From positions 62,001 to 126,000 of the forward strand of contig NZ_LTAZ01000004.1 of the NCBI RefSeq assembly GCF_001593955.1: 64,000 nt of DNA, given 5' to 3'. Position numbers and translations under genes: made by a program. The notes below the pieces were generated by a model. That model was not told the DNA's origin. It made no database searches and saw only the letters and a list, made by a program, of their open reading frames with translations. Shown one piece after another: positions 1 through 64,000 of the stretch (positions within the stretch are counted from its first letter, which is position 1; each line of letters begins with the position of its first letter). This DNA comes from Halalkalicoccus paucihalophilus. GTDB lineage: Archaea > Halobacteriota > Halobacteria > Halobacteriales > Halalkalicoccaceae.

Positions 1-718
1 CGCGGGCACCTGCCGACTCGCCCTCACGGACGAACCCGCCCGTCTCCGGTTCGGCGGCCCGTTCGAGGGCTTCTCGAACGCGCTCGACCTCCGCTTCCAG
101 CGCGTCGTACAGGTCGTCGGGATCGTCCTCGGGGAAGACGACGGGAGTGAGAGAAAGCGTGAGCGTGCCCTCGAGGTCATCGAAGACGAGCGTTTTCGTA
201 CTGAGGACGAACTGGGCGTCGGGCGTCTCGCTTTCGGGTCGTTCGACCCCGACTTCCGAGAGCCAGAGGTCGTAGACCGCGTCGTAGGCGAGAAACCCCA
301 CGAGGCCGCCGTGGAGGTGATTGTCCTCGGGAAAGCCGAGCCGCGGGATGGCGGGAAGTGTCTCCCGGAGGCTGTCGAGGGTGTCGCCGCCGTTCGGCTC
401 CATCAGTCCCCCGAGACGCTCGTCGCCGAGCACGTCGAGGTCGGTCGCCTCGGGCCGGACGGTGACGACCGCTTCGGGGTCGTAGCCCACGAAGGAGTAG
501 CGGGCGTGGCGGGTGGCGCTCGCGCTCGCGGGCTGGAAGGCCCCGTCGGGATCCGAGGAGGCGACTTTTTCGGCGCTCTCGAGTAGGTAGCCGTACTCCG
601 TATTGAGCGCGGCGTACGCACCGAGCGGCGTCGTCTCGGCATCGATGTGGACTCCGATATAGACGACCGACGGTTCCTCGACGGTCGCTCGGTCGCGGAA
701 CGTCTCGCGGTCGATCAT
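1..718 (-). CDS. trpE: Anthranilate synthase component I, N-terminal part (cut by window edge)
   Basis: This is the first step of tryptophan synthesis: chorismate plus glutamine (or ammonia) to anthranilate. The ATG at 716-718 overlaps the trpF stop as ATGA, and the frame stays open to base 1, giving about 239 residues. The N-terminal part reads LLESAEKV and then ARYSFVGYDP, the tryptophan-binding N-terminal domain signature of TrpE/PabB. The catalytic chorismate domain and any trpG partner lie outside the window. Directly downstream of trpD and trpF on the same strand, so co-transcribed. PabB is the alternative, but the operon context favours TrpE. Confidence 0.88.
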   Translation of the reverse strand, partial: MIDRETFRDRATVEEPSVVYIGVHIDAETTPLGAYAALNTEYGYLLESAEKVASSDPDGAFQPASASATRHARYSFVGYDPEAVVTVRPEATDLDVLGDERLGGLMEPNGGDTLDSLRETLPAIPRLGFPEDNHLHGGLVGFLAYDAVYDLWLSEVGVERPESETPDAQFVLSTKTLVFDDLEGTLTLSLTPVVFPEDDPDDLYDALEAEVERVREALERAAEPETGGFVREGESAGAR

Positions 719-1368
719 CGCGCGGCGACCTCCGATCTCGTCCCCTTCGCTCGCCCGATGAACCGCTCGACTCTCTCGTGGTCCTTCAGCCCTCCCTCGC
801 TTTCGACCCCACTGGCAACGTCGACACCGAAGGGCTCGGCGACTTCGACGGCCTCGGCGACGTTCTCGGGGGTGAGTCCACCCGCCAGCACCACCGGCGA
901 GTCGAGGTCGTCTGCGAGTTCGCGGGTATGCTCCCAGTCGTGGGTCCGCCCGGTGCCGCCCGCCCCGCTCGCGTCCGCCGAATCCACCAACAGGGCGTCC
1001 GCGATCCCATCGAACTCGTGGGCCTCCTCGGGATCGCTCGCATCGACCGATTTTATCACCGGCCGTGATACCACTTCTTTCACTTCCTCGAGATCGGCCG
1101 GCGAAAACGGGCCGTGGATCTGGAGGACGTCCGGTCGAACTCGTTCGACAAGGTCGATCGCTTCTCCGGGGGTTTCGGGCATCGTTACGAGCACGCCGGT
1201 CACGAGCGGGGGGACCTCTTCGAGGAGGTCGGCGGCCCGCTTGGCGTCCACGGCGCGAGGGCTGTCGACCGGCACACCGCTGATGACGCCGATTGCGTCC
1301 GCGCCCCGCTCGACTGAAGCCGCGACGTCCGCCTCGCGGGTGTGCCCGCAGACTTTCACGCGGGTCAT
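715..1368 (-). CDS. trpF: Phosphoribosylanthranilate isomerase
   Basis: Third step of tryptophan synthesis: Amadori rearrangement of N-(5-phosphoribosyl)anthranilate to CdRP. The 217-residue protein begins MTRVKVCGHT, the KxCG-T motif holding the catalytic cysteine. Further on it has VLQIHG, and near the C-terminus VVLAGGLTPENV, the phosphate-binding loop of the TIM barrel. The length is normal for the family. It overlaps trpD by 4 bases at its start and trpE by 4 bases at its end, so the three genes look translationally coupled in the order D-F-E. Confidence 0.95.
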   Translation of the reverse strand: MTRVKVCGHTREADVAASVERGADAIGVISGVPVDSPRAVDAKRAADLLEEVPPLVTGVLVTMPETPGEAIDLVERVRPDVLQIHGPFSPADLEEVKEVVSRPVIKSVDASDPEEAHEFDGIADALLVDSADASGAGGTGRTHDWEHTRELADDLDSPVVLAGGLTPENVAEAVEVAEPFGVDVASGVESEGGLKDHERVERFIGRAKGTRSEVAAR

Positions 1369-2369
1369 TGTATTACTGTCGTGCGCATCGATTCGAGTTT
1401 CTCGGTGGCCTCACCCTCGTCGATGGCGTTGGCCGCGATCTCCGCTCCCTCCGCAAGGGAGTCGCCCTCGCCGGCGACGTAGATCGCAGCGCCCGCGTTC
1501 GCGAGGATTATCTCGCGTTTCGCGCCCCCGACCTCGCCGGTCACGATCCCCTCTAGGTCGGCGGCGTTCTCCGCGGGCGTACCGCCCGCCACCGCGCTCA
1601 CAGGGTGCGATTCGAGTCCGAGGTCCGCCGGTTCGAGGGTGTACTCCTCGATTTCACTCCCTCGAACTTCGGCGACACGGGTCTCGTCGTGGAGTCCGAT
1701 CTCGTCCATGCCTGCGCCGTGGACCACGAGCGCGCGTTCGACATCGAGGTGGGAAAGCGCGCGAGCGAGCACCGGGACGAGGTCGGGATCGTACACGCCG
1801 ACGACCTGTGCATTTGCGCCCGCGGGGTTGGTCAGCGGCCCGAGCACGTTGAAGATCGTGCGCATTCCTAACTCTTTTCGCGGGCCGATGACGGCCTTCA
1901 TCGCGGGGTGGAAGACCGGTGCGAGCATGAACCCGATCCCCTGGTCCTCGATCATCCGCTCGACCGCCGGGGGTTCGGCGTCGATCTCGACGCCCAGTTC
2001 CTCCAGCACGTCCGCACTCCCCGAGTTCGAGGAGACCGAGTAGTTCCCGTGTTTCGCAACCGGGATGCCCGCGCCGCTGGCGACGATCGCGCTGGTGGTC
2101 GAAACATTGATCGTATCGTAGTCGTCTCCGCCGGTGCCACAGGTATCCACGAGCGGACTGCGCTCGGGCGCGATGGTCCGGGCCGCCCCGCGCATCCCCT
2201 CCGCGAAGCCCGCGATCTCGGCTTCGGTCTCGCCCTTCGCCCGCAGCGCGGTCAGCAGCGCACCGATCTGGGCCTCCGTGGCCCCCTCGAAGACCGCCGT
2301 CGCCGCTTCCCGTGCTTCGTCCTGTGTTAGGTCCTCGCCCTCCGTTACTCGCTCGATGGTATCCTTCAT
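1365..2369 (-). CDS. trpD: Anthranilate phosphoribosyltransferase
   Basis: Second step of tryptophan synthesis: transfer of phosphoribose from PRPP to anthranilate. The protein has 334 residues, the usual length. An N-terminal helical domain (about 1-70) is followed by the PRPP/Mg-binding motif DTCGTGGDDYDTINVST (about 94-110), then KHGNYSVSSNSGSADVLEELG. Both are typical of TrpD rather than thymidine phosphorylase. It is the first gene of the visible operon, after a 135-base gap to the tRNA-Val gene. Confidence 0.96.
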   Translation of the reverse strand: MKDTIERVTEGEDLTQDEAREAATAVFEGATEAQIGALLTALRAKGETEAEIAGFAEGMRGAARTIAPERSPLVDTCGTGGDDYDTINVSTTSAIVASGAGIPVAKHGNYSVSSNSGSADVLEELGVEIDAEPPAVERMIEDQGIGFMLAPVFHPAMKAVIGPRKELGMRTIFNVLGPLTNPAGANAQVVGVYDPDLVPVLARALSHLDVERALVVHGAGMDEIGLHDETRVAEVRGSEIEEYTLEPADLGLESHPVSAVAGGTPAENAADLEGIVTGEVGGAKREIILANAGAAIYVAGEGDSLAEGAEIAANAIDEGEATEKLESMRTTVIQ

Positions 2370-2417
2370 GAGTAAACTCCGATGTACGATTTCGGCTTGT
2401 AATGCACAAATCAGTAC

Positions 2418-2432
2418 ATCAACTTAAGCGTA
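2418..2432 (-). promoter_or_regulatory. Candidate promoter (TATA-like) of the trp operon
   Basis: Read on the minus strand, CGCTTAAGTTG lies about 55 bases upstream of the trpD start and resembles a haloarchaeal TATA element (TTTAA core). This would place the transcript start about 25-30 bases before the ATG. It is a match by eye only, and no attenuator or operator is evident. Confidence 0.3.
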
Positions 2433-2504
2433 TCGTCGCCGCTTTCCCCGAGTCGAAAGCTTCAATTACTCCGGCGGGCTACCCGGAAGTGCACGAGGCA
2501 GCGA

Positions 2505-2579
2505 GGGTTGGTGGTCTAGTCTGGCTATGACACCTCCTTGACATGGAGGAGGCCGGCGGTTCAAATCCGCCCCAACCCA
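2505..2579 (+). tRNA. tRNA-Val (GAC)
   Basis: The cloverleaf folds by hand. The acceptor stem is GGGTTGG (2505-2511) with CCAACCC (2572-2578). The anticodon stem is CCTCC/GGAGG with loop TTGACAT and anticodon GAC at 2540-2542. The T-arm is GGCGG-TTCAAAT-CCGCC, and the discriminator is A2579. CCA is not encoded (the next bases are CTA) and there is no intron. A TTTGCGCC/GGCGCAAA inverted repeat follows at 2585-2614 and could end the transcript. Confidence 0.97.
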
Positions 2580-2629
2580 CTAATTTTGCGCCGAGCACTT
2601 TCGCGAGGCGCAAATTCGTCACGTTGGTA

Positions 2630-2697
2630 GGATTTGAAGCAGGGAGTGAAACGAGCAGAGCGAGTGGAACGACCGAGGTTCAAATCCGCCCCAACCC
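2630..2697 (+). repeat. Partial copy of the tRNA-Val 3' tail, closed by an inverted repeat
   Basis: Bases 2677-2697 repeat, without a mismatch, the last 21 paired bases of tRNA-Val (2558-2578: part of the T-arm plus the acceptor 3' strand). The copy lies 119 bases downstream. It also forms the right arm of an inverted repeat: GGATTTGAA at 2630-2638 pairs with TTCAAATCC at 2679-2687. The interior has GAGTGAAACGAGCAGAGCG. A duplicated tRNA tail is what an integrase attachment site leaves behind, but no integrase gene is present. The same architecture follows tRNA-Leu near 46.4 kb. Confidence 0.8.
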
Positions 2698-2772
2698 GTT
2701 TCTGTTATGTTTCACTCGTAATAGATAGTAGTGCCGCGGGTTTCTTTACCCTCTCCGTCCCTTCCACCAAGT

Positions 2773-4098
2773 ATGCCAACTGATCTCGTGGTACCCGAGG
2801 AAACCATACAGGAAGCCTGCGGGGAGGTCGAGTTCCCGCGAATGGGCGTCATCGAACAGGCCTGGGAGACCGATCCCATCCCCACCGACGAAATCGAGAA
2901 CCGGGCGGCAGATGCAGTACAGGATCTCTCCTTCGAGGACGTCCCTGAAGGTGGCGAGGTGGCGGTCGGGGCCGGTAGTAGGGGAATCGCGAACCTGCCC
3001 GAGATCGTCCGCGGGGTCGTCCGGGGCGTCGAGGAATCGGGCTACGAGCCGTTCGTCTTCCCGGCGATGGGATCGCACGGTGGCGCGACGGCGGAGGGAC
3101 AGGTCGACAAGCTCTCGACGCTCGGCGTCACCGAGGAATCGATAGGATGTCCGATCCGCGCGACGATGGAGGTCGTCGAGGTCGGGCGCACGCCCGAGCG
3201 CGACGTACCCGTCTACGCCGCCGCAAACGCGGTCGAGGCCGAGGCGATCGTCCCCGTCAATCGGATCAAACCCCACACCGACTTCAGCGGCGAAGTCGAG
3301 AGCGGCCTTTCGAAGATGCTCGTCATCGGGATGGGCAAGCAGCGCGGCGCGAAGACCGCTCACGACTGGGCGGTCGACTGGAGCCTGCGCAACATGCTCC
3401 CCAAGATTACCGAGATTCTCCTCGAAGAACTCCCGGTCGCCGGCGGCGTCGCAGTCCTCGAAAACGAACACGACGACACCGATCGAATCGAGGGTATTCC
3501 CCCATCGAGCTTCCTGAAACGCGAGGCAGAACTCCTCGAAACCGCGTGGAAGCACATGCCGAAACTCCCGTTCGACGACTTGGACGTGCTCGTGGTCGAC
3601 CGAATAGGAAAGGACGTCAGCGGACAGGGCATGGACACCAACGTCACCGGCCGCCGGCACTTCACGATCAACGAACCCGAACCCGAATCCCCCGAGGTAA
3701 AGCGGATCTACGTCCGCGGATTTACGAAGAAGACGAAGGGCAACGCGATGGGCATGGGTGCGGCGGATTTCGTTCACGAGAACGTTTTCGAGGGACTCGA
3801 ACCCTCGAAGACGCTGATCAACGCGATCACCGCGAGCACGGTTCGAGGAGTACGCCTCCCGCCGGTCGTCGGAACCGACCGGGTGGGGTTGACGGCCGCC
3901 CTCGGAACGATCGGCCCCGTCGCCGGTTCGGACGTCCGCGCCCTCCGGGTGACGGACACGATGCGCCTGCAGCGCTGTTACGCCTCCGCGGCGCTCTGTG
4001 AGGCCGCCCGCGAGCGCGAGGACCTGCGGGTCGTCGAGGAGCCCGGAAGGATCGAGTTCGATTCAGGGGGCGGGTTCGCCGCCGATTCGCCGGAGTAG
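2773..4098 (+). CDS. LarA-like (lactate racemase-domain, DUF2088) protein
   Basis: Probably a member of the nickel-pincer racemase/DUF2088 superfamily, function unproven. The chosen ATG starts MPTDLVVPEE; a GTG 42 bases upstream is in frame but adds only a low-complexity leader. The 441-residue protein has a glycine-rich segment GAGSRGIANLPE (about 75-86), then PAMGSHGGATAEGQ. A lysine/histidine-rich core follows, NRIKPHTDFSGEVESGLSKM and GMGKQRGAK, as in the LarA N-domain family. The C-terminal half (GRRHFTINEPEP, then NAITASTVRG) is shared by archaeal homologues of unknown substrate. It lies alone between tRNA-Val and a small membrane protein; no larB/larC accessory genes are nearby. Confidence 0.6.
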   Translation: MPTDLVVPEETIQEACGEVEFPRMGVIEQAWETDPIPTDEIENRAADAVQDLSFEDVPEGGEVAVGAGSRGIANLPEIVRGVVRGVEESGYEPFVFPAMGSHGGATAEGQVDKLSTLGVTEESIGCPIRATMEVVEVGRTPERDVPVYAAANAVEAEAIVPVNRIKPHTDFSGEVESGLSKMLVIGMGKQRGAKTAHDWAVDWSLRNMLPKITEILLEELPVAGGVAVLENEHDDTDRIEGIPPSSFLKREAELLETAWKHMPKLPFDDLDVLVVDRIGKDVSGQGMDTNVTGRRHFTINEPEPESPEVKRIYVRGFTKKTKGNAMGMGAADFVHENVFEGLEPSKTLINAITASTVRGVRLPPVVGTDRVGLTAALGTIGPVAGSDVRALRVTDTMRLQRCYASAALCEAAREREDLRVVEEPGRIEFDSGGGFAADSPE

Positions 4099-4143
4099 GA
4101 CGACCGGCGACACCGATTACTCCCTGCATCCCTAGGGGACGCC

Positions 4144-4440
4144 ATGCTTCCCGACCCCGGACTGCTCGCTCGGCTCGCGGTCGCGGTCTTCGTCATCGTC
4201 ACGCCGACGCTCATGTTCCTCGGGCTCGTCCGCCTGTTGAACCGGATGCGCGACGAGGACCTGATCTACCGGCTCATGACCGAAGAGGAACTGCGCCGAA
4301 TCGAACGGTCCCATTCGCTTGCGGGGTTCGTCGAGGAGGTCACCGCCACGACTCCGGGGAGGGTTCGCTGCCCGGATTGTGGGGGGATCAACGCCGCAGG
4401 GATGGAGAGCTGCGTCGAGTGTGGCGCGCGGTTCGGATAA
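4144..4440 (+). CDS. Small membrane-anchored zinc-ribbon protein
   Basis: 98 residues. One hydrophobic helix at about 8-30 (LARLAVAVFVIVTPTLMFLG) anchors it. A charged segment follows, and the C-terminus carries a CPDCG-(x)n-CVECG zinc ribbon (about 75-96) with two CxxC knuckles. Such anchored ribbons are common in haloarchaea and have no assigned function. It starts 45 bases after the LarA-like gene on the same strand and may share its transcript. It converges with the next gene, whose end is 11 bases away. Confidence 0.7.
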   Translation: MLPDPGLLARLAVAVFVIVTPTLMFLGLVRLLNRMRDEDLIYRLMTEEELRRIERSHSLAGFVEEVTATTPGRVRCPDCGGINAAGMESCVECGARFG

Positions 4441-4451
4441 CCGCCCTCGCG

Positions 4452-4775
4452 TTACTCCCCGTCGGCTTTGGCCGCCGTGAGGTCGTGTAGGGTCTCGTGA
4501 AAGCCGAGCACGAGCGAGGGAACCACGACGATGAAGCAGTGTTCTTCGAGCGGGATCCCGGCGACCTCGATTCCGGTGCGCTCGATGATATCGAAGACGC
4601 CCACTTCCAGCGTGTACCAGTCCCAAACGTACGCGACCGGGTAGAGCACGAGGATCGTCTTCGCGGCCCGTTTGAGCGCCCCTGCCCGTCGGAGCAACGC
4701 TCCGGCGATCGCTCCCCAGAAGACGATGGTCGCGAGATAGGTATAGCGCCCGAGAACCGTAATATCGAATCGCAT
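4452..4775 (-). CDS. Lycopene cyclase-domain membrane protein (single unit)
   Basis: About 107 residues with about three membrane helices. It carries the motif AGIPLEEHCFIVVVPSLVLG, with the PLEE core and WDWYTLEVGVF upstream, characteristic of the CrtYc/CrtYd-type lycopene cyclase domain. Known archaeal beta-cyclases fuse two such units; here there is one, so it may act as a heterodimer or not be a cyclase at all. An ATG at 4796 is also in frame. I prefer 4775 because a TATA-like TGTTTAGC (minus strand, about 4801-4808) would start a leaderless transcript there. It is divergent from the CBS gene, and phytoene synthase is about 29 kb away. Confidence 0.65.
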   Translation of the reverse strand: MRFDITVLGRYTYLATIVFWGAIAGALLRRAGALKRAAKTILVLYPVAYVWDWYTLEVGVFDIIERTGIEVAGIPLEEHCFIVVVPSLVLGFHETLHDLTAAKADGE

Positions 4776-4865
4776 ACCGTCCTCGACGGATGGCATATGC
4801 TAAACAGTATCGCCGTGTGAATGACTAACGTTGATTACGGTGGACGGCCAAACACAACCGATACG

Positions 4866-6008
4866 ATGGATATTGCCGATATAGCCACGACCGACTACAC
4901 CGAAGCCGACGTCGGCGAGCGCTTCGGAAAGATCCGGGCCGCCTTCGAGGAAACCAACCCCAAAGCGATCGTGATCACCGACGACGGCGAGTACGCCGGC
5001 ATCGTGACCGAGCGCCAGATCCTCCAGTCCCACGTCGAGGACAACACCAAGGCCTCGGCATTCATGCGTTCTGCGCCGGGGATCGACCGCGAGGAGGACC
5101 TTCGCGAGGTCGCGCGCATGCTCGTCGAGGGCGGGACGATGGTCGCGCCCGTCTTCAACGACGAGGACCTCTGGGGGATCGTCACCGCCGACGCCATCCT
5201 CGAAAGCGTCCTCGAGAACCTCGATGCGATCACCGTCGAGCAGATCTACACCGAGGACGTGGTCTCGATCAACGCGGACACCACCGTCGGCCGGGCGATC
5301 AATCTCCTGCGCGAACACGGCATCTCCCGCCTCCCAGTACTCGCTGACGACGGCCAACTCGATGGCGTCGTCACCACCCACGACCTGCGGGACGTGATCA
5401 TCCGCGACATGGACAAGGCCACCGTCGGGGACCGGGGCGGCGACCTCGAACGCATCCTCGATATCCCGGTGTACGACGTGATGAACAGCCCCGTCGAGAC
5501 CGCCGACCGCGAGGAGACGGCCCGCACCGCCGTCGAGCGCATGCTCGAACACGACTACAACGGCCTGATCGTCACCGCCGACGCGAACGACCGGCAGGTC
5601 ACGGGTATCGTCACGAAAACCGACGTGTTGCGCGCTCTCACCTTCACCGAGGACGAGCACATGGACGTCCAGATCACCAACATCGACCTGCTGGATACCC
5701 TCGCGCGCGAGGACATCCGCACCGATATCGCGGGCGTCACCGACAAGTACCGCCGGATGCAGGTCCAGCACGCCCACGTGCGGTTCCAGGAACACAAGGA
5801 GAAACTGCGTGGCACCCCGCTGATCCACTGTCAGATCCGCCTTCGCACCAACCGTGGGCAGGTCGCCGGCACCGGCGAGGGCTACGGCGCCAACGCCGCG
5901 TTCCACGTCGCACTCGACAAGCTAGAGCGAAACGTCCTCGAGATGAAAGGGATGCAGTCCGACGAGGAGTACGAGGGGCAGTTGCTCAGAAAGCTCAACG
6001 AGATATAG
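4866..6008 (+). CDS. Four-CBS protein with C-terminal HPF/RaiA-like domain
   Basis: 380 residues from ATG 4866 (MDIADIATTDYTEADV); an upstream in-frame ATG at 4821 adds 15 poorly conserved-looking residues. Four CBS repeats fill about 1-265: AIVITDDGEYAGIVTERQIL, then PVFNDEDLWGIVTADAIL, RLPVLADDGQLDGVVTTHDL and ITGIVTKTDVL-like. They probably form two adenosine-ligand sensing modules. The last about 100 residues (from MDVQITNIDLLD to LDKLERNVLE) have the beta-alpha pattern and the dimer/rRNA-facing basic stretch of ribosome-hibernation factors. By inference it senses nucleotide charge and inactivates ribosomes. It is monocistronic and transcribed away from the cyclase-domain gene. Confidence 0.75.
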   Translation: MDIADIATTDYTEADVGERFGKIRAAFEETNPKAIVITDDGEYAGIVTERQILQSHVEDNTKASAFMRSAPGIDREEDLREVARMLVEGGTMVAPVFNDEDLWGIVTADAILESVLENLDAITVEQIYTEDVVSINADTTVGRAINLLREHGISRLPVLADDGQLDGVVTTHDLRDVIIRDMDKATVGDRGGDLERILDIPVYDVMNSPVETADREETARTAVERMLEHDYNGLIVTADANDRQVTGIVTKTDVLRALTFTEDEHMDVQITNIDLLDTLAREDIRTDIAGVTDKYRRMQVQHAHVRFQEHKEKLRGTPLIHCQIRLRTNRGQVAGTGEGYGANAAFHVALDKLERNVLEMKGMQSDEEYEGQLLRKLNEI

Positions 6009-6077
6009 GCCTCGTTTCGACCTCCCTGTCGATAGGTCGGCCAGAATAGTTATTGTAAATCAAATATAACTAGGCGC

Positions 6078-6284
6078 ATGAGTACGGAACGCGTTGTCGA
6101 GACGGAGTCGTCGCTTGCGACGAAAGTCCTCTACCTCGTCGCGTCGGTCGTCCTCGGACTGGCCGCCCTCTGGATGACACCGCTCCTGATCGGCCCCGTT
6201 GCAGGGATAGAACTGGTAATCGTATTCTCGGCGGTACTCGTCGTGGCGTTTCTCACGCTGTTGGCGCTGGATTCCCGTCGGTAG
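6078..6284 (+). CDS. Small two-helix membrane protein, unknown function
   Basis: 68 residues with a polar N-terminus (about 1-14). Two hydrophobic helices follow (about 16-38 VLYLVASVVLGLAALW, and 44-64 IELVIVFSAVLVVAFLTLLA), and the tail is short and basic. Bases 6050-6070 just upstream are AT-rich (ATTGTAAATCAAATATAAC), consistent with its own promoter and a leaderless message. It converges with azlD, whose end is 6 bases away. I recognise no family. Confidence 0.6.
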   Translation: MSTERVVETESSLATKVLYLVASVVLGLAALWMTPLLIGPVAGIELVIVFSAVLVVAFLTLLALDSRR

Positions 6285-6289
6285 GCCCC

Positions 6290-6604
6290 TCAGCCGACCG
6301 CCCTGAACGCGACGACCCCGACCACGCCCGCGACCAGCGCGAGCAGGATGTTCCCGGTGCGCCACATCACAAGCAGCGTCAGGCCGCCGGCGGCCCACTC
6401 GGCGGGGCCACCGGAAGCGAATTCGGGGCCCAGAATCGCGATCACGATCGCGCCCGGGAGGACCGAGATCCCGGCTTCGAGCCGGTCGCTCACCTCGAAT
6501 CGGCTCAACAGCCACAGCCCGCCGACCTTCGTGAGGAAGGTCACGACGGCCATCGCGAGGATCACGGCCACCACCCGGGGATCGAGCGAAAGGACCTCAG
6601 CCAT
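6290..6604 (-). CDS. azlD: AzlD-family amino-acid exporter subunit
   Basis: 104 residues with about three to four helices. LGPEFASGGPAEWAAGG and the N-terminal VVTFLTKVGGLWLLS match the small AzlD subunit of branched-chain amino-acid exporters (BrnE/AzlD). It overlaps the end of the upstream azlC by 8 bases, the normal arrangement for this two-subunit system. The partnership with AzlC is certain from context; the actual substrate is inferred from the family. Confidence 0.85.
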   Translation of the reverse strand: MAEVLSLDPRVVAVILAMAVVTFLTKVGGLWLLSRFEVSDRLEAGISVLPGAIVIAILGPEFASGGPAEWAAGGLTLLVMWRTGNILLALVAGVVGVVAFRAVG

Positions 6605-7328
6605 CGTAGCGGATCACCTCGACGCCGCCGGCGAGTGCCCCCCCGACGAGGATGTACCACTGGCCGGGGAGGAGTTCGGCCGCAAGCAGCGCGCCCGCGA
6701 GCGCGACGGTCCACGGAACGAGGGACGACCTCCCTTCCCAGAGTTCGGCGGCGAGCGCGACGAAGACGGCCGCGAGGACGAAGTCGATTCCATACCTGGC
6801 GGGGTCGCCGATCGCCCCGCCCGCGAGAACGCCGAGCACCGTCGAGCCGACCCAGAACGTCCAGACGGCGATCCCGCTGCCCAGCAGGAACGCGCCCCGG
6901 CCGCTGCCAGAGCCCAGATCGCGCATCGTCAGCGCCCAGTTCTCGTCGGCCATCAGGAAGAGGCTCCCGTAGGCCTGTTTCGCCGAGAGCCGACTGAACC
7001 ACGGCTGGAGGGCCGCCCCCATCAGCGAGTATCTGAGATTAATCGCGAACACCGCGAGCAGGACCGTCACGACGGGGATCGGGTCGGCCCAGAGCTCGAC
7101 GGCGACGATCTGGGAAGTCCCGGCGACGACGGTGGCGCTCATCAGCCCCGCCTCCGCGGCGCTCAGCCCCGCACCGGCGGCAAGCACCCCGAAGGCGATC
7201 CCGTAGCCCCCGACCCCCAGCGCGATCGGAAGCGCCGTGAGAAAGCCCGCCCGAACCCCGTGACGACCGAACGTGACCGTCCTCGAATCGGCGTCGCCGC
7301 TCCCCTCGTCACTCCGTGGATTAGACAT
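6597..7328 (-). CDS. azlC: AzlC-family amino-acid exporter subunit
   Basis: 243 residues, the larger subunit of the AzlCD/BrnFE exporter. It opens with a charged tail and then GFLTALPIALGVGGYGIAFG, followed by GLMSATVVAGTSQIVAVELW, the conserved AzlC motif region. LRYSLMGAALQPW follows, then MADENWALTM, and there are about seven membrane segments. Proteins of this type export branched-chain amino acids or analogues across the cytoplasmic membrane. It is followed at once by azlD with an 8-base overlap. Confidence 0.88.
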   Translation of the reverse strand: MSNPRSDEGSGDADSRTVTFGRHGVRAGFLTALPIALGVGGYGIAFGVLAAGAGLSAAEAGLMSATVVAGTSQIVAVELWADPIPVVTVLLAVFAINLRYSLMGAALQPWFSRLSAKQAYGSLFLMADENWALTMRDLGSGSGRGAFLLGSGIAVWTFWVGSTVLGVLAGGAIGDPARYGIDFVLAAVFVALAAELWEGRSSLVPWTVALAGALLAAELLPGQWYILVGGALAGGVEVIRYDG

Positions 7329-7376
7329 GCTCCGGTGTCCTCGACTGGTTCTCCAGCCCGATGTGTCCGGGAGTGC

Positions 7377-7931
7377 TCACACGTTCGCGTCGAGCAGTTC
7401 CCACAGCCGTTCGTGATCGCCGTCCATGCGCTCCAAGAGATCGCGTGCCCGCTCTCTGGTCGCCTCGTCGACCCGGACGTGGACCATCCCCTCGCCGGGC
7501 TGGCCGTAGACGACGCTCGCGCCCTCAGGTGCGAGGGCGAGCGCGGGTAGAGTCACGAGGTCTTCTTCCCCTTCCACGTCGATGGCGACCGGCTCCTCGC
7601 TCTCGACGGCCTCCCGAAGCGCCCGAACCATCGATGCCGAGAGCGCCGCGGCCGGGTTCGTCGCTTCGAGACGGCGCGCACCGCTCGCCTCGAGGGTGTC
7701 CGCGACCTCGGGGTCGACCGCGTCGCGTTCGGTCAGCCCGTCGACCACGGCGACGTCGGGCGTACGGCCGATCCGCTCGAAGTGGTAGGCGACGACGTCA
7801 CCCACCGCGATCAGGGATCCCGAGACGTCCCCCAGAAGGACCTCGGCGTCGGTTTCGACCGGCCCCATCGGGTCCTTGAACGCGCCCCGGAGCGACTCGG
7901 GCAGTCGGACGAGGACCTCGGCGTCTGCCAT
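7377..7931 (-). CDS. GTP-dependent dephospho-CoA kinase (DUF359)
   Basis: Final step of archaeal coenzyme A synthesis: GTP phosphorylates dephospho-CoA. The chosen start is MADAEVLVRLP, whose ATG overlaps the spt4 stop as ATGA; a longer in-frame reading runs antisense-like through spt4 and is rejected. The 184-residue protein has DVVAYHFERIGRTPDVAVVD (about 48-67), the family core with conserved Asp residues, and GEEDLVTLPALALAPEGASV, also typical of DUF359. It is the last gene of the aIF2-gamma/Rpo7/Spt4 cluster, an arrangement seen in many archaea. Confidence 0.88.
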   Translation of the reverse strand: MADAEVLVRLPESLRGAFKDPMGPVETDAEVLLGDVSGSLIAVGDVVAYHFERIGRTPDVAVVDGLTERDAVDPEVADTLEASGARRLEATNPAAALSASMVRALREAVESEEPVAIDVEGEEDLVTLPALALAPEGASVVYGQPGEGMVHVRVDEATRERARDLLERMDGDHERLWELLDANV

Positions 7932-8128
7932 CAGCGGACTTTCAGCGCGTACTCGCCCGGTTCGGTGACCTGCATCTCTTGGGCGATCTCGCTCTCCTCG
8001 GGGTGGGCGATCACGACGTAGCCCGCCCAGTCCTCGGTAAAGGAGGTCGACCCACACGATGGACAGGCGTTGGTGTCGGGATCGGCGACGCGATGACAGT
8101 CCCGACAGACCTTCCGGTTGCGCGCCAT
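7931..8128 (-). CDS. spt4: Transcription elongation factor Spt4 (RpoE2)
   Basis: 65 residues, the normal size for archaeal Spt4. The zinc ribbon is CRDC (8-11) and CPSC (22-25), followed by the beta-rich segment with EDWAGYVVIAHPEES, typical of Spt4. It binds Spt5 and raises RNA polymerase processivity. It starts directly after the Rpo7 stop codon and its stop overlaps the next gene's start, so it is co-translated in the operon. Confidence 0.95.
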   Translation of the reverse strand: MARNRKVCRDCHRVADPDTNACPSCGSTSFTEDWAGYVVIAHPEESEIAQEMQVTEPGEYALKVR

Positions 8129-8713
8129 TTAGTCGTCACCTGCCGCCTGCTGGCGCGTCTCGTGTTCCTCGGTGAGCCAGCCGTGTTTGCCGAGGCCGGG
8201 CTGTTTCGCGGTCAGGCCGATCTTCGAGTCCCGCGGGTTGCGCTCGTCGATGCTCTTGGTAACGATCCGGGCCCGAATCGCGTCGTCGACCCCGAGGGTG
8301 CGGTTGGACTCGGTCGAGGCGAGCTGTTGGTTCTCCGCGTCGTACGAAAGGTACTCGTCGGAGATCTGTGAGACGTGCAGCAGGCCGTCGACGGGACCGA
8401 TCCCGATGAACGCGCCGAACTCCACGACCTCCACGACCGTCCCGTCGATGACCTCCTGCATCGAGGGGTCGAAGGTGACGGCGTCGAACTCCGCCTCGTA
8501 GAAGACCGATCCCTCGTGGCGTTCCCGCTCGGGGAGAACGACGCCCTCGCCGATGTCGTGGACCTCGGTGATGGTCACGACGCTTCCGACGTCGGAGTCC
8601 ATCCGTCCCTCGAGTTTGTCCTGAAGTAATCGCCGTATCTGATCGGTCGTGACGCTGCCGAGTTCCCGTGCGGGGACTTCGACCGTGTCCGTGAGTGTAA
8701 CCCGTTTATACAT
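8129..8713 (-). CDS. rpo7: RNA polymerase subunit Rpo7 (RpoE')
   Basis: 194 residues. The N-terminal tip domain (MYKRVTLTDTVEVPA, about 1-80) packs against Rpo4 and the polymerase core. An S1/OB RNA-binding domain follows (about 82-165), with GTVVEVVEFGAFIGIGPVDG and LLHVSQISDEY. Part of the stalk that assists open complex formation and binds nascent RNA. Its start overlaps the end of the PIN gene by 8 bases; spt4 follows immediately. Confidence 0.96.
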   Translation of the reverse strand: MYKRVTLTDTVEVPARELGSVTTDQIRRLLQDKLEGRMDSDVGSVVTITEVHDIGEGVVLPERERHEGSVFYEAEFDAVTFDPSMQEVIDGTVVEVVEFGAFIGIGPVDGLLHVSQISDEYLSYDAENQQLASTESNRTLGVDDAIRARIVTKSIDERNPRDSKIGLTAKQPGLGKHGWLTEEHETRQQAAGDD

Positions 8714-9095
8714 GTTGTGGCTGAGTGACTGCGAGTTCGTTCCGGCCCCTTAAACCAATTACTGGAACGCCGGCATCGAGCAGGCGCTCGCGCAGCGGGC
8801 CGTCGTTCGTGACGACGTACTCGACCTCGCCCGCCCGTGCAAGCGAGACGATGGCGTCGTCAGCGTGTGATTCCTCGACTTCGATCGATCGACAGCGCTG
8901 TGCGAGATCCAACCCGACCGAGGCGGCGACCGCCTCCTCGCTTGCACCGCCGGCGAGGTTCCGCAGCTCCCGGAGGACCGAATCGGGCACGACGAGTTCC
9001 CCCCCGGGAACGAGCGAATCGAGCGCCTCGAACACCCGCACGTCACACTCGACCGGAATCATCAACGCGTTGGTGTCCATGCAGACGACGGCCAT
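8706..9095 (-). CDS. PIN-domain protein (Fcf1/Utp24-like)
   Basis: 129 residues, one PIN nuclease domain. The acidic residues fit a metal site: DTNAL at the N-terminus, a central VPDSVLRELRNLA, ADDAIVSLA, and YVVTNDGPLRERLL near the C-terminus. The conserved position between aIF2-gamma and Rpo7, and the absence of any antitoxin partner, argue for rRNA or RNA processing rather than a VapC toxin. It starts on the base after the aIF2-gamma stop. Actual cleavage targets cannot be told from sequence. Confidence 0.85.
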   Translation of the reverse strand: MAVVCMDTNALMIPVECDVRVFEALDSLVPGGELVVPDSVLRELRNLAGGASEEAVAASVGLDLAQRCRSIEVEESHADDAIVSLARAGEVEYVVTNDGPLRERLLDAGVPVIGLRGRNELAVTQPQHV

Positions 9096-10343
9096 CTACT
9101 CGACGAGCGTTCCGATACCGATGAGCCGCCAGCGCGTGCCGACCCGGCGGTTCATGGCGATCTTCGCGCCGACGGGCGCACAGACCGGCCGCTTGAGTTT
9201 CACCTCACATTCACCCTCGCGGGCGCTCGTGACCGCGCCCACGGTGGTCGCGGTGCCGATCGTCATCATCAGCGGCTCACCGGTCGAAATCTCGTCGATC
9301 GAATCGCCTTCGTCAGCGCCGACGACCCGCTCTAAGAGGTCGACGTCCATCGTAAAGGACTCCCACGTCGGCGGGAGCGTCCCGGGGATCCCGGCGATCT
9401 GGCCCGCGAGCGCGTCGCCCTTCGTCAGGCTGGGATCTAGTCCGGTGCCCACGCCCAGCAGACCGCCGGGCACCGCCCGGTCGACCTGTTCGCCGCCGGC
9501 CTGAATCGAGCGGATGTCCGTTCGAATCGGCTTCCAGGAGGACTGTCCTCCTTCCTCGACCTCGCGACCCGGCCGGACTTCGAGTTCGTCGCCGACCTCG
9601 AGATGCCCGGAGACGAGACTGCCGCCGATCACGCCGCCGGTGAGGTCCTCCCAGGTGGTTCCGGGGCGATTGATGTCGAAGCTCCGGGCGACGTGGAGGC
9701 GTGCCTCGGCGTCGGGGTCTCGGTCGGGGGTGGGGATCTCCTCCTCGATCGCGCCGATGAGGTAGTCGATGTTGACCTCCTGTTGGGCGCTGATCGGGAC
9801 GATCGGGGCGTCCTCGGCCACAGTACCGGATACGAACTCCTTGATCTGCTCGTAGTTTCGCTCGATCCGGTCGCGATCGACCAGGTCGACCTTGTTCTGG
9901 GCGATGACGACGTTCTCGATCCCGATGATGTCGAGCGCCATCAGGTGCTCTTCGGTCTGGGGCTGGGGCACCTCCTCGGTGGCGCTCACCACGAGGACCG
10001 CCCCGTCCATGATCGAGGCTCCCGAGAGCATCGTCGCCATCAGGGTCTCGTGGCCCGGCGCGTCGACGAAGGAGACAGTGCGGACGACCTCGCTCTCCTC
10101 GCCGTCGGGGCAGGTCTCCTTGACGGTGTAACAGTCGGGTTCCTCGACGCCCGGACACCGCCGGAAGGTCGCGTCGGCGTAGCCCAGCCGGATGGAGATC
10201 CCGCGTTTCATCTCCTCGGAGTGCTGGTCGGTCCACGACCCCGAGAGGGCCTGTACCAGTGTCGTCTTCCCGTGGTCGACGTGGCCGACCAGTCCGATGT
10301 TCACCTCCGGTTGCCGTTGTTTCTCCGCCAATGTAGCCTCCAT
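9096..10343 (-). CDS. eif2g: Translation initiation factor aIF2, gamma subunit
   Basis: 415 residues. The GTPase domain has G1 [13 protein letters not shown] (about 18-30), G3 VDAPGHE (about 93-99) and G4 QNKVDLVD. A Cys-rich zinc knuckle insertion ([12 protein letters not shown], then [10 protein letters not shown]) at about 61-80 is characteristic of archaeal aIF2-gamma. Two beta-barrel domains follow. It carries initiator Met-tRNA to the small ribosomal subunit. It is the first gene of the information operon and is preceded by a clear promoter. Confidence 0.97.
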
Positions 10344-10373
10344 AGTAATTTGGTGAATCTTCGCCCCGAACGA

Positions 10374-10386
10374 CTGATAAACCTAC
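10374..10386 (-). promoter_or_regulatory. Candidate promoter of the aIF2-gamma operon
   Basis: On the minus strand AGGTTTATCAG lies about 33-43 bases before the aIF2-gamma ATG, matching the haloarchaeal TATA element (TTTAT core). A transcript starting about 25 bases downstream would have a leader of under 15 bases. No other promoter-like sequence is evident between the tightly packed genes down to 7377, so this probably drives all five. Confidence 0.45.
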
Positions 10387-10454
10387 TGTTCTCCTACCTT
10401 TGGTTGGTGTGAACGTCCCCCGCTACTCGTCCACCCACACGACTCGTCTCGGGA

Positions 10455-11039
10455 TCAGTCCGACGCCCCGTCGCTCTCGTTCGTCGCCGTCCCGTCGCTC
10501 TCGTTTTCGCCCCCGTCGTCCGCCTCCTCGCCCTCGCCCTCGGCTCCGGCGAGCGCGAGCGTCAGCGCGATGCTCTCGTCGTCACCCTCCGAGAGGGTGA
10601 ACGACTCCTCGGCCTCTTCGCCGTCGAGTGCCGCCGTCACAGTGTACTCGCCCGGTTCGACGCCCCGCTCGATGACCCGACCGTCGGCGTCCGTCTCGAA
10701 CGCCTCGGCGTCGAACGCCCCGCCGGTGACCGTCACGGTCGCGCCCTCGATCGCGGCGCCCTCCCCGTCGACCACCCGCACGAAGAGGTTCGTCCCCTCG
10801 ACGTTCGGCAGGTCGTTCTCGCTTTCGGGGTTCCCGTGCTCCGCGCCGCTCTCCGATCCGCTCTCGTCGACTTCCGTGTTCTCCCCCGTCCCCTCGCGCT
10901 CGGCTCCCTCCTCGCTCCCGTTCTCCTCGCCGCCGCCGTTCCCGTCGCTCTCGTCGTCCGTACAGCCGGCGAGCGCCGCGATACCCAGCGCACCCGTCAG
11001 ACCGAGAAACCGCCGTCGGCTGCTCCGTTCGGGGTCCAT
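10455..11039 (-). CDS. Twin-arginine lipoprotein with a carboxypeptidase-regulatory-like domain
   Basis: 194 residues. SSRRRFLGLTGALGIAALAG followed by Cys is a Tat signal plus lipobox, so the mature protein is an outer-face membrane lipoprotein. A long Glu/Gly/Ser-rich linker (about 27-75) follows. Residues about 85-160 form an Ig/CarboxypepD_reg-like beta sandwich (NLFVRVVDGEGAAIEGATVT, then GEYTVTAALDGEEAE). The C-terminal tail is again acidic low-complexity. Function unknown; possibly adhesion or surface binding. It is a single gene between the aIF2-gamma operon and ccdA. Confidence 0.7.
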   Translation of the reverse strand: MDPERSSRRRFLGLTGALGIAALAGCTDDESDGNGGGEENGSEEGAEREGTGENTEVDESGSESGAEHGNPESENDLPNVEGTNLFVRVVDGEGAAIEGATVTVTGGAFDAEAFETDADGRVIERGVEPGEYTVTAALDGEEAEESFTLSEGDDESIALTLALAGAEGEGEEADDGGENESDGTATNESDGASD

Positions 11040-11092
11040 TGCTCGGCTCTCGATACGGGCGGGTCGACAAAAACGCTCCCGTTCGCTCCCGT

Positions 11093-11770
11093 TCAGAACA
11101 GGTCGAGGACGAACACTGAGAGGTACAGTTGGCCGAGCCCGGCCACGACCATGACCGCGCCGGCCAGCCGTTTCAATCGATCGCCGTAGCCCACCAGCCG
11201 TTCGGTGCCGAGCGCGACGCCGACCCCGGTCGCGACGGTCGCTGCCACCATCAACAGGCCCACGCCGCCCGCGTACGCGCCCATTACGAGCGCGGTCTCA
11301 AGGGGCGGCCGGGCGATCGCGCCCAGAAACACCCCAAGCACGACCGGCACGACACAGCCTGCCGCGGCCAGCGCGTAGACCGCGCCGAAGATCGAGAACC
11401 CGAGGATCCCTGTCCGACGCTCCGGAAGGGCGACCCGCAACGAGGGACCCCGATCGAGAACGACGAGCAGCCCGAAGACCACGAGTGCTGCCCCGATGAC
11501 GGGCTCGAGCAACACGAGCCGCTCGAAGCCCGCTTGGCCGACCCCGACCGCCACCGCCGCGAACGCACCGAACACCGCGAGGACGCCAGCGCCGGCGGCC
11601 AATCCTCTGAGGAGCGCGCCGCCGACCGGCCGGCGGTTCCCCGTCTCGGCCCGCGAGACGTAGTAGCCGACGTAGCCCGGCAACAGGGGGTATGCACACG
11701 GCGAGAAGAACGTCGCCACCCCGGCCCCGAACGCGAAGCCCATCGTTCCGAGGAGTTCAAGGTCGGGCAT
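11093..11770 (-). CDS. ccdA: CcdA/DsbD-type thiol-electron transporter
   Basis: 225 residues, six to seven helices. The first reactive motif is FFSPCAYPLLPGYVGYY (about 21-37), and the second lies at LAAAGCVVPVVLGVFLG, giving the cysteine pair that passes electrons from cytoplasmic thioredoxin to the outside. It is immediately downstream (zero spacing) of a membrane thioredoxin-like gene and a SCO gene. Together they would maintain cysteines for copper delivery or cytochrome maturation outside the cell. Confidence 0.9.
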   Translation of the reverse strand: MPDLELLGTMGFAFGAGVATFFSPCAYPLLPGYVGYYVSRAETGNRRPVGGALLRGLAAGAGVLAVFGAFAAVAVGVGQAGFERLVLLEPVIGAALVVFGLLVVLDRGPSLRVALPERRTGILGFSIFGAVYALAAAGCVVPVVLGVFLGAIARPPLETALVMGAYAGGVGLLMVAATVATGVGVALGTERLVGYGDRLKRLAGAVMVVAGLGQLYLSVFVLDLF

Positions 11771-12283
11771 CTACTGGGCGTCCTCGATCGCTTCGAGCAG
11801 TCGGTCGGCCTCCACCAGCCCCGTGTGCGACCACGTCACCGTGTTCTCGACGTCCAGTACCACGGCGGTCGGCAGCCGTGTCACGTCGTGGCGCTCGGTC
11901 AGTTCGTGGTCGGCGTCGTGGGCGACCGTCCACGCTCCGTCGTGGGCGGCCCACCACTCGGCGACCTCCTCGGGCGGGAGCGTGGTCCCGACGGGTTCGT
12001 TCGTGATCGAGAGAAACTGGACCCCCTCGACCCGGTCGTGGGTCTCGACGAGCGCGGGCATCTGCGTCTCGCAGGGCCCACACCACGTCCCGAAGAAGTC
12101 GAGGAAGTTTACGGTCCCTCGTTCGGGCATCCGAACCTCGCCGGCCTCGCTGCCGGGAGCCTCGATCGTCTCGAGGGTGATGGGGTCGTAGCCACCTCCC
12201 AGGGAGTTCGAGGAGACGGTCCACGCGCCCAGCCCGAGGACGCCGGCGCTCGCCGCGCCCGCCAGTAGGTCGCGTCGGCGCAT
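11771..12283 (-). CDS. TlpA/ResA-like exported thioredoxin
   Basis: 170 residues from MRRRDLLAGAASAG, a Tat-type signal peptide without a lipobox Cys; the ATG overlaps the SCO stop (ATGA). The thioredoxin fold carries the active site FFGTWCGPCETQMPALVE (about 68-85), and the cis-proline loop is at VTRLPTAVVLD. Exported thiol reductant or oxidant, fed by CcdA, whose gene follows directly. Longer in-frame readings upstream run antisense through SCO and are not real. Confidence 0.88.
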   Translation of the reverse strand: MRRRDLLAGAASAGVLGLGAWTVSSNSLGGGYDPITLETIEAPGSEAGEVRMPERGTVNFLDFFGTWCGPCETQMPALVETHDRVEGVQFLSITNEPVGTTLPPEEVAEWWAAHDGAWTVAHDADHELTERHDVTRLPTAVVLDVENTVTWSHTGLVEADRLLEAIEDAQ

Positions 12284-12978
12284 CAGCCCTCGGCGACCGC
12301 CGAGAAGTCCTCGACGACGCGCGAGGTCTCGGGCACCCCGGCGTAGGCGCGCTCGACGTAGCCCTCGCGGTTGACGAGGTAGGTGATCGGGTAGTGATCG
12401 AAGGCGTACTCGCCCATGTCGTGGCCCGAGTGGTCGCCCTTCAGTTCGCTGGGGTCGATCCGCTCGTACTCGACGCCGTAGGTGTCCGTGACGACCTCGC
12501 GGGCGCGCTCTTCGCTTTCGGGTCGGAGGAAGTGCCAGTTCTCGGCCTCGTAGTCGACGCCCTGTGCCTCGCCGTACTCCCGGAGGACCTCGGCGGTGTC
12601 GCGCTCGACGTCGAAGGTGGTCGCGAGGAACGCGGCCTCGCCCTCGTAACCGTTCTCGATGGCGTCGGCCTGCGCGTGGCGAAGCACCTGCGTCAGCGCG
12701 GGACAGATCCCGTCGGGACATCGGGTGTAGATGAAGGTCATCAGGACGACCCGCTCGCCCTCGAAGTCGCTCGTCGTGACCGTTCGATTCCGAAGCGGGT
12801 CCGGAAGCGTCGACTCGGGGAACTCCTCCCCGAAGGCGGGATAGGGGAGGTCCTCGCTGTCCGCCCCTTGGTCCTCGGGTTTGCCGAGGGCCGTGTTCTG
12901 CGTGCCCCGCCCCAGACAGCCAGCACTGAAGGCCCCTGCGGTCGCCGCCACAGCGCCCAGGTACGTACGCCGGTCCAT
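12283..12978 (-). CDS. SCO-family copper chaperone-like lipoprotein
   Basis: 231 residues from MDRRTYLGAVAATAGAFSAG then Cys (Tat lipobox). The SCO/thioredoxin-like domain has TFIYTRCPDGICPALTQVL. This is the SCO metal site, but with four residues between the cysteines instead of the usual three. The partner histidine is in AFDHYPITYLVNREG near the C-terminus. SCO proteins load the CuA site of cytochrome oxidase or act as thiol reductases. It is first gene of a SCO-TlpA-CcdA operon and divergent from a two-domain HTH regulator. Confidence 0.88.
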   Translation of the reverse strand: MDRRTYLGAVAATAGAFSAGCLGRGTQNTALGKPEDQGADSEDLPYPAFGEEFPESTLPDPLRNRTVTTSDFEGERVVLMTFIYTRCPDGICPALTQVLRHAQADAIENGYEGEAAFLATTFDVERDTAEVLREYGEAQGVDYEAENWHFLRPESEERAREVVTDTYGVEYERIDPSELKGDHSGHDMGEYAFDHYPITYLVNREGYVERAYAGVPETSRVVEDFSAVAEG

Positions 12979-13209
12979 GTCGACGCCTGGGTCCCCACGC
13001 CATTGGGGGTTCTGGTTCGCCCGTCGAACCCGCGTGACCGTCGCTGCTGCTGGAGCCGTCCCGCACCCCTCCGCGACCGAAAACGGCCGCTCGCCGTCCG
13101 GTCCTCGTCCGGGGTCGAGGGGGACCGAAGGGGACTTTACGCCCATCGCGCTACGTTCGAACGAGGCGCTCGATACGTCGTCTGAGCCCGTCCGATCGGC
13201 TACAGAACC

Positions 13210-13728
13210 ATGAACGACACTCGCCAACGGATTCACGATCACATCGCCGCCCGCCCGGGCGTACATTTCAACGCCATCGTCCGGACGCTGGATATCGCGC
13301 CGGGGCAGGTCCAGTATCACGTCCGGAAACTGCTCGACGAGGGGATCGTGCTCGAACGGATCTCCGGTCGGACCCACTACTACCCGCCGGGGTACGACGG
13401 CTGGGAGCGCGGCGTGCTGGCGCTGTTCCGTCGGGAAACTGCCCGGGAGGTCCTGTTGTACCTCCTCAAAGACGGGCCGACGACTCCCGCGACGATCACC
13501 GCCGACCTCGACATCGCACGGAGCACGCTCGAATGGCACCTCGATCAGTTCGTCGCCCACGATATACTGGAAAAACGGTACGACTCGAAAAATCGGGTGA
13601 CGATCGCGCTACTGCGTCCCGAACGGACGATGGAACTCCTCCGGGAGATCCGTCCCTCGACGCCGGATCGGTTCGTCGATCGGTTCGTCCGGCTCACCGA
13701 CCGGTTGTTCGAAACCCGCGAGGAGTGA
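13210..13728 (+). CDS. Two-domain winged-helix transcriptional regulator
   Basis: 172 residues with two wHTH domains. The first is at about 1-65 (RQRIHDHIAARPGVHFNAIV, then PGQVQYHVRKLLDEGIV). The second is at about 75-145 (REVLLYLLKDGPTTPATITA, then RSTLEWHLDQFVAHDILEK). Haloarchaeal proteins of this build are usual next to SCO or copper/oxidase genes. It is transcribed away from the SCO operon with a 231-base gap between starts, so it is a natural candidate regulator of that operon. No effector-binding domain is visible. Confidence 0.8.
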   Translation: MNDTRQRIHDHIAARPGVHFNAIVRTLDIAPGQVQYHVRKLLDEGIVLERISGRTHYYPPGYDGWERGVLALFRRETAREVLLYLLKDGPTTPATITADLDIARSTLEWHLDQFVAHDILEKRYDSKNRVTIALLRPERTMELLREIRPSTPDRFVDRFVRLTDRLFETREE

Positions 13729-13826
13729 AACGGGTGAGGGCCTCAACGCCCACTGCGTGCCGTCTTCGATTTCGTTCGCCGTCGCTGGATCGGCAAAATG
13801 ATACGGACAGTCCCCGTAAGACGGGC

Positions 13827-14180
13827 ATGGAACCGCTCACCGCGTTCGTCCCCGCGGCGACGGAGTGGTCGGGAGTGCACTACTCGCTGCCGCTCATCGG
13901 GATCATCCTCGCCGCGGGTCTCGGGACGGCGACGCTGTTCGCCCTCAGCGTTCTGGCGTTCGTGCGGCGCCGCACCCGCCAGTACCTGCTCGTTACGGTC
14001 GCGCTCGGCGCGCTCGTCGTTCGCTCGGTCGTCGGGCTGGGAACCGTCCTCGCGCTCGTCCCCATGTCGATCCACCACCTGGTCGGCCACGGGTTGGACG
14101 TCCTCATCGCGGCCTTCGTCCTCTTAGCCATTTATCTGAGCGGCCCGACCGGCCACCAGCACCCGCCCCAGTCCAACTGA
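13827..14180 (+). CDS. Small haloarchaeal membrane protein, three to four helices
   Basis: 117 residues from ATG 13827 (MEPLTAFVPAATEW); longer readings upstream run through the regulator in another frame. Helices lie at about 19-42 (LPLIGIILAAGLGTATLFAL), 52-72 (YLLVTVALGALVVRSVVGLG) and 75-105. The second contains a charged RRRTRQ loop before it. It is often found beside wHTH regulators of the preceding type in haloarchaea. Possible redox or copper role by context only. Confidence 0.65.
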   Translation: MEPLTAFVPAATEWSGVHYSLPLIGIILAAGLGTATLFALSVLAFVRRRTRQYLLVTVALGALVVRSVVGLGTVLALVPMSIHHLVGHGLDVLIAAFVLLAIYLSGPTGHQHPPQSN

Positions 14181-14255
14181 ACGGGACCCCGACCGTCGGA
14201 TTCGATGATCGAACCAGAACCTATAGCCTAGTTCGAGGTCGATATTCGATACCGT

Positions 14256-14792
14256 ATGACAGACAGATCACAAGCTTCGACCGACGACACGAACGGTACC
14301 GACACGACGAGACGACGCGTTCTCAAGACGGGAGCAGGAGCGCTCGCGGCCGTCGGAGCCGTCCCGCTTCTCAGCGGATCGGCGGCGGCCCATTTCCCCG
14401 ACCGGCTCGATATCGACATCCGACCCGACTGCGAGGAGAACAGGATCAATCCGCGGAGTCGCGGCGTCGTTCCGGTCGCCGTCATGTCGACGGAGTTCAC
14501 CGACGAGAACGGCGAGACGGTCCGGTTCGATCCGATCGAGGAGGCCGTGCGCTATCGCTTTGGCGCGCCCGCCGTCGTCGAGGACGGCGGCGGCGCCCGA
14601 CCCGCCCACGACGGCCACGATGGATCCGACACCGACGGCGCGCTGGTGCTTCACTTCCCGATGGAGGAGACGGGCTTCGACGAGGACAGCACGGAGGGAC
14701 GGCTCGTCTGGGAGCGCGACGAGTCCGGCGAACACGGCTATTCGGGGACCGATGAGGTGACGGTCACGGGCGGCGACGGCTCCGGGAACTGA
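14256..14792 (+). CDS. Tat-exported protein, unknown function
   Basis: 178 residues. The N-terminus has TTRRRVLKTGAGALAAVGAV and an AAAH cleavage site, a Tat signal peptide after a 21-residue polar lead. The mature part begins HFPDRLDIDIRPDCEENRIN, then GVVPVAVMSTEF, a segment also seen in secreted proteins of other prokaryotes. A His/Asp-rich stretch near 110-125 could bind metal. It has an AT-rich upstream run (14215-14235) for a promoter. It converges with a DsbA-like gene. No function proposed. Confidence 0.65.
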   Translation: MTDRSQASTDDTNGTDTTRRRVLKTGAGALAAVGAVPLLSGSAAAHFPDRLDIDIRPDCEENRINPRSRGVVPVAVMSTEFTDENGETVRFDPIEEAVRYRFGAPAVVEDGGGARPAHDGHDGSDTDGALVLHFPMEETGFDEDSTEGRLVWERDESGEHGYSGTDEVTVTGGDGSGN

Positions 14793-14810
14793 TCCCAGTC
14801 ACCGTGTAGA

Positions 14811-15452
14811 TCAGCCCAGTGCCGACTCGATCTCCTCTCGGAGTTCGTCGGTGCTTGGGGCCTCCAGTTGCGTGTCGTTGACGAAGACGGTGGGAGTGCC
14901 CGAGACGCCCCGTTGCTCGGCCTCGGCCTTGCTCTCTTTGACCTGCTCGCAGAAGGGGCCGCTCTCGATCGCCGTCCGTACCGCCTCCTCGTCGGCGCCT
15001 AGTTCCGCGCCGAGCCCCGCGACGTTGTCAGCCGAGTACTCGTCCTGGAACTGGTAGACCTCCTCGACGAACGTGTAGTACGGGTCCGCACCCGCGTCCT
15101 CGAAGACCGCGAGCGAGGCGTTGGGGACCGCCCACGACCACGTCTCGTCCATCGGAATCGGAAGGTCGCGGTGCACGTAGGCGATCTCGCCGGTCTCGAC
15201 GTAGTCGGCCTTGATCTCGGGAGCGGTGTCCTCGGCGTACCGGCGACAGTGGGGACAGGCGAAGTCCTCGTAGGCCGTGACCGTCACGTCGCTCTCGGGG
15301 TCGCCCGCGGGCGGCACCTCGACGCTGCGTTGTTCGCCCGAGCACTCGTGCTCGTCGCCGCCGCCACCTGAACCGCCGAGACAGCCCGCGAGCCCGCCCG
15401 CCGAGAGCGCGCCGGCGCTCGCGAGCAGCGCCCGCCGGGAGAATCCCTTCAT
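14811..15452 (-). CDS. DsbA-family thiol oxidoreductase lipoprotein
   Basis: 213 residues. The signal is RRALLASAGALSAGGLAG followed by Cys (Tat lipobox), then a Gly/Ser linker. The thioredoxin fold with a helical insert has the active site EDFACPHCRRYAEDT (about 63-77). VSGTPTVFVNDTQ gives the cis-Pro loop near 185. Catalyses disulfide exchange outside the membrane, part of the same redox block as CcdA and SCO about 2 kb away. It is a single gene. Confidence 0.9.
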   Translation of the reverse strand: MKGFSRRALLASAGALSAGGLAGCLGGSGGGGDEHECSGEQRSVEVPPAGDPESDVTVTAYEDFACPHCRRYAEDTAPEIKADYVETGEIAYVHRDLPIPMDETWSWAVPNASLAVFEDAGADPYYTFVEEVYQFQDEYSADNVAGLGAELGADEEAVRTAIESGPFCEQVKESKAEAEQRGVSGTPTVFVNDTQLEAPSTDELREEIESALG

Positions 15453-15527
15453 AAACGGGAGTTCGGGGCAGACGGGTTAGGCCTGTCGCTCCGGCGGCCT
15501 TTTCTCGCTCGACTCCCTACCCTGCCC

Positions 15528-16484
15528 GTGCGCGAGTTCGGCTTCGAACTGTCGCTGTGTGCCCGCCTCGAACGCGAGGGAGGGATCGTCGCCAGACAGC
15601 TCGGCGGCGCGGTCGCCTCTCCGGGGGGCCGGATCCTCGATACCGTCCACATCGAACCCGGCCCGGAGTTCGAGGCGCGGGCGGCGATCACCCCCGAGGA
15701 GATCCCGGGCCCGGCCATCGAGGCCGCCGTCGAGACCGGCAGGGCGCGCTACTGGAAGGACGCCCTCTCGATCCACCCAGACCGCGCTCGGGGCGTGGTC
15801 GAGCGCGCGGTCGACGTGGGATTTTTCGAGCGCGAGCGCCGCGGCGGCCGGGAGTACGTCCGGCAAACGACGAGATACCCCGACTGGTTCGGCCCGATCA
15901 CGGCCATCGAGAACAAACCGGATCTCTCGACCCCGGGCGATCTGGACCGCCAGCTCCGCTTCGACGTTTCGTTGGGGCTGGTCGACCGGGTGATCCTCGC
16001 GACCGAGAGCTACGTCACGCGCGCTCACCTGAACCGGCTTCCCGACCCCGTCGGCGTTTGGCGGGTCGTCGACGGCGAGCGCGAGGTCGTCCGGGAGCCG
16101 ACGCCCCTCGATCCCACCGGGTGGGGCGTCGAACTCCGGGATCGAACGCCGATCCGGACCGACGTCGCGATGGTCTCGCCCGCCGAAAAGGCGAGAAAGC
16201 GCCGACGCATCGCCGAGCGCGCATACGGCAAGGGCTGGCGGGTCGAGCCGCCCGCCTGCGCTCGCGGCGCGCTCGGCGAGGCCGCCGGCGCGAGCGTGCC
16301 TTTCTGTTCGTACTACGGCCGGATCGTCGATCCCGGCGAGTGCGGTCCGGCGTGTCCGGGCTACGAACCCGGCGAGTCGCCCGCGGTCGATCTGACCGGT
16401 GAACGCGAGCGCCGGACCCCGTGGGTGGCGGATCCGGCGGGGCGGAAACGGCGACAGGCCGGCCTCGACCGGTTTTCGACCTGA
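15528..16484 (+). CDS. DUF5787-type haloarchaeal protein
   Basis: 318 residues from GTG 15528 (MREFGFELSLCARLE). AIENKPDLSTPGDLDRQLRF followed by VDRVILATES (about 125-165) has the ENK and acidic spacing of a PD-(D/E)xK nuclease-like fold. Toward the C-terminus a cysteine set (ACARG, FCSYYGRIVDPGECGPACPG) could bind zinc or Fe-S. I take it to be the DUF5787 family on overall sequence. It is flanked by unrelated convergent genes; function unknown. Confidence 0.6.
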   Translation: MREFGFELSLCARLEREGGIVARQLGGAVASPGGRILDTVHIEPGPEFEARAAITPEEIPGPAIEAAVETGRARYWKDALSIHPDRARGVVERAVDVGFFERERRGGREYVRQTTRYPDWFGPITAIENKPDLSTPGDLDRQLRFDVSLGLVDRVILATESYVTRAHLNRLPDPVGVWRVVDGEREVVREPTPLDPTGWGVELRDRTPIRTDVAMVSPAEKARKRRRIAERAYGKGWRVEPPACARGALGEAAGASVPFCSYYGRIVDPGECGPACPGYEPGESPAVDLTGERERRTPWVADPAGRKRRQAGLDRFST

Positions 16485-16500
16485 CTCGCTCCCGACTCCC

Positions 16501-16746
16501 CTACCGCCGGACCCGCATCGGCCGTTCGGCCCGGATGAACGGGTCGCTCTCCCCCTCCTCGGCGAGCGCCAGCCCGTCGTCGTCGCGGACGACCCGCCAG
16601 TCGGGAAGCGCCGGGATCCCGTAGTCTTCCGGGTCGGCGTACCGGTACGCCACGGTCCACGCCCGGGCACGCATCGACGCCCTCGTCCCGCGTCGGGACT
16701 TCGATCCGGCTGGACGCGGTCGGTCCTCGATGTCCTTTTCATCCAT
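16501..16746 (-). CDS. Small conserved-looking protein behind the iron-type binding protein
   Basis: 81 residues from ATG 16746; a second start at MRARAWTVAY would leave 57. The first 25 residues are basic and low-complexity, and the rest (VAYRYADPEDYGIPALPDWR) looks folded, with WRVVRDDDGLALAEEGE. It begins 2 bases after the binding-protein stop, so it is part of that transcript. Not recognised. Confidence 0.5.
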   Translation of the reverse strand: MDEKDIEDRPRPAGSKSRRGTRASMRARAWTVAYRYADPEDYGIPALPDWRVVRDDDGLALAEEGESDPFIRAERPMRVRR

Positions 16747-16748
16747 CC

Positions 16749-17930
16749 TCACACCTCCCCGGCGATTACCCGCGCGACCCGCTCGCGGTCGAACAGCCGC
16801 TCCTCGGCGGGGAGTTCGGGATACGGTCCCTCCTCGTAGGTCGGCCACTCGCCGAACTCCTGTGGATAGAGCTGTTTCGCGGTCATCTCCAGTTGGAAGA
16901 GGTTGAGGATCGGGCCCTGATACCGCGCGCCCTGCGGGTGGACGCGCCCCTCGCGCACCGCGGTGATCTCGGCGGCGACCGGATCGGATTCGAGCGCCGC
17001 GCGGGTGTCGGGCATGCTCGTGTCGGGCTCCATCCCACCGAGAAACAGGATCACCTCGGGGTCGGCCTCCAACAGCGTCTCGAAGTCGACGGTCGCGCCC
17101 GACTCGACGGTCCCCTCGAAGGCGTCGCGTGGCCCCAGCGGGCGGGTGTGGGCCGTCAAAAACCCCGGATTGCCCAACGTGTACGCGTAGATCGACTTCA
17201 GGTCCGCGGAGGCGATCATGACCGCCGTCGGGCGCTCCTCGGCGGGTAGGAGTCCCGATTCGATCGTCGCGAGCAGGTCCTCGTACACCGCCGCCAACTC
17301 CTCGAACCGCGCGATCTCGTCGAACGCCGTCGTGACGAGTTCGAACTGCTCCCACAGGCCGTAGTACTCGTAGCCCTCGGCCCACTCTGCGGGCGGCTCC
17401 TGGTGGCGGTCGCTCAGCGAGTTGCCGAACCACGGGGCGACGTTCTCGGCGATCTCCTCGACGTCCTCCCGGGTCCACCCCTCCACCTGTGTGACCCACG
17501 CCGGGTCCGCGAGGTGGACGTCGCTGTCGAGTTCGTACAGCGTCTCCTTGTCGGGCTCCCACGAGGAGTACAGCCCCGACCAGTCGAGCGAAACGCCCGG
17601 CAGCCGTTCTACGAACTGGTTCCACAGCCCGTCGTAGTAGTCGGGAGCGTGCAGCGCGGTGACCCCGTCGCCGCGTCCGAGCGCGAGCGCCATGTCCGCG
17701 TGGTGGGTCAGCCTCGTGAAGACGGTCTCCGGGGGTGACTCGAAGGTCACCTCGCCGACCGGCGATATCGAGACGGTGTACCCCCCGGAATTCCCGTTTC
17801 CGTCGGTTCCGGCCCCATCGCCCGAGTCGCCGGTACAGCCCGCCAGTAGCCCACCGGCGACGACCGTCCCGCCGTACTTCACGTACTCCCTGCGCGTCGG
17901 TGCTTCGAGCGACATCGTGGCTCTCGACAT
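16749..17930 (-). CDS. Iron-type ABC transporter substrate-binding lipoprotein 1
   Basis: 393 residues. The N-terminus has TRREYVKYGGTVVAGGLLAG then Cys, a Tat-like lipobox. The mature part begins YTVSISPVGEVTFESPPETV and continues as a TroA/FepB-like two-lobe protein (GGMEPDTSMPDTRAALESDP, then NLFQLEMTAKQLYPQEFGEW). It is paralogous to the protein at 20820-21974, with the same YTVS-x-x-PVG entry. Starting MSLEAPTRR at 17915 is an equally good choice. Fe(III)-chelate capture is inferred from family and from the upstream iron-type palindromes. Confidence 0.85.
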   Translation of the reverse strand: MSRATMSLEAPTRREYVKYGGTVVAGGLLAGCTGDSGDGAGTDGNGNSGGYTVSISPVGEVTFESPPETVFTRLTHHADMALALGRGDGVTALHAPDYYDGLWNQFVERLPGVSLDWSGLYSSWEPDKETLYELDSDVHLADPAWVTQVEGWTREDVEEIAENVAPWFGNSLSDRHQEPPAEWAEGYEYYGLWEQFELVTTAFDEIARFEELAAVYEDLLATIESGLLPAEERPTAVMIASADLKSIYAYTLGNPGFLTAHTRPLGPRDAFEGTVESGATVDFETLLEADPEVILFLGGMEPDTSMPDTRAALESDPVAAEITAVREGRVHPQGARYQGPILNLFQLEMTAKQLYPQEFGEWPTYEEGPYPELPAEERLFDRERVARVIAGEV

Positions 17931-17932
17931 AT

Positions 17933-17950
17933 TTTTAGGCTAGCCTAAAA
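17933..17950. promoter_or_regulatory. Perfect DtxR/IdeR-type palindrome (metal operator)
   Basis: TTTTAGGCTAGCCTAAAA is an exact 8-2-8 palindrome ending 3 bases from the ATG at 17930. It matches the core of DtxR/IdeR/SirR-family iron boxes (TTAGGC..GCCTAA). Overlapping the promoter or start region, it would block transcription of the binding-protein gene when metal is bound to a repressor. No such repressor gene is in the window. Confidence 0.75.
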
Positions 17951-17969
17951 CACGATAACTCCTCCGGTT

Positions 17970-17985
17970 TTTAGGCCTGCCAAAA
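17970..17985. promoter_or_regulatory. Second, imperfect iron-type palindrome
   Basis: TTTAGGCCTGCCAAAA is a 7-2-7 arrangement like the site 20 bases closer to the gene, with one mismatched base (A for T) in the right arm. Two sites in tandem suggest cooperative binding by a DtxR-family dimer. It lies in the gap between the ATPase gene and the binding-protein gene. Confidence 0.6.
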
Positions 17986-18057
17986 TTTCGTCGATCGGGG
18001 TTCTCTGGTAGACACTCCTCGACGGCAGTTCGTGGTGTCGCGGCTCCCCTCGCGGCT

Positions 18058-18948
18058 TTACGGGTCGTGGTGACACGCGCGAATCGGTGTCACCCGCGGG
18101 CCGCGGTCGGTGAGTTCGACCTCGGCGTCGATTCCGAAGACTGCCGCGAGCAGTTCCTCGGTGACGACCTCCTCGGGAGCGCCCCGCGCCTGAATCTCGC
18201 CGCCCTTGAGCGCGACTACGTGGTCGGCGTAGCGGGCGGCCTGCTCGATGTCGTGGAGCACGAGTACGACCGTGATCTCGCGGTCCTCCCGGAGAGTGCG
18301 GACGATCTCCATCACTTCGAGTTGGTGATGCATGTCGAGGAACGTCGTGGGCTCGTCGAGCAACAGGACGTCGGTGTCCTGGGCCAGCACCATCGCGATC
18401 CAGACGAGCTGTTTCTGCCCGCCGCTCAGGCTACTCACCTCTCGCTCGTGCAGGTGGTCGACCCCCGCAAGCGAGATCGCGTCCCGGACCGCACACTCAT
18501 CCTCCTCGCCGACGCTATCGAAAAACCCCCGATGGGGATAGCGACCGTGATAGACCAGCTCCTCGACGCTGATCGACCCCGGCGAGACGTTCTCCTGGGA
18601 GAGCAGGCCGAGCTTGCGGGCCAGCTCTTTGGCTCCCAGTTGGTGGATCTCCCGGCCGTCGAGGACGACCGAGCCCCCATCGAGCGCGAGCTGATCGGCG
18701 AGCCCCTTCAAAAGCGTGCTCTTTCCCGACCCGTTCGGCCCGACCAGCGCCGTCACCTCGCCGGGCGGGACGACGAGCGACTCGCCGTCGATTACCGGGT
18801 CGTCCTTCGAGTAGCCGATGACGAGGTCCTCGCCGGCGAAGGTCGCGCCCGCACCCGAGCCCCCGGTCGCGTCGGCGGTCGGTGTCGTGCGTTTCGATAC
18901 GGCCGTCCCCAGTCGTGTGTTCAGGTTCGTGTTCACGTGTTTGACCAT
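18058..18948 (-). CDS. Iron-type ABC transporter ATPase (FecE/FepC-like)
   Basis: 296 residues. Residues 1-35 are a polar extension. Walker A GPNGSGKST is at about 69-77, the Q-loop SQEN follows, the signature is LSGGQKQLVWIAM, Walker B is VLLLDEPTTFLDMHHQ, and the switch His is in LVLHDIEQA. This is the FepC/FhuC subfamily pattern, including DMHHQLEVM. It energises uptake through the preceding permease; its ATG overlaps the permease stop. Confidence 0.93.
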   Translation of the reverse strand: MVKHVNTNLNTRLGTAVSKRTTPTADATGGSGAGATFAGEDLVIGYSKDDPVIDGESLVVPPGEVTALVGPNGSGKSTLLKGLADQLALDGGSVVLDGREIHQLGAKELARKLGLLSQENVSPGSISVEELVYHGRYPHRGFFDSVGEEDECAVRDAISLAGVDHLHEREVSSLSGGQKQLVWIAMVLAQDTDVLLLDEPTTFLDMHHQLEVMEIVRTLREDREITVVLVLHDIEQAARYADHVVALKGGEIQARGAPEEVVTEELLAAVFGIDAEVELTDRGPRVTPIRACHHDP

Positions 18949-20087
18949 CAGATCTCACCCAATTGTTCGGTTTTCCGCATCAGATAGAGGAAATAGGGCC
19001 CGCCGACGAGTCCGGTGACGATCCCGACGGGAAGCTGGACCGGCGACAGCGCGAGGCGCGCACCGACGTCAGCGGCGACCAGCAGCGCCGGCCCGGCGAA
19101 CAGACAGCCCACCACCAGCCGCTTGTAGTCGCTCCCGACGACGTTCCGGACCACGTGGGGGACGATCAGGCCGACGAAACCGACGATCCCGGCGACGGCG
19201 ATGCTCGCCGCGGCGGCCAGCACCGCCACCCCCGAGAGCGCGAAGCGGACCTTCTCGACGGACATCCCGAGCGCGCTGGCCGTGCGCTCGCCCAGCAGGA
19301 GGACGTTCAGCTGGCGGGAGCTCACGAGTGCGAGGCCCATCGCCACGACCGTCCAGGGCAGGACCATCCGGACCTGCCGCCAGTCGGTGCCCGTCAGCGA
19401 GCCGGTCGTCCACGCGATCGCGTTCTGAACCACGCCGATGTCGTCGGCGAAGAAGAAGATGCCCGTCTGCAGGGAGTTGCAGACGGTACCGACGATGACG
19501 CCCGCGAGCACCAGTCTGACGGGACTCGTCCCGCCCTTCCAGGCGATGGCGTACACGAGTAGGAAGGCGAGCGCGCCGCCGACCGAGGCGATCACCGGCA
19601 GTAGCGTCGACAGCCCGCTGAAGACGACGAGCGTCAACAGGATCGCGAGACCGGCGCCCGAGGAGACCCCGAGGATGAAGGGACTCGCGAGTTCGTTTCG
19701 CGTCACCGCTTGGAAGATCGCCCCCGAAACCGCGAGGTTCATCCCGACGAACGCGCCGACGAGCACCCGCGGCAGGCGGATGTTCCAGACGATCAGCGTC
19801 TCGCGGGAGAGTTCGATCCCCGCCGATGAAAGTCCCAGGGTCGCCGCCAGCCCGTCGCCAAGCAGTAGTTCGGCGACCACGCCCGGGTTCGTCCACACCG
19901 TCGGGTCGAACACCGCCCGCCACGCCTCCGCGAGGCTCATCGAGTACGCGCCGAAGCTGACCTGCACCAGCCCCGCGACCACGACGATCAGCGTGCTCGC
20001 GAGCGCGAGCGTCAGCAGGCGGGTGTCGGCCAGCCACGCGAAGCGTTCCAGTCGAGTCGACCGCCCGACCCGGTCCTCGCCCGCCAT
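18948..20087 (-). CDS. FecCD-family iron ABC permease
   Basis: 379 residues, about nine to ten helices. VWNIRLPRVLVGAFVGMNLA and VTRNELASPFILGVSSGAG, then WTTGSLTGTDW, LLGERTASALG and AGIVGFVGLIVPHVVRN, are all FecCD landmarks. The N-terminal 25 residues and the loop before IELSRE (about 75-95) are longer than usual. It forms the homodimeric channel for a ferric siderophore or similar chelate. It lies 1 base after the upstream helper-like gene and overlaps the ATPase gene. Confidence 0.92.
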   Translation of the reverse strand: MAGEDRVGRSTRLERFAWLADTRLLTLALASTLIVVVAGLVQVSFGAYSMSLAEAWRAVFDPTVWTNPGVVAELLLGDGLAATLGLSSAGIELSRETLIVWNIRLPRVLVGAFVGMNLAVSGAIFQAVTRNELASPFILGVSSGAGLAILLTLVVFSGLSTLLPVIASVGGALAFLLVYAIAWKGGTSPVRLVLAGVIVGTVCNSLQTGIFFFADDIGVVQNAIAWTTGSLTGTDWRQVRMVLPWTVVAMGLALVSSRQLNVLLLGERTASALGMSVEKVRFALSGVAVLAAAASIAVAGIVGFVGLIVPHVVRNVVGSDYKRLVVGCLFAGPALLVAADVGARLALSPVQLPVGIVTGLVGGPYFLYLMRKTEQLGEI

Positions 20088-20088
20088 C

Positions 20089-20823
20089 TCAGACCCGCCT
20101 CACGAGGTGATCGCGGACCGCCCGTTGGGCTTTCCCACACAGTTCGTCGAGGCGCACCGCGGTCACGAGTACCGGGTAGTCGATTGGGAACCCGTCGTAG
20201 AGATACCCACAGAGGTCACCGTGGCGCACCCCCGCCTTTCCGTCGGCGCCGGTCGTCCGACCGAAGTGTGACTGTCGGTCGAGTACGAGCGAGTCACAGT
20301 CGGCGCGGAACGCCGCGAGGCACGCGTGGCGCTCTCGGAGCTCCTCGAACCCGTGGGCGGAAAGCGGCGTCTCGTTCCCCTCGAGCAGCCACTCGCGGAT
20401 CGGTTCGATGATAGCGTCCGCACCGGAGAGCGAGTCGGCCTCCGCCTCGAGCGCGCGGTCCATCGCGGCGAGTTCGGCCCGACGCCGGTCGGTCTCGGCG
20501 CGGACCGCACGACGGAGTCCCGGCGTCGCTCCGCCCGTCGTGAGTGCGTGCGCGATGTCCTCGCCGAGTTCCGCCACGAGCAGTTCCTCGTGCGCGCGAT
20601 TCTCACAGACCGGCCCGACCGTCCCGGCAAACGCCTCGCGGATCGGCCGAGAGACCGTCCCGCCGGCCGGAGAGACGAGCGTCTCGCCGGGCGCCTCGGA
20701 ACCCGTTCGCGGGGAGATCGATCCGAGCCGGGTGCGAAACCGGCCGTAGGCCTCGCGCTTCGCCTCGACCGCCTCGCGCTCGCGGTCGACGCGTTCGCAC
20801 GCCCGCTCGACGTGGGTTCTCAT
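20089..20823 (-). CDS. Uncharacterised coiled-coil protein inside the iron-transport operon
   Basis: 244 residues. Residues 1-30 form an Arg/Glu-rich coiled coil (VERACERVDREREAVEAKRE), and about 110-150 form another helical segment (AETDRRRAELAAMDRALEAE). The C-terminal part is globular with CGYLYDGFPIDYPVLVTAVR. It resembles the haloarchaeal DUF7260 group by eye, low certainty. Overlapped by the binding-protein gene at its start (4 bases) and followed at 1 base by the permease, so it is an integral operon member. Confidence 0.6.
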   Translation of the reverse strand: MRTHVERACERVDREREAVEAKREAYGRFRTRLGSISPRTGSEAPGETLVSPAGGTVSRPIREAFAGTVGPVCENRAHEELLVAELGEDIAHALTTGGATPGLRRAVRAETDRRRAELAAMDRALEAEADSLSGADAIIEPIREWLLEGNETPLSAHGFEELRERHACLAAFRADCDSLVLDRQSHFGRTTGADGKAGVRHGDLCGYLYDGFPIDYPVLVTAVRLDELCGKAQRAVRDHLVRRV

Positions 20824-21974
20824 CGGCCGGCGACGATCCCTGCGATTTCGGCGCGGTCGAACAGCTCTTCCTCGCCGAACTCATCGGGGAAGAAGTCGTG
20901 GGCGGCGCGCTCGGTCGTAAAGAGGTTCTGGATCGGCCCCTGATAGATCGGCCCACCGCGGAATACGTTCCCGTCTCGAACGGCGGTCAGTTCGCTCGCG
21001 ACCGGGTGATCCTCCATGAACGCGAGGACCGTGTCCTCGAACGCCGCCGCCGACTTGTCCTCGTGACCCCGCACCAACAGGGTGTCGGGATCGACCTCGA
21101 GCATCGTCTCGTAGTCGATCTGCCCGCGATCGCTCGTCGAGAGTCCCTCGATGCCCGTTCCCGCGAGCGCGTCCTCGATCCCGAGGTCGTGGAACTGCTT
21201 CTTGTTGGTTCCCTCGTCGGCGAGGCGGTACGGCGAGAACGCCTCGGGTTCGTCGCCGTCGCCGAACACCAACAGCGCGTTCGGGCGCTCCTCGGGCAGT
21301 CGGTCCTGAACGCCCGCGACGAACTCGTCGTGGAACGCGGCGAACGCCTCGTAGCGTTCCTCCGCCTGATAGACCTGCGCGACCGTCTCGAAGGCCTCGT
21401 AGAGCGTGTAGTACTCGTAGTCGTGCCACTCGTCGGTTCGCCGGAAGATCGCGTTCCCGAGGAAGGGTGCGACGTTCGTTCGGACGTCCTCGACGTCGCT
21501 CTCGTCGAGGCCGAAGAACTCGTTGTTCGTGAGCCACTGCGGGTCGATCAGGTGGAGATCGGCGCCGAGTTCGTAGAAGATCTCCCTGTCGATCCCGCTC
21601 TCGCCGAGGATGTCCTGGGGTTTGTCGACCGAAACCCTGTCGAGTTCGTCGTAGTAGCCCGTGTGATAGCGGTTCGTCTCGGCCATCGCGATCAGCGAAT
21701 CCTCGACGCCGAGTGCGACACACATATCGGCGTAGCCCGGAAAGTACGTCACGACCCGCTCGGGCACCGATTCGAGTTCGACGTCGCCGACCGGTGCCAT
21801 CGAGACGGTGTAAGACCCACCGCCGTCATCGCTCGCGTTCCCGCCACCGGTACCGGTTCCGTCCCCACCGTCGGAACCGCCGCCGGTACAGCCGGCCAGC
21901 GCGAGTCCCGTCGCCGCACCGCCCGATAGCAGTACGTCCCGTCGCGTCACCCTCCGCCGCGAACTGTCGGCCAT
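20820..21974 (-). CDS. Iron-type ABC transporter substrate-binding lipoprotein 2
   Basis: 384 residues. RRVTRRDVLLSGGAATGLAL then AGC is a Tat lipobox. A Gly/Asp spacer leads into YTVSMAPVGDVELESVPERV, the same opening as the protein at 16749-17930. The rest is TroA-like (RGGPIYQGPIQNLFTTERAA near the end). First gene of the operon binding protein - DUF - permease - ATPase, with an iron-type palindrome 5 bases before its ATG. Confidence 0.87.
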   Translation of the reverse strand: MADSSRRRVTRRDVLLSGGAATGLALAGCTGGGSDGGDGTGTGGGNASDDGGGSYTVSMAPVGDVELESVPERVVTYFPGYADMCVALGVEDSLIAMAETNRYHTGYYDELDRVSVDKPQDILGESGIDREIFYELGADLHLIDPQWLTNNEFFGLDESDVEDVRTNVAPFLGNAIFRRTDEWHDYEYYTLYEAFETVAQVYQAEERYEAFAAFHDEFVAGVQDRLPEERPNALLVFGDGDEPEAFSPYRLADEGTNKKQFHDLGIEDALAGTGIEGLSTSDRGQIDYETMLEVDPDTLLVRGHEDKSAAAFEDTVLAFMEDHPVASELTAVRDGNVFRGGPIYQGPIQNLFTTERAAHDFFPDEFGEEELFDRAEIAGIVAGR

Positions 21975-21978
21975 ATGA

Positions 21979-21994
21979 TTTAGGCCTGCCTAAA
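21979..21994. promoter_or_regulatory. DtxR/IdeR-type palindrome of the iron-transport operon
   Basis: TTTAGGCCTGCCTAAA is a 7-2-7 palindrome (TTTAGGC / GCCTAAA) lying 5 bases upstream of the start at 21974. Same arms as the two sites near 17.95 kb. It overlaps the expected transcription start, so it fits repression by a metal-loaded DtxR-family protein. Confidence 0.7.
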
Positions 21995-22030
21995 GACACA
22001 TAACGCTTTCCGTTTTCGGTACGCCTAACT

Positions 22031-22618
22031 CTACCAATCGCCCGCCCGGACGTACGGTTGGGTCCACAGCGTCACCTGCAGGGTGATGCTCTTGAACCAC
22101 GCGTGGAACATGGCCTCCACTTCCTCCTCGCTGTGTTCCCCGTTCTCGAGGAACTCCCTGATCGTGGCGGTGATCGGGTAGATGAAGGCGATGAGGTACC
22201 GGGCGTGGATGTGGGAAACGGCGTCGGCGTCATCAGTTCGATTCTTCTTCTCGCGGGTGTGGCGGCGCCCGATCTCGTACTGGTAGTTCAGCCACTCCTG
22301 GTCGTACGGCGGGTTGCAGGTGTCCCGTATCCACTGGCCGAAACGCGCGCGAACCCGATCGAGGTACTCCTCATCCGGATTCCCTTCGCCGTCGGTGAAG
22401 TAGTAGACGAGGTGGTCGTTCGCGCCGACGAAGTCGTACCAGAGGTCGAGGATCTCCTCGATCTGGGGTTCGAGTACCTCGCCGGCCTCTCGAAGCGCCT
22501 CCTCGTCTCCTTCGTCGAACAGCACCGCCGCCTGCAGTTTCTCGAGGTCCTCCTCGTCGTAGGGCGCCTCGGGGAGCGATTCGTCGCCGTAGTCGTAGCC
22601 GGGGATCTCCTGAGCCAT
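22031..22618 (-). CDS. Protoglobin
   Basis: 195 residues from MAQEIPGYDYGDESLPEAP; a further 17 in-frame residues upstream are unlikely. Protoglobins are single-domain heme proteins with an extra N-terminal helix that bind O2, CO or NO. Landmarks: LWYDFVGANDHLVYYFTD, FGQWIRDTCNPPYDQEWLNY and YEIGRRHTREKKNRTD, whose His is the expected proximal heme ligand, then YLIAFIYPITATIREFL. No signalling domain is attached. Opposite an HxlR regulator with starts 77 bases apart. Confidence 0.88.
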   Translation of the reverse strand: MAQEIPGYDYGDESLPEAPYDEEDLEKLQAAVLFDEGDEEALREAGEVLEPQIEEILDLWYDFVGANDHLVYYFTDGEGNPDEEYLDRVRARFGQWIRDTCNPPYDQEWLNYQYEIGRRHTREKKNRTDDADAVSHIHARYLIAFIYPITATIREFLENGEHSEEEVEAMFHAWFKSITLQVTLWTQPYVRAGDW

Positions 22619-22695
22619 CGCGTCACTGACTACCACGGGTGAACCTGTAAATAGAGGAGTAAGAGCCAAGCGAGTAGGTCCACGATATCGAAGCG

Positions 22696-22974
22696 ATGGC
22701 GGAAGACCTCTGGGACGTGCTCGGCTGTAAGTGGACCCGCCGGATCGTTTCGCATCTCGCCGAGGGCGAGGCGCGATTCAACGGGATCGAACGCGCCATC
22801 GGGACCCCCACGAGCACCCTGTCGGATCGCCTGAAACGCCTCGAATCGGCCGGGATCGTCTCCCGTGAGGTCAAGGACGACTCCCCGCCGGCAGTCCGGT
22901 ATGGCCTCACCGAGCGGGGCGAGCGACTCGCGGAACTCCTCACCGAGATCGAGCGCCTCGATCAGATCCCGTAG
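22696..22974 (+). CDS. HxlR-family winged-helix regulator
   Basis: 92 residues. DLWDVLGCKWTRRIVSHLAE carries the single N-terminal cysteine (Cys11) that many HxlR/YodB proteins use to sense thiol-reactive compounds. Recognition helix area: TPTSTLSDRLKRLESAGIVS, then wing VRYGLTERGERLAELL. Divergent from the protoglobin, so it probably regulates it or itself. Its 3' end overlaps the convergent MBL gene by 13 bases. Confidence 0.87.
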   Translation: MAEDLWDVLGCKWTRRIVSHLAEGEARFNGIERAIGTPTSTLSDRLKRLESAGIVSREVKDDSPPAVRYGLTERGERLAELLTEIERLDQIP

Positions 22975-23780
22975 CGCTCGCCGTCGACCGCGAGCGGCTC
23001 CTCGAAGGCCTCCTCGGGCGGGTAGAAGTGCGCGAGGTGGACGAGGCGGGTTCGTTCGGCGTCCAGTTCCTCGGCGAGCGACAGGGCTCCCTCGCGGGTC
23101 ATGTGTTTAGTGCCGAAGGTCCGCGGTACGCCCTCGGGGTCGTGGTGTCGCCCGCCGATCGGGTGGTCCTCACACAGCGAGGCCGGAACGATCGCATCGG
23201 CCAACAGGAGGTCCGGATCGGAAAGCACCTCCTTCGAGCGGTCGGGGATGGCGTAGCTGGTGTCGCCCGTCAGCGAGAGTTTCGTGTCCCCCTTCTCGAT
23301 CGCGAGCCCGTAACAGACCAGCGGCGGGTGGTCGACCGGCACGAGCGTCAGGTCGAACCCACAGCTCCGAACGGTCTCGAAGGGCGCGTGATCGTGGACC
23401 GTGATCCGGTCGAGGTAGTCGTACTTCCCCCTGATGGTGTCGGCGACGCTTTCACCCGTTTTCGGGTCGACCTCGTTTGCGGCGTGAACCGGAAGGTCCT
23501 CGAACAGCCGGTAGGCGTTGCCCAGCCCGTCGAGGTGGTCGAAGTGGATGTGGCTGATGACCATCGCATCCGGGAGAGGCACTTCTTGCGTGAGAAACTG
23601 GTACCGGAAGTCGGGGCTCGCGTCGACCAGCAGCGACTCGCCGGTCTCCTCGTTGGTGACGTGGACGGAGTACCGACTGCGCTCGACGCCGAGTTCGCGG
23701 GCGCGCTGGCAGGTCCCACACTCACAGCCCGGCGTCGGGGTGCCGGTGGTGTCGCCGGTCCCCAGCAGCGTTACCTCCAT
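22962..23780 (-). CDS. MBL-fold metallohydrolase (PhnP-like)
   Basis: 272 residues from MEVTLLGTGDTTGTPTPG. The early CECGTCQRARELG holds the extra cysteines typical of the PhnP structural zinc site. The active site is ISHIHFDHLDG (HxHxDH) at about 76-86, then PVDHPPLVCYG, SLTGDTSYAI and VHLAHFYPP near the end. Acts as a phosphodiesterase or related hydrolase; substrate unknown. Its ATG overlaps the AAA ATPase stop (ATGA), suggesting coupled work. Confidence 0.87.
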   Translation of the reverse strand: MEVTLLGTGDTTGTPTPGCECGTCQRARELGVERSRYSVHVTNEETGESLLVDASPDFRYQFLTQEVPLPDAMVISHIHFDHLDGLGNAYRLFEDLPVHAANEVDPKTGESVADTIRGKYDYLDRITVHDHAPFETVRSCGFDLTLVPVDHPPLVCYGLAIEKGDTKLSLTGDTSYAIPDRSKEVLSDPDLLLADAIVPASLCEDHPIGGRHHDPEGVPRTFGTKHMTREGALSLAEELDAERTRLVHLAHFYPPEEAFEEPLAVDGERYGI

Positions 23781-25123
23781 CAGTGGTCGTGATCGTGGTC
23801 GTGATCGTGACCCCCGGGATCGCCGCCGGCGACCAGCGCCTCGTGGTCGCCCTCGATCATGTCCAGATCCTTCAGGGTGTCCCGTTCCTCGAAATCTACG
23901 ACCGCATCGAGCAGGTCCCGCTGGGTCAGCGTGCGGCGGTTCTCGGTCAGGGCCTCGAGGACTGCCTCGCGGAGCACCATCCGCAGGTCGCTCCCCGTGA
24001 GTCCCTCGGTCTCTGCGGCGATCTCCCCGGGGTCGAATCCGGTGATCTCCATCTCGCGGGTGATGACGGAGAAGATGTCCGTGCGCATCCCCTCGTCGGG
24101 CTTGGGGAAGTTGACGATCTCGTCGAACCGGCGCCACGCCGCCGCGTCGAGTTGGTCGGGGTGGTTGGTCGCCCCGATGAGGAGGACGTCGTCCTGGATC
24201 AGGCTTACCTCGTCGATCGATTTCAGCAGGGTGTTCACGGCGCGCTTGATCGCGGCGTGTTCGTCCGAGCGGCGGGTTTTCGCGACGAAGTCGAACTCGT
24301 CGATGAAGAGGATACAGGGAGACAGGCGTTTTGCGACCTCGAAGACCTTGTCGACGTTCTTCGCGGTCTCGCCGAGGTACTGCGAGGTGATCATCGAGAG
24401 TTTGACCTCCACGAACGGGAGGTCCAGATCGTGTGCGAGCGCCCGCGAGGTGGTCGTCTTGCCGGTTCCGGGCGGCCCGACGAACAGCAGTTTGCCGATC
24501 TCGCGCAGCCCGATCTGTGCCAGATAGTCGCGGTGTTCGATGGCCTTGACGATCTTCTCGATCTCGGCTTCCTGCTGGCCGGTCAATACGAGATCGTTGA
24601 GGGTCATCTCGATCTCCTCGGGCGCGCGGATGTCGACGAGATCGAGCATCTCCGCCTCCTCCTCGTCGTCGGGATCGAAGTACGTTTCGAGGAGGTTGTC
24701 AATCCAGACGCGGTCGGCCTGGATCGGGCGGGCGTTCTCGCGTGCGCGCTCGTAGTCGACGGGCACGTCGATCTCGCGGTCCTCGTAGAAGCCGGAGAGT
24801 GTGGGATTGTCTGCGAGTCGTCCCTCGTCGGCACGCTTCCCGAACCACTCCGTTGCGAGATCGGGATCCGAAAGCGCCAGTTCGCCCGAGAACTCCTCGC
24901 GCGTGGTAAAGAGGAGGTCCGAGACCGCCTCCCAGGGCTCGTCGACGTCCGTCGCCTCCCGAGCGTTCTCCTCGGTCACCGAGAGCGGTCGCTCGATCGA
25001 CCCGCCCTGCCAGAACACCTTGCGGTACTCCGCGGGGAGGTCGTTCTCGTCGAAGCGCCGGTCGGTGCTGTAGGCGTGGGCCGTCAGTAGGAACTCGACC
25101 ACCGAAAGCGCCGGATTGCTCAT
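23780..25123 (-). CDS. AAA-family ATPase with a His-Asp tail
   Basis: About 447 residues from MSNPALSVVEF; an ATG 6 bases further upstream is equally possible. Residues 1-170 form an N-domain without a known family. The AAA module has Walker A GPPGTGKTTT (about 216-225), Walker B CILFIDEFDF, sensor-1 LLIGATNHPDQ and an arginine-rich end AAWRRFDEIVNFPKPDE, then a lid helix. The last residues are GGHDHDHDHDH, a possible metal-binding tail. Probably remodels proteins in ATP-dependent fashion. Coupled to the MBL hydrolase gene. Confidence 0.85.
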   Translation of the reverse strand: MSNPALSVVEFLLTAHAYSTDRRFDENDLPAEYRKVFWQGGSIERPLSVTEENAREATDVDEPWEAVSDLLFTTREEFSGELALSDPDLATEWFGKRADEGRLADNPTLSGFYEDREIDVPVDYERARENARPIQADRVWIDNLLETYFDPDDEEEAEMLDLVDIRAPEEIEMTLNDLVLTGQQEAEIEKIVKAIEHRDYLAQIGLREIGKLLFVGPPGTGKTTTSRALAHDLDLPFVEVKLSMITSQYLGETAKNVDKVFEVAKRLSPCILFIDEFDFVAKTRRSDEHAAIKRAVNTLLKSIDEVSLIQDDVLLIGATNHPDQLDAAAWRRFDEIVNFPKPDEGMRTDIFSVITREMEITGFDPGEIAAETEGLTGSDLRMVLREAVLEALTENRRTLTQRDLLDAVVDFEERDTLKDLDMIEGDHEALVAGGDPGGHDHDHDHDH

Positions 25124-25144
25124 TCCCAATACCGTTATCGCCCG

Positions 25145-25157
25145 ATATTATTAACGC
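25145..25157 (-). promoter_or_regulatory. Candidate promoter of the AAA ATPase-MBL operon
   Basis: On the minus strand the TTAATAATATCGGGC-type run (25141-25155) is AT-rich. It lies 20-30 bases before the ATPase start and fits a TATA element for a leaderless message. Confidence 0.4.
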
Positions 25158-25261
25158 CATCGACACGCGATTCCGATCGCGCCGTCGGACCGCGCCGACG
25201 GCGGTCCGCGACACCCTTTCGTCGCCTCGTGTGCGTACCCTTTTGGGTGCGGCCATCTACC

Positions 25262-25275
25262 GCCATATATATGGC
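25262..25275. promoter_or_regulatory. Palindrome covering the start codon of the HTH regulator
   Basis: GCCATATATATGGC is an exact 14-base palindrome whose last ATG (25271-25273) is the proposed start codon of the regulator. The same bases also look like a TATA element. It could be an autoregulatory operator or a chance overlap. A GC-rich inverted repeat with arms CGGACCGC/GCGGTCCG lies about 70 bases upstream (25186-25208). Confidence 0.4.
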
Positions 25276-26062
25276 TTCCCCTGCGCACAGCCTCCTCGAA
25301 ACCGTCACACGGCGGGCGGCCGTTATCGAGCGTCTCAGTGGCGGTTTGCGCGACAAACGCGAACTCACCGAGGGACTCGACGTCTCGCGACAGACCGTCG
25401 ACCGGGCTGTCCGTGAACTCGAATCGGTCGCCATCGTCGAGCGCACCGACGAGGGGTATCGACTGACGCTCGTCGGCGAGCTCGCCTACCGGGAGTTCGA
25501 GTCGTTGCTCACCGCCTACGAGCGGCTCTGTCTCGCCCGCGACCTCCTCGTGCATCTCCCGCCCGATACCCGCATCGACACCGACGTGCTCGCCGGGGCG
25601 ACCGTCGTCCACGCCGACCACCGGTTCCCCCGCGAATCCGCCCGCGAACTCGAACGTCTGGTCGAGGGGGCCGACAGCCTCGTTGGCTACTCGCCGATCG
25701 CCGTCCCGGAGTACGTCTCGTTGTTCCATCACCAGGTTACGCGGACCGACACCGAGATCGAACTCTTCCTCGACGAACCGCTGATCGAACGGCTCGTCTC
25801 GGGCTACACCGAGGAGCTACGCGAGGCGTTTTCGGCCCCGAACTTCACCATGTTTCGGCTCTCGGAATCGCTCTGTCCGAACATGGGGATCGCCCTCGCC
25901 GACGGGTCGTCGGTCTGGATCGGCGTCTACGACGACACCGGCAACATCCGCGGGGCGATCACGACCGAGGCCGACGCGGCCGTGGCGTGGGCCCGCGACC
26001 GTCTCGAAGCCTGTCGGGAGAACGGCCAGGAGGTCCCCTCGAACTCGGCTGCCAACGAATGA
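25271..26062 (+). CDS. HTH regulator with a FilR1-type (DUF1724) domain
   Basis: 263 residues from MASPAHSLLETVTRRA. The N-terminal wHTH (about 5-75) has LRDKRELTEGLDVSRQTVDR. The C-terminal domain (about 120-255) reads LVGYSPIAVPEYVSLFHHQV, then RLSESLCPNMGIALADG and WIGVYDDTGNIRGAITTEAD, the DUF1724/FilR1-like sensor found in haloarchaeal regulators. Ligand unknown. 63 bases upstream of the thiolase gene and on the same strand. Confidence 0.82.
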   Translation: MASPAHSLLETVTRRAAVIERLSGGLRDKRELTEGLDVSRQTVDRAVRELESVAIVERTDEGYRLTLVGELAYREFESLLTAYERLCLARDLLVHLPPDTRIDTDVLAGATVVHADHRFPRESARELERLVEGADSLVGYSPIAVPEYVSLFHHQVTRTDTEIELFLDEPLIERLVSGYTEELREAFSAPNFTMFRLSESLCPNMGIALADGSSVWIGVYDDTGNIRGAITTEADAAVAWARDRLEACRENGQEVPSNSAANE

Positions 26063-26125
26063 ACTCCTCTCCCGGCGCGCGCCGTTGTGCCGCCGTTTAA
26101 GGTTCTGCCACTCGAAGCGAGTGTA

Positions 26126-27268
26126 ATGTCATCGGACACCACCCCCGTCGTCGTACAGGCGTTTCGGACCCCGTTCGGCAAGGAAGGCGGCGTCTTCGCG
26201 GACGTCCGCAGCGAGGACCTCTCGATCCCGTTGATAAACGAGATCCTCGCCGACACGGGACTCGGAAGCGACGATATCGACGACCTGATGTGGGGCGTCG
26301 CCCAACAGCGCGGCCAGCAGGACAACAACGTCGCGCGCGTGATCGCGCTGCTCTCGGAACTTGGCGAGGGAACCCCGGCGACCACGATCAACCGCTGGTG
26401 TGCCTCCTCGATGCAGGCGATCATTTCGGCGTCCGATGCGATCCGCGCCGGCCAGCGCGAGGCCGTGATCGCCGGCGGCGTCGAGTCGATGTCGAACGTC
26501 CCGATGGACGGCGAGTCCTACGCCCACCTCCACCCGCGGCTCGCAGAGCAGTACAACATCGGCGAACTCGAGATGGGCATGACCGCCGAGAAGGTCGCAG
26601 AAACGTACGACGTTTCTCGCGAAGAACAGGACGAGTTCGCGCTGCGAAGCCACCAGCGAGCGGCCGCCGCCACCGACGAGGGTCGCTTCGACGACCAGAT
26701 CGTCCCGATCGAAACCCCCGATGGGAGCGTCAGCGAGGACGAGGGGATCCGCCGCGACACCGACATGGAGACGCTTGCGGGCCTCCCGACGGTATTCAAG
26801 GGAGACGGTACCGTGACGCCCGGCAACGCCTCACAGCTGACCGACGGGGCGGCGGCGACGCTCGTGACCAGCCGCGCCTTCGCGGAGGACCACGATTTAG
26901 AGGTTCTCGCCGAAGTCGGCTCGAACAACGTCGCGGGCGTCGACCCCACCGTGATGGGAATCGGGCCGGTCCCGGCGACCGAGGGCCTGCTCGAACGAAC
27001 TGGTAGAGAGATCGAGGAGTACGATCTGGTCGAGATCAACGAGGCGTTCGCGAGCCAGTGTGAGTACTCTCGGAGAGAGCTCGGGATCGCCGAGGACCGG
27101 CTGAACGTCAACGGCGGGGCGATCGCGCTGGGTCACCCGCTCGGTGCAAGCGGTGCGCGCCTGCCCGTGACGCTGATCCACGAACTGATCGAGCGCGACG
27201 CCGACCGCGGGCTGGCGACGCTCTGTGTCGGCTTCGGACAGGGTGCGGCGATCGAGTTCTCGCGATAG
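26126..27268 (+). CDS. Acetyl-CoA acetyltransferase (thiolase)
   Basis: 380 residues from MSSDTTPVVVQAFRTPFGKE. Active-site Cys in TTINRWCASSMQAI (about 82-95), HEAMT-type GGVESMSNVP, then the C-terminal GHPLGASGAR and CVGFGQGAAIEF (family norm CxGxG, with His and Cys present). Catalyses condensation or cleavage of acetoacetyl-CoA or longer 3-ketoacyl-CoA. A TATA-like GTTTAAGG at about 26094-26101 fits a leaderless start. Near the acyl-CoA synthetase, but on the opposite strand. Confidence 0.92.
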   Translation: MSSDTTPVVVQAFRTPFGKEGGVFADVRSEDLSIPLINEILADTGLGSDDIDDLMWGVAQQRGQQDNNVARVIALLSELGEGTPATTINRWCASSMQAIISASDAIRAGQREAVIAGGVESMSNVPMDGESYAHLHPRLAEQYNIGELEMGMTAEKVAETYDVSREEQDEFALRSHQRAAAATDEGRFDDQIVPIETPDGSVSEDEGIRRDTDMETLAGLPTVFKGDGTVTPGNASQLTDGAAATLVTSRAFAEDHDLEVLAEVGSNNVAGVDPTVMGIGPVPATEGLLERTGREIEEYDLVEINEAFASQCEYSRRELGIAEDRLNVNGGAIALGHPLGASGARLPVTLIHELIERDADRGLATLCVGFGQGAAIEFSR

Positions 27269-27302
27269 ACCGGTCGGAGTTCGACCGCTGACGGGAGAGC
27301 GG

Positions 27303-28973
27303 CTACTCCCCGAACTGCGCCTGCTCTTGCTCTCGAAGTTCGATCCGGCGGATCTTCCCGCTCGACGTCTTGGGAAGTTCCGAGACGAACTCCACTCGTC
27401 GAGGATATTTGTAGGGGGCGGTCTCCTCCTTCGTGAACTCTTGGATCTCCGCTTTCAGTTCGTCGCTCCCCTCGTAGCCCTCCGCGAGGACGACGTAGGC
27501 CTTTACGACGTTGCCCCGCTCCTCGTGAGGGCTCTCGACTGCGGCGGCTTCGGCGACCGCCTCGTGAGAGACGAGCGCGTCCTCGACCTCGAAGGGGCCG
27601 ATTCGGTAGCCCGCCGAGATGATGATGTCGTCTGCCCGTCCCTCGAAGAAGAAGTAGCCCTCCTCGTCGCGACTCGCCAGGTCGCCGGTCCGGTAGTACT
27701 CGCCGTGAAAGGTCCGCTCGTCGAGACGGGGTTTCTCGTAGTAGCCGTCGAAAATCCCGGGACACCCCACCGGGACGGCGACCTCGCCGATCTCGCCGTC
27801 CTCCACTTCCTCCTCCTGGGTGTCGATGATCGTCGTCCCCATCCCCGGCGTGGGCTTGCCCATGCTGCCGGGCTTGACCTCGATCCCGGGGTAGTTCGTC
27901 ACGAGCGCGACTGTTTCGGTCTGGCCGTAGCCGTCCCGTGGGATGACACCGAAGGCCTCCTCGATGGCCTCGATGGGTTCTCTATTCAATGGCTCGCCCG
28001 CCGACAGCGCGTCCGTCAGTTGAACGTCGTCGTACTCCGAGAGATCGGTCTGCGTGAACATCCGGTACTGGGTCGGCACCGCACACAGCCGGGTGACGCC
28101 CTCCTGTTCGATCAGCGAGAGGAATCTATCAGGATCGAACTCGCCGTCGTAGAGCAGTTGGGTCGCCCCCGACGTGAGCGCCACGCCGACGGGGCTCCAG
28201 AACCACTTGGCCCATCCCGTTCCGGTGGTCGCCCACAGCAGCTCGGAGTCGAGGTCGGTCTCTTCGTCCAGCCCCCACCAGTAGGGACCGTTGATCCGGT
28301 TGAAACAGTGCATCCAGCGGTGTTTGTGAAGGACGGGTTTGGGTTTCCCAGTGGTCCCGGAGGTGTAGTTGATCGTCATCGGGTCCTCGGCGCCCAGATC
28401 CGGGCCCTCGAACTCCGCCGTGGACTCGGCCACCAGATCGCTGTACTTGTACCAGCCCTCGGGGCGTTCTTCGCTGTCGACACTGTCCTCGCGACCCTCC
28501 GGCGGGCGGCGCGCGCCCCCGAGGACGATCACCCGCTCTACCGGCGTGTCGTCTACGACCGGCTCGACCATCTCGATCAGCGACTCGTGACAGACGATCG
28601 TTTCGGCTCCGCAGTCCTCGGCGCGAAACGCGATGTCCTTCGGCTTGAGCATCGCAGAACAGGGCACGAGCACTGCACCCGCCGCGAGCGCGCCCAACTG
28701 CACCGAAAAGACGTCAGGGTGGCGCGGAAGCAGGTGCATCACCCGGTCGCCCGTCCCGATCCCGAGGTCCGAAAGCGCGCTTCCAAAACGGTTCATGTCG
28801 GCGCGAAGCTCGCCGTAGGTGCGCTCGTTTCGCCCGCCCGACGCGCTGACGAACGCGACCGCCGTCCGCTCGCCGAACGACTCGGCGTGCTCGTGGATCA
28901 CCTCGGGCAGGTTGTACTCCTCGGGGATCTCCCACTCGAACGCCGCGATTTCTTCCTCGTACTCGAGCGCCAT
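27303..28973 (-). CDS. Acyl-CoA synthetase (AMP-forming)
   Basis: 556 residues, ANL superfamily. AMP-binding P-loop NYTSGTTGKPKPVLHKHR (about 205-222), then GYGQTETVALVTNYPG, GRADDIIISAGYRIGPFEVE and the C-terminal catalytic Lys region LPKTSSGKIRRIELREQEQ. Closest in style to medium-chain or acetyl-CoA synthetases of haloarchaea; the exact acid is not readable. Follows the aldehyde ferredoxin oxidoreductase gene on the same strand with a 73-base gap. Confidence 0.92.
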   Translation of the reverse strand: MALEYEEEIAAFEWEIPEEYNLPEVIHEHAESFGERTAVAFVSASGGRNERTYGELRADMNRFGSALSDLGIGTGDRVMHLLPRHPDVFSVQLGALAAGAVLVPCSAMLKPKDIAFRAEDCGAETIVCHESLIEMVEPVVDDTPVERVIVLGGARRPPEGREDSVDSEERPEGWYKYSDLVAESTAEFEGPDLGAEDPMTINYTSGTTGKPKPVLHKHRWMHCFNRINGPYWWGLDEETDLDSELLWATTGTGWAKWFWSPVGVALTSGATQLLYDGEFDPDRFLSLIEQEGVTRLCAVPTQYRMFTQTDLSEYDDVQLTDALSAGEPLNREPIEAIEEAFGVIPRDGYGQTETVALVTNYPGIEVKPGSMGKPTPGMGTTIIDTQEEEVEDGEIGEVAVPVGCPGIFDGYYEKPRLDERTFHGEYYRTGDLASRDEEGYFFFEGRADDIIISAGYRIGPFEVEDALVSHEAVAEAAAVESPHEERGNVVKAYVVLAEGYEGSDELKAEIQEFTKEETAPYKYPRRVEFVSELPKTSSGKIRRIELREQEQAQFGE

Positions 28974-29046
28974 ACCTCCCTATCCGAATCCCACACAATA
29001 AATCATCGTGCCGCGGGAATCGGACGACTGATCGCTGGATCACGGA

Positions 29047-30714
29047 TCAGTCGTCCGCTGAGGCGGTCGAAACGGTGCCGTCGTCGTTCCAGCCCCGTAT
29101 CTCGTAATACTCGCTGAGGGCGTCGTCGAACCCCTCCAGTTGGTCGGCATACGGAAGCGTGTCGTCGCTCCGGTCGAACCCGCGGTGGTTGTTGAACTCC
29201 CGCTCCATCTCGACGACGCGAGCGCCCACGTCCAGTAGGTCCTCGTACTCCGCCGAGAACAGGTTCTCATACCGGTCGGGATTCATGATCCCCCGCGAGA
29301 ACCGACAGACGATCCCGCAGTCCTCCAGCGCGCGGGTGTTCTCCTGGCGGGCGATCGCCGCGGGTTTGCCCTCGAACCCGCCCTGCGGGAAGGCGTCGTC
29401 CTTGCCGACTAATGGATACTCCCATGCATAGAACGTCGAGTACATGTGGTCCGCACCGCGGTTCGCTACGGCGTAGGCCAGTCCCTGCCCATGCAAGGTT
29501 CGACCCTCGTGGCCCGCAAACGAGAGGTGCTTGACCGTCCAGTTACCCACTCCGAGTTCCTCGTGAGCCCGGCTTATCCCCTCGGCGAGTGTATCGCCGA
29601 TCCCCTTCCGGTGGGCGATCTTCTCGACCGTCTCGTGGATCAACTCGCTATTCCCGAAGGCGTCCTCGCTGGCGAGATACCCTGCGATGGTGTTGCCACA
29701 GGAGATGGTGTCGAGGCCGAGCTCGTCACAGAGCTCGTTCGACTGCATCACGTCGACGATGTCGTCGATCGCGCAGTTCGAGCCGAACGCCATGACGGTC
29801 TCGAACTCCGGCCCTTCGGTCTCGACGCCGCGCTCCTCGTCCTTCGTCGGGAGCTTGCAGGCGAAGGCACACGCGGAACAGGTCCCCTTCTTGAATTTCT
29901 TCTCCTCGACGCGATCGCCGTTGATCCCCTCCGCCCCCTCGAACTGCTGCTCGGAGAAGTAGCGGGTCGGGAGGCCGTTGACCTCGTTCGCCAGGTCCGT
30001 CACCGATGTCGTTCCCTGGCGCTTCATGATATGGTCGGTGGTCGCGGCCTCGCGATGGACCTCGTTCTGGACGTCGGGGATCTCGATCTCGGGGTGGGAA
30101 TCGCCGTCGAACGTGATCGCCTTGACGTTCTTCGAGCCGAGGACGGCACCGAGCCCGCCCCGGCCGAACGCACGCGATTCGGTAGTCATGATCGAGGCGA
30201 ACTTCACCAGATTCTCGCCGGCGGGACCGATCGCGACGGCGTTCTCCTCGGTGAGGTCGCGTTCGGTCTCGACGTATTCCGTCACCTCCGAGACGAGCGC
30301 CCCCTCCAGTTCGGGGACCGGGTCGAACTCGATTCCCTCATCGGTAATGTGGATCGCGACCGGCTCGTCACTTCTTCCCACTAACTCGATCGCGCCGTAG
30401 CCCGTTCCCGCGAGGTTCCGGGAGACGAACCCGCCGGCGTTCGAGGAGACGAGCCCGCCCGTCAGCGGCGAGAGGGCGGTCGCGTTCGTCCGGCCGGTGT
30501 AACTCATCCGGCTAGCCTGCATCGGGCCGGTCGTGAAGTAGAGCCTGTTTTCCTCCCCGAGGGGATCGGCGTCGAACGGAACCCGATCGAAGGCGAGTTT
30601 CGTCCCGACGCCCCGCCCGCCGATAAAGGTCGAAAGAACGTCGTCGATGTCCTCGGTGTCGTGGCTGTGCGCTCCGAGATCGATCGAGAGCAGCGCCCCC
30701 TCTGCGTGAAGCAT
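29047..30714 (-). CDS. Aldehyde ferredoxin oxidoreductase
   Basis: 555 residues. The tungsten-bis-pyranopterin domain (about 1-210) has FIGGRGVGTKLAFDRVPFD and GRGGLGAVLGSKNVKAITFD. The cluster motif KGTCSACAFACKLPTKDEE and the later GLDTISCGNTIAG supply the four cysteines of the Fe4S4 site. Interconverts aldehydes and carboxylates with ferredoxin. Length is somewhat short but typical of haloarchaeal AOR. With the acyl-CoA synthetase it suggests aldehyde/acid to acyl-CoA flux. Confidence 0.92.
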   Translation of the reverse strand: MLHAEGALLSIDLGAHSHDTEDIDDVLSTFIGGRGVGTKLAFDRVPFDADPLGEENRLYFTTGPMQASRMSYTGRTNATALSPLTGGLVSSNAGGFVSRNLAGTGYGAIELVGRSDEPVAIHITDEGIEFDPVPELEGALVSEVTEYVETERDLTEENAVAIGPAGENLVKFASIMTTESRAFGRGGLGAVLGSKNVKAITFDGDSHPEIEIPDVQNEVHREAATTDHIMKRQGTTSVTDLANEVNGLPTRYFSEQQFEGAEGINGDRVEEKKFKKGTCSACAFACKLPTKDEERGVETEGPEFETVMAFGSNCAIDDIVDVMQSNELCDELGLDTISCGNTIAGYLASEDAFGNSELIHETVEKIAHRKGIGDTLAEGISRAHEELGVGNWTVKHLSFAGHEGRTLHGQGLAYAVANRGADHMYSTFYAWEYPLVGKDDAFPQGGFEGKPAAIARQENTRALEDCGIVCRFSRGIMNPDRYENLFSAEYEDLLDVGARVVEMEREFNNHRGFDRSDDTLPYADQLEGFDDALSEYYEIRGWNDDGTVSTASADD

Positions 30715-30757
30715 ACTCGGTCTTTGCGAGCCCGGCCAATAAAGCTATACAGCCGCC

Positions 30758-32191
30758 TCACTCGACGGTCGGCGCCGAGGACGTATCGGCGAGCCATCGT
30801 TCGAGCTTCTCGCGCGGTGGTGGACCCGTAACGATACTCACGCCGACGAAGAGGACGAGGCTCGTCGCGAGCCCGTAGATGATCGGGAGGTTCGAGCCGA
30901 AGCCATACAGCGCCATGCTCGCGACGACCACGAGCGAGCTGCCGACGATCGCCGAGAGCGCTCCCTGCCAAGTCGCCCCCTTCCAGAAGAACGCGCCCAG
31001 AATGGGAACGAAGACCGCGCCCGTCAGCAGGTTGTACGCGAGCGTCAGCGCGTTTACCACGTCGCCGATGACGACCGCAGCCCAGATCGAGACGGCACCC
31101 AACACGATAATGCCGATCCGGGAGGCGGCGGTGTAGCGCTTCTCGCTCGCGTCAGGGTCGATAAAGCGCCGGTAGACGTCGTTCGTCAACAGCGTACTCG
31201 AAGCCAGCAGGGCCGAATCGGCGGTCGACATCATCGCGGAGATGAACCCGGCGAGGATCAGCCCGGAGAGGCCGACCGGGACGGTTTCGAGGACCATCGT
31301 CGGCAGCGCGAGGTCGGGGTTCTCGATCGCCGGGAACAACACGAGCGCGATCATGCCCAACAGTGCCGTCGCGATCCCGTAGACGACCGCGTACGCCCCT
31401 GTCGCGATGTTGCCGACCCTCGCCGTACGGGGGCTGTCGGCGGTGAAGACCCGCTGCCAGATGTCCTGACCGATCATGATTCCGAGGAAGTACAGCAGGA
31501 AGTAGGTGAACACCGTCTCAAGGCCGATTCCGGTGGGACTGAAGTAGGAGGGATCGAGTTCGCTCGTCAGTCCGGAGATCCCGCCGACCTCCATGAGTCC
31601 CAGCGGCAGGGCGAGCGCGAAGATCCCGACGGTCATGATCAGCCACTGGAAGAAGTCGGTGATCGTCACCGAGAGCATCCCACCGAGGGCCGTGTAGGCG
31701 ACGACGATAGCACCCGCGACGACGGTCATCTCGGTGAGGCCGTACCCCGAGAGCGCGCTCAAAACCGTGCCGATCGAGATCACCTGCGTGATGGCGATCG
31801 TCAGCGCGTAGACGCCCGCGACGGCCGCGCCGACGGTTCCCGAGTACGTGTCGAACCGGCGTTCGAGCACCTCGCCCAAGGTGTAGGCTTTGAGGTTCGC
31901 CAGTTGGGTCGAGATGAGCAGGCCGACCGCGGCGACGCCCAGCCCGAGCCAGACGACGAGCCACGCCCCGGAGATCCCGTACTGGTAGCCGAGCCCGCCA
32001 CCCCCGATCGTCGAGGCGCCCCCGAGGATCACCGCCGACATCACCGGGACGTACATCCATAGCGGAATCGATCGCCCCGCGACGAGATACTCCTCGAGCG
32101 ACCCCGAACGGCGATATCCCCAGTAGCCGACGCCGACCATCCCGATGAGATAGAGCACGACGATCCCGCCATCGATGGGTGACGCTACCAT
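30758..32191 (-). CDS. Sodium/solute symporter (SSF family)
   Basis: 477 residues, about 13 helices. GYRRSGSLEEYLVAGRSIPL (about 26-45), then LGGASTIGGGGLGYQYG, and GFISAMMSTADSALLASST with LLTNDVYRRFIDPDASEKR, all SSF hallmarks. Substrate unknown; candidates are a monocarboxylate or an amine by context with the ureohydrolase gene on the opposite strand (170 bases between starts). Confidence 0.88.
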   Translation of the reverse strand: MVASPIDGGIVVLYLIGMVGVGYWGYRRSGSLEEYLVAGRSIPLWMYVPVMSAVILGGASTIGGGGLGYQYGISGAWLVVWLGLGVAAVGLLISTQLANLKAYTLGEVLERRFDTYSGTVGAAVAGVYALTIAITQVISIGTVLSALSGYGLTEMTVVAGAIVVAYTALGGMLSVTITDFFQWLIMTVGIFALALPLGLMEVGGISGLTSELDPSYFSPTGIGLETVFTYFLLYFLGIMIGQDIWQRVFTADSPRTARVGNIATGAYAVVYGIATALLGMIALVLFPAIENPDLALPTMVLETVPVGLSGLILAGFISAMMSTADSALLASSTLLTNDVYRRFIDPDASEKRYTAASRIGIIVLGAVSIWAAVVIGDVVNALTLAYNLLTGAVFVPILGAFFWKGATWQGALSAIVGSSLVVVASMALYGFGSNLPIIYGLATSLVLFVGVSIVTGPPPREKLERWLADTSSAPTVE

Positions 32192-32360
32192 AGGTCGACT
32201 GTCAGAGCGACCCGTATAGATACGTCGATCCCGGGCGACGGTCGTTGGTCGACGGGCGGGGTTCGATTGCGCCCCCGTCCGATCACGGAACGTATAAGCG
32301 GCCGCCCGCCGCCACTCCCGACATGACCGGCCCCGACGAGACCGGGACGGAGGTCGAGCG

Positions 32361-33368
32361 ATGAGCGAGGACTCGCCCGCCGCGCGCTTTCGTGAGCGGG
32401 TTCCCGAATCGAACGTCGAACTCGCCTACGCCGGGCTCAACACCTTCCTGAAGGGCGAACCCCGCGACGTCGAGGACCTCTCGGGGGTCGACGTCGGCGT
32501 GCTCGGCGCGCCCTACGACGGCGCGGTGAGCAACCGCCCCGGGACGCGCTACGGCCCCGAGGCGATCCGGCGGGCCAGCGCGTGGTGGGCGTACCTCTCG
32601 GGGTACAAGGGCGGGCTGACGAACATGGGGACGGGAGAACAGGTCGACTTCTCGAACCTGTCGGTCGCCGACTGTGGCGATATTCCCGTCTTTCCGATGG
32701 ACCGCGAGACGACTGCGGAAAGCATCACCGCCCACGTCGCGACGGTCGCCCAACGGGCGTTTCCCGTGCTGCTCGGGGGCGATCACTACTGTACGTACCC
32801 CTCCTTCGAGGGCTTCGCCGAGGGGATCGACGCCGATTCCGTAGGGCTGGTCCAGATCGACGCCCACACCGACACCGTCGCGGAGAGCGCCGTCTTCGGC
32901 GAGCACTTTCACGGATCGAGCACCCACCACATCGCGGATTCGGAGTACGCGGAGTACGAGAATGTCAGTCAGGTCGGGATCAGGGGCTACGAGAGCCCAG
33001 ACTTCTTCGACTTCGCCGACGAGGTGGGACTGAACCTCTACACGATGAACGAGGTGCGCGAGGAGGGAATTCGAGCGATCACGGGGCGGGCGGTCGAAGC
33101 GGCCGCCGAGGGAACGGACGCGGTCTACGTCACCTTCGACATCGACGCGGTCGATCCGTCCGTGGCTCCCGGCACCGGGACGCCGGTTCCCGGCGGGCTC
33201 TCCGCACAGGAGGCGCTTTCGACGATGGACGTCCTCGGGAGTAGTGAAGCGGTCGGCGCGGTCGACCTGATGGAGGTCGCGCCGACCTACGACCCGACCG
33301 AGGGGACAGGGCGGTTGGGAGCGTACCTGCTCGTTCGGTTTCTCGAGCAGAAGTTCGCCGCCGAGTAG
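32361..33368 (+). CDS. Ureohydrolase (agmatinase family)
   Basis: 335 residues, arginase/agmatinase fold. Mn-binding motifs LLGGDHYCTYPS (about 137-148), IDAHTDT (about 171-177) and FDIDAVDPSVAPGTGTPVPG (about 258-277) are intact. Most likely agmatinase; guanidinobutyrase or formimidoylglutamase cannot be excluded. Divergent from the SSF transporter gene, which may bring in its substrate. A TATA-like CGTATAAG at about 32291-32297 precedes it. Confidence 0.87.
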   Translation: MSEDSPAARFRERVPESNVELAYAGLNTFLKGEPRDVEDLSGVDVGVLGAPYDGAVSNRPGTRYGPEAIRRASAWWAYLSGYKGGLTNMGTGEQVDFSNLSVADCGDIPVFPMDRETTAESITAHVATVAQRAFPVLLGGDHYCTYPSFEGFAEGIDADSVGLVQIDAHTDTVAESAVFGEHFHGSSTHHIADSEYAEYENVSQVGIRGYESPDFFDFADEVGLNLYTMNEVREEGIRAITGRAVEAAAEGTDAVYVTFDIDAVDPSVAPGTGTPVPGGLSAQEALSTMDVLGSSEAVGAVDLMEVAPTYDPTEGTGRLGAYLLVRFLEQKFAAE

Positions 33369-33586
33369 GTTGCGACCGTCGGCACGGTTCCACCGTCTGT
33401 TGGCGGTCTCCGGTCGCGCTGACGATCCCGCACCCACTCGCATACACGATTATTGGATGCGGGAGCTACCCGTGTATCGCCCCGACGACGCGAGCCACAG
33501 AGGAGACGAATCGCCGTCAGCCACAGTAGTATCCTACTAGTAAGGTAGTATTCTGATCCGTCGGCCGTGCGTAGTTCGATCGACCC

Positions 33587-34600
33587 GTGTTCAGGAACTA
33601 CCTCCGAGACGACGATGGCGGACCGATCGACGACGAACAGCGTCGGGTCGGGAGGGAGATCCAGCGCCGGACCGGACCGACGTTCCACGTGGCGACGCGG
33701 CTGTTGCCACCCCGCTATCGCGAGCCGACCTACGTGCTCTATGGTTTCTTCCGCATCGCCGACGACGTCGTCGATACGACCGTGGAGACCGATCCGAGCG
33801 CCCAGCGGGCCGAACTCGAGCGGATCCGTACCGCGGTGCTCGGCGACCGAGCGGTCGAGGAGCCCGTCCTGCGTGCGGTCCGGGCCCTGCGCCGTGAACA
33901 CGACATCCCCGCCGAGGAAATCGACGTCTTCCTCGACGCGATGGAGCGGGACGTCTCGGAGACGCGCTACGAGACCTACGAGGACCTGGAGACGTACCTG
34001 CGCGAGTCCGCTGTCGCCGTAGCGTACATGATGCTCGCGGTGCTGGATCCCACTCAAGGCGAGGCGGCGCGACCCCATGCGAAGGCGCTCGGCGAAGCGT
34101 TCCAACTAACCAACTTCCTCCGGGACGTCAAAGAGGACATCGACGAGTACGGTCGGGTCTACCTCCCCCGCCGGACGCTCCGGGCCCACGGGGTGAGCGA
34201 GGCCGACCTCGCGTCCGGGCAATTCTCGCCGGGGTTCGCCGCCGCGATGCGGACCGAACTCGAGCGGGCCGAACGGCTCTACAGAAAGGGGGTCGTGGGT
34301 ATCCGATATCTCCCGGAGGACTCTCAGTTCGCCATCGTGCTGGCGGCCGTCCTCTACGCGGAACACCACCGCCTCATCAGGGTCAACGGCTGGGACGTGC
34401 TCTCTACGCGGCCGGAACTCGGGACGACGACGCGGCTGAAACTGGTGGCTCGGACCTGGTGGCGCTGGCGTCGCGACCCGGATCCCGAGGCAGTGTTCTA
34501 CGACGTCAGTGCGGTTTCGGAGTCGTCCGGAGCGGCGATACCGGACTCGACGCCGAACCTCGAACGCCGTCCGGACGAAACCCGGCTCTCGTCTCGGTAG
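33587..34600 (+). CDS. crtB: Phytoene synthase
   Basis: 337 residues from GTG 33587 (MFRNYLRDDDGG). First Asp-rich motif RIADDVVDTTVET and second NFLRDVKEDIDEYGRVYLP. This is the pair that condenses two GGPP to phytoene, first step of the bacterioruberin pathway. The residues around YVLYGFFRIADD fit CrtB rather than squalene synthase. The upstream 33520-33560 has short direct/inverted TAGTA runs that could be regulatory. No other carotenoid gene is adjacent. Confidence 0.9.
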   Translation: MFRNYLRDDDGGPIDDEQRRVGREIQRRTGPTFHVATRLLPPRYREPTYVLYGFFRIADDVVDTTVETDPSAQRAELERIRTAVLGDRAVEEPVLRAVRALRREHDIPAEEIDVFLDAMERDVSETRYETYEDLETYLRESAVAVAYMMLAVLDPTQGEAARPHAKALGEAFQLTNFLRDVKEDIDEYGRVYLPRRTLRAHGVSEADLASGQFSPGFAAAMRTELERAERLYRKGVVGIRYLPEDSQFAIVLAAVLYAEHHRLIRVNGWDVLSTRPELGTTTRLKLVARTWWRWRRDPDPEAVFYDVSAVSESSGAAIPDSTPNLERRPDETRLSSR

Positions 34601-34887
34601 AGCGCGGGAGGAATGAAAGAGGGCGCAGACCGAGCTCGACGCGGCGGGTTTCACGCCTCCTGACTGGGTGGTGTGGAAACCCGGTTCGTCTGTGAGGACT
34701 TCCATCGCGTTCAGAATCTCCGGTTGATGACTGGCGCGTATTTCGAGAGCGTTGTGGAAATTTACGAAGCATTGTCGGAGCAGGCACCGCGGCCGTGAGG
34801 AGCGAAGCGACGAGCGGTTTTTTCGAGGAGATTTTTACAAGCGTTTCGAGCGACCGGAGAGCGAGGACCCACAGTAAAAAGGTCCGT
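34601..34887. other. Non-coding gap with a terminator-like hairpin and a coding-looking fragment
   Basis: 287 bases. On the minus strand about 40 codons near 34640-34770 read LEIRASHQPEILNAM and then EPGFHTTQSGGVKP, without start or partner; possibly a gene remnant. ACCGC (34786-34790) and GCGGT (34814-34818) flank a GAGCGAAGCGACGA segment and are followed by six Ts, an intrinsic-terminator look. GAGGAGATTTTTAC (34825-34838) resembles sequence near 47.36 kb. Nothing intact. Confidence 0.4.
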
Positions 34888-35298
34888 CTAGAAGACGCTG
34901 TCGGCGGTCGCCGCGCCGACGACGCTGAACACCGCGCCGATGCAGACTGCCCGCAGCGAAACCCCCCAGCCCGCATCGAAGGTGTCGGGCGCGTCGAACA
35001 GGACCGCAAGCAGCGCTACCGAGCCGAAGGCCACGACCATCAGCGAGAGAAAGCGCAGGGGGACACCGGCGACCTCGCGTTCGGCCTCGGGGTCGCGCTC
35101 GCGGTCGGCCGCGTACAGCGCGCCGTAGCCGATCAGACCGACGAGGCCGACGATAGCGAGCGTCTGCCAGATCGCCATGGTGGCCGCGAGCCACCACACC
35201 TCCTCGGTGACGACGAACGGGCCCGCAAGCAGGAAGCCGCCGACGACCTGCTGGGCGATGTCGGAGGGGCGAAAGCGGGGACGACGTGGGCGGCGCAT
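34888..35298 (-). CDS. DUF2391-type integral membrane protein
   Basis: 136 residues from MRRPRRPRFRPSD. Four helices: about 18-42 (VVGGFLLAGPFVVTEEVWWL), 45-68 (AIWQTLAIVGLVGLIGYGAL), 88-105 and 114-134. Motif FVVTEEVWW in helix 1 and a charged loop RERDPEAEREVAG. Resembles the DUF2391 family. Downstream of the antiporter gene, on the same strand with a 43-base gap reading leftwards; may share its transcript. Confidence 0.6.
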   Translation of the reverse strand: MRRPRRPRFRPSDIAQQVVGGFLLAGPFVVTEEVWWLAATMAIWQTLAIVGLVGLIGYGALYAADRERDPEAEREVAGVPLRFLSLMVVAFGSVALLAVLFDAPDTFDAGWGVSLRAVCIGAVFSVVGAATADSVF

Positions 35299-35352
35299 AC
35301 CGCAGTTCACCGTCCGGATCCCTCGGTCCTTTCGATCCGGGCCAGGTAGTGG

Positions 35353-37272
35353 TCAGTCGTGGGGGTGGAACCGATCGACGGCCTGCTCAACGGCGTCGCG
35401 CTGGCCGAGGAACGTGACGTGATCGCCCTGCTCGACGGTGACGTCGGCGTCGGGAACGAGGTTCTCGTCGTTGCGGCTGATCAGCGCGAGCTGGCATCTG
35501 TCGGGGATGCTGTCCTCGAGTTCGCCGATGGTCCGGCCGGCGGTCTCCTCGGAGGTCACGGTGATCTCCTGGACGTCGCCCGAGCGCCCGAGTTCGGTCA
35601 TCCAGTTCGACAGCGCGGGGCGCTCGATGGCGTTGTCGATCGCCCACGCGGTCGCGTCGGTCCCGGAGATGGTCCGCACGCCGAGTTCTTCGAGGGGATC
35701 GACGTTTTTGGGGTCGTTCACCCGGGCGATGACGTCCTCGACGTCGAAGCTCGTTCGGGCGAGTTGCGAGACCAGCAGGTTCGTGTCGTCGTCACCGGTC
35801 GCCGCGACGACGATCTTCGCGTTACCGATCCCGGCGCTGCGAAGCACGTCCGTATCGGTCCCGTCGCCCTTTTTGACGGTGAAACCGGCCGACCGCGAGG
35901 ATTCGATGATCTCCGGGTCCTCCTCGATGACGACGACGTCCTCGCCGCGCTCGTCGAGGCGTTCTGCGAGCGATCGACCGACCTTGCCCGAACCGACGAT
36001 GAGTATGCGCATGGGGAGGATGTCGAGGCGCTCGGCGATCCATCTTGCGGGTCCGCCCTGCAGGACGACCGTGACGACGATTACCATGAACACCGTCCCC
36101 GCGAGGATGTTCGACTGGGCGATCAGCGACGGCCGACCCTGCTGTGTCGCGATGTGCTGGAGTTCGAGGGCAAACAGCGTCGCGATCGCGGCGGGGATGA
36201 TCCCCCGCGGGCCGACCGCGCTGACGAAGAGTTTCTCCCGGAACGAGAGGCCCGTTCGGACCGTCGAGAGGAAGACCCCGAACGGGCGCAACACGAGCGC
36301 CACGATGACGACGACGGCGACCCCGGCGATCCCCATCGACAGCAGCGTGTCGATGTCGATCAGCGCCGCCAGCGCGATGAAGATAAACGAGAGGACGAGC
36401 AGCCGGATGGTGCCTTTGAACTCCTCGATCTCCTCGCGGTAGGGGAGGTCGACGTTGCCGAGGACGATCCCGGCGGTCGCGACCGCGGCGACCCCGGCCT
36501 CGGTAGCGATCGTGTTCGCGACGCTGTAGGCGATCAGCGCGCCCGCGAAGGTGATCAGGCGTGCGTTCTCGGGGGCGTTCCCCGAGGAGAGGTCGACGTG
36601 CGTGAGGACGTACCAGAGGATGCCCGCGACCAGCAGGCCGATCCCGACCCCCACCGCCAGCCGCTCGCTGAAGCCGATCAGGAAGTTCCGGGGATCGATC
36701 TGTTGGGCGGTGACGGCCTTGAAGATGACCGCCGCGAGGATCGCCGCGGTCACGTCGTTGACGATCCCCTCGGTCTCGAGGGCGGCCCCAACGGGTCGGC
36801 GAACCGGCACGATCTCGAGGATGGGCGTGATGACGGTCGGCCCCGTCGCGATCAACAGTGCGCCGACGACGAGCGCGATCCCGAGATCCGCGCCGAGCAG
36901 GTAGTAGACGGCCGCCGCCGTCCCCAGAAACGAGATCAGCGAGCCGATGGTGATCAGGCGAACGGCGGCCACGGGCGACTGGCGCAGTTTGTCGACGTGG
37001 AGGTGAAGGGCCCCCTCGAAGACGATGATCGCGACGCTGAGGCCGACGATCGTCGACAGCGAGCCCCCGAAGGCGCTTTGGGTGACGACCCCGAGGACTT
37101 TCGGCCCGAGGACGATCCCCGAGAGGATGAGAAACAGTACGCTCGGCACCCGATACCGGTCGGCGAGCACCTGCGAGAGCACCCCGAGTGCGACGATCGA
37201 GGCGACGATCAACAGCAGGTTCGGCTCGACGTCGACCGGGAGGAGCTGGAAGGGGACCGATGACCCGGTCAT
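35353..37272 (-). CDS. Cation/proton antiporter with TrkA-N and TrkA-C domains
   Basis: 639 residues. Transmembrane Na+(K+)/H+ exchanger domain (about 1-390) with TGPTVITPILEIVPVRRPV and EGIVNDVTAAILAAVIF (NhaP/CPA1 carboxylate motif). Then a Rossmann NAD-binding TrkA-N domain (ILIVGSGKVGRSLAERLDE, about 415-433) and a TrkA-C domain at the end (VTSEETAGRTIGELEDSIPD). Regulated monovalent-cation efflux, expected in a haloarchaeon; the Rossmann domain implies gating by nucleotide. Confidence 0.92.
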   Translation of the reverse strand: MTGSSVPFQLLPVDVEPNLLLIVASIVALGVLSQVLADRYRVPSVLFLILSGIVLGPKVLGVVTQSAFGGSLSTIVGLSVAIIVFEGALHLHVDKLRQSPVAAVRLITIGSLISFLGTAAAVYYLLGADLGIALVVGALLIATGPTVITPILEIVPVRRPVGAALETEGIVNDVTAAILAAVIFKAVTAQQIDPRNFLIGFSERLAVGVGIGLLVAGILWYVLTHVDLSSGNAPENARLITFAGALIAYSVANTIATEAGVAAVATAGIVLGNVDLPYREEIEEFKGTIRLLVLSFIFIALAALIDIDTLLSMGIAGVAVVVIVALVLRPFGVFLSTVRTGLSFREKLFVSAVGPRGIIPAAIATLFALELQHIATQQGRPSLIAQSNILAGTVFMVIVVTVVLQGGPARWIAERLDILPMRILIVGSGKVGRSLAERLDERGEDVVVIEEDPEIIESSRSAGFTVKKGDGTDTDVLRSAGIGNAKIVVAATGDDDTNLLVSQLARTSFDVEDVIARVNDPKNVDPLEELGVRTISGTDATAWAIDNAIERPALSNWMTELGRSGDVQEITVTSEETAGRTIGELEDSIPDRCQLALISRNDENLVPDADVTVEQGDHVTFLGQRDAVEQAVDRFHPHD

Positions 37273-37381
37273 CGGAGTGTGACACTCGCCGATACCGTTC
37301 CAGTGCGCTCGACGACGTTCGCAGTGACGGTCATGTGGTGCGGTCTACGGAACCCGACCGGATAAGCCGCTCCCTTGAACC

Positions 37382-39376
37382 CTATTCGGCGTAGATCGCC
37401 TCGACGTCGTCGGCAAAACGCTCCAAGATGGTCCGGCGTTTTTTCTTCATCGTCGGGGTGAGCATGCCGTTGTCCTCGGTGAACTCCTCGGGCACCAGCC
37501 GGAACTGCTTGATGCGCTCGTGGGACTCGAACTCCTCGTTTGCGCGCTCGACCTCCCGCTCGATCCGCTCTTTCACGCGGTCGTCCCGACACAACTCGCG
37601 CTCGTCGTCGGGCAGGTCGATACCCTCGTTCGCGGCCCACTCGCGAACCCCCGCGACGTTCGGGACGACCAGCGCGGAGATGAACTTCCGGCCGTCGCCC
37701 ATCACCAGACACTGCTCGACGAGGTCGCTCGCGGCGAAGGCGTCCTCGATGGGCCCGGGCGCGACGTTCTTGCCCGTCGAGAGGACGATGATCTGTTTGG
37801 CCCGCTCACGGAAGACGACGTAGTCGTCCGGGCGGATCTCGACGATGTCGCCCGTGCGGAACCACCGTCCGGAGGACTCGTCATCCGACTCCCCGCTCAC
37901 GCCGCGTGCGGGGATGTCCTCAGCGAACGACTCGGCGGTGGCCGCCTCGTTGTTCCAGTAGCCACGGGTGACGTTCGGCCCGCGTACGAGGAGTTCGCCG
38001 ACTTCACCGTCGGCCTCCCGGCGCTGGCGCTCGCCGACGACCGACTCGTCGACCCGGACCTCCACGTCGGGCAGCGGCGGGCCGATGGTGCCGATCTCGG
38101 GGGCCTCGATAGGGTTGACCGAGATAACCGGCGCGGTCTCGGTCAGGCCGTACCCCTCTAGAATGGGCATGCCCATCCCGTGATACAGCGAGCAAAGCTC
38201 GGGGGAGAGGCTCCCCCCGCCGCTGATGAGGAACTCTATCTCCCCGCCCAGCGCCTCTTTGACCTGGCTGAACACCAGGCGGTCCGCGAGTGCCTGCTTC
38301 CCTTTGAGAACGGGCCCCGGCGAGGGCTTGCGGTGGTAATCCTTGCCGACCCCGACGGCCCACTCGAAGATCCACCGTTTGACGTCGGACTCGCTCGCCT
38401 GCGAGCGGATCGCGTCGTAGATCTTCTCGTAGACCCGCGGGACGCTCGTGCCCGTCGTGGGTCGAACGGCTTGAAAGTCCTCACGAAGCGTGTCGGGGCT
38501 CTCCGCGTACGCCACCGAGGCCCCGCTCGCGAACATCAGGAAATGGCCGGCGGTTCGCTCCAAGACGTGGGCAAGCGGCAGAAAGGAGACGGTCCGGGTG
38601 TCGGTGTCGATGGCGGGCAGGCCCTCTGATTCCTTGTCGGGGCGCGGGCCGAACCGTTTGCGACACTGGTTGACGTTCGCCCGGAGGTTCGCGTGGGTGA
38701 GTTCGACGCCCTTCGGCTGGCCCGTCGTCCCGGAGGTGTAGATCAGCGTCGCCAGATCGTCGGGTGAAACCGCGTCGATCCAGTCCCCATACTGCTCGCG
38801 GTCGAACGTCGCCTCGCCCCGGTCGTGGACTTCCGCGAGCGTCAGGACGTCCTCGCGCTCGCCGTATCCCTCGATCCGGTCCATGACGACCACGAAGGAG
38901 AGGTCGAGGGCGTCCTCGACCGCGAGTACCCGCTCCAGGCGCTCCTCGTTTTCGACGACGACGCCCGTCGCGCCGGCGTCCGACAGCAGGTACTCGACCT
39001 GGTTGGGCGACGAGCCGGCGTAGACGGTCGTGACGACCGCCCCCGCCGCGAGCAGCCCGAAGTCCGCCTGTGCCCACTCCATGCGGGTGTCGGCGAAGAT
39101 CCCCACGCGGTCGCCGCCTTCGACGCCGAGCTCGCGAAAGCCGGCCGCGAGGTTCCTGACCACCGACGCCATCCCGCCGTAGGTCAGCGTCGCGAACTCG
39201 CCGTTCGGGGCCGATTCGAGGGGGCCGTCGGTCAACGAGCGGTCGTGAACGCCGCCCTTGTAGCGCTGAGCGACTCGTCCCTCGTTCCGGGCGACGCTCT
39301 CCTCGAACAGGCGGGGAAGCGGCGACTCGCCAATCACCGCGTCGGTGTACTCGCGTTCGGCCTCGCGCCAGTGCAT
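37382..39376 (-). CDS. Long-chain fatty-acid--CoA ligase
   Basis: 664 residues from ATG 39376 (MHWREAEREYTDAVIGE); a further 112 in-frame residues upstream look like noise. ANL fold: P-loop LIYTSGTTGQPKGVELTHAN (about 168-187), then PILEGYGLTETAPVISVNP, GRWFRTGDIVE and the C-terminal domain with STGKNVAPGPIEDAFAA. Eukaryote-like long-chain form, as in many haloarchaea. C-terminus ends KKKRRTILERFADDVEAIYA, typical of this group. Single gene. Confidence 0.92.
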   Translation of the reverse strand: MHWREAEREYTDAVIGESPLPRLFEESVARNEGRVAQRYKGGVHDRSLTDGPLESAPNGEFATLTYGGMASVVRNLAAGFRELGVEGGDRVGIFADTRMEWAQADFGLLAAGAVVTTVYAGSSPNQVEYLLSDAGATGVVVENEERLERVLAVEDALDLSFVVVMDRIEGYGEREDVLTLAEVHDRGEATFDREQYGDWIDAVSPDDLATLIYTSGTTGQPKGVELTHANLRANVNQCRKRFGPRPDKESEGLPAIDTDTRTVSFLPLAHVLERTAGHFLMFASGASVAYAESPDTLREDFQAVRPTTGTSVPRVYEKIYDAIRSQASESDVKRWIFEWAVGVGKDYHRKPSPGPVLKGKQALADRLVFSQVKEALGGEIEFLISGGGSLSPELCSLYHGMGMPILEGYGLTETAPVISVNPIEAPEIGTIGPPLPDVEVRVDESVVGERQRREADGEVGELLVRGPNVTRGYWNNEAATAESFAEDIPARGVSGESDDESSGRWFRTGDIVEIRPDDYVVFRERAKQIIVLSTGKNVAPGPIEDAFAASDLVEQCLVMGDGRKFISALVVPNVAGVREWAANEGIDLPDDERELCRDDRVKERIEREVERANEEFESHERIKQFRLVPEEFTEDNGMLTPTMKKKRRTILERFADDVEAIYAE

Positions 39377-39540
39377 GGCGTGTGGGTAGCCGACACAGCA
39401 CGAAAAGTATGCCGCCAACGCGACACATCGACCGCGGAGTTTACTCGTATCACCCCTCCCACGGCCCCGTGTCGGTGCTGGCCCTTCGATGAGGACTGTA
39501 CACACCTCTCGTGTGGCCGGAGCGGTCCGTGCTGGAAGCG

Positions 39541-40446
39541 CTACGACTGGGCGTCGAGGTAGCCGAGCACGCCCCGCGTGTTCAGGCGCTCCTCGGCGCG
39601 GGCCTTTCGCTCGCCCCAGACTTCCGCCATCTCCGTGGTCTCGACGAAATGCTCGATCACTGCCTCGTCGTCCCCGAGTTCCGTGCGCTTTTCCTCGACG
39701 GCCGCGACCCACTCGGAGAGGACCTCCCTGTAGGTGTCGAGCAGGTCGTCGCTCGCAGGCGCGGGCCCGAAGTGACCGAACAGGAGCGTGTCGGGATCGA
39801 GCGAGCGGATCGTCTCGACGTCGTCGAGACAGGCCTCCAGATCGAAGTTCGCCGGCGGCGAGGTCTGGCGCACAGTTTCGAGTTGGGGCACCCAGATCCC
39901 CGCGGCGTCACCCGTCGCGACGGCGGCGGCGTCGGGGTCGTAGTAGATCACCTGATGGGGCGCGTGGCCGGGCGCGTGATACACCTCCAGACTCCGGTTC
40001 CCGAGGTCGATCGTATCTCCATCGGAGAGTTCGACGATCCGATCCTCGGGGACGGGCTTCGGCTCGTCGTAGTACTCCCACTGGTCCTCGACGGCCGCTT
40101 TCGTCCCCGCGATCAGTCTGGAGGGGTCGACGAGGTGGGGCGCGCCGATCTCGTGAACGTAGACCTCGGCGTTCGGGCATTCGGCGGCGAGATAACCCGC
40201 CCCGCCCGCGTGGTCGAGGTGGACGTGGGTGGGTGCGATAATTTCGAGGTCCTCGGGGGCGATGCCGATCCCGTCCATCGCCTCCAGAATGAACTCGTAG
40301 TTCGTACCGATCCCGGTGTCGATCACGGCGGGGCGCTCGGAGTCAACGATGTAGACTGCGCCGTAGCGCTCGGTATCGTACATCCCGGTATCGAGGTAGT
40401 AGTAGTCCTGACAGCCGTCCACGGGGTAGGAGTCACCGATTGCCAT
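39541..40446 (-). CDS. MBL-fold metallohydrolase
   Basis: 301 residues from MAIGDSYPVDGCQDYYYL; much longer in-frame readings pass antisense through serS and are not real. Active site THVHLDHAGGAGYL (about 84-97), further VYHAPGHAPHQVIYYDPDA, ATGDAAGI and LLFGHFGPAPAS, a lactonase/glyoxalase II-like set. Single gene back-to-back with serS (starts 93 bases apart). Substrate unknown. Confidence 0.85.
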   Translation of the reverse strand: MAIGDSYPVDGCQDYYYLDTGMYDTERYGAVYIVDSERPAVIDTGIGTNYEFILEAMDGIGIAPEDLEIIAPTHVHLDHAGGAGYLAAECPNAEVYVHEIGAPHLVDPSRLIAGTKAAVEDQWEYYDEPKPVPEDRIVELSDGDTIDLGNRSLEVYHAPGHAPHQVIYYDPDAAAVATGDAAGIWVPQLETVRQTSPPANFDLEACLDDVETIRSLDPDTLLFGHFGPAPASDDLLDTYREVLSEWVAAVEEKRTELGDDEAVIEHFVETTEMAEVWGERKARAEERLNTRGVLGYLDAQS

Positions 40447-40539
40447 ACCCGAATCCGCGAGCCGAGGGGTAAAAACGTTCGTCATCCGGCGACGGAGGCC
40501 GATACGCTCTTTTCCCCGGACGCTGAAGCGAGGACAAGA

Positions 40540-41919
40540 ATGCTCGACCGTTCGATTCTCCGCGAGGACCCCGAGAAAGTGCGCTGGGCGCTCGACGTCA
40601 AGGGCGTCGACGTCGATTTCGACGAAACCCTCGCGATCGACGAGGAGTGGCGCGAACTCAAAGCGAAAGGCGACGAACTCCGCCACGAGCGAAACGAGGT
40701 GAGCAGCGAGATCGGCGAACTCAAACAGACAGGAAAGGAGGAGGAGGCTCAGGAGGCCATCGAGCGCTCGGGCGAACTGAAAACCGAACTTCAGGAGATC
40801 GAAGAGCGGGCCGACGAACTCGAAGAACGCTTCGAGCGCGCGCTGCTCGAACTCCCCCAGATCCCCCACGAATCGGTCCCCGTCGGCGAGGACGAAGCCG
40901 ACAACGAGGAGCGCTACCGCGAGGGGTTCGACGACCTCCGTGACCTCCCCGAGGAGGTCGTTCCCCACTACGACATCGGCGAGGAACTCGACCTGCTCGA
41001 CTTCGAGCGCGGCGCGAAGGTCACGGGCGGGGGGTATCAGTTCGTCAAGGGCGACGGCGCACGCCTCGAACACGCGCTGATCCAGTTCATGCTCTCGGTT
41101 CACCGCGAGCAGGGCTACACCGACGTGTTCCCGCCGATCCCGGTCAACAGCGCCTCGATGCGCGGGACCGGCCAGCTCCCGAAGTTCGCAGAGGACGCCT
41201 ACCGCGTCGGCGCGCGACAGGACGACGAGTATGACGACGACGATCTGTGGCTCTTGCCCACCGCAGAGGTGCCCGTCACGAACATGTACCGCGACGAGAT
41301 CCTGCTCGATGAGGACCTCCCGCTCAAACACCAGGCGTACTCGCCGAACTTCCGCCGCGAGGCGGGCGAACACGGCACCGAGACGCGCGGGTACGTCCGG
41401 GTCCACCAGTTCAACAAGGTCGAACTGGTCAACTTCGTCCGGCCCGAGGAGAGCTACGACCGCTTGGAGGGCCTGCTCTCGGAGGCCGAAGAGGTCCTGA
41501 AGCGTCTTGAACTCCCGTATCGCGTGCTCGATATGTGCACCGGCGACATGGGCTTTACTCAGGCGAAGAAATACGACATCGAGGTGTGGGCCCCCGGCGA
41601 CGACATGGCAGAGGGCCCCGAGGAGGGCGGGCGCTGGCTTGAGGTCTCCTCGGTGTCGAACTTCGAGGACTTCCAGGCCCGGCGGGCGGGCATCCAGTTC
41701 CGCCCGGAACACCACAAATCCGCCCAGTACCTGCACACGCTCAACGGTTCCGGCGTCGCCGTCCCGCGTGTGATGGTCGCGATCCTAGAGTACTACCAGA
41801 ACGACGACGGCTCTATTACTGTTCCCGAGGCACTTCGCCCCTATATGGACGGCCAAGAACTCATCGAGGGCCACCGCCCGGTCGGTGAGAGCGCGCTCGG
41901 TGCGGGCGAAGGCGAGTGA
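40540..41919 (+). CDS. serS: Seryl-tRNA synthetase
   Basis: 459 residues from ATG 40540 (MLDRSILREDPEKVRWA). The N-terminal antiparallel coiled-coil arm (about 30-110) is rich in ELK/ELQEIEERADELEE. Class II core: motif 2 FRREAGEHGTETRGYVRVHQ and motif 3 GSGVAVPRVMVAILEYYQ near the end, with the TAEVP motif at about 245. Bacterial-type SerRS, as used by haloarchaea, charging tRNA-Ser. Ends with an acidic tail. Confidence 0.97.
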   Translation: MLDRSILREDPEKVRWALDVKGVDVDFDETLAIDEEWRELKAKGDELRHERNEVSSEIGELKQTGKEEEAQEAIERSGELKTELQEIEERADELEERFERALLELPQIPHESVPVGEDEADNEERYREGFDDLRDLPEEVVPHYDIGEELDLLDFERGAKVTGGGYQFVKGDGARLEHALIQFMLSVHREQGYTDVFPPIPVNSASMRGTGQLPKFAEDAYRVGARQDDEYDDDDLWLLPTAEVPVTNMYRDEILLDEDLPLKHQAYSPNFRREAGEHGTETRGYVRVHQFNKVELVNFVRPEESYDRLEGLLSEAEEVLKRLELPYRVLDMCTGDMGFTQAKKYDIEVWAPGDDMAEGPEEGGRWLEVSSVSNFEDFQARRAGIQFRPEHHKSAQYLHTLNGSGVAVPRVMVAILEYYQNDDGSITVPEALRPYMDGQELIEGHRPVGESALGAGEGE

Positions 41920-41979
41920 ACTACCGGAGAGATCGGCATCGACGCGGACGTATTTAGGCGCTCGCTCGGTGGCCGGGAT

Positions 41980-43128
41980 ATGGAGCGACGCACCCGGTGG
42001 ACGGCGGCGATCTTCGTTTTCGTCGCGCTCGATGCCGCGAGCCTCCAAATCCGCGGCGCGCTCCTCCCGCAGTTCGAGGCGGCTTTCGACGTCTCGCCGG
42101 GGCTTCTGGGCCTCGTCGCGCCTGCCGGTACGGCCGGTTTCTTCCTCACCGTGCTCGTGGTCGGCCTCGCCGCCGGACGGATTCAGGTACACAAAACCCT
42201 TCTGCTCGGTGTTCTCGGTGCGGGCGCGTTCTTGCTGGTGATGAGCGGCGCGCCGATCTACCCCCTCTTTTTGGGCGCGCTCGTCCTCCACGGGGTTTCA
42301 CTCGGCGGCGTTCGCGCCCTCGATCGAGCGCTGTTGAGTCACCTGTATCCCGAGCGCCGGGGCCGGATCTTCACGCTGCATTCGCTGGCGTGGGCGCTCG
42401 GGGCGGTTTCGGGGCCGGCACTCGCCGCCCTCGTGATCTCCGTCGCGGACTGGCGGGCTGTGTTCGTGCTCCTCGGACTTGGGTTTCTCCCCGTAGCGCT
42501 CTCGATCCGGACCCTCCCACTGCCCGAGCGCATGGAAAACGAGCGCCCGATCTCGCTTACGGGCGCGACGGAGCTAATGCGTGACCCGACCATTCTAGGG
42601 ATGACGGGCGCGCTGTTGCTGGTCGGCGGGATCGAGGGTGCGATCTTCACCTGGCTGCCGTACTACGCCGGCACGTCGCTTCCGGCGACGCTCGCGCCGC
42701 TGGCCCTCTCTGCGTACCTGCTCGCGTACGTCCCCGGGCGGGTCACGTACACCGTGCTGGCCGAACGGGTCGGCTACGCGCCCCTCTCGCTCGCGCTCGC
42801 GATTCCCGCGATCCCCGTGATGTACGTCGCGCTGGTCGCCACTGACGGGTATGCGATGCTCGCGGCCGTGTTCGGCCTCGGGCTCTGTATGTGCGGGCAG
42901 TTCCCCCTGCTGTCGGCGGTCGGCGTCGAGGCCGCAAGCGAGTACAGCGGCCCCGTCAACGCGATCAGCACGAGCGCGACGTACATCGGAATGGCCGTCG
43001 TCCCCACCGCGATGGGCGTGCTCACAGGGATCTACGGGATCGAGGTCGCGATGACCGTTCCGGTCGTCCTGATCGTCGGCGCGGCCTTTCTGATCGCGGC
43101 GACGTGGCTCGCCACTCAGCGGGTGTAG
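41980..43128 (+). CDS. MFS transporter
   Basis: 382 residues, about 12 helices. FDVSPGLLGLVAPAGTAG and the loop HLYPERRGRIFTLHSLAWAL (about 123-142, equivalent to the conserved inter-helix GR motif) are typical of the superfamily. It lies 60 bases downstream of serS. Substrate not predictable. The stop lies inside the convergent SnoaL-like gene (13-base overlap). Confidence 0.85.
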   Translation: MERRTRWTAAIFVFVALDAASLQIRGALLPQFEAAFDVSPGLLGLVAPAGTAGFFLTVLVVGLAAGRIQVHKTLLLGVLGAGAFLLVMSGAPIYPLFLGALVLHGVSLGGVRALDRALLSHLYPERRGRIFTLHSLAWALGAVSGPALAALVISVADWRAVFVLLGLGFLPVALSIRTLPLPERMENERPISLTGATELMRDPTILGMTGALLLVGGIEGAIFTWLPYYAGTSLPATLAPLALSAYLLAYVPGRVTYTVLAERVGYAPLSLALAIPAIPVMYVALVATDGYAMLAAVFGLGLCMCGQFPLLSAVGVEAASEYSGPVNAISTSATYIGMAVVPTAMGVLTGIYGIEVAMTVPVVLIVGAAFLIAATWLATQRV

Positions 43129-43433
43129 GTGTAGACGGCGCCGATAGCGCCGCTGGCGAACTCGAAGACGTCGATGAAGTCGAACAGCGCCCCGCCCTCG
43201 CTATCGATAAGTCGTCCCCGGACCGCCACGCCCTCGTCGGCCTCGTAGACGGCGCGGATCTCGTGGGACGTGTCTTTCATCGGCCGGCCCTCGCGCATGA
43301 ACTCGACGAACGCCGCCCGCCCCTCGATGGTCCGGTCCGGGCGATAGTGGGTAAAATCGGGCGCGAGCAGCTCGGCGAGGTCGTCGTAGGCGTGTGAATC
43401 GATCGTGCGATAGTACTCGCGGGCGGCGTTCAT
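43116..43433 (-). CDS. SnoaL/NTF2-like protein
   Basis: 105 residues, single cone-shaped alpha+beta fold. Segments [20 protein letters not shown], then [20 protein letters not shown] and [12 protein letters not shown]. These are ketosteroid isomerase-like polyketide cyclases and ester or epoxide-type small-molecule enzymes. Function not determinable. The 3' end overlaps the MFS gene by 13 bases. Confidence 0.8.
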
Positions 43434-43509
43434 ACGCGCTCCTCGGCGGGACCCGAAAAGAACGTTCGGGACGGGGCGCTTTTACTCGCCGGCCGTCTCC
43501 CCTCCGGTA

Positions 43510-44016
43510 GTGCAGCTTCACGTCCGCTACGAGGGCGACGATGACCCCGAGAAATGTACGGCCCGCAAGCTCGCCCGGTTCGATCTCGCGGAGCTTCACC
43601 GCTCTGATCGGGCGACCCCCTACGGGATCGTGCTCAACCCCCACGCAGAGCGGGCGCTCTCGCCCGCGGATCGGGAAGTGGGCGCCCGACTCGTCGCGCT
43701 CGATTGCTCGTGGGAGAGCGCGGGCGAGGCGCTCTTCTCGATGGCCGGCGAGCACCGCGCGCTCCCCTATCTGGTCGCCGCCAACCCCGTGAACTTCGGC
43801 CGGCCGTTTCGCCTCACGACCGTGGAAGCGCTCGCGGCCGGGCTGGTCGTCCTCGGGGAGCGCGAACACGCCGAGTCGATCCTCTCGAAGTTCCGCTGGG
43901 GCCACACCTTTCTGGAGCTCAACGACGAGCCGCTACGGCGCTACGCCGCCTGTACGGACTCGACGGAAGTCGTAGAAATTCAGGGCGAGTACCTCGACCG
44001 CGGCGAGGACCCCTGA
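43510..44016 (+). CDS. tsr3: Tsr3-type rRNA aminocarboxypropyltransferase
   Basis: 168 residues from GTG 43510 ([20 protein letters not shown]). [14 protein letters not shown] and [20 protein letters not shown] (about 78-115), then [15 protein letters not shown], are conserved Tsr3 motifs. It transfers the 3-amino-3-carboxypropyl group of SAM to a hypermodified U in the small-subunit rRNA. Single gene. Length typical of archaeal members. Confidence 0.9.
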
Positions 44017-44100
44017 ACCCGGATCGAAATCGATAGACCTGTTCTGAGCGATATTGAAGGTATATTTTATTCGAACCGGAAAATAGAAGCGCGTCAGCAA

Positions 44101-44125
44101 CTTTTATACCCATTTGAGCGCTCAA
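44101..44125 (+). promoter_or_regulatory. TATA element and 12-base palindrome before the DUF3311-SSF pair
   Basis: CTTTTATAC (44101-44109) is a clear haloarchaeal TATA sequence, 26-34 bases before the ATG 44135. TTGAGCGCTCAA (44114-44125) is an exact palindrome between TATA and start, well placed to be an operator. A short AT-rich run lies at 44055-44070 as well. Confidence 0.55.
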
Positions 44126-44134
44126 CTACCCACA

Positions 44135-44347
44135 ATGGTGTCGACATATGAGCGATACGCGTGGGGTCTCGTGTTCGTCGTGCTCGTCGTCTTCGCCGTG
44201 CCGTGGTTCCTCTGGGGTGACGCGCGAGTGATCCGGGGACTGCCGGTCTGGCTCTGGTGGCACGTCGGCTGGATGGGGCTGGCCTCGCTCGCCTTCTGGC
44301 TGTTCTCCCGGCGCGCGTGGGGACTCTGGATCGAGGGGACGACGTGA
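44135..44347 (+). CDS. DUF3311-type small membrane protein
   Basis: 70 residues from ATG 44135 (MVSTYERYAWG). Two helices: about 8-25 (AWGLVFVVLVVFAVPWFLWG) and 35-60 (LPVWLWWHVGWMGLASLAFW). DUF3311 proteins accompany sodium/solute symporters as accessory subunits. Its stop overlaps the SSF start as GTGA. Confidence 0.85.
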   Translation: MVSTYERYAWGLVFVVLVVFAVPWFLWGDARVIRGLPVWLWWHVGWMGLASLAFWLFSRRAWGLWIEGTT

Positions 44348-45807
44348 GCCTCGCGGTCCAGTTGGGGATCATCGTCGGCTACCTGATCCTCGCGCTGCTG
44401 ATCGGGGTCGCGGCCTATCGGCTGACGGATCGGACCGCCGAGGACTACTACCTCGCGAGTCGGACCCTCGGCACGGTCGTGTTGCTGTTTACGACGTTCG
44501 CGACCCTGCTGTCGGCATTCACCTTCTTTGCCGGACCCAACACCGCCTACCGGGAGGGTCCCGAGTGGATCCTCGTCATGGGCGTCATGGACGGGGTGAT
44601 CTTCGCCGTCCTCTGGTATCTGGTGGGATACAAACAGTGGCTCGTCGGGCGCGAACACGGTTACCTCACGCTCGGGGAGATGTTGGGCGATCGCTTCGGG
44701 TCGGATCGTTTGAGAGGGCTCGTCGCCGGGATCAGCCTCTTCTGGCTCTTCCCGTACGTGATGCTCCAGCAGATGGGCGCGGGTACCGCGCTCACGGCGC
44801 TGACAAACGGTGCGGTGCCCTACTGGGCCGGCGCGGGCCTGATCACCGTCTTCATGATCGTCTACGTCGTGCTCGCGGGGATGCGTGGGGTCGCTTGGAC
44901 CGACACGCTCCAAGGCGCGTTCATGCTCGTGACCGTCTGGGCGGCTCTGTTCTGGATCCTCGCCGTCGCCGACGGCCCGTCGGCGGCGACCGCCGACCTC
45001 GTCGGCGTCGCTCCCGAGTTCACGGCGCTGGGTGGCGATTTCTACACCCCGGCGTTCGTCGTCACGCAGGCGGTCAGCATCGCCTTCGGGGTGGCGATGT
45101 TCCCGCAGGTCAACCAGCGCTTCTTCGTCGCCCGGTCGAGGACAGTGCTCAAGCGTACCTTCGCGCTCTGGCCCGTGCTCGTCCTTGCCCTCTTCGTCCC
45201 CGCGTTCATGCTCGGGGCGTGGGCCCGTGGGCTCGGGATCGAGGCCGCTCCGGGCGCGAACGTCCTGCCCCTGTTGCTCGCGGAGTACACCCCGGTCTGG
45301 TTCGGGGCGCTCGTGATCGCGGGGGCGGTCGCCGCGATGATGTCCTCTTCGGACTCGATGCTGCTGTCGGGCTCGTCGTACTTCACGCGCGATATCTACC
45401 GTCCGTTCATTAACCCTGAGGCCACTGAACGGCGCGAGGACCTGCTGGGGCGCGCCGGGGTGGTCGTCTTCGCGACCGGGGCCTTTCTCGCGAGCCTCCT
45501 TCGGCCCGGAACCCTGTTGGAGATCGGCGCGACCGCTTTCGGCGGGTTCGCCCAGCTCGCGCTCCCGGTGATCGTCGCGCTCTACTGGACGGGGACGACC
45601 CGGGCCGGGATCACCGCCGGAATCGCCGGGAGTCAGGCGTTCTACCTGGCGAGCGTTTTCCTCCCGTTCGTGCCGACCGCCTACGGAGGGTGGGGCGCGT
45701 CGCTGTTCGGGATGGCACTCGGACTGGCGTTGACCCTCGGCGTCTCGTGGCTCACGACGTCCGCCCCTGGCGAGCGACGGGCGATCTACTTCGAGTTCGC
45801 GGACTGA
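44344..45807 (+). CDS. Sodium/solute symporter (SSF family) partnered with DUF3311
   Basis: 487 residues from GTG 44344 (MSLAVQLGIIVGYLILA). YRLTDRTAEDYYLASRTLGT (about 24-43), then FFAGPNTAYREGPEWILVMG and MMSSSDSMLLSGSSYFTRDI near 340 are SSF core motifs. With its DUF3311 partner, resembles monocarboxylate/pantothenate-type permeases. Overlap with the small gene implies a two-component unit. Substrate inferred only. Confidence 0.88.
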   Translation: MSLAVQLGIIVGYLILALLIGVAAYRLTDRTAEDYYLASRTLGTVVLLFTTFATLLSAFTFFAGPNTAYREGPEWILVMGVMDGVIFAVLWYLVGYKQWLVGREHGYLTLGEMLGDRFGSDRLRGLVAGISLFWLFPYVMLQQMGAGTALTALTNGAVPYWAGAGLITVFMIVYVVLAGMRGVAWTDTLQGAFMLVTVWAALFWILAVADGPSAATADLVGVAPEFTALGGDFYTPAFVVTQAVSIAFGVAMFPQVNQRFFVARSRTVLKRTFALWPVLVLALFVPAFMLGAWARGLGIEAAPGANVLPLLLAEYTPVWFGALVIAGAVAAMMSSSDSMLLSGSSYFTRDIYRPFINPEATERREDLLGRAGVVVFATGAFLASLLRPGTLLEIGATAFGGFAQLALPVIVALYWTGTTRAGITAGIAGSQAFYLASVFLPFVPTAYGGWGASLFGMALGLALTLGVSWLTTSAPGERRAIYFEFAD

Positions 45808-45841
45808 GAAGCCTTAACTGCGCCGGCGAAAAAACGGGGGT

Positions 45842-45991
45842 ATGGCATCATTCGAGACGGCGGAACGCCGGACCCTGCACAAACAGATATGTATGAAGTG
45901 TAACGCGCGAAACCCACAGGACGCCGACCGCTGCCGGAAATGCGGCTACGGGAAGCTCCGCGCGAAGGCCAAGGAACGCCGTAGCGTCTAG
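45842..45991 (+). CDS. rpl40e: Ribosomal protein L40e
   Basis: 49 residues ([20 protein letters not shown]). The zinc ribbon is CMKC (17-20) and CRKCG (32-36) with the basic tail [10 protein letters not shown], identifying L40e, the small LSU protein. It lies 34 bases after the SSF stop and is short enough to be missed by automatic calls. The hairpin array begins 27 bases after its stop codon. Confidence 0.92.
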
Positions 45992-46017
45992 AAACGGACC
46001 TTTTTCGTCGTCGGGTG

Positions 46018-46210
46018 TCCTCGCACGCCTGCGGCGTGCTGCGGGCACCACTCCTCGAAAAATCTCCTCCATTACCAGAACGCGAAACGTTCTGGTTAGC
46101 AGCCAGAAACCTCCGGTTTCTGGCGACATCGCAGGAGCTTCGCTCCTGCTAGCTACCGGACGCCGCTGGCGTCTGGTAACGAAAAACTGGCGCGGCGGAG
46201 CCGCGCCAGT
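46018..46210. repeat. Array of six different hairpins
   Basis: Six stem-loops follow one another with 4-7 base spacers (35 bases after the first). Stems: 46023-46039 (6 bp, loop CTGCG), 46074-46096 (9 bp, loop CGAAA), 46102-46124 (10 bp, loop TCC), 46131-46149 (8 bp, loop TTC), 46154-46178 (11 bp, one G-T, loop GCT), 46186-46210 (11 bp, loop GGA). The last five stems end in CCAG/CTGG-like or GCAG/CTGC tips but differ inside. No open frame. Not CRISPR. Confidence 0.8.
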
Positions 46211-46295
46211 CCTCCCGTTATTTAGTCAGTAGTTGTAGCTCCCTGCGCTCTCGGACCGAAACGCACTTTTGAGCGACGGAGAGAGGAGAGTATGC

Positions 46296-46380
46296 GCGAG
46301 GGTGGCTGAGCTTGGCCAAAAGTGGCGGGCTTAAGACCCGCTCCCGTAGGGGTTCGAGGGTTCAAATCCCTTCCCTCGCA
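46296..46380 (+). tRNA. tRNA-Leu (TAA)
   Basis: 85 bases, class II. Acceptor GCGAGGG (46296-46302) with CCCTCGC (46373-46379), discriminator A46380. Anticodon stem GCGGG/CCCGC with loop CTTAAGA and anticodon TAA at 46332-46334. A variable arm (TCCCGTAGGGG) follows, and the T-arm carries GGTTCAAATCC. No encoded CCA, no intron. Confidence 0.97.
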
Positions 46381-46425
46381 TTTTTCCTCTCGAACGGACG
46401 TGAGAGTCGTGAAAATCGGACTGAA

Positions 46426-46493
46426 GGATTTGAAGTACGGGACGAGTGAGCGAAGCGAACGACGTTCAGGTGATTCAAATACCTTTCCTCGTA
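46426..46493 (+). repeat. Decayed copy of the tRNA-Leu 3' tail closed by an inverted repeat
   Basis: 46472-46493 matches the last 22 bases of tRNA-Leu (46359-46380) at 18 of 22 positions. GGATTTGAA (46426-46434) can pair with TTCAAATAC (46474-46482), 8 of 9. The interior has GAGTGAGCGAAGCGAACG. Same layout as after tRNA-Val at 2630-2697, where the copy is exact. Looks like an old attachment-site duplicate or a tRNA-tail-linked hairpin element. Confidence 0.7.
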
Positions 46494-46504
46494 TCTATAC
46501 GTTC

Positions 46505-46948
46505 TTAGCCGATTCTGAACCCGACTCCGGCAGGAGATCGACAACCGTCCTCAAGCTTCTCCACTCGAAAGTAATCGGAGCCGTACGATTTCAGATCTAG
46601 ACCGAACCAGACGCTGTCGTCTTCGTGTGCGCATTCGACCCTACATAGAGGGACATCGACCGTTCCGCCGTCGACCGTAAGTTCGATACGAAACGTGTAC
46701 TCGTTATTGGCACGGATGTCGTGTCTCTCCTCGATAATATCGACGTACTCATCGTACTCGGCCGGCAGCGTGAAACCACTGCTGAACCTGCTCTCGTGCT
46801 CAAGTAGTTCGAACTCTACTTCGTGGGCCTGATCAGTGAAATTGAACATCGTGAACTCGATCGGCACCGGACGCGTTACCGTCACACATCCAGATAGACC
46901 AAGAGCTGTGACACCGGATATCGAAGCGAGAAAACGGCGTCTATTCAT
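46505..46948 (-). CDS. Putative lipoprotein, unknown function
   Basis: 147 residues from MNRRRFLASISGVTALGLSG followed by Cys, a Tat lipobox; 21 more residues upstream are unlikely. Mature part is beta-rich (PIEFTMFNFTDQAHEVEFEL) and contains LCRVECAHEDDS. Base composition is clearly AT-richer than the surroundings, including the promoter (TTTATTAAATATTTG). Not recognised. Together with the tRNA-tail copy, this suggests acquisition by transfer. Confidence 0.65.
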   Translation of the reverse strand: MNRRRFLASISGVTALGLSGCVTVTRPVPIEFTMFNFTDQAHEVEFELLEHESRFSSGFTLPAEYDEYVDIIEERHDIRANNEYTFRIELTVDGGTVDVPLCRVECAHEDDSVWFGLDLKSYGSDYFRVEKLEDGCRSPAGVGFRIG

Positions 46949-47146
46949 GTAAATACCACGGTAATTAAACACATAAATTTTATTAAATATTTGCGTAGAG
47001 GTCGTAGTCACGGTGGCCTGTCAATAACACACCCCCTTACTCTACGAGATGTCCGGTGTTCTCCGGCTAGTCGGTAATAGGGAGGCGACCCGTACTCACG
47101 ACTATACTTCCGCTGCAGACCGATGGGACCTACACCTTCGTGAGGG

Positions 47147-47306
47147 GTGTCCGTCCTCCTGCTGCTCGCCGGTTCGACGAGCTACTGGCCCTACATCGAC
47201 GGGACGAACCGAGGAGTCGACCGCGCACCGGGGTCTGCTGGGGGTGCTCCCCGGACTGGTCGTCCTCGGGGTCTATCTCTTGAAACGCCCCGCTGGCCTC
47301 GATTGA
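47147..47306 (+). pseudogene. Frameshifted remnant of a small membrane protein
   Basis: GTG 47147 opens a frame reading SVLLLLAGSTSYWPYIDGTN. From about 47216 the sense continues in the +1 frame as STAHRGLLGVLPGLVVLGVY and ends LKRPAGLD then TGA at 47304-47306. The two parts together make one plausible hydrophobic protein with a single frameshift in the GTCGACCGCGCACC region. The upstream 47050-47146 shows no further credible coding. Confidence 0.45.
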
Positions 47307-47327
47307 TCCGTCCAACGACGTGGCGGA

Positions 47328-47356
47328 CCGGCGCGCTTCGCCGCGCCGGCTTTTTT
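47328..47356 (+). terminator. Terminator-like hairpin with a T run
   Basis: CCGGCGCG (47328-47335) and CGCGCCGG (47342-47349) form an 8-bp stem with loop CTTCGC, then C and six Ts. Intrinsic-terminator shape for plus-strand transcription coming from the frameshifted remnant. Belongs to the same short-loop palindrome style as the 46-kb array. Confidence 0.5.
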
Positions 47357-47381
47357 GGAGGGGATTTTTACGGCTCGGGTT

Positions 47382-47409
47382 TCCTCGCACGCCTGCGGCG
47401 TGCTGCGGG
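47382..47409. repeat. Second exact copy of a 28-base hairpin module
   Basis: Identical over 28 bases to 46018-46045. Contains GCACGC/GCGTGC arms with loop CTGCG. Both copies lie within 1.4 kb, on either side of tRNA-Leu, in the same orientation. Upstream of this copy GGGGATTTTTACGG resembles the inverse of CTCGAAAAATCTCC next to the first copy. Confidence 0.75.
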
Positions 47410-47431
47410 AACCGCTCGCCGCAAAAAGGCC

Positions 47432-48112
47432 CTAGAATAGGAGTTCGTCGTCGTTTTCGACCATGTACAGGGTACGCGCGGAGATATTTACTGCGTGATC
47501 GCCGACGCGTTCGAGGTCCCGGATGGTCAACAGGAGCCGGGAGACGTCCTGAAGCATGTTCTCCACTTCCTCTTCGTCGGTACCGTCGCCGAGTTCCGTC
47601 TCGATCAGGTCCCGGACGACGACTTCGCTCGCGCGCTCACAGCGTTCGTCGAGGTCGTCGTCTCGCTGTGCGATCTCGTAGCAGGCCGCGACGTCCTCGT
47701 GGGCGTAGGCGGCAAGCGACGCCTCGATCATCTCCAGTGTGACCGACCCGATCCCCTGGACGTCGACGTCGGGATAGAGGTTCCGGGTCGCCTGCTTAGT
47801 GTAGTTGCCCAGATTGGTCGCGAGGTCGGCGATACGTTCGAGATCGGTGATGATCTTGAACGAGGCGGCGATGAAGCGCAGATCGCCCGCGACGGGCTGT
47901 TGGAGCGCGATCAGGTCCGTACACTCGCGTTCGAGTTCGAGATACATCTCGTTGACCTCGGCGTCGCGGGTGATGACCTCCTCGGCGAGCTCCTCGTCCT
48001 TGTCCTCCAATGCCGCAAGCCCCATCCGTAGGCGTTCTTGGACGACTTCGCCCATGTAGAGGACGTCTTCGCGCAACGCGTCGAGCTTCTGTTGGTATTC
48101 CTTCCGTGCCAT
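47432..48112 (-). CDS. phoU: Phosphate transport regulator PhoU
   Basis: 226 residues, two three-helix bundles. Two metal-binding motifs of the DxxERIxDxA/N type: ITDLERIADLATNLGNY (about 89-105) and IRDLERVGDHAVNISART near 195. Represses Pst activity or signalling when phosphate is ample. Last gene of the pst operon, 2 bases after pstB. Confidence 0.94.
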   Translation of the reverse strand: MARKEYQQKLDALREDVLYMGEVVQERLRMGLAALEDKDEELAEEVITRDAEVNEMYLELERECTDLIALQQPVAGDLRFIAASFKIITDLERIADLATNLGNYTKQATRNLYPDVDVQGIGSVTLEMIEASLAAYAHEDVAACYEIAQRDDDLDERCERASEVVVRDLIETELGDGTDEEEVENMLQDVSRLLLTIRDLERVGDHAVNISARTLYMVENDDELLF

Positions 48113-48114
48113 TC

Positions 48115-48987
48115 TTATCCGAACTTACCAGTGATGTAGTCTTCAACCCGTTGGTGTTCGGGGTTCTCGAAGATGCGGTTGGTCTCGCCGAACTCGACGA
48201 GTTCGCCGCCGGTGAGGAACACGGCGGTCTTATCGGAGATCCGAGCGGCCTGCTGCATGTTGTGGGTGACGATCACGACCGTATAATCGCGCGCGAGTTC
48301 CTCGATGAGGTCCTCGATCTGGCTGGTCGCGACCGGATCGAGGGCGCTTGCGGGTTCGTCCATGAGGATCACTTCGGGGTCGGGCGCGATCGCGCGGGCG
48401 ATGCACAGACGCTGTTGTTGGCCCCCCGAGAGATCGAGTCCCGACGAATCGAGTTTTCCCTCGACTTCCTCCCAGAGCGCTGCCCGTCTGAGCGCGGTCT
48501 CGACCGCCTCGTCGGTGACCTCCTTGCCCTGAACGTTCAGGCCGTAGGCGACGTTCTCGCGGATGGATTTCGGGAAAGGGTTGGGTTTCTGGAAGACCAT
48601 GCCGATCCGGCGGCGCAACGCGACGGGATCGACGTCCTCGTCGTAGACGTTCTTGCCTCGAAAACGGAGTTCGCCCTCGACGCGGGCGACGTCGATCAGA
48701 TCGTTCATCCGGTTGATCGACCGGAGGAACGTGGATTTCCCACAGCCCGAGGGACCGATGATCGCCGTTACCTGTTTTTCGGGGATCTCCATCGTGGTGG
48801 GCTGGAGGGCCTGTTCGTCGCCGTAGTAGACGGCCAGATCCCGGCTCTCGACGACCGTCGGTGCCGTCGAGGTCCCCTCTTGGGTGGTCTGTGTGCGTGC
48901 CTCCGAGAATCCGCCGGGATCCGGACTCGTCGAGGCGGTCGTTCCGTCGCTTTCGTCCGGATCCGATGTCGTCATGTCTTGTGTCAT
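48115..48987 (-). CDS. pstB: Phosphate ABC transporter ATPase PstB
   Basis: 290 residues with an unusual about 45-residue Ser/Thr/Asp-rich N-terminal extension before [18 protein letters not shown]. Walker [12 protein letters not shown] (about 79-89), Q-loop [12 protein letters not shown], signature LSGGQQQRL, Walker [14 protein letters not shown]. Powers high-affinity phosphate import. Its ATG overlaps the pstA stop. Confidence 0.96.
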
Positions 48988-49874
48988 TATGAACGCTCCG
49001 TCTGATACTTGTTGCGGATCAGTATCGCGATCGAGTTAATCGAGAGCAGTACCACCAGCAGCGTCACGACCCCCGCCGAGACCACGCCGTACTGGAAGGC
49101 CGTATCGGGGTAGCTCGACCAGGTGTAGATCTGCATCGGCATGGCGCTGAACTTCGCGAACAGCCCGTTCGGCACGCCGAAGACCGTCGTCGGCACGCCG
49201 ATCATGATCAGCGGCGCGGTCTCGCCGATTGCCCGCCCGAGCGCGAGGATCGTCCCGGTCATGATCCCCGGCAGCGACCGGGGCAGGACGACGTTGCGGA
49301 TCGTCTGGCGCTTGGTCGCGCCCATGCCGTAGGAGGCCTGCCGCAGCGAGTCGGGCACCGACCGGATCGCCTCCTGTGCGGCGATGATGACGATCGGGAG
49401 GATCAGCAGCGACACCGTAAACGCGGCCACCAGCAGGGTGCCGTAGCCGAAACTCAGGAGTTGGACGAACAGGCCAAGTCCCAACAGCCCGTAGACTACC
49501 GAGGGGACGCCCGCGAGGTTCGCGATGTTGAGCTGGATGAACCGCGTCAGGCGGCCGTCGGAGGCGTACTCCTCGAGGTAGATCGCCGCACCCACCCCCA
49601 ACGGAAACGTGACCAGCGCGATCAGCACCATCAGGACGATCGACCCGACCAGCGCCGGGAAGATCCCCGCCTCCTCGGCCAGGGGATGGGGCGGGCTCGT
49701 GAGGAACTGCCAGTCGAGCCAGCCGACGGCATCGACGGTGACGTAGACCAGCAACACCGCGAGCGTGACGATGCCAAAGAGCGCCGCCGCGAGCGTCACG
49801 GACTCGAAGACCCTGTCTTTCAGACGGCTGACCTCGCCGAAGTCGGTTTCGTCAGTGCGGGTTTCGGCGGCCAT
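48987..49874 (-). CDS. pstA: Phosphate ABC transporter permease PstA
   Basis: 295 residues from ATG 49874 ([14 protein letters not shown]). About six helices, with the binding-protein-dependent permease signature [20 protein letters not shown] (EAA loop region) and [20 protein letters not shown]. One continuous upstream reading runs out of frame through pstC and is dismissed. Stop overlaps pstB start, start overlaps pstC stop. Confidence 0.94.
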
Positions 49875-50809
49875 TATCGGTACTCCTCCCGGTAGCGCGA
49901 GGCCACCCATTCGCTTATCAGGTTCATGAGGAAGGTGATGACGAACAGCGTGAGTCCGACCGCAAACAGGCTCCTGTAGGCGAGCGACTGGCCGGTCACG
50001 TCGCTCGCGCCCAGTTGGACCATCGCGGCGGTCATCGTCTGGATCGAGTTGAGGAAGACCCCCGCGGGATCCGTGAGATCGACCAGTCGCGGCGTGTTGC
50101 CCGCCGCGATGGTCACCGCCATCGTCTCGCCGATCGCGCGGCTGAGCGCGAGGATGTACGAGGAGGCGATCCCCGAGATCGACGCCGGAACGACGACGCT
50201 CGTCGAGACGGTAAAGCGCGTCGCGCCCAGTCCATAACTGGCTTCCCGGAGCGAGTCGGGCACCGAACTCATGGCGTCCTCGCTGATCGAGGAGACCATC
50301 GGGATGATCATGATCCCGACGATGATGGAGGCGCTCAGCGCGTTGAACGTGCTGATCGTCGGGAAGACGACGCTCAGTGCGGGCGTCACGTACACCAGCG
50401 CGAAGTAGCCATACACCACGGTCGGCACGCCCGCGAGCACCTCGATCGCGGGTTTCAGTACGGATCGGACGCGATCGCTCGCGTACTCCGCGAGGTAGAT
50501 CGCCGTCAGTAGTCCGACCGGCAGCGCGATCGCCGCGGCACCGAACGTGATGACGAGCGTTCCGGTGATCAGCGGGAGCACGCCGAAGCTGACGGGGTCG
50601 TTGGCCGGGCTCCACGTCGTCCCGGTCAGGAACGCGATCGGGGAGACCTCCGCGAAGAACGTGAGTGCGTCGCCGAGCAGCGTGAGGACGATGGCGAGCG
50701 TCGTGAGGATCGACAGCAACGCACAGACGAAGAAGACCGCCCGATAGGCGAACTCGCGCGTGTTCTGTCCGCTCCGTCGCGAGAGATCCGGGGCTGTCGC
50801 GTCACTCAT
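49874..50809 (-). CDS. pstC: Phosphate ABC transporter permease PstC
   Basis: 311 residues. Six helices; typical PstC loops PIAFLTGTTWSPANDPVSFG and FGVLPLITGTLVITFGAAAI (about 65-90), then LREASYGLGATRFTVSTSVV as EAA loop. Partner of PstA in the phosphate channel. Lies 60 bases after pstS (stop at 50870). Confidence 0.94.
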   Translation of the reverse strand: MSDATAPDLSRRSGQNTREFAYRAVFFVCALLSILTTLAIVLTLLGDALTFFAEVSPIAFLTGTTWSPANDPVSFGVLPLITGTLVITFGAAAIALPVGLLTAIYLAEYASDRVRSVLKPAIEVLAGVPTVVYGYFALVYVTPALSVVFPTISTFNALSASIIVGIMIIPMVSSISEDAMSSVPDSLREASYGLGATRFTVSTSVVVPASISGIASSYILALSRAIGETMAVTIAAGNTPRLVDLTDPAGVFLNSIQTMTAAMVQLGASDVTGQSLAYRSLFAVGLTLFVITFLMNLISEWVASRYREEYR

Positions 50810-50869
50810 GCGTGTTCTCCCCTCTCTTCGTCGATCGATCCCGTCGTTGGTCGTCGAAACTGATCCCGG

Positions 50870-51841
50870 TCATGCTAGGTCCTCCAGTGCCGTATCGAGT
50901 CGATCCAGGTTCTTCCGTTTCTCCTCCTCGGTGATCGGGACGTACCCGACGTCCGAGACGAGGTCAGTCGCCGCCTTCTCGATGAAGTACCGGACGAACT
51001 TCTCGACGGCCGGGTCCGCGAGCGATTCCTTCGCGGCGTAGGTAAACAGCGGCCGCGAGAGGGGCTGATATTCCCCGGACTTCGCCGTCTCGAGCGAGGG
51101 TTCGACACAGCCCTCGCCGTTGTCGATGGCGAGCGCCTTGATCGCATCCGGGTTCTCGCTGTAGTACGAGAAGCCGAAATACCCTATCGCGTACGGCGAT
51201 CCGTTCACGCCCCGGACGATGGTTCGGTCCTTCTCGGTCGCCGAGTAGTCGTTGCGGTGGTTCGCGTCCTCACCGATGACGGTCTCGCGGAAGTAATCGA
51301 AGGTGCCGCTGACCGTCGCGGCGCCGTAGAACTCGAAGGGCTCGTCGGGCCAGTCCTCCCGGACGTCGCTCCAGCGTTCGGCGCCGTCCGCCCGCCAGAT
51401 CTGGCGGAGCTCGTCGATGGTCACGCAGTCGACCCAGTCGGCCTCCGGGTTCACGACCACGGTCAGCGCGTCCGTGCCGACGGTGAACTCGATCGGTTCG
51501 ATCCCGTTGTCGCTACACTGGGTCTGTTCGTCTTCAGCGATGGATCGGCTGGCGTTGTTGAGGTCCGTCATCCCCGGACAGAAGAAGTTCGAGAACCCCC
51601 CACCGCTGCCGGTCTGGCTGACCGAGACGTTGATGTCCGGGTACTCCTGTACGAAGTCCGAGGCGACCGCCTCCGCGATGGGAAAGACGGTGCTGCTCCC
51701 GGCGATGTTCACTTCCTTCGGTTCGCTGCTGGCCGCCCGCGTACAGCCGGCGAGGCCGATCGCGCCCGCCACCCCGGTCGCGGCCAAGAAATCGCGCCTG
51801 GATACGGAGCGGGGCGCCCACCCCGATGGGTCTCTCGACAT
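50870..51841 (-). CDS. pstS: Phosphate-binding lipoprotein PstS
   Basis: 323 residues from ATG 51841 (MSRDPSGWAPRSVSRRDFLA); a GTG 3 bases upstream is less likely. Tat lipobox GVAGAIGLAGC. The mature part has NIAGSSTVFPIAEAVASDFV and QTGSGGGFSNFFCPGMTDLN, the phosphate cleft loops of PstS. The C-terminus has PLFTYAAKESLADPAVEKFV. First gene of pstSCAB-phoU; leaderless start expected from a TATA element about 25 bases away. Confidence 0.95.
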   Translation of the reverse strand: MSRDPSGWAPRSVSRRDFLAATGVAGAIGLAGCTRAASSEPKEVNIAGSSTVFPIAEAVASDFVQEYPDINVSVSQTGSGGGFSNFFCPGMTDLNNASRSIAEDEQTQCSDNGIEPIEFTVGTDALTVVVNPEADWVDCVTIDELRQIWRADGAERWSDVREDWPDEPFEFYGAATVSGTFDYFRETVIGEDANHRNDYSATEKDRTIVRGVNGSPYAIGYFGFSYYSENPDAIKALAIDNGEGCVEPSLETAKSGEYQPLSRPLFTYAAKESLADPAVEKFVRYFIEKAATDLVSDVGYVPITEEEKRKNLDRLDTALEDLA

Positions 51842-51860
51842 CACCGGAACGTGGCCGTCT

Positions 51861-51896
51861 GAATACTAAATACCCTACTATGATTACTATATAGTA
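51861..51896. promoter_or_regulatory. Promoter and palindrome between pstS and the AbrB-PhoU gene
   Basis: Minus strand GTATTTAGTATTC (51861-51873) is a TATA candidate 20-32 bases before pstS. TACTATATAGTA (51885-51896) is an exact 12-base palindrome beside it, and the 51872-51903 tract is very AT-rich with repeated CTACTA. Suited to a phosphate-responsive operator. Confidence 0.55.
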
Positions 51897-52066
51897 GCAT
51901 ATATTCGACCGGACCGACGAGGCCCGGCGTCGATCCCGCCCGGGACTCTCCCCCGATCGTCGGCGTTACCGGCACGAATCCCGACCTGACGCGGTCACAG
52001 TCGGTCGGCAGTAGTGGCCTATATATTCATAGTCAGATTTACGTTAATCCACGGATACGGCTGCGT

Positions 52067-53065
52067 ATGGACACCAGAAAGGTGCAGATCACGGGCGGGT
52101 CGACCTTCACCGTCTCGATCCCCAAGGAGTGGGCGACGGACAACGGGATCGACGCGGGGACGGAGGTCTCCTTCTATCAGGACGGCGATTCGCTGTTGCT
52201 CTCGCCGCGTCGGGGCGACGAGATCGTCGAGGGGACCCTCGACATCGCCGACTTGCGGGGTCGCGACCTCACGCGCGCGGTCGTGACGATGTACGTCAGC
52301 GGGTTCGACGTTATTCGACTGGAGACGGGTCAAGTCACCGCCGACCAGCGCCGCAGCGTTCGGGACGCGACCCAGGGGCTCGTGGGCCTCGAGGTCGTCG
52401 AGGAGACCGGCGAACACGTCGTGTTACAGGACCTGCTCGACTCGGGACAGCTCTCGGTCCACAACGCCGTCACGCGAATGCGCCTGATCGCGACGACGAT
52501 GCTCGCGGACGCGGTGCGCGCGCTGGTCGAGGACGACGACGATCTGGCTGCGGACGTCATCGAGCGCGACGACGACGTCGACCGCCTCTGGTTCATGGTC
52601 TCGCGGGTCTTTCGCTCCACCCTCCGAAACCCGGGTACGGCCGCCGAGATCGGACTGGGACGGGAGGCGTGTTTCGACTACCACTCGAGCGCCCGCCAGT
52701 TAGAACGAATCGCCGACCACTCGGCGAAGATCGCGAACATCGCACTCGACCTCGGAGAGATCCCCGACGAGGTCGCAACGGCGCTCGATGATCTCCACGA
52801 GGACAGCGTCGCCGTCGTCGAGGAGGCGATGGATGCCTTTCTCGAGGAGGACAGTTCGCGGGGGACTCGACTTGCGAATCAGGCCCGAGAGGACGTCGAA
52901 GCGATCGATCGACACACCCGGAGCGCCGACGAGAGGATCAGGAACCTCGACGACGCTCATCAGGCACAGTTCCTCGGGCTCGTCGTCGACTCGCTTTCCC
53001 GTACCGCCGACTACGGGGGTAACATCGCCGAGACGGCGCTTCAGAAGGCCGCGCCACGGCCCTAG
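52067..53065 (+). CDS. AbrB-type DNA-binding / PhoU-domain regulator
   Basis: 332 residues. N-terminal SpoVT/AbrB swapped-hairpin domain (about 1-45: MDTRKVQITGGSTFTVSIPK and EWATDNGIDAGTEVSFYQDG). A linker follows, then two PhoU-like bundles (about 110-330: RQLERIADHSAKIANIAL, and SLSRTADYGGNIAETAL). Combines DNA contact with PhoU phosphate-status sensing, so a natural regulator of the divergent pst operon. A TATATATTC run lies about 45 bases upstream. Confidence 0.88.
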   Translation: MDTRKVQITGGSTFTVSIPKEWATDNGIDAGTEVSFYQDGDSLLLSPRRGDEIVEGTLDIADLRGRDLTRAVVTMYVSGFDVIRLETGQVTADQRRSVRDATQGLVGLEVVEETGEHVVLQDLLDSGQLSVHNAVTRMRLIATTMLADAVRALVEDDDDLAADVIERDDDVDRLWFMVSRVFRSTLRNPGTAAEIGLGREACFDYHSSARQLERIADHSAKIANIALDLGEIPDEVATALDDLHEDSVAVVEEAMDAFLEEDSSRGTRLANQAREDVEAIDRHTRSADERIRNLDDAHQAQFLGLVVDSLSRTADYGGNIAETALQKAAPRP

Positions 53066-53128
53066 TTCCTTGTCGTCGATATCGACGTATCCGCCAGTGG
53101 TTGGACGGCCGGATCGAAAAACGGTCGA

Positions 53129-53500
53129 TTACTCCTCGAGGACGGCGTTGACCTGTCCGTCCTGACCGGGTCGGGAGGTGACGCGCGCTTTCCCTTCGGA
53201 GGTCTCGATGAGCGCGCCCTTCGTGATGATGTTCCGGCGGACGTAGTTGGGGTTTGCGGGGTTCTCGACGACGTCCTCGATCGTCGCGCTCGTGACTTCG
53301 CCGCCGACCGAGACGCTCGCGAGGTCCGTCGCGATCGCGCGGACCTTCCGGCTGTTGCCCCGTGCGTCGACGGTCTTGAACTTCTTTTCACCCACTTGTG
53401 TCTCGGTGGGGCCGCGTCCGAGCTGGTGTTTCTTTCGCTTCGACATCGGGCGCAGTCGTCCGCCGGTTCGCTTTCGCGTCGAACGGCCGTGATCGTTCAT
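53129..53500 (-). CDS. rps8e: Ribosomal protein S8e
   Basis: 123 residues from MNDHGRSTRKRTGGRLRP. Contiguous with archaeal S8e: KKHQLGRGPTETQVG, then TVDARGNSRKVRAI, NPANPNYVRRNIITKGALIE and RVTSRPGQDGQVNAVL. The shorter start MSKRKKHQ would lose the conserved basic N-terminus. Small-subunit protein; single gene, divergent from DUF2240. Confidence 0.94.
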   Translation of the reverse strand: MNDHGRSTRKRTGGRLRPMSKRKKHQLGRGPTETQVGEKKFKTVDARGNSRKVRAIATDLASVSVGGEVTSATIEDVVENPANPNYVRRNIITKGALIETSEGKARVTSRPGQDGQVNAVLEE

Positions 53501-53579
53501 ACCTGTGAGCAGCGCCGGTGGCTACTAAAAGGGATCGCATCCGAACCGCTTACCTCCCCTCGGGGAGCACCCTCGACGG

Positions 53580-54029
53580 ATGAGTCTCCGGGTCGCCGTC
53601 GCCGCGCCGTTTCAGGGTGCGGGCACACGCACGATGGAGGAGAGCCGGTTCGTCGTCTCGCTGTCGCTGGATCGGAACTGGTTCTCGCCCGATCAGGCAA
53701 AACGCCTGATCGACGTGGCCGTAAGCGAGGGACTGCTCGACCGGACCGACGCGGGCCTCGAGGCGACCTTTCCGGTCGACGCCGTCGAGATCCCCGAGGA
53801 CTTCTCCCCCGAGGAGGACCTGCTGGTCGAGCGCTCGCCGTTCGAGCGCGTGCTGGAGGCGATCGTGGCAGCGGGCGTCGAGAAACGGACCGCAGTCGCC
53901 CGCATCAACGAACTCCAGCGCGAACTGGGCGTCACCATCGAGGTCGCGGCGGTCGTCTTCGCGCGCAGGCAGGGTGTGGACGTCTCGGAGAACGTCCCGG
54001 CGATCCGCGAGACGCTGAACCGGGAGTGA
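53580..54029 (+). CDS. DUF2240-type archaeal protein
   Basis: 149 residues. Starts MSLRVAVAAPFQGAGTRTME, then a wHTH-like fold with WFSPDQAKRLIDVAVSEGLL and a helical C-half (KRTAVARINELQRELGVTIE). These archaeal proteins may contact nucleic acid, not tested. Its stop is at the left edge of the inverted repeat at 54030. Confidence 0.75.
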   Translation: MSLRVAVAAPFQGAGTRTMEESRFVVSLSLDRNWFSPDQAKRLIDVAVSEGLLDRTDAGLEATFPVDAVEIPEDFSPEEDLLVERSPFERVLEAIVAAGVEKRTAVARINELQRELGVTIEVAAVVFARRQGVDVSENVPAIRETLNRE

Positions 54030-54129
54030 TAGGGGGTGTCGTAGAAACCCATAAAGTTCCCGTCCGTGGATCGAAACACGGCGTCGGCTCCCGGGAGTCG
54101 AACTATCCGGTTAGCTACGACAACCCCTA
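54030..54129. other. 100-base imperfect inverted repeat with internal hairpins
   Basis: Terminal arms 54030-54044 and 54115-54129 pair at 14 of 15 positions. Inside, 54064-54081 is CCGTG-(8-base loop)-CACGG and 54085-54100 is a 16-base near-perfect palindrome (CTCCCGGGAG core). It fills the whole gap between the DUF2240 stop and the promoter of the next gene. Shape recalls a tRNA-like or regulatory RNA; no canonical T-loop or anticodon can be set. Confidence 0.6.
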
Positions 54130-54153
54130 TAAGCCGCCGCGAGTACCAGGGAC

Positions 54154-54528
54154 ATGGTCGAGGAACGACTCGCCGACGGGACGCGGATCGCCCAGTTGCT
54201 CGCGAGCGAGGTCGACGGCCGCGTCGCCGGGATTCTCGATACTCTCTCGGTTCGCGGGGCGAATCCCGAGGTCGAGCCGACCGCAAACGGCGCCTTTGCC
54301 TACGCGATCGAAGCCGACGGCGACCGGCTCGCGGCGGTCTACGTCCATCCCGACCGCGCACACGTAGAGTTCTCGGCGAGCGAGACGGTCGTCGAGGCCG
54401 CCGAATCGGAGGGACTGCGGGTGCGCCCGAAGGCGACGCGTCCCCCGAAAACGCTCGTGTTCGTCGAGGACGGCGCGCAGGTAAAACGCGCGGTGTCGGT
54501 GCTCGGACGGGCTGTTCAGTCGAACTGA
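54154..54528 (+). CDS. Haloarchaeal protein of unknown function
   Basis: 124 residues. Acidic, no helix anchor, two halves: MVEERLADGTRIAQLLASEV, with VDGRVAGILDTLSVRGANPE (about 1-40), and a C-terminal beta segment (TRPPKTLVFVEDGAQVKRAV). Not recognised. Its 3' end overlaps the convergent HAD gene by 13 bases. Confidence 0.6.
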   Translation: MVEERLADGTRIAQLLASEVDGRVAGILDTLSVRGANPEVEPTANGAFAYAIEADGDRLAAVYVHPDRAHVEFSASETVVEAAESEGLRVRPKATRPPKTLVFVEDGAQVKRAVSVLGRAVQSN

Positions 54529-55172
54529 GCGACGAGGTCGGGCAGGTCGCGGACGAGGTCCTCCCTGTCGAGGTGGGCGTCGGCTCGTGGATCGGGGTCG
54601 GGGCCGCCCGGATAGAGGACCTGAACGACCGTCATACCGATCTCCGAGGCGCCCGTGACGTCCGCCTCGACGCTGTCGCCAACGTAGACCGCCTCCTCGG
54701 GGGAGATTTCGAGCGCGCCTAGAATCGCCTCGAACGCCCTCGGATGGGGTTTTCCCGCCTCGAGTTCGCCGGTGATGACCGCCGCGTCGAACAGCCCCTC
54801 CCAGCCGAGCGTCCGCAGTTTGTCGCGCTGGGCGACGACCGGCCCGTTGGTCAGCAGGCCGACCGCGTAGCGCTGTCGGAGGTCCCCGATCAAGGATTCG
54901 ACCCCCTCGACCGGTTCGAGGCTGTCGGCGATCGCGTTCCGGTAGGCCTCGGCGAGCGCCTCGCCGGCCTCTTCCTCTTCGAGCAAATCCGCGAAGATCG
55001 GCCCGCGAGTCTCGTGAGAATGGGCGCGCTGGTGGGCGGCGCCGTACTCCTCTCGGGAGAACCCAACGGGGATCCCGGCCGACTCCGACGCCTCCGAAAG
55101 CAGCGTAGACCGGTCGCGTGAAACCACCGCAAGGGTGTAATCGAGGTCGAACACGACCGCTCTGGGTGCCAT
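54516..55172 (-). CDS. HAD-family phosphatase
   Basis: 218 residues from MAPRAVVFDLDYTLAVVSRD. Motif I DLDYT, motif II LLTNG, motif III with lysine GKPHPRAFE, motif IV VGDSVEADV. Subfamily I capped with a helical cap (about 15-90); phosphoglycolate- or pyrophosphatase-like substrates are possible. Frame extensions upstream run into noise, so ATG 55172 is chosen. Confidence 0.88.
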   Translation of the reverse strand: MAPRAVVFDLDYTLAVVSRDRSTLLSEASESAGIPVGFSREEYGAAHQRAHSHETRGPIFADLLEEEEAGEALAEAYRNAIADSLEPVEGVESLIGDLRQRYAVGLLTNGPVVAQRDKLRTLGWEGLFDAAVITGELEAGKPHPRAFEAILGALEISPEEAVYVGDSVEADVTGASEIGMTVVQVLYPGGPDPDPRADAHLDREDLVRDLPDLVAQFD

Positions 55173-55311
55173 ACCCCCTATACGAACGCCCGGCATTTGA
55201 GGGTATCCTATCGACTCCGACCGTCCGAACGGGTTCGACGTGGTCCGTCGGCGATACGACCATCGGGACCGAAACGGGAACGTTGTAGTCGTCGCCCCGT
55301 GATGGGCGCCT

Positions 55312-56154
55312 ATGAGCTTCTTCGAGCGACTCGCCGGGCGGATCGAGGAGGTAGACAGCGTCGTCTGTGTGGGCCTCGACCCCGACCCGAGCAGGATCCC
55401 CGAGCACCTTCGGGATCGCGACCTTCCCCGGTGGGCGTTCAACCGCCGGATCATCGACGCGACCCATTCCCATGCCGCCGCCTACAAGCCCAACGCCGCT
55501 TTCTACGAGGACCCCGACGGGTGGCGCGCGCTGACCGAGACGATCGCCTACGCCCACGGGAAGGACGTGCCGGTGATCCTCGACGCCAAACGCGCCGACA
55601 TCGGCAATACGGCGAGACAGTACGCGAAACTCGTCGATCCTGACCACTCCCATAGCGCGGACGCCATCACCGTTAACCCCTACATGGGCCGCGATTCGCT
55701 CGAACCGTTCCTCTTACAGGAGGGGATAGGTGTGTTCGTGCTCTGTCGGACCTCGAATCCGGGGGGAAGCGACCTTCAGGACCTCGAACTCGCCTCCGGT
55801 GAGGCCGTCTACGAGCGGGTCGCCGCGCTCTGTGACCTGTGGAACGCCAACGGGAACGTCGGCCTCGTGGTCGGTGCGACTGCACCCGAGGAGATAGAGG
55901 AACTCCGCGAGCAGGTCCCCGACCTCCCCTTCCTCGTACCCGGGGTCGGCTCGCAGGGCGGGGACGCCGAAGCCGCCGTCGAGTTCGGACTGAGCGAGGG
56001 GGTCGGCGTCGTCAACTCCTCGCGCGGGATCATCTTCGCCGGTGAGCAGGACTCGGAGCGACGATCCGGAATCGACGGCGAGAGCGACGACTTCGCGAAG
56101 GCCGCCGGCGAGGCGGCCAAACGCCTCAAAAAACGATTGAACCGGTATCGGTAG
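55312..56154 (+). CDS. pyrF: Orotidine 5'-phosphate decarboxylase (type 2)
   Basis: 280 residues. DAKRADIGNTARQYA (about 90-104), the catalytic Lys/Asp cluster, with CVGLDPDPSRIPEHL near the start and a C-terminal FLVPGVGSQGGDAEAA phosphate loop. The longer type-2 form. Last step of UMP synthesis. Starts in its own transcript and ends 43 bases from the inositol monophosphatase-like gene. Confidence 0.93.
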   Translation: MSFFERLAGRIEEVDSVVCVGLDPDPSRIPEHLRDRDLPRWAFNRRIIDATHSHAAAYKPNAAFYEDPDGWRALTETIAYAHGKDVPVILDAKRADIGNTARQYAKLVDPDHSHSADAITVNPYMGRDSLEPFLLQEGIGVFVLCRTSNPGGSDLQDLELASGEAVYERVAALCDLWNANGNVGLVVGATAPEEIEELREQVPDLPFLVPGVGSQGGDAEAAVEFGLSEGVGVVNSSRGIIFAGEQDSERRSGIDGESDDFAKAAGEAAKRLKKRLNRYR

Positions 56155-56197
56155 CCCCGACTCCCATCCTTATGTGGCTCGACGGAGCCGTATCCCC

Positions 56198-56992
56198 ATG
56201 AACGATCTGGAAACGAGGGCCGCGGTCGCGGAACGCGCCGCCCGCGCCGGGGGCGACCTCGCCCTCTCGCGGTTTCGGACCGACATCACCGTCGAGACCA
56301 AAGACGGCAAGACCGACGTAGTGACGCAGGCCGACCGCGACGCCCAGAACCGGGCCATCGAGGTCATCCGCGAGGAGTTCCCGAGCGACGCGATCGTCGG
56401 CGAGGAGGAAGACGCGCTGAAGGAGGTCCCCGCGGAGGGAGCGGCGTGGGTGATCGACCCGATCGACGGCACCAGCAACTTCGTGCGCGACGTCCCGATC
56501 TGGGCGAGTAGCGTCGCGGCGACGATCGACGGCGAACCCGTCGCCGCGACCAACGCGATGCCCGCGATCGACGACTACTACGTGGCCGACGATGACGAGA
56601 CGCGGCTGAACGGGGAGTTGGTTCGGGTGAGCGACCGGACGGACCCCGAGGCCTGTACGGTGGCGCCGACGCTGTGGTGGGACTTCGACCAGCGCGAGGC
56701 GTTCGCCCGGGTCGTCCGGGGAGTCGTCGAGCGCTTCGGCGACGTGCGCCGGTTCGGCTGTGCGCAGGCGACGCTCTCGCTGGTCGCGGACGGCGGTCTC
56801 GACGGGGCGCTCAGCGACGTCCGCCCGAACCCGTGGGACACCGTCGCGGGCGTCCACCTCCTGCGGAACGCGGGCGGCGAAGCGACGGACGTCGAGGGCG
56901 AGCGCTGGCGTCACGACAGTACGGGCCTCGTGGTCTCGAACGGTCACGTCCACGAAACTGTCCTTGACGCGGTTCGGACGACCCGCGATTGA
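56198..56992 (+). CDS. Inositol monophosphatase-like phosphatase
   Basis: 264 residues from ATG 56198 (MNDLETRAAVAERAARAGGD). FIG/IMPase motifs: GEEE (about 67-70), WVIDPIDGTSNFVRDVPIW (about 82-100), and the C-terminal NPWDTVAGVHLL. Mg-dependent removal of phosphate from inositol-1-P, FBP or related small molecules. Close behind pyrF on the same strand. Confidence 0.9.
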   Translation: MNDLETRAAVAERAARAGGDLALSRFRTDITVETKDGKTDVVTQADRDAQNRAIEVIREEFPSDAIVGEEEDALKEVPAEGAAWVIDPIDGTSNFVRDVPIWASSVAATIDGEPVAATNAMPAIDDYYVADDDETRLNGELVRVSDRTDPEACTVAPTLWWDFDQREAFARVVRGVVERFGDVRRFGCAQATLSLVADGGLDGALSDVRPNPWDTVAGVHLLRNAGGEATDVEGERWRHDSTGLVVSNGHVHETVLDAVRTTRD

Positions 56993-57012
56993 TCGACCGG
57001 CCGACGAACCGA

Positions 57013-57153
57013 CTACTGTCGTCCGCCAAGACAGCTCGCACACTGTCCGTGCTGCCGGTCGAAGTGGCGCTCACAGACCAGACTCCCACAGTTCGGACAG
57101 GTGTGGCTGGCGGGCGCGTTCTCGCAGTGCTGGCAGAGTCCCGACTGGCTCAT
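57013..57153 (-). CDS. 46-residue zinc-finger protein
   Basis: Small frame ATG 57153 to TAG 57013: MSQSGLCQHCENAPASHTCP, then NCGSLVCERHFDRQHGQC and ASCLGG. Four CxxC/CxC clusters plus two His can bind two zinc ions, B-box/HIT-finger-like. Typical of haloarchaeal micro zinc proteins. Convergent with the upstream phosphatase gene and divergent from the J-domain gene. Below usual calling length. Confidence 0.6.
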   Translation of the reverse strand: MSQSGLCQHCENAPASHTCPNCGSLVCERHFDRQHGQCASCLGGRQ

Positions 57154-57226
57154 AGGGAGCCTACAGCATCGATCCCCTTCAGTCCGCCGCCGGGACGTTT
57201 ACGGTCCCCGCTTCCCTAGCCTCCGT

Positions 57227-57682
57227 GTGACCGGATCGCGGCTGCTCGTGGGACTCGCGTCGGTGTTCGTCGGAGTCGCCGCTCTCATGCTCGTGGTGGC
57301 GTCGGCCTACCGGACGCCGGTACCGCTCGCGATCGCGCTTCCGTTCGGCGTCACCGGCTACCTGCTGTGGTATCAGGGGACCGGCCGGCTCGCCGCCCGG
57401 ATACGGGAACGCGCCCGCCGACCCGACGGTCGAACCCACACCCGAACCCGAACCGGACCCCGGGAGCGAACGCGGGCGAACCGCCGTCGTCCGCCACGCC
57501 AGCCCCCCACCGGGCCGACCCGCCGGGAGGCCTACCGAACCCTCGGCCTCGACCCCGGTGCCGAGCGGTCGGAGATCAGACGCGCCTACCGCGAGAAGGT
57601 CAAAACGACCCACCCCGACAGCGGCGGCGACGAGGCGGCGTTCAAGGAGGTCACGAGCGCCTACGAGCGCCTCTCCGAATGA
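57227..57682 (+). CDS. Membrane-anchored J-domain protein
   Basis: 151 residues from GTG 57227 (MTGSRLLVGLASVFVGVAAL). Two helices near the N-terminus (about 5-25 and 32-52), then an Arg/Pro-rich linker. A C-terminal J domain follows (about 97-150: REAYRTLGLDPGAERSEIRR, with the HPD motif in KTTHPDSGGDEAAF). A DnaK co-chaperone at the membrane; no DnaK gene nearby. Confidence 0.83.
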   Translation: MTGSRLLVGLASVFVGVAALMLVVASAYRTPVPLAIALPFGVTGYLLWYQGTGRLAARIRERARRPDGRTHTRTRTGPRERTRANRRRPPRQPPTGPTRREAYRTLGLDPGAERSEIRRAYREKVKTTHPDSGGDEAAFKEVTSAYERLSE

Positions 57683-57764
57683 GTACGGATGACACCGGAT
57701 CGACTCCGTGTTCAATGATACCACGAAACGAGTGGTTTTTGTCGACTCCCACTAACGCCCACTC

Positions 57765-59381
57765 ATGAGCGCCGACCGAGCCGTGTTGCGCGAGGCGATC
57801 GAACACGGCGAGCGCGAGGGCGGCAGCGTCGAGTTCAAGGAGCGACTCACCCGGGCCGAGCACCTCCACGGAGGTCGGATGGAGAGTCTGGCGGCCCAGC
57901 TTCGCCACCGCGTACTCTCGGGCGACGGCGAGGCGACCTACGTCGTCGGCGTCACCGATTCCGGTGGCATCGCCGGGATCACCCACGAGGCGTTCTCCGA
58001 GTCGATGGACGTCCTCTCGCTGCTCGCAGAAGAGGCGAGCGCCCACATCCACGACGTCCAGACGTGGGCCGCCGACGGCGTCGACGGCGAGGACGGCCTC
58101 GTGGGAGTCGCGACCCTCCGACGCGGGGCGATGCTCGAAACCGACGACGAACACGTCGTCATCGGCACGGCGGGCCACGTCGACCACGGCAAAAGCACGC
58201 TCGTCGGTTCGTTGGTCACCGGCCAGCGCGACGATGGCGAGGGCGGGACTCGGGGCTTTCTCGACGTCCAGCCCCACGAGGTCGAACGCGGCCTCTCGGC
58301 GGACCTCTCGTACGCCGTCTACGGCTTCCGGGGGGGAGAGCCCGTCCGAATGGACAACCCCCACCGCAAGGACGACCGAGCGGGCGTCGTTCGCGAGTCC
58401 GACCGCCTCGTCTCCTTCGTCGACACGGTGGGCCACGAGCCGTGGCTCAGGACAACCATCCGTGGGCTCGTCGGCCAGAAGCTCGATTACGGACTGCTCA
58501 CGGTGGCGGCCGACGACGGCCCCACGAAGACGACCCGCGAGCACCTCGGGGTGTTGCTCGCGACCGACCTCCCCACCATCGTTGCGATCACCAAGATCGA
58601 TCTGGTCGACGAGGAGCGGGCCGAGGAGGTCACCCGCGAGGTCGAGCGCCTGCTGCGGGACGTGGGTCGCACCCCGCTGCCGGTGGTCCGCCACGGCGTG
58701 AACGCGGCGATCGAGGAGATAAACGAGACGGTCGTCCCGATCCTGCAGACGAGCGCCGTTACCGGTCGGGGGATGGAGACGCTGGATGCGATCTTCGAGC
58801 AGCTTCCCAAGCGCGCGAGCGACGAGGGCGACTTTCGGCTGTACATCGACCGGACCTACTCCATCACCGGCGTCGGCGCGGTCGCCTCCGGGACGGTGAA
58901 ATCCGGCGCCGTCGAGGTCGGCGACGAACTGCTGTTGGGGCCGCTCGCCGACGGGACGTTCGCCGAGGTCGAGGTGCGCTCGATCGAGATGCACTACCAC
59001 CGGGTTGAGGAGGCTCGGGCGGGCCGGATCGTCGGCATCGCGCTCAAGGGGGTTCGGGAGGCCGACATCGAACGCGGAATGGTGCTCCTTCCACGGGAGG
59101 CCGACCCCGAACCAGTCCGCGAGTTCGACGCCGAGGTGATGGTACTCAACCACCCTACGCGGATCGGGACGGGCTACGAACCGGTCGTCCACCTCGAAAC
59201 GATCGGCGAGGCGGGCGTGTTCACCCCTACGGAGGGCCGCCTCCTCCCGGGCGATACCGGCACCACCCGTGTGCGTTTCAAGTTCCGCCCCTACCTCGTC
59301 GAGGAGGGCCAGCGGTTCGTCTTCCGCGAGGGGCGCTCCAAGGGCGTCGGCACCGTCACGGACGTAAACCCGAGCGACTGA
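57765..59381 (+). CDS. GTPBP1-like translational GTPase
   Basis: 538 residues. N-terminal domain (about 1-128) precedes an EF-Tu-type G domain: G1 GHVDHGKSTL (137-146), G3 DTVGHEP (the usual Pro is Val), G4 TKIDLVDE. Beta-barrel domains II/III (GTVKSGAVEVGDELLLGPLA and onwards) follow. This is the archaeal/eukaryotic GTPBP1/2 group. Its role is in translation or mRNA decay, unclear in archaea. It overlaps the convergent gene by 26 bases. Confidence 0.87.
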   Translation: MSADRAVLREAIEHGEREGGSVEFKERLTRAEHLHGGRMESLAAQLRHRVLSGDGEATYVVGVTDSGGIAGITHEAFSESMDVLSLLAEEASAHIHDVQTWAADGVDGEDGLVGVATLRRGAMLETDDEHVVIGTAGHVDHGKSTLVGSLVTGQRDDGEGGTRGFLDVQPHEVERGLSADLSYAVYGFRGGEPVRMDNPHRKDDRAGVVRESDRLVSFVDTVGHEPWLRTTIRGLVGQKLDYGLLTVAADDGPTKTTREHLGVLLATDLPTIVAITKIDLVDEERAEEVTREVERLLRDVGRTPLPVVRHGVNAAIEEINETVVPILQTSAVTGRGMETLDAIFEQLPKRASDEGDFRLYIDRTYSITGVGAVASGTVKSGAVEVGDELLLGPLADGTFAEVEVRSIEMHYHRVEEARAGRIVGIALKGVREADIERGMVLLPREADPEPVREFDAEVMVLNHPTRIGTGYEPVVHLETIGEAGVFTPTEGRLLPGDTGTTRVRFKFRPYLVEEGQRFVFREGRSKGVGTVTDVNPSD

Positions 59382-59841
59382 CGTATCCCTCTTCTCGGCG
59401 TTCCGCGAGGTCGACCAGCACCAACCACCCGAGAAGTCGCTTGACCCGCTTGCGCCAGAGCGCCTTCCAGTCGGGGTTCCGATGGCGCTCCCACCGGGGG
59501 ACCGCCTCGAAGCGCTCGAAGACCTCCTCGGGGGTAAGCGGGTCCGCCGAGAGGATTTCGGTCACCTCGCGGGCGCCGTAGACACCCGCGAGCAACGCCT
59601 CAGACAGGGCGGGATCGGGCTCCCCGTGGGACCGGTAGAACCCCGACTCCCCCTCTCGAACCAGCCCCAGTCCCCGGAGGAACGTCAGCCAGTCGCTCGC
59701 CGCGTCGGGGTCGACGTCGGTGCGCGAGGCGAGGCGCTCACAGCAGCTCTCCTCGGGTTCGGGGACGAGCGGGACCGCCTCGTGGATCCGCTCGAGTTCC
59801 GCGAGGTTGCCGGGCGGTTCGGGCACCGGCTTCGTCCTCAT
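59356..59841 (-). CDS. Haloarchaeal protein, possibly wHTH-like
   Basis: 161 residues. Helical, with TDVDPDAASDWLTFLRGLGL (about 41-60) and a DPLTPEEVFERFEAVPRWER segment of winged-helix character, then RKRVKRLLGWLVLVDLAER. Function unknown. ATG overlaps the mch stop as ATGA, so it is likely translated with mch. 3' end overlaps the GTPase gene. Confidence 0.65.
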   Translation of the reverse strand: MRTKPVPEPPGNLAELERIHEAVPLVPEPEESCCERLASRTDVDPDAASDWLTFLRGLGLVREGESGFYRSHGEPDPALSEALLAGVYGAREVTEILSADPLTPEEVFERFEAVPRWERHRNPDWKALWRKRVKRLLGWLVLVDLAERREEGYVSRSGLRP

Positions 59842-60770
59842 AGCCCGAAGCTATCGGTGAGAAGCTCCTCGTTTCGCTGGCCGTAGTGATACGTCCCCCC
59901 GCCGAGGACGTCGATCGTCACCTGTGCGGGCGCGAAGATCGACTCGGGAACGTCGTAGAGCTCCCAGTCGACGTCCTCGAAGATCTCGGCGAACGGCCGG
60001 CCGTACTCCTCGGAGGCGGTGGAGGCCACCTCGGAAAAGCGGTCGAACTCCTCGCGGACGACGACATGGGCGCGCCCACCGTAGGCCAGCGCGTCGTTGG
60101 TCCGGCCGATGGCGGCCTCCTCGCTGCCGGCGACGGGTGCGACGGGCGCGCTCGCGCTCGCGGTGACGATGTCCAGCGGGTCGTAGCCCAGTTCCGAGAG
60201 CCGGAAGACGGCGAGTTCGGCCCCCCGGGCGGCCATGTTGACGCTCCCGACGAGGCTCGCCGTCGAGAACGCGGGGAGGAAGAGCGCGCCCGTGTCGACC
60301 TCGGCTAGTTCGGCGACCTGCCGGGCGGCCGACGCTGTGGGCAGGTCCTCGCTCTCGACCGTGAGCACCGCGAAGTCGAGGACGTCCTCGTAGCCCACGC
60401 GGGCGAACTCCTCCTCCTCGGCGACCAGCGCGCGGGCCGGCCCCGAACCCAGTCCCTCGAAGTCCTCGACGCCGAGTTCCCAGCCGGCCTTCTGCGAACA
60501 CAGCACCGAGAGCGCGGGCTGGTCGGTCGAGAACTCGACGAACGGCATCGGAACGCCGCCGACCTCGTCCATCCGGGTCTGGACGGTCGCAAGGCCCGCC
60601 GTCTGGATCTCGACGAGCAGGAGGCCGGCTTCGAGTCCGCCCTCGGCCTCGACGCCGAAATCCAGTACCGTGGTCTCGCCGTCGAGTTCCGAGACGATCA
60701 GGTCGAGTTCGTCGGCGAAGTCGATCGCCTCGTCGACGAGTTCGAGCGCCATGCGGTTGAGGCTGTCCAT
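59838..60770 (-). CDS. mch: Methenyltetrahydromethanopterin cyclohydrolase
   Basis: 310 residues from MDSLNRMALELVDEAIDFAD; a longer in-frame reading upstream is low-complexity. Segments TVLDFGVEAEGGLEAGLLLV, VPMPFVEFSTDQPALSVLCS, then NMAARGAELAVFRLSELGYD and GGRAHVVVREEFDRF follow archaeal Mch. Opens and closes the methenyl ring of a C1-carrying pterin, in haloarchaea for folate-type C1 metabolism. Upstream of the 161-residue gene. Confidence 0.92.
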   Translation of the reverse strand: MDSLNRMALELVDEAIDFADELDLIVSELDGETTVLDFGVEAEGGLEAGLLLVEIQTAGLATVQTRMDEVGGVPMPFVEFSTDQPALSVLCSQKAGWELGVEDFEGLGSGPARALVAEEEEFARVGYEDVLDFAVLTVESEDLPTASAARQVAELAEVDTGALFLPAFSTASLVGSVNMAARGAELAVFRLSELGYDPLDIVTASASAPVAPVAGSEEAAIGRTNDALAYGGRAHVVVREEFDRFSEVASTASEEYGRPFAEIFEDVDWELYDVPESIFAPAQVTIDVLGGGTYHYGQRNEELLTDSFGL

Positions 60771-60811
60771 ACCCCGATTGCGCGAGGGGTTGCCTTGGAA
60801 ATATCGGTCCG

Positions 60812-61119
60812 TCAGTCGCCCCGCGGTTCGCGCCCGAGTTCGCGCTCGACGGCCGCGACCTTCTCGCTTGCCCCCTCGGTGCTCGTCCGTTTGTCGTCGA
60901 TCATCAACACGGTGCTGACCCGGTCGCCGTCGACCGCCTCGTGGGCGGCGCGTCGGCCGCAAACAGCTCCTCGGTGCTCTCGGCCTCGATGACGGTCCCC
61001 ATCGGGTTGGTCTCGTAGGAGACGTCGAACTCCTCCAAGGCGTCGACTGCCTTCGCGACCTCCCCGGCCATGCTCCCCTCGACCACGGGTGCGACGCTCA
61101 GCAGTGCGATGACGGTCAT
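60812..61119 (-). pseudogene. Frameshifted MTH1187-type thiamine-binding protein gene
   Basis: ATG 61119 opens MTVIALLSVAPVVEGSMAGE, then FDVSYETNPMGTVIEAESTE and EELFAAD. Near 60950-60956 the frame is lost. The sense continues in another frame as AHEAVDGDRVSTVLMIDDKR, then SEKVAAVERELGREPRGD, ending in TGA at 60812-60814. One base is missing between the two halves. Combined they give a normal-sized (about 102 residues) MTH1187/YkoF-type protein. Either a recent pseudogene or a base error. Confidence 0.7.
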
Positions 61120-61160
61120 ACGCGACCTGACGCGGGCCACGAACCTAAAACCGACCGGTG

Positions 61161-61511
61161 CTACCGGAGGGACTCGGCGAGCGAGGTGAGCACCTGTGTG
61201 CCCATCTCGGTCGGGGTCGCCGTCTCGTTCACCCGGTCGTACTCGATCAGCCCCGCATCGGTCAGTTTCGGGAGGTGGATGTGCCTGAGCGATCGGAGGA
61301 CCCGATCGGAGTCCTCGATCGCGGCCCCGTCCGAATCCGCGGCCGCGATCGCCGCTGCGAGGTCGGTCGCGTCGATCGGTCCGCCGTGTTCACACATCCG
61401 TTCGAGCACGAACCGTCGCTGGGGTTTCGCGAGCGTTCGCAGCGCGATGTCGAGATCGCTTGGTGCTTCCTCCGTCGCCGCTGGCGTCGAACTGCCGGTC
61501 TTCGTTCCCAT
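61161..61511 (-). CDS. Haloarchaeal winged-helix protein (DUF7344-like)
   Basis: 116 residues from MGTKTGSSTPAATEEAPSDL. A single wHTH: DLDIALRTLAKPQRRFVLER (about 19-38), then ATDLAAAIAAADSDG, LRSLRHIHLPKLTDAGLIEY and a wing. Upstream promoter is very AT-rich (61512-61556: TATTAATAGATATATTATAA). Many haloarchaeal genomes have dozens of such small regulators. Start is 49 bases from the Bat-like gene's end; both run leftwards. Confidence 0.75.
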   Translation of the reverse strand: MGTKTGSSTPAATEEAPSDLDIALRTLAKPQRRFVLERMCEHGGPIDATDLAAAIAAADSDGAAIEDSDRVLRSLRHIHLPKLTDAGLIEYDRVNETATPTEMGTQVLTSLAESLR

Positions 61512-61559
61512 TACATACGTATTAATAGATATATTATAAAAAGAATACGGCCTAATCAA

Positions 61560-63143
61560 TTAGGTATCGGACTGATCGTCACGATCGAAAAAGGCGTCGA
61601 GCAGCTTGCGCTCTGCCACGCGGAGGTGCTGGTGGAGCGTCGAGGGGGTGATCCCGAGCGACTCGGCGATCTCCTCGCCGGTGCTCTCGCGGGGCCAGCC
61701 GAAAAAGCCCGAGAGGTACGCCGTTTGCAACACCTCGCGCTGGCGTTCGGTGAGGTCCGCCTCGAGGACGGCCCGAAACGCCTGCCGGTTCGTCCCCGAG
61801 CGTTCGACCTGGCGCCGTGCGCGCAACTCCCCGTCGGGATGGTTCGCGAGGATCCCCTCGATCACCGCCTTGACCGCGACCGACTGGGGAAGCGTCGCCA
61901 CGAGGCGACACGCTCCCTCGCTCACCAACAGCGACTCGACGGTCGCGCCCTGATCGGCGAACTCGGCGAGCAGCGACTCCGCGAGGCGGAGTTCGACCAG
62001 CGCCGCGTCCGTCCCGTCGGTAACGACCCGCGCGCTCTCGACCGCCGGAGACGACGAGAGCCGATCGAGAGCCGCCTCTGTGTCCCCTTCGATCGCGTAG
62101 AACTCCAGTACGTCGCCGTGTTCGTCGGAGACGGTGCCTTCGAGCGACACCTCGTAGCCCTCCTCCGAGAGGGCGATCAGGGGTTCGGGCGTGTCCGCGA
62201 ACCCGAACCGGAGTTCGGTGACGGTATCGGCGACGAGCGCCATCTTGCTCTCGGCGGCGTTGATCGCGTGACCGATCGTCCGCCCGAGTTCGTCGAGCAC
62301 TGTCCGTTCTTCCCCGCCGAACGCCTCGGTTCGATCGGAGTAGACCCCCAGAACCCCGTAGACGGTCTCGCCGTAGACGAGCGGGATCGCGGCGATCGAG
62401 CGGTACTCCCGATCGAGGGCGGCCTCGGCCCACGCCGCCGTGGTCTCGGTGGGTCGGACGAACCGCGACTCGCCCGCCGTGAGAGCGGTCCCGGTCGGTT
62501 CGCCATCCATTTCGACCGGGATCGGGGCGTCGAGATATCCCGACTCGACGCCGGCGGCGGTTCGAGGCTCGACGGTTCTCCCCGTTACGGCCGGCTCGCC
62601 GATCCACGCGAAGCGATAGGGCGGGGCGTTCGCCAACTGTTCGCAGACCTCGCGTTCGATCTCCTCGCGAGTGACGGCGGTCACGAGCGCCCCGTTGACG
62701 GTTCGGATGACGGCGTTGATGTGATTCAACGTCCGAAGCTCGTCGTTTCGGTCGCGCAGATCCACCGAGAACTCGCGGGTCCGAAGGAGGTTCTCGATCC
62801 GGCCGTGTAGCTCGGTCTTCTTGACCGGGGCGGTGATGAGTTCGTCGACACCCTCCTGGACGACGGCGTCGATCTGCGACCAGATCTCGGAGCTGATCTC
62901 CCCGAGGTGTTGTTGGGAGACGACGAGTAGGTAGGGCAGAAAAACCGGTTCGGCGGCCGTCTTTCGTTTCGCGAGCCGTGTCGCGTGGCGTTCGAGCGAG
63001 ACCCGGTCCATGATACATAGATCCGGCGAGCGCTCCGGGTCGCTCTCGTCGATGGCGCTTGTAACCTCGTGTCGATTCGAGAGCCACTCGACGAGTAGCC
63101 GGCGGTTCTCGTCGCGGTCGATCAACAGGAGTATCTCGGCCAT
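61560..63143 (-). CDS. Bat-like response regulator (receiver, GAF, HTH_10)
   Basis: 527 residues. An N-terminal receiver-like domain (about 1-125: MAEILLLIDRDENRRLLVEW, then DLCIMDRVS as the possible phospho-Asp). A GAF-type sensor domain follows (about 150-310: YRSIAAIPLVYGETVYGVLG). Then the bacterio-opsin-activator regulatory region (about 320-460) and a C-terminal HTH_10 (RAVLEADLTERQREVLQTAY, then STGEEIAESLGITPSTLHQH). Light/redox- or signal-linked transcription regulator; target unknown. 62 bases before the KaiC-like gene's stop. Confidence 0.87.
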   Translation of the reverse strand: MAEILLLIDRDENRRLLVEWLSNRHEVTSAIDESDPERSPDLCIMDRVSLERHATRLAKRKTAAEPVFLPYLLVVSQQHLGEISSEIWSQIDAVVQEGVDELITAPVKKTELHGRIENLLRTREFSVDLRDRNDELRTLNHINAVIRTVNGALVTAVTREEIEREVCEQLANAPPYRFAWIGEPAVTGRTVEPRTAAGVESGYLDAPIPVEMDGEPTGTALTAGESRFVRPTETTAAWAEAALDREYRSIAAIPLVYGETVYGVLGVYSDRTEAFGGEERTVLDELGRTIGHAINAAESKMALVADTVTELRFGFADTPEPLIALSEEGYEVSLEGTVSDEHGDVLEFYAIEGDTEAALDRLSSSPAVESARVVTDGTDAALVELRLAESLLAEFADQGATVESLLVSEGACRLVATLPQSVAVKAVIEGILANHPDGELRARRQVERSGTNRQAFRAVLEADLTERQREVLQTAYLSGFFGWPRESTGEEIAESLGITPSTLHQHLRVAERKLLDAFFDRDDQSDT

Positions 63144-63205
63144 TCAACCGGCCTCGATGAGCGTTTCGGTCCGGTGCCCTCGGCGACCGAGCGCGTGAGG
63201 GGCGC

Positions 63206-64000
63206 TCACCGCTCGTCCTCCGGACCGCCGTCGCGTATCAGTTCGTTCGGGCCGTCGATCCACTCGGGCGTACCGTTCAAGATCCCTCGGAGATCCGTCA
63301 TCGGCTCGCCGATGCGGATGCCGTACTCGTCGAGTTTGAACTCTCGAACCGTGCGCTCGAAGTCGCTCGTTCGCTTTTTCAGGACACCGATCGCCTTTCG
63401 CATCTCGCCGCCGATCTCCAAGTGGCGCAAGAAGAGGATGTTATCCGCGAGGTAGCTCACGCCTTCGTCGGTCACCTCGAAGTTGCCGGCAATGGAGTTG
63501 GTCTCGTTGATCAGGAGGAGGGTCGCGCCCATGTTCTTCATGTACTTGCCGATCTTGTGGATCTCGCGCGTCAGGTCGTCGTGGTTTCCGTACACCGAGA
63601 GGCGATAGCCCACGATCCCGTCGAGCATCACGATCTCCGTGCCCTCCTCTTCGACCTCCTGACGCACGCGGTAGGCGAACTCGTCGGCCGAGAGTTCGAG
63701 CGGCTCGATCTCCTCGATCCGCAGCGTCCCCTTCTCGAGCATCTCTCCGACGGGCATGTTGATCGACTCACACCGGTGGATCAGCGTCTCCCTTCCCTCC
63801 TCGAACGTATAGACCACCGAACGCTCGCCCCGACCAGCGGCCTCCTTCATGAACTGGATCCCGGTGGTGGTCTTGCCGACGCCCGTCGGCCCGGTGATGA
63901 TCGTCGCCGTACCCCGTTCGAGACCGCCATACAGCAACTGATCGAGTTCGGGCACCCCCGAGGGGATGGTCTCGTCGGCGAACTCCCGACCGTGCTGGCG
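63206..64000 (-). CDS. KaiC-like ATPase (C-terminal domain; cut by window edge)
   Basis: 265 residues visible. Reads ADETIPSGVPELDQLLYGGL, then the Walker A ITGPTGVGKTTTGIQFM. Walker B-like EIVMLDGIVGYRL follows, then KNMGATLLLINETNSIAG and KRTSDFERTVREFKLDEYGI near the end. KaiC/RadA superfamily of the type paired with Bat-like regulators in haloarchaea. The N-terminal start and possible first domain lie beyond 64000. Followed by the Bat-like gene. Confidence 0.88.
   Translation of the reverse strand, partial: RQHGREFADETIPSGVPELDQLLYGGLERGTATIITGPTGVGKTTTGIQFMKEAAGRGERSVVYTFEEGRETLIHRCESINMPVGEMLEKGTLRIEEIEPLELSADEFAYRVRQEVEEEGTEIVMLDGIVGYRLSVYGNHDDLTREIHKIGKYMKNMGATLLLINETNSIAGNFEVTDEGVSYLADNILFLRHLEIGGEMRKAIGVLKKRTSDFERTVREFKLDEYGIRIGEPMTDLRGILNGTPEWIDGPNELIRDGGPEDER

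Follow-up and report, generated by a model that had tools for sequence, protein, structure and literature searches.

A probable REP-like double-hairpin repeat dispersed through Halobacteriales, with two copies between rpl40e and tRNA-Leu of Halalkalicoccus paucihalophilus

Introduction

Tagged palindromes of the REP type have been catalogued in bacteria. The CGTC-tagged REPs, which include RPE-4 and RPE-6 of Rickettsia and dRS3 of Neisseria, come from five bacterial phyla, with no archaeon named, and are hairpins with 8–9 bp stems starting with AT, loops of 4–5 nt, the tag CGTC (or TGTC, CCTC) at the outer end, and the inner tail CCA (Di Nocera et al., 2013, PMC3733652). They are mostly head-to-head dimers in which the two stems often differ, and clusters are rare; with no known transposase, the class is a puzzle. 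GTAG-tagged REPs form pairs and mosaics (BIMEs) with constant linkers, their palindromes are kept by complementary changes, and they have a cognate tyrosine transposase, RAYT (PMC2817692, PMC3733652); the archaeal Y1 proteins reported are of the IS200 type only (PMC6006769). The palindromic elements of Rickettsia (RPEs) make up ten families of about 150 bp that are inserted in frame in unrelated genes (PMC10969869, PMC3733652). Mitochondrial repetitive hairpin-forming and double hairpin elements are found in both spacers and genes, as single, double, or multiple hairpins whose types differ by a few complementary substitutions; for those of Allomyces, no flanking duplication is reported (PMC2800124).

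Here we describe a row of hairpins between rpl40e and tRNA-Leu of H. paucihalophilus. We think it probable, with roughly three chances in four, that this row contains a non-autonomous palindromic repeat, dispersed in Halobacteriales and present here twice, whose unit is a head-to-head pair of tagged, REP-like hairpins. We found no earlier description of this unit in haloarchaea in the open-access literature, and one may exist elsewhere.

Results

Six hairpins stand between rpl40e and tRNA-Leu

The window that we analyzed is a stretch of 64,000 nucleotides of the H. paucihalophilus genome. The features of the rpl40e–tRNA-Leu region are as follows.

45842..45991, plus strand: rpl40e (ribosomal protein L40E, 49 aa), an open reading frame named from its sequence
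46001-46063, no strand assigned: H1 palindrome, imperfect, TTTTTCG..CGAAAAA with H1 inside, from folding; outside the units
46023-46039: stem-loop H1
46071..46127, minus strand: first unit, nearest rpl40e (H3-TGCTA-H2), 57 nt, by direct reading
46074-46096: stem-loop H2
46102-46124: stem-loop H3
46128..46180, minus strand: second unit (H5-AGCTA-H4), 53 nt, by direct reading
46131-46149: stem-loop H4, tip GCAGG..CCTGC
46155-46177 (46154-46178 including an outer T-A pair): stem-loop H5
46181..46210, minus strand: H6 with a T-run (46181-46186) 3' of it on this strand, by direct reading; outside the units
46186-46210: stem-loop H6
46296..46380, plus strand: tRNA-Leu (TAA anticodon), from ARAGORN and Rfam RF00005

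A preliminary description of this DNA had reported six stem-loops within 46018-46210, and direct reading confirmed all six. Tips of the CCAG/CTGG type, which it had attributed to the last five hairpins, are present in H2, H3, H5, and H6 and are replaced by GCAGG..CCTGC in H4. It had overlooked the plus-strand spacers, which are conserved, alternate as TAGCA / GACATC / TAGCT, and define the repeat unit considered below.

We counted hairpins with loops of 3–5 bases and at most one G-T pair in 46018-46215 (198 bp) and in 2000 dinucleotide shuffles at four stem cut-offs. The numbers were 6 for stems of at least 6 bp (shuffles: mean 0.55, maximum 4), 6 for at least 7 bp (0.18, 3), 5 for at least 8 bp (0.05, 2), and 4 for at least 9 bp (0.01, 1), so that the row was far denser than same-composition shuffles at every cut-off. 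Within the window, for which density was computed, this interval is the peak and nowhere else comes close. Folding of 46000-46230, another check that had been proposed, gave z scores of −9.7 for the plus strand and −9.3 for the minus strand, and none of 200 shuffles was equally stable.

H2–H5 are two copies of one two-hairpin unit

With the rpl40e–tRNA-Leu gap as query, contig C5 of the organism's own genome gave a 59-bp match at 90%, in an array of eight hairpins with differing stems and alternating spacers of the types TGCTA-like and GATGTC/GATGTG. Because the C5 array and the minus strand of the window show the same order of hairpins and spacers, we defined the unit as GTC-hairpin-TGCTA-hairpin-GAT; it is 47–59 nt long, mostly 57 nt, and its stems vary yet stay paired. 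In its general form, the unit consists of two short hairpins with different stems and a TGCYA joint; the first hairpin is preceded by the tag GTC, and the second is followed by GAY. H2–H5 (46074-46177) are two copies on the minus strand, in the order TTTTTCGT-H5-AGCTA-H4-GATGTC-H3-TGCTA-H2-AATGGAGGAGATTTTT, and the first unit reads GTC-GCCAGAAACC gga GGTTTCTGGC-TGCTA-ACCAGAACG tttcg CGTTCTGGT-AAT.

Searches with the joint motif CTGCTAACC mostly matched unrelated sequence, no more often than a control did, and we therefore chose a covariance model. This model, R1, was built from six seed units of the organism's own genome, of which the window supplied two and the C5 array four; an alignment that was misaligned at one end (A2) was left out of the modeling. 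The first and second units score 74.6 and 61.8 bits, values that are not independent evidence because both units are seeds of R1. Independent support for the first unit comes from a 90% match at C5:376761-376819 and from the same order of parts at other loci, and a relative of the second (ACCAGACGCC agc .. GCAGGAGC) opens two arrays, L210 and L212, in the congeneric genome G006.

Simple tandem duplication and a CRISPR array had both been dismissed in the preliminary description, rightly in our reading: units of one array share spacers and differ in their stems, and the constant and variable parts are reversed relative to CRISPR, the spacers being constant and the hairpins variable.

The H1 palindrome and H6 with its T-run are terminator-like flanking structures rather than units. 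A hairpin followed by a T-run occupies the place of H6 in syntenic relatives, array-bearing and array-free alike, and related H1-type palindromes persist in relatives lacking the array, where at least one of the two flanking structures is retained. Further copies of the H1 palindrome lie at 47366-47426 of the window and at C4:132379. Palindromes of the TTTTTCG..CGAAAAA form, with a changing small hairpin inside, constitute a second dispersed palindrome that is often found beside units (L009 and L010 among others).

The same gap is filled in some relatives and empty in others

Orthologues of rpl40e are present in 7 of 7 congeneric genomes, and in 6 of these the gene adjoins tRNA-Leu, the order being lost in G003. 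The preliminary description had suggested inspecting this gap in relatives. It is filled in G000 and G001, by different units, and empty in the other four syntenic genomes (G002, G004, G005, and G006), with the flanks joined as TTTTTGGAGGAGATTTTT in G002 and G006. We infer mobility from the contrast between filled and empty species, with no transposition event seen directly; four lineages could, in principle, have lost the array instead.

Insertion of palindromic miniature elements, one of the explanations offered earlier, agrees with the filled and empty sites, the dispersed copies, and the in-frame copies described below, whereas the nesting that it had included does not, since whole units are joined and the spacers are constant. 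A MITE is a poor match: the unit has two separate hairpins and no long terminal repeats, and no target duplication is visible at the radB insert or at the rpl40e–tRNA-Leu site. Recombination between similar flanks may be another way in which whole arrays spread: the G006 arrays L210 and L212 are near copies of each other. Their differences include uncompensated changes, which speaks against strong selection for pairing once a unit has been inserted.

The unit is widespread in Halobacteriales

With R1, whose E-values are rough, the organism's own genome gave 45 matches at E ≤ 10 (both strands counted) and about 20 places at E < 0.001; unrelated hairpin pairs may be among the weak matches. Congeneric genomes had 10–52 matches each at E ≤ 0.1, and short arrays are frequent in the genus. 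Across the order Halobacteriales, 112 of 195 sampled genomes were matched at E ≤ 1e-5. A phylum-wide sample of 197 genomes contained 25 positive ones, all in the same order, and gave no match in the outgroups, whose base composition was not matched and may differ. The number of hairpins per genome, by sequence pattern, ranged from 0 to 57. Phage records gave no match to the unit, and a plasmid search gave one short match, in Halocatena salina.

Matches in other genera are not simply any two hairpins, because the tag, stem type, and spacer order are all the same. Copies outside the genus occur in a similar T-run setting, and many copies of the unit lie just 3' of genes and beside T-runs. Hairpins of a further type, CGAGACGCC..GGCGTCTCG and CGAAAGGCGC..GCGCCTTTCG, with GTCGTT/AACGAC ends, often frame the unit in these other genera (loci L064, L065, L066, L220, L221, and L229, near position 1501).

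Units occur in frame within genes

The radB gene of the organism itself contains an in-frame 57-nt unit, equal to 19 codons (NTGLQNDPVRSQKSVISDD). When the RadB protein minus this insert was searched against 40 genomes, 37 matched, and the organism's own radB was split into two matches at the insert. All 12 relatives read at that place lack the insert and differ there by a few residues.

The 19-codon unit apparently also sits in frame at two positions of tnpB: in L046 and L047 about 19 codons of unit follow SES and none follow GSP, whereas in L068 and L219 the unit follows GSP and none follows SES. This is a comparison of homologues rather than of one site over time, as the tnpB copies differ and belong to different genomes. 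The 3' part of tnpB, in which the guide RNA of tnpB elements is expected, contained units at several places (L046, L047, L068, L186, L208, and L219).

The hairpin pairs could be ends or guide-RNA parts of IS200/IS605 (tnpA/tnpB) elements, the array being a remnant; many units do lie within tnpB of several genera, and two abut a Y1 gene (in G056 and G067). We regard this as the least likely of the explanations considered: tnpB copies have the unit at one place and lack it at the other, units are also found between genes, in radB, and in a gene resembling a histidine kinase, and G001, G002, and G003 each have 16–18 R1 matches (E ≤ 1e-5, counting both strands) with no match to Y1_Tnp (PF01797) in assemblies that are 95–97% complete. 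Carriage by IS elements may nevertheless help the unit to travel.

The histidine kinase-like open reading frame, named by eye, is at L081 (G040:C1:2971816-2971866, near position 1501), where repeated SVEHGSTSSR blocks are encoded by successive hairpin pairs.

Stems change on both sides and stay paired

In an alignment of 90 R1 matches, which was fitted to the structure and includes related sequences and opposite-strand readings of some places, 98.2% of stem cells were paired, double-sided changes affected 374 cells compared to 104 in shuffles, and the covariation score was 0.589 compared to 0.194 after shuffling, falling to 0.113 or less when the partner was slid by 1–3 columns. A pattern derived from previously seen units with the inner NN left free, RYCRGAANNCNNNGNNTTCYGRY, had 555 matches in 195 genomes, whereas the reversed control pattern had 4; among the matches listed, from which the first places per genome gave 75 distinct ones, the free bases were both complementary in 55, against a chance expectation of about 1 in 16. 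Comparisons between similar units, which are mutually dependent, showed 949 double-sided and 181 single-sided changes. Thus, most stem changes are double-sided, the opposite of the variation without compensation that the preliminary description had named as contrary evidence.

The same type of stem is found with many different loops, some of them reverse complements of each other; with the direction of the unit fixed, the loops of its first hairpin included TCC, GGA, TTC, and GAA, 8 times each. Among 1382 stem cells of 74 best-strand units, 10 were G-T and 17 were A-C; single-step intermediates are therefore rare, and neither strand is marked as RNA.

A structured RNA would account for some of these observations. 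If the unit acted in the transcript, as a 3' UTR stabilizer, processing site, or terminator, pairing would be under RNA selection, in keeping with the very stable fold on both strands, the many double-sided changes, and the many copies right after genes beside T-runs. We nonetheless judge it unlikely, given the lack of any sign of wobble intermediates on either strand, the in-frame copies within genes, the uncompensated differences between L210 and L212, the absence of the array from 4 of 6 syntenic relatives, and the lack of an Rfam match; an Rfam scan of 45700-46600 at the gathering score detected only the tRNA. Nor do the data support the dedicated multi-stem RNA suggested earlier for the locus: the array is absent from the same relatives, Rfam gave no match, and G-T pairs are not in excess over A-C.

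Conservation is far higher in the outer stem bases and spacers than in the inner bases and loops, as might be expected of hairpins or tips kept because a nucleoid protein, topoisomerase, or repressor binds them; E. coli BIMEs are bound by gyrase and IHF. Copies do lie between genes, as such a DNA site might. An essential site would hardly be expected to be patchy between close species or to range from 0 to 57 hairpins per genome, however, and we consider protein binding very unlikely as the explanation.

Discussion

The dispersed-repeat interpretation rests on dispersal, presence and absence at one locus, short chained arrays, 19-codon blocks in genes, changes of both arms, and loops in both directions. 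Of the kinds described so far, the CGTC-tagged REP comes closest, and the unit appears to work like one. Both are short tagged hairpins with complementary stem variation, frequently positioned after genes, and both have copies that keep the frame of genes, some of which serve DNA repair; the genes are radB and tnpB in the present case. CGTC REPs are mostly head-to-head dimers, and the units described here are all such pairs, the model having been built on pairs. CGTC REPs have no dedicated transposase; for the unit, a search confined to Y1 found none in G001–G003.

The details diverge in part. Among 74 units, the left tag was TGTC, often seen in CGTC REPs, in 41, CGTC in 5, TGTG in 15, TGTT in 7, and other in the rest, and the right tag, as the reverse complement, was CATC in 51 and CGTC in 5; exact CGTC on both sides is thus a minority form. 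The first hairpin starts with GC in 42 units, GT in 20, AC in 9, and AT, the start in CGTC REPs, in only 1. Stems are mostly 8–10 bp and loops mostly 3 nt instead of 4–5 nt. At the inner end, where CGTC REPs have the tail CCA, the joint is TGCTA in 36 of 74 units and TGCCA in 7 of 74, and arrays are frequent in the genus, whereas CGTC REPs rarely cluster. Because the unit departs from the CGTC class in loop length and stem start and agrees with it only partly in tag and tail, we have not filed it as a member.

Other systems share fewer traits. Like GTAG REPs, the unit has paired and mosaic hairpins, constant linkers, and palindromes kept by complementary changes; it lacks the GTAG tag, its outer ends being GTC/GTG/GTT and GAT/AAT/GAC, and no counterpart of the RAYT transposase was found with PF01797 in the carriers G001–G003. 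It resembles the RPEs in its in-frame palindromic inserts in unrelated genes, and differs in being archaeal and about 57 nt, or 19 codons, long. Mitochondrial hairpin elements are similar in arrangement and in complementary stem substitutions; unlike the unit, they are organellar and have no common tag and spacer order shown (PMC2800124).

As a dispersed repeat, the unit would spread as DNA that is selfish or neutral, and its copying would involve a single-stranded or fold-back step that both needs the hairpin and restores it. Placement beside T-runs between genes would probably do little harm, and a unit can sit within a gene because 57 nt keeps the frame and an open reading frame is present. 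Because G001–G003 carry units and no Y1_Tnp match, a Y1 (IS200/RAYT-type) enzyme is seemingly not required, and mobilization by Y1/RAYT is not supported by the distribution. We propose more tentatively, at odds somewhat short of even, that the unit represents an archaeal REP-like double-hairpin class that spreads without a Y1/RAYT transposase and whose copying rewrites both arms and can invert the loop, so that copying itself, instead of RNA selection, would preserve pairing.

The unit would be a widespread archaeal counterpart of the tagged bacterial palindromes. With its filled and empty sites, its 19-codon gene inserts, and carriers in which no Y1 transposase is detectable, it would offer a second system in which to seek the copying mechanism, in an order some of whose species are genetically tractable. 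Hairpin pairs and odd 19-residue inserts, which might otherwise be annotated as structured RNAs or real parts of proteins, would also find an explanation.

Several minor observations were made at individual loci. L179 (G001:C1:344310-344551) is a very long inverted repeat with 58-bp arms, a 3-base loop, and several hairpin stems, and at L058 (G000:C1:71264-71327) about six hairpins, spaced by TGCCA and GACGTT, lie immediately 3' of a dnaK-like gene, named by eye. In the window, the 3' end of tRNA-Leu (46361-46381) is repeated at 86% identity 113 bp downstream, at 46474-46494, and G+C is lower across 46001-48000; together these perhaps mark an old integration site. Partial copies of a like kind follow tRNA-Leu in L171 and L172.
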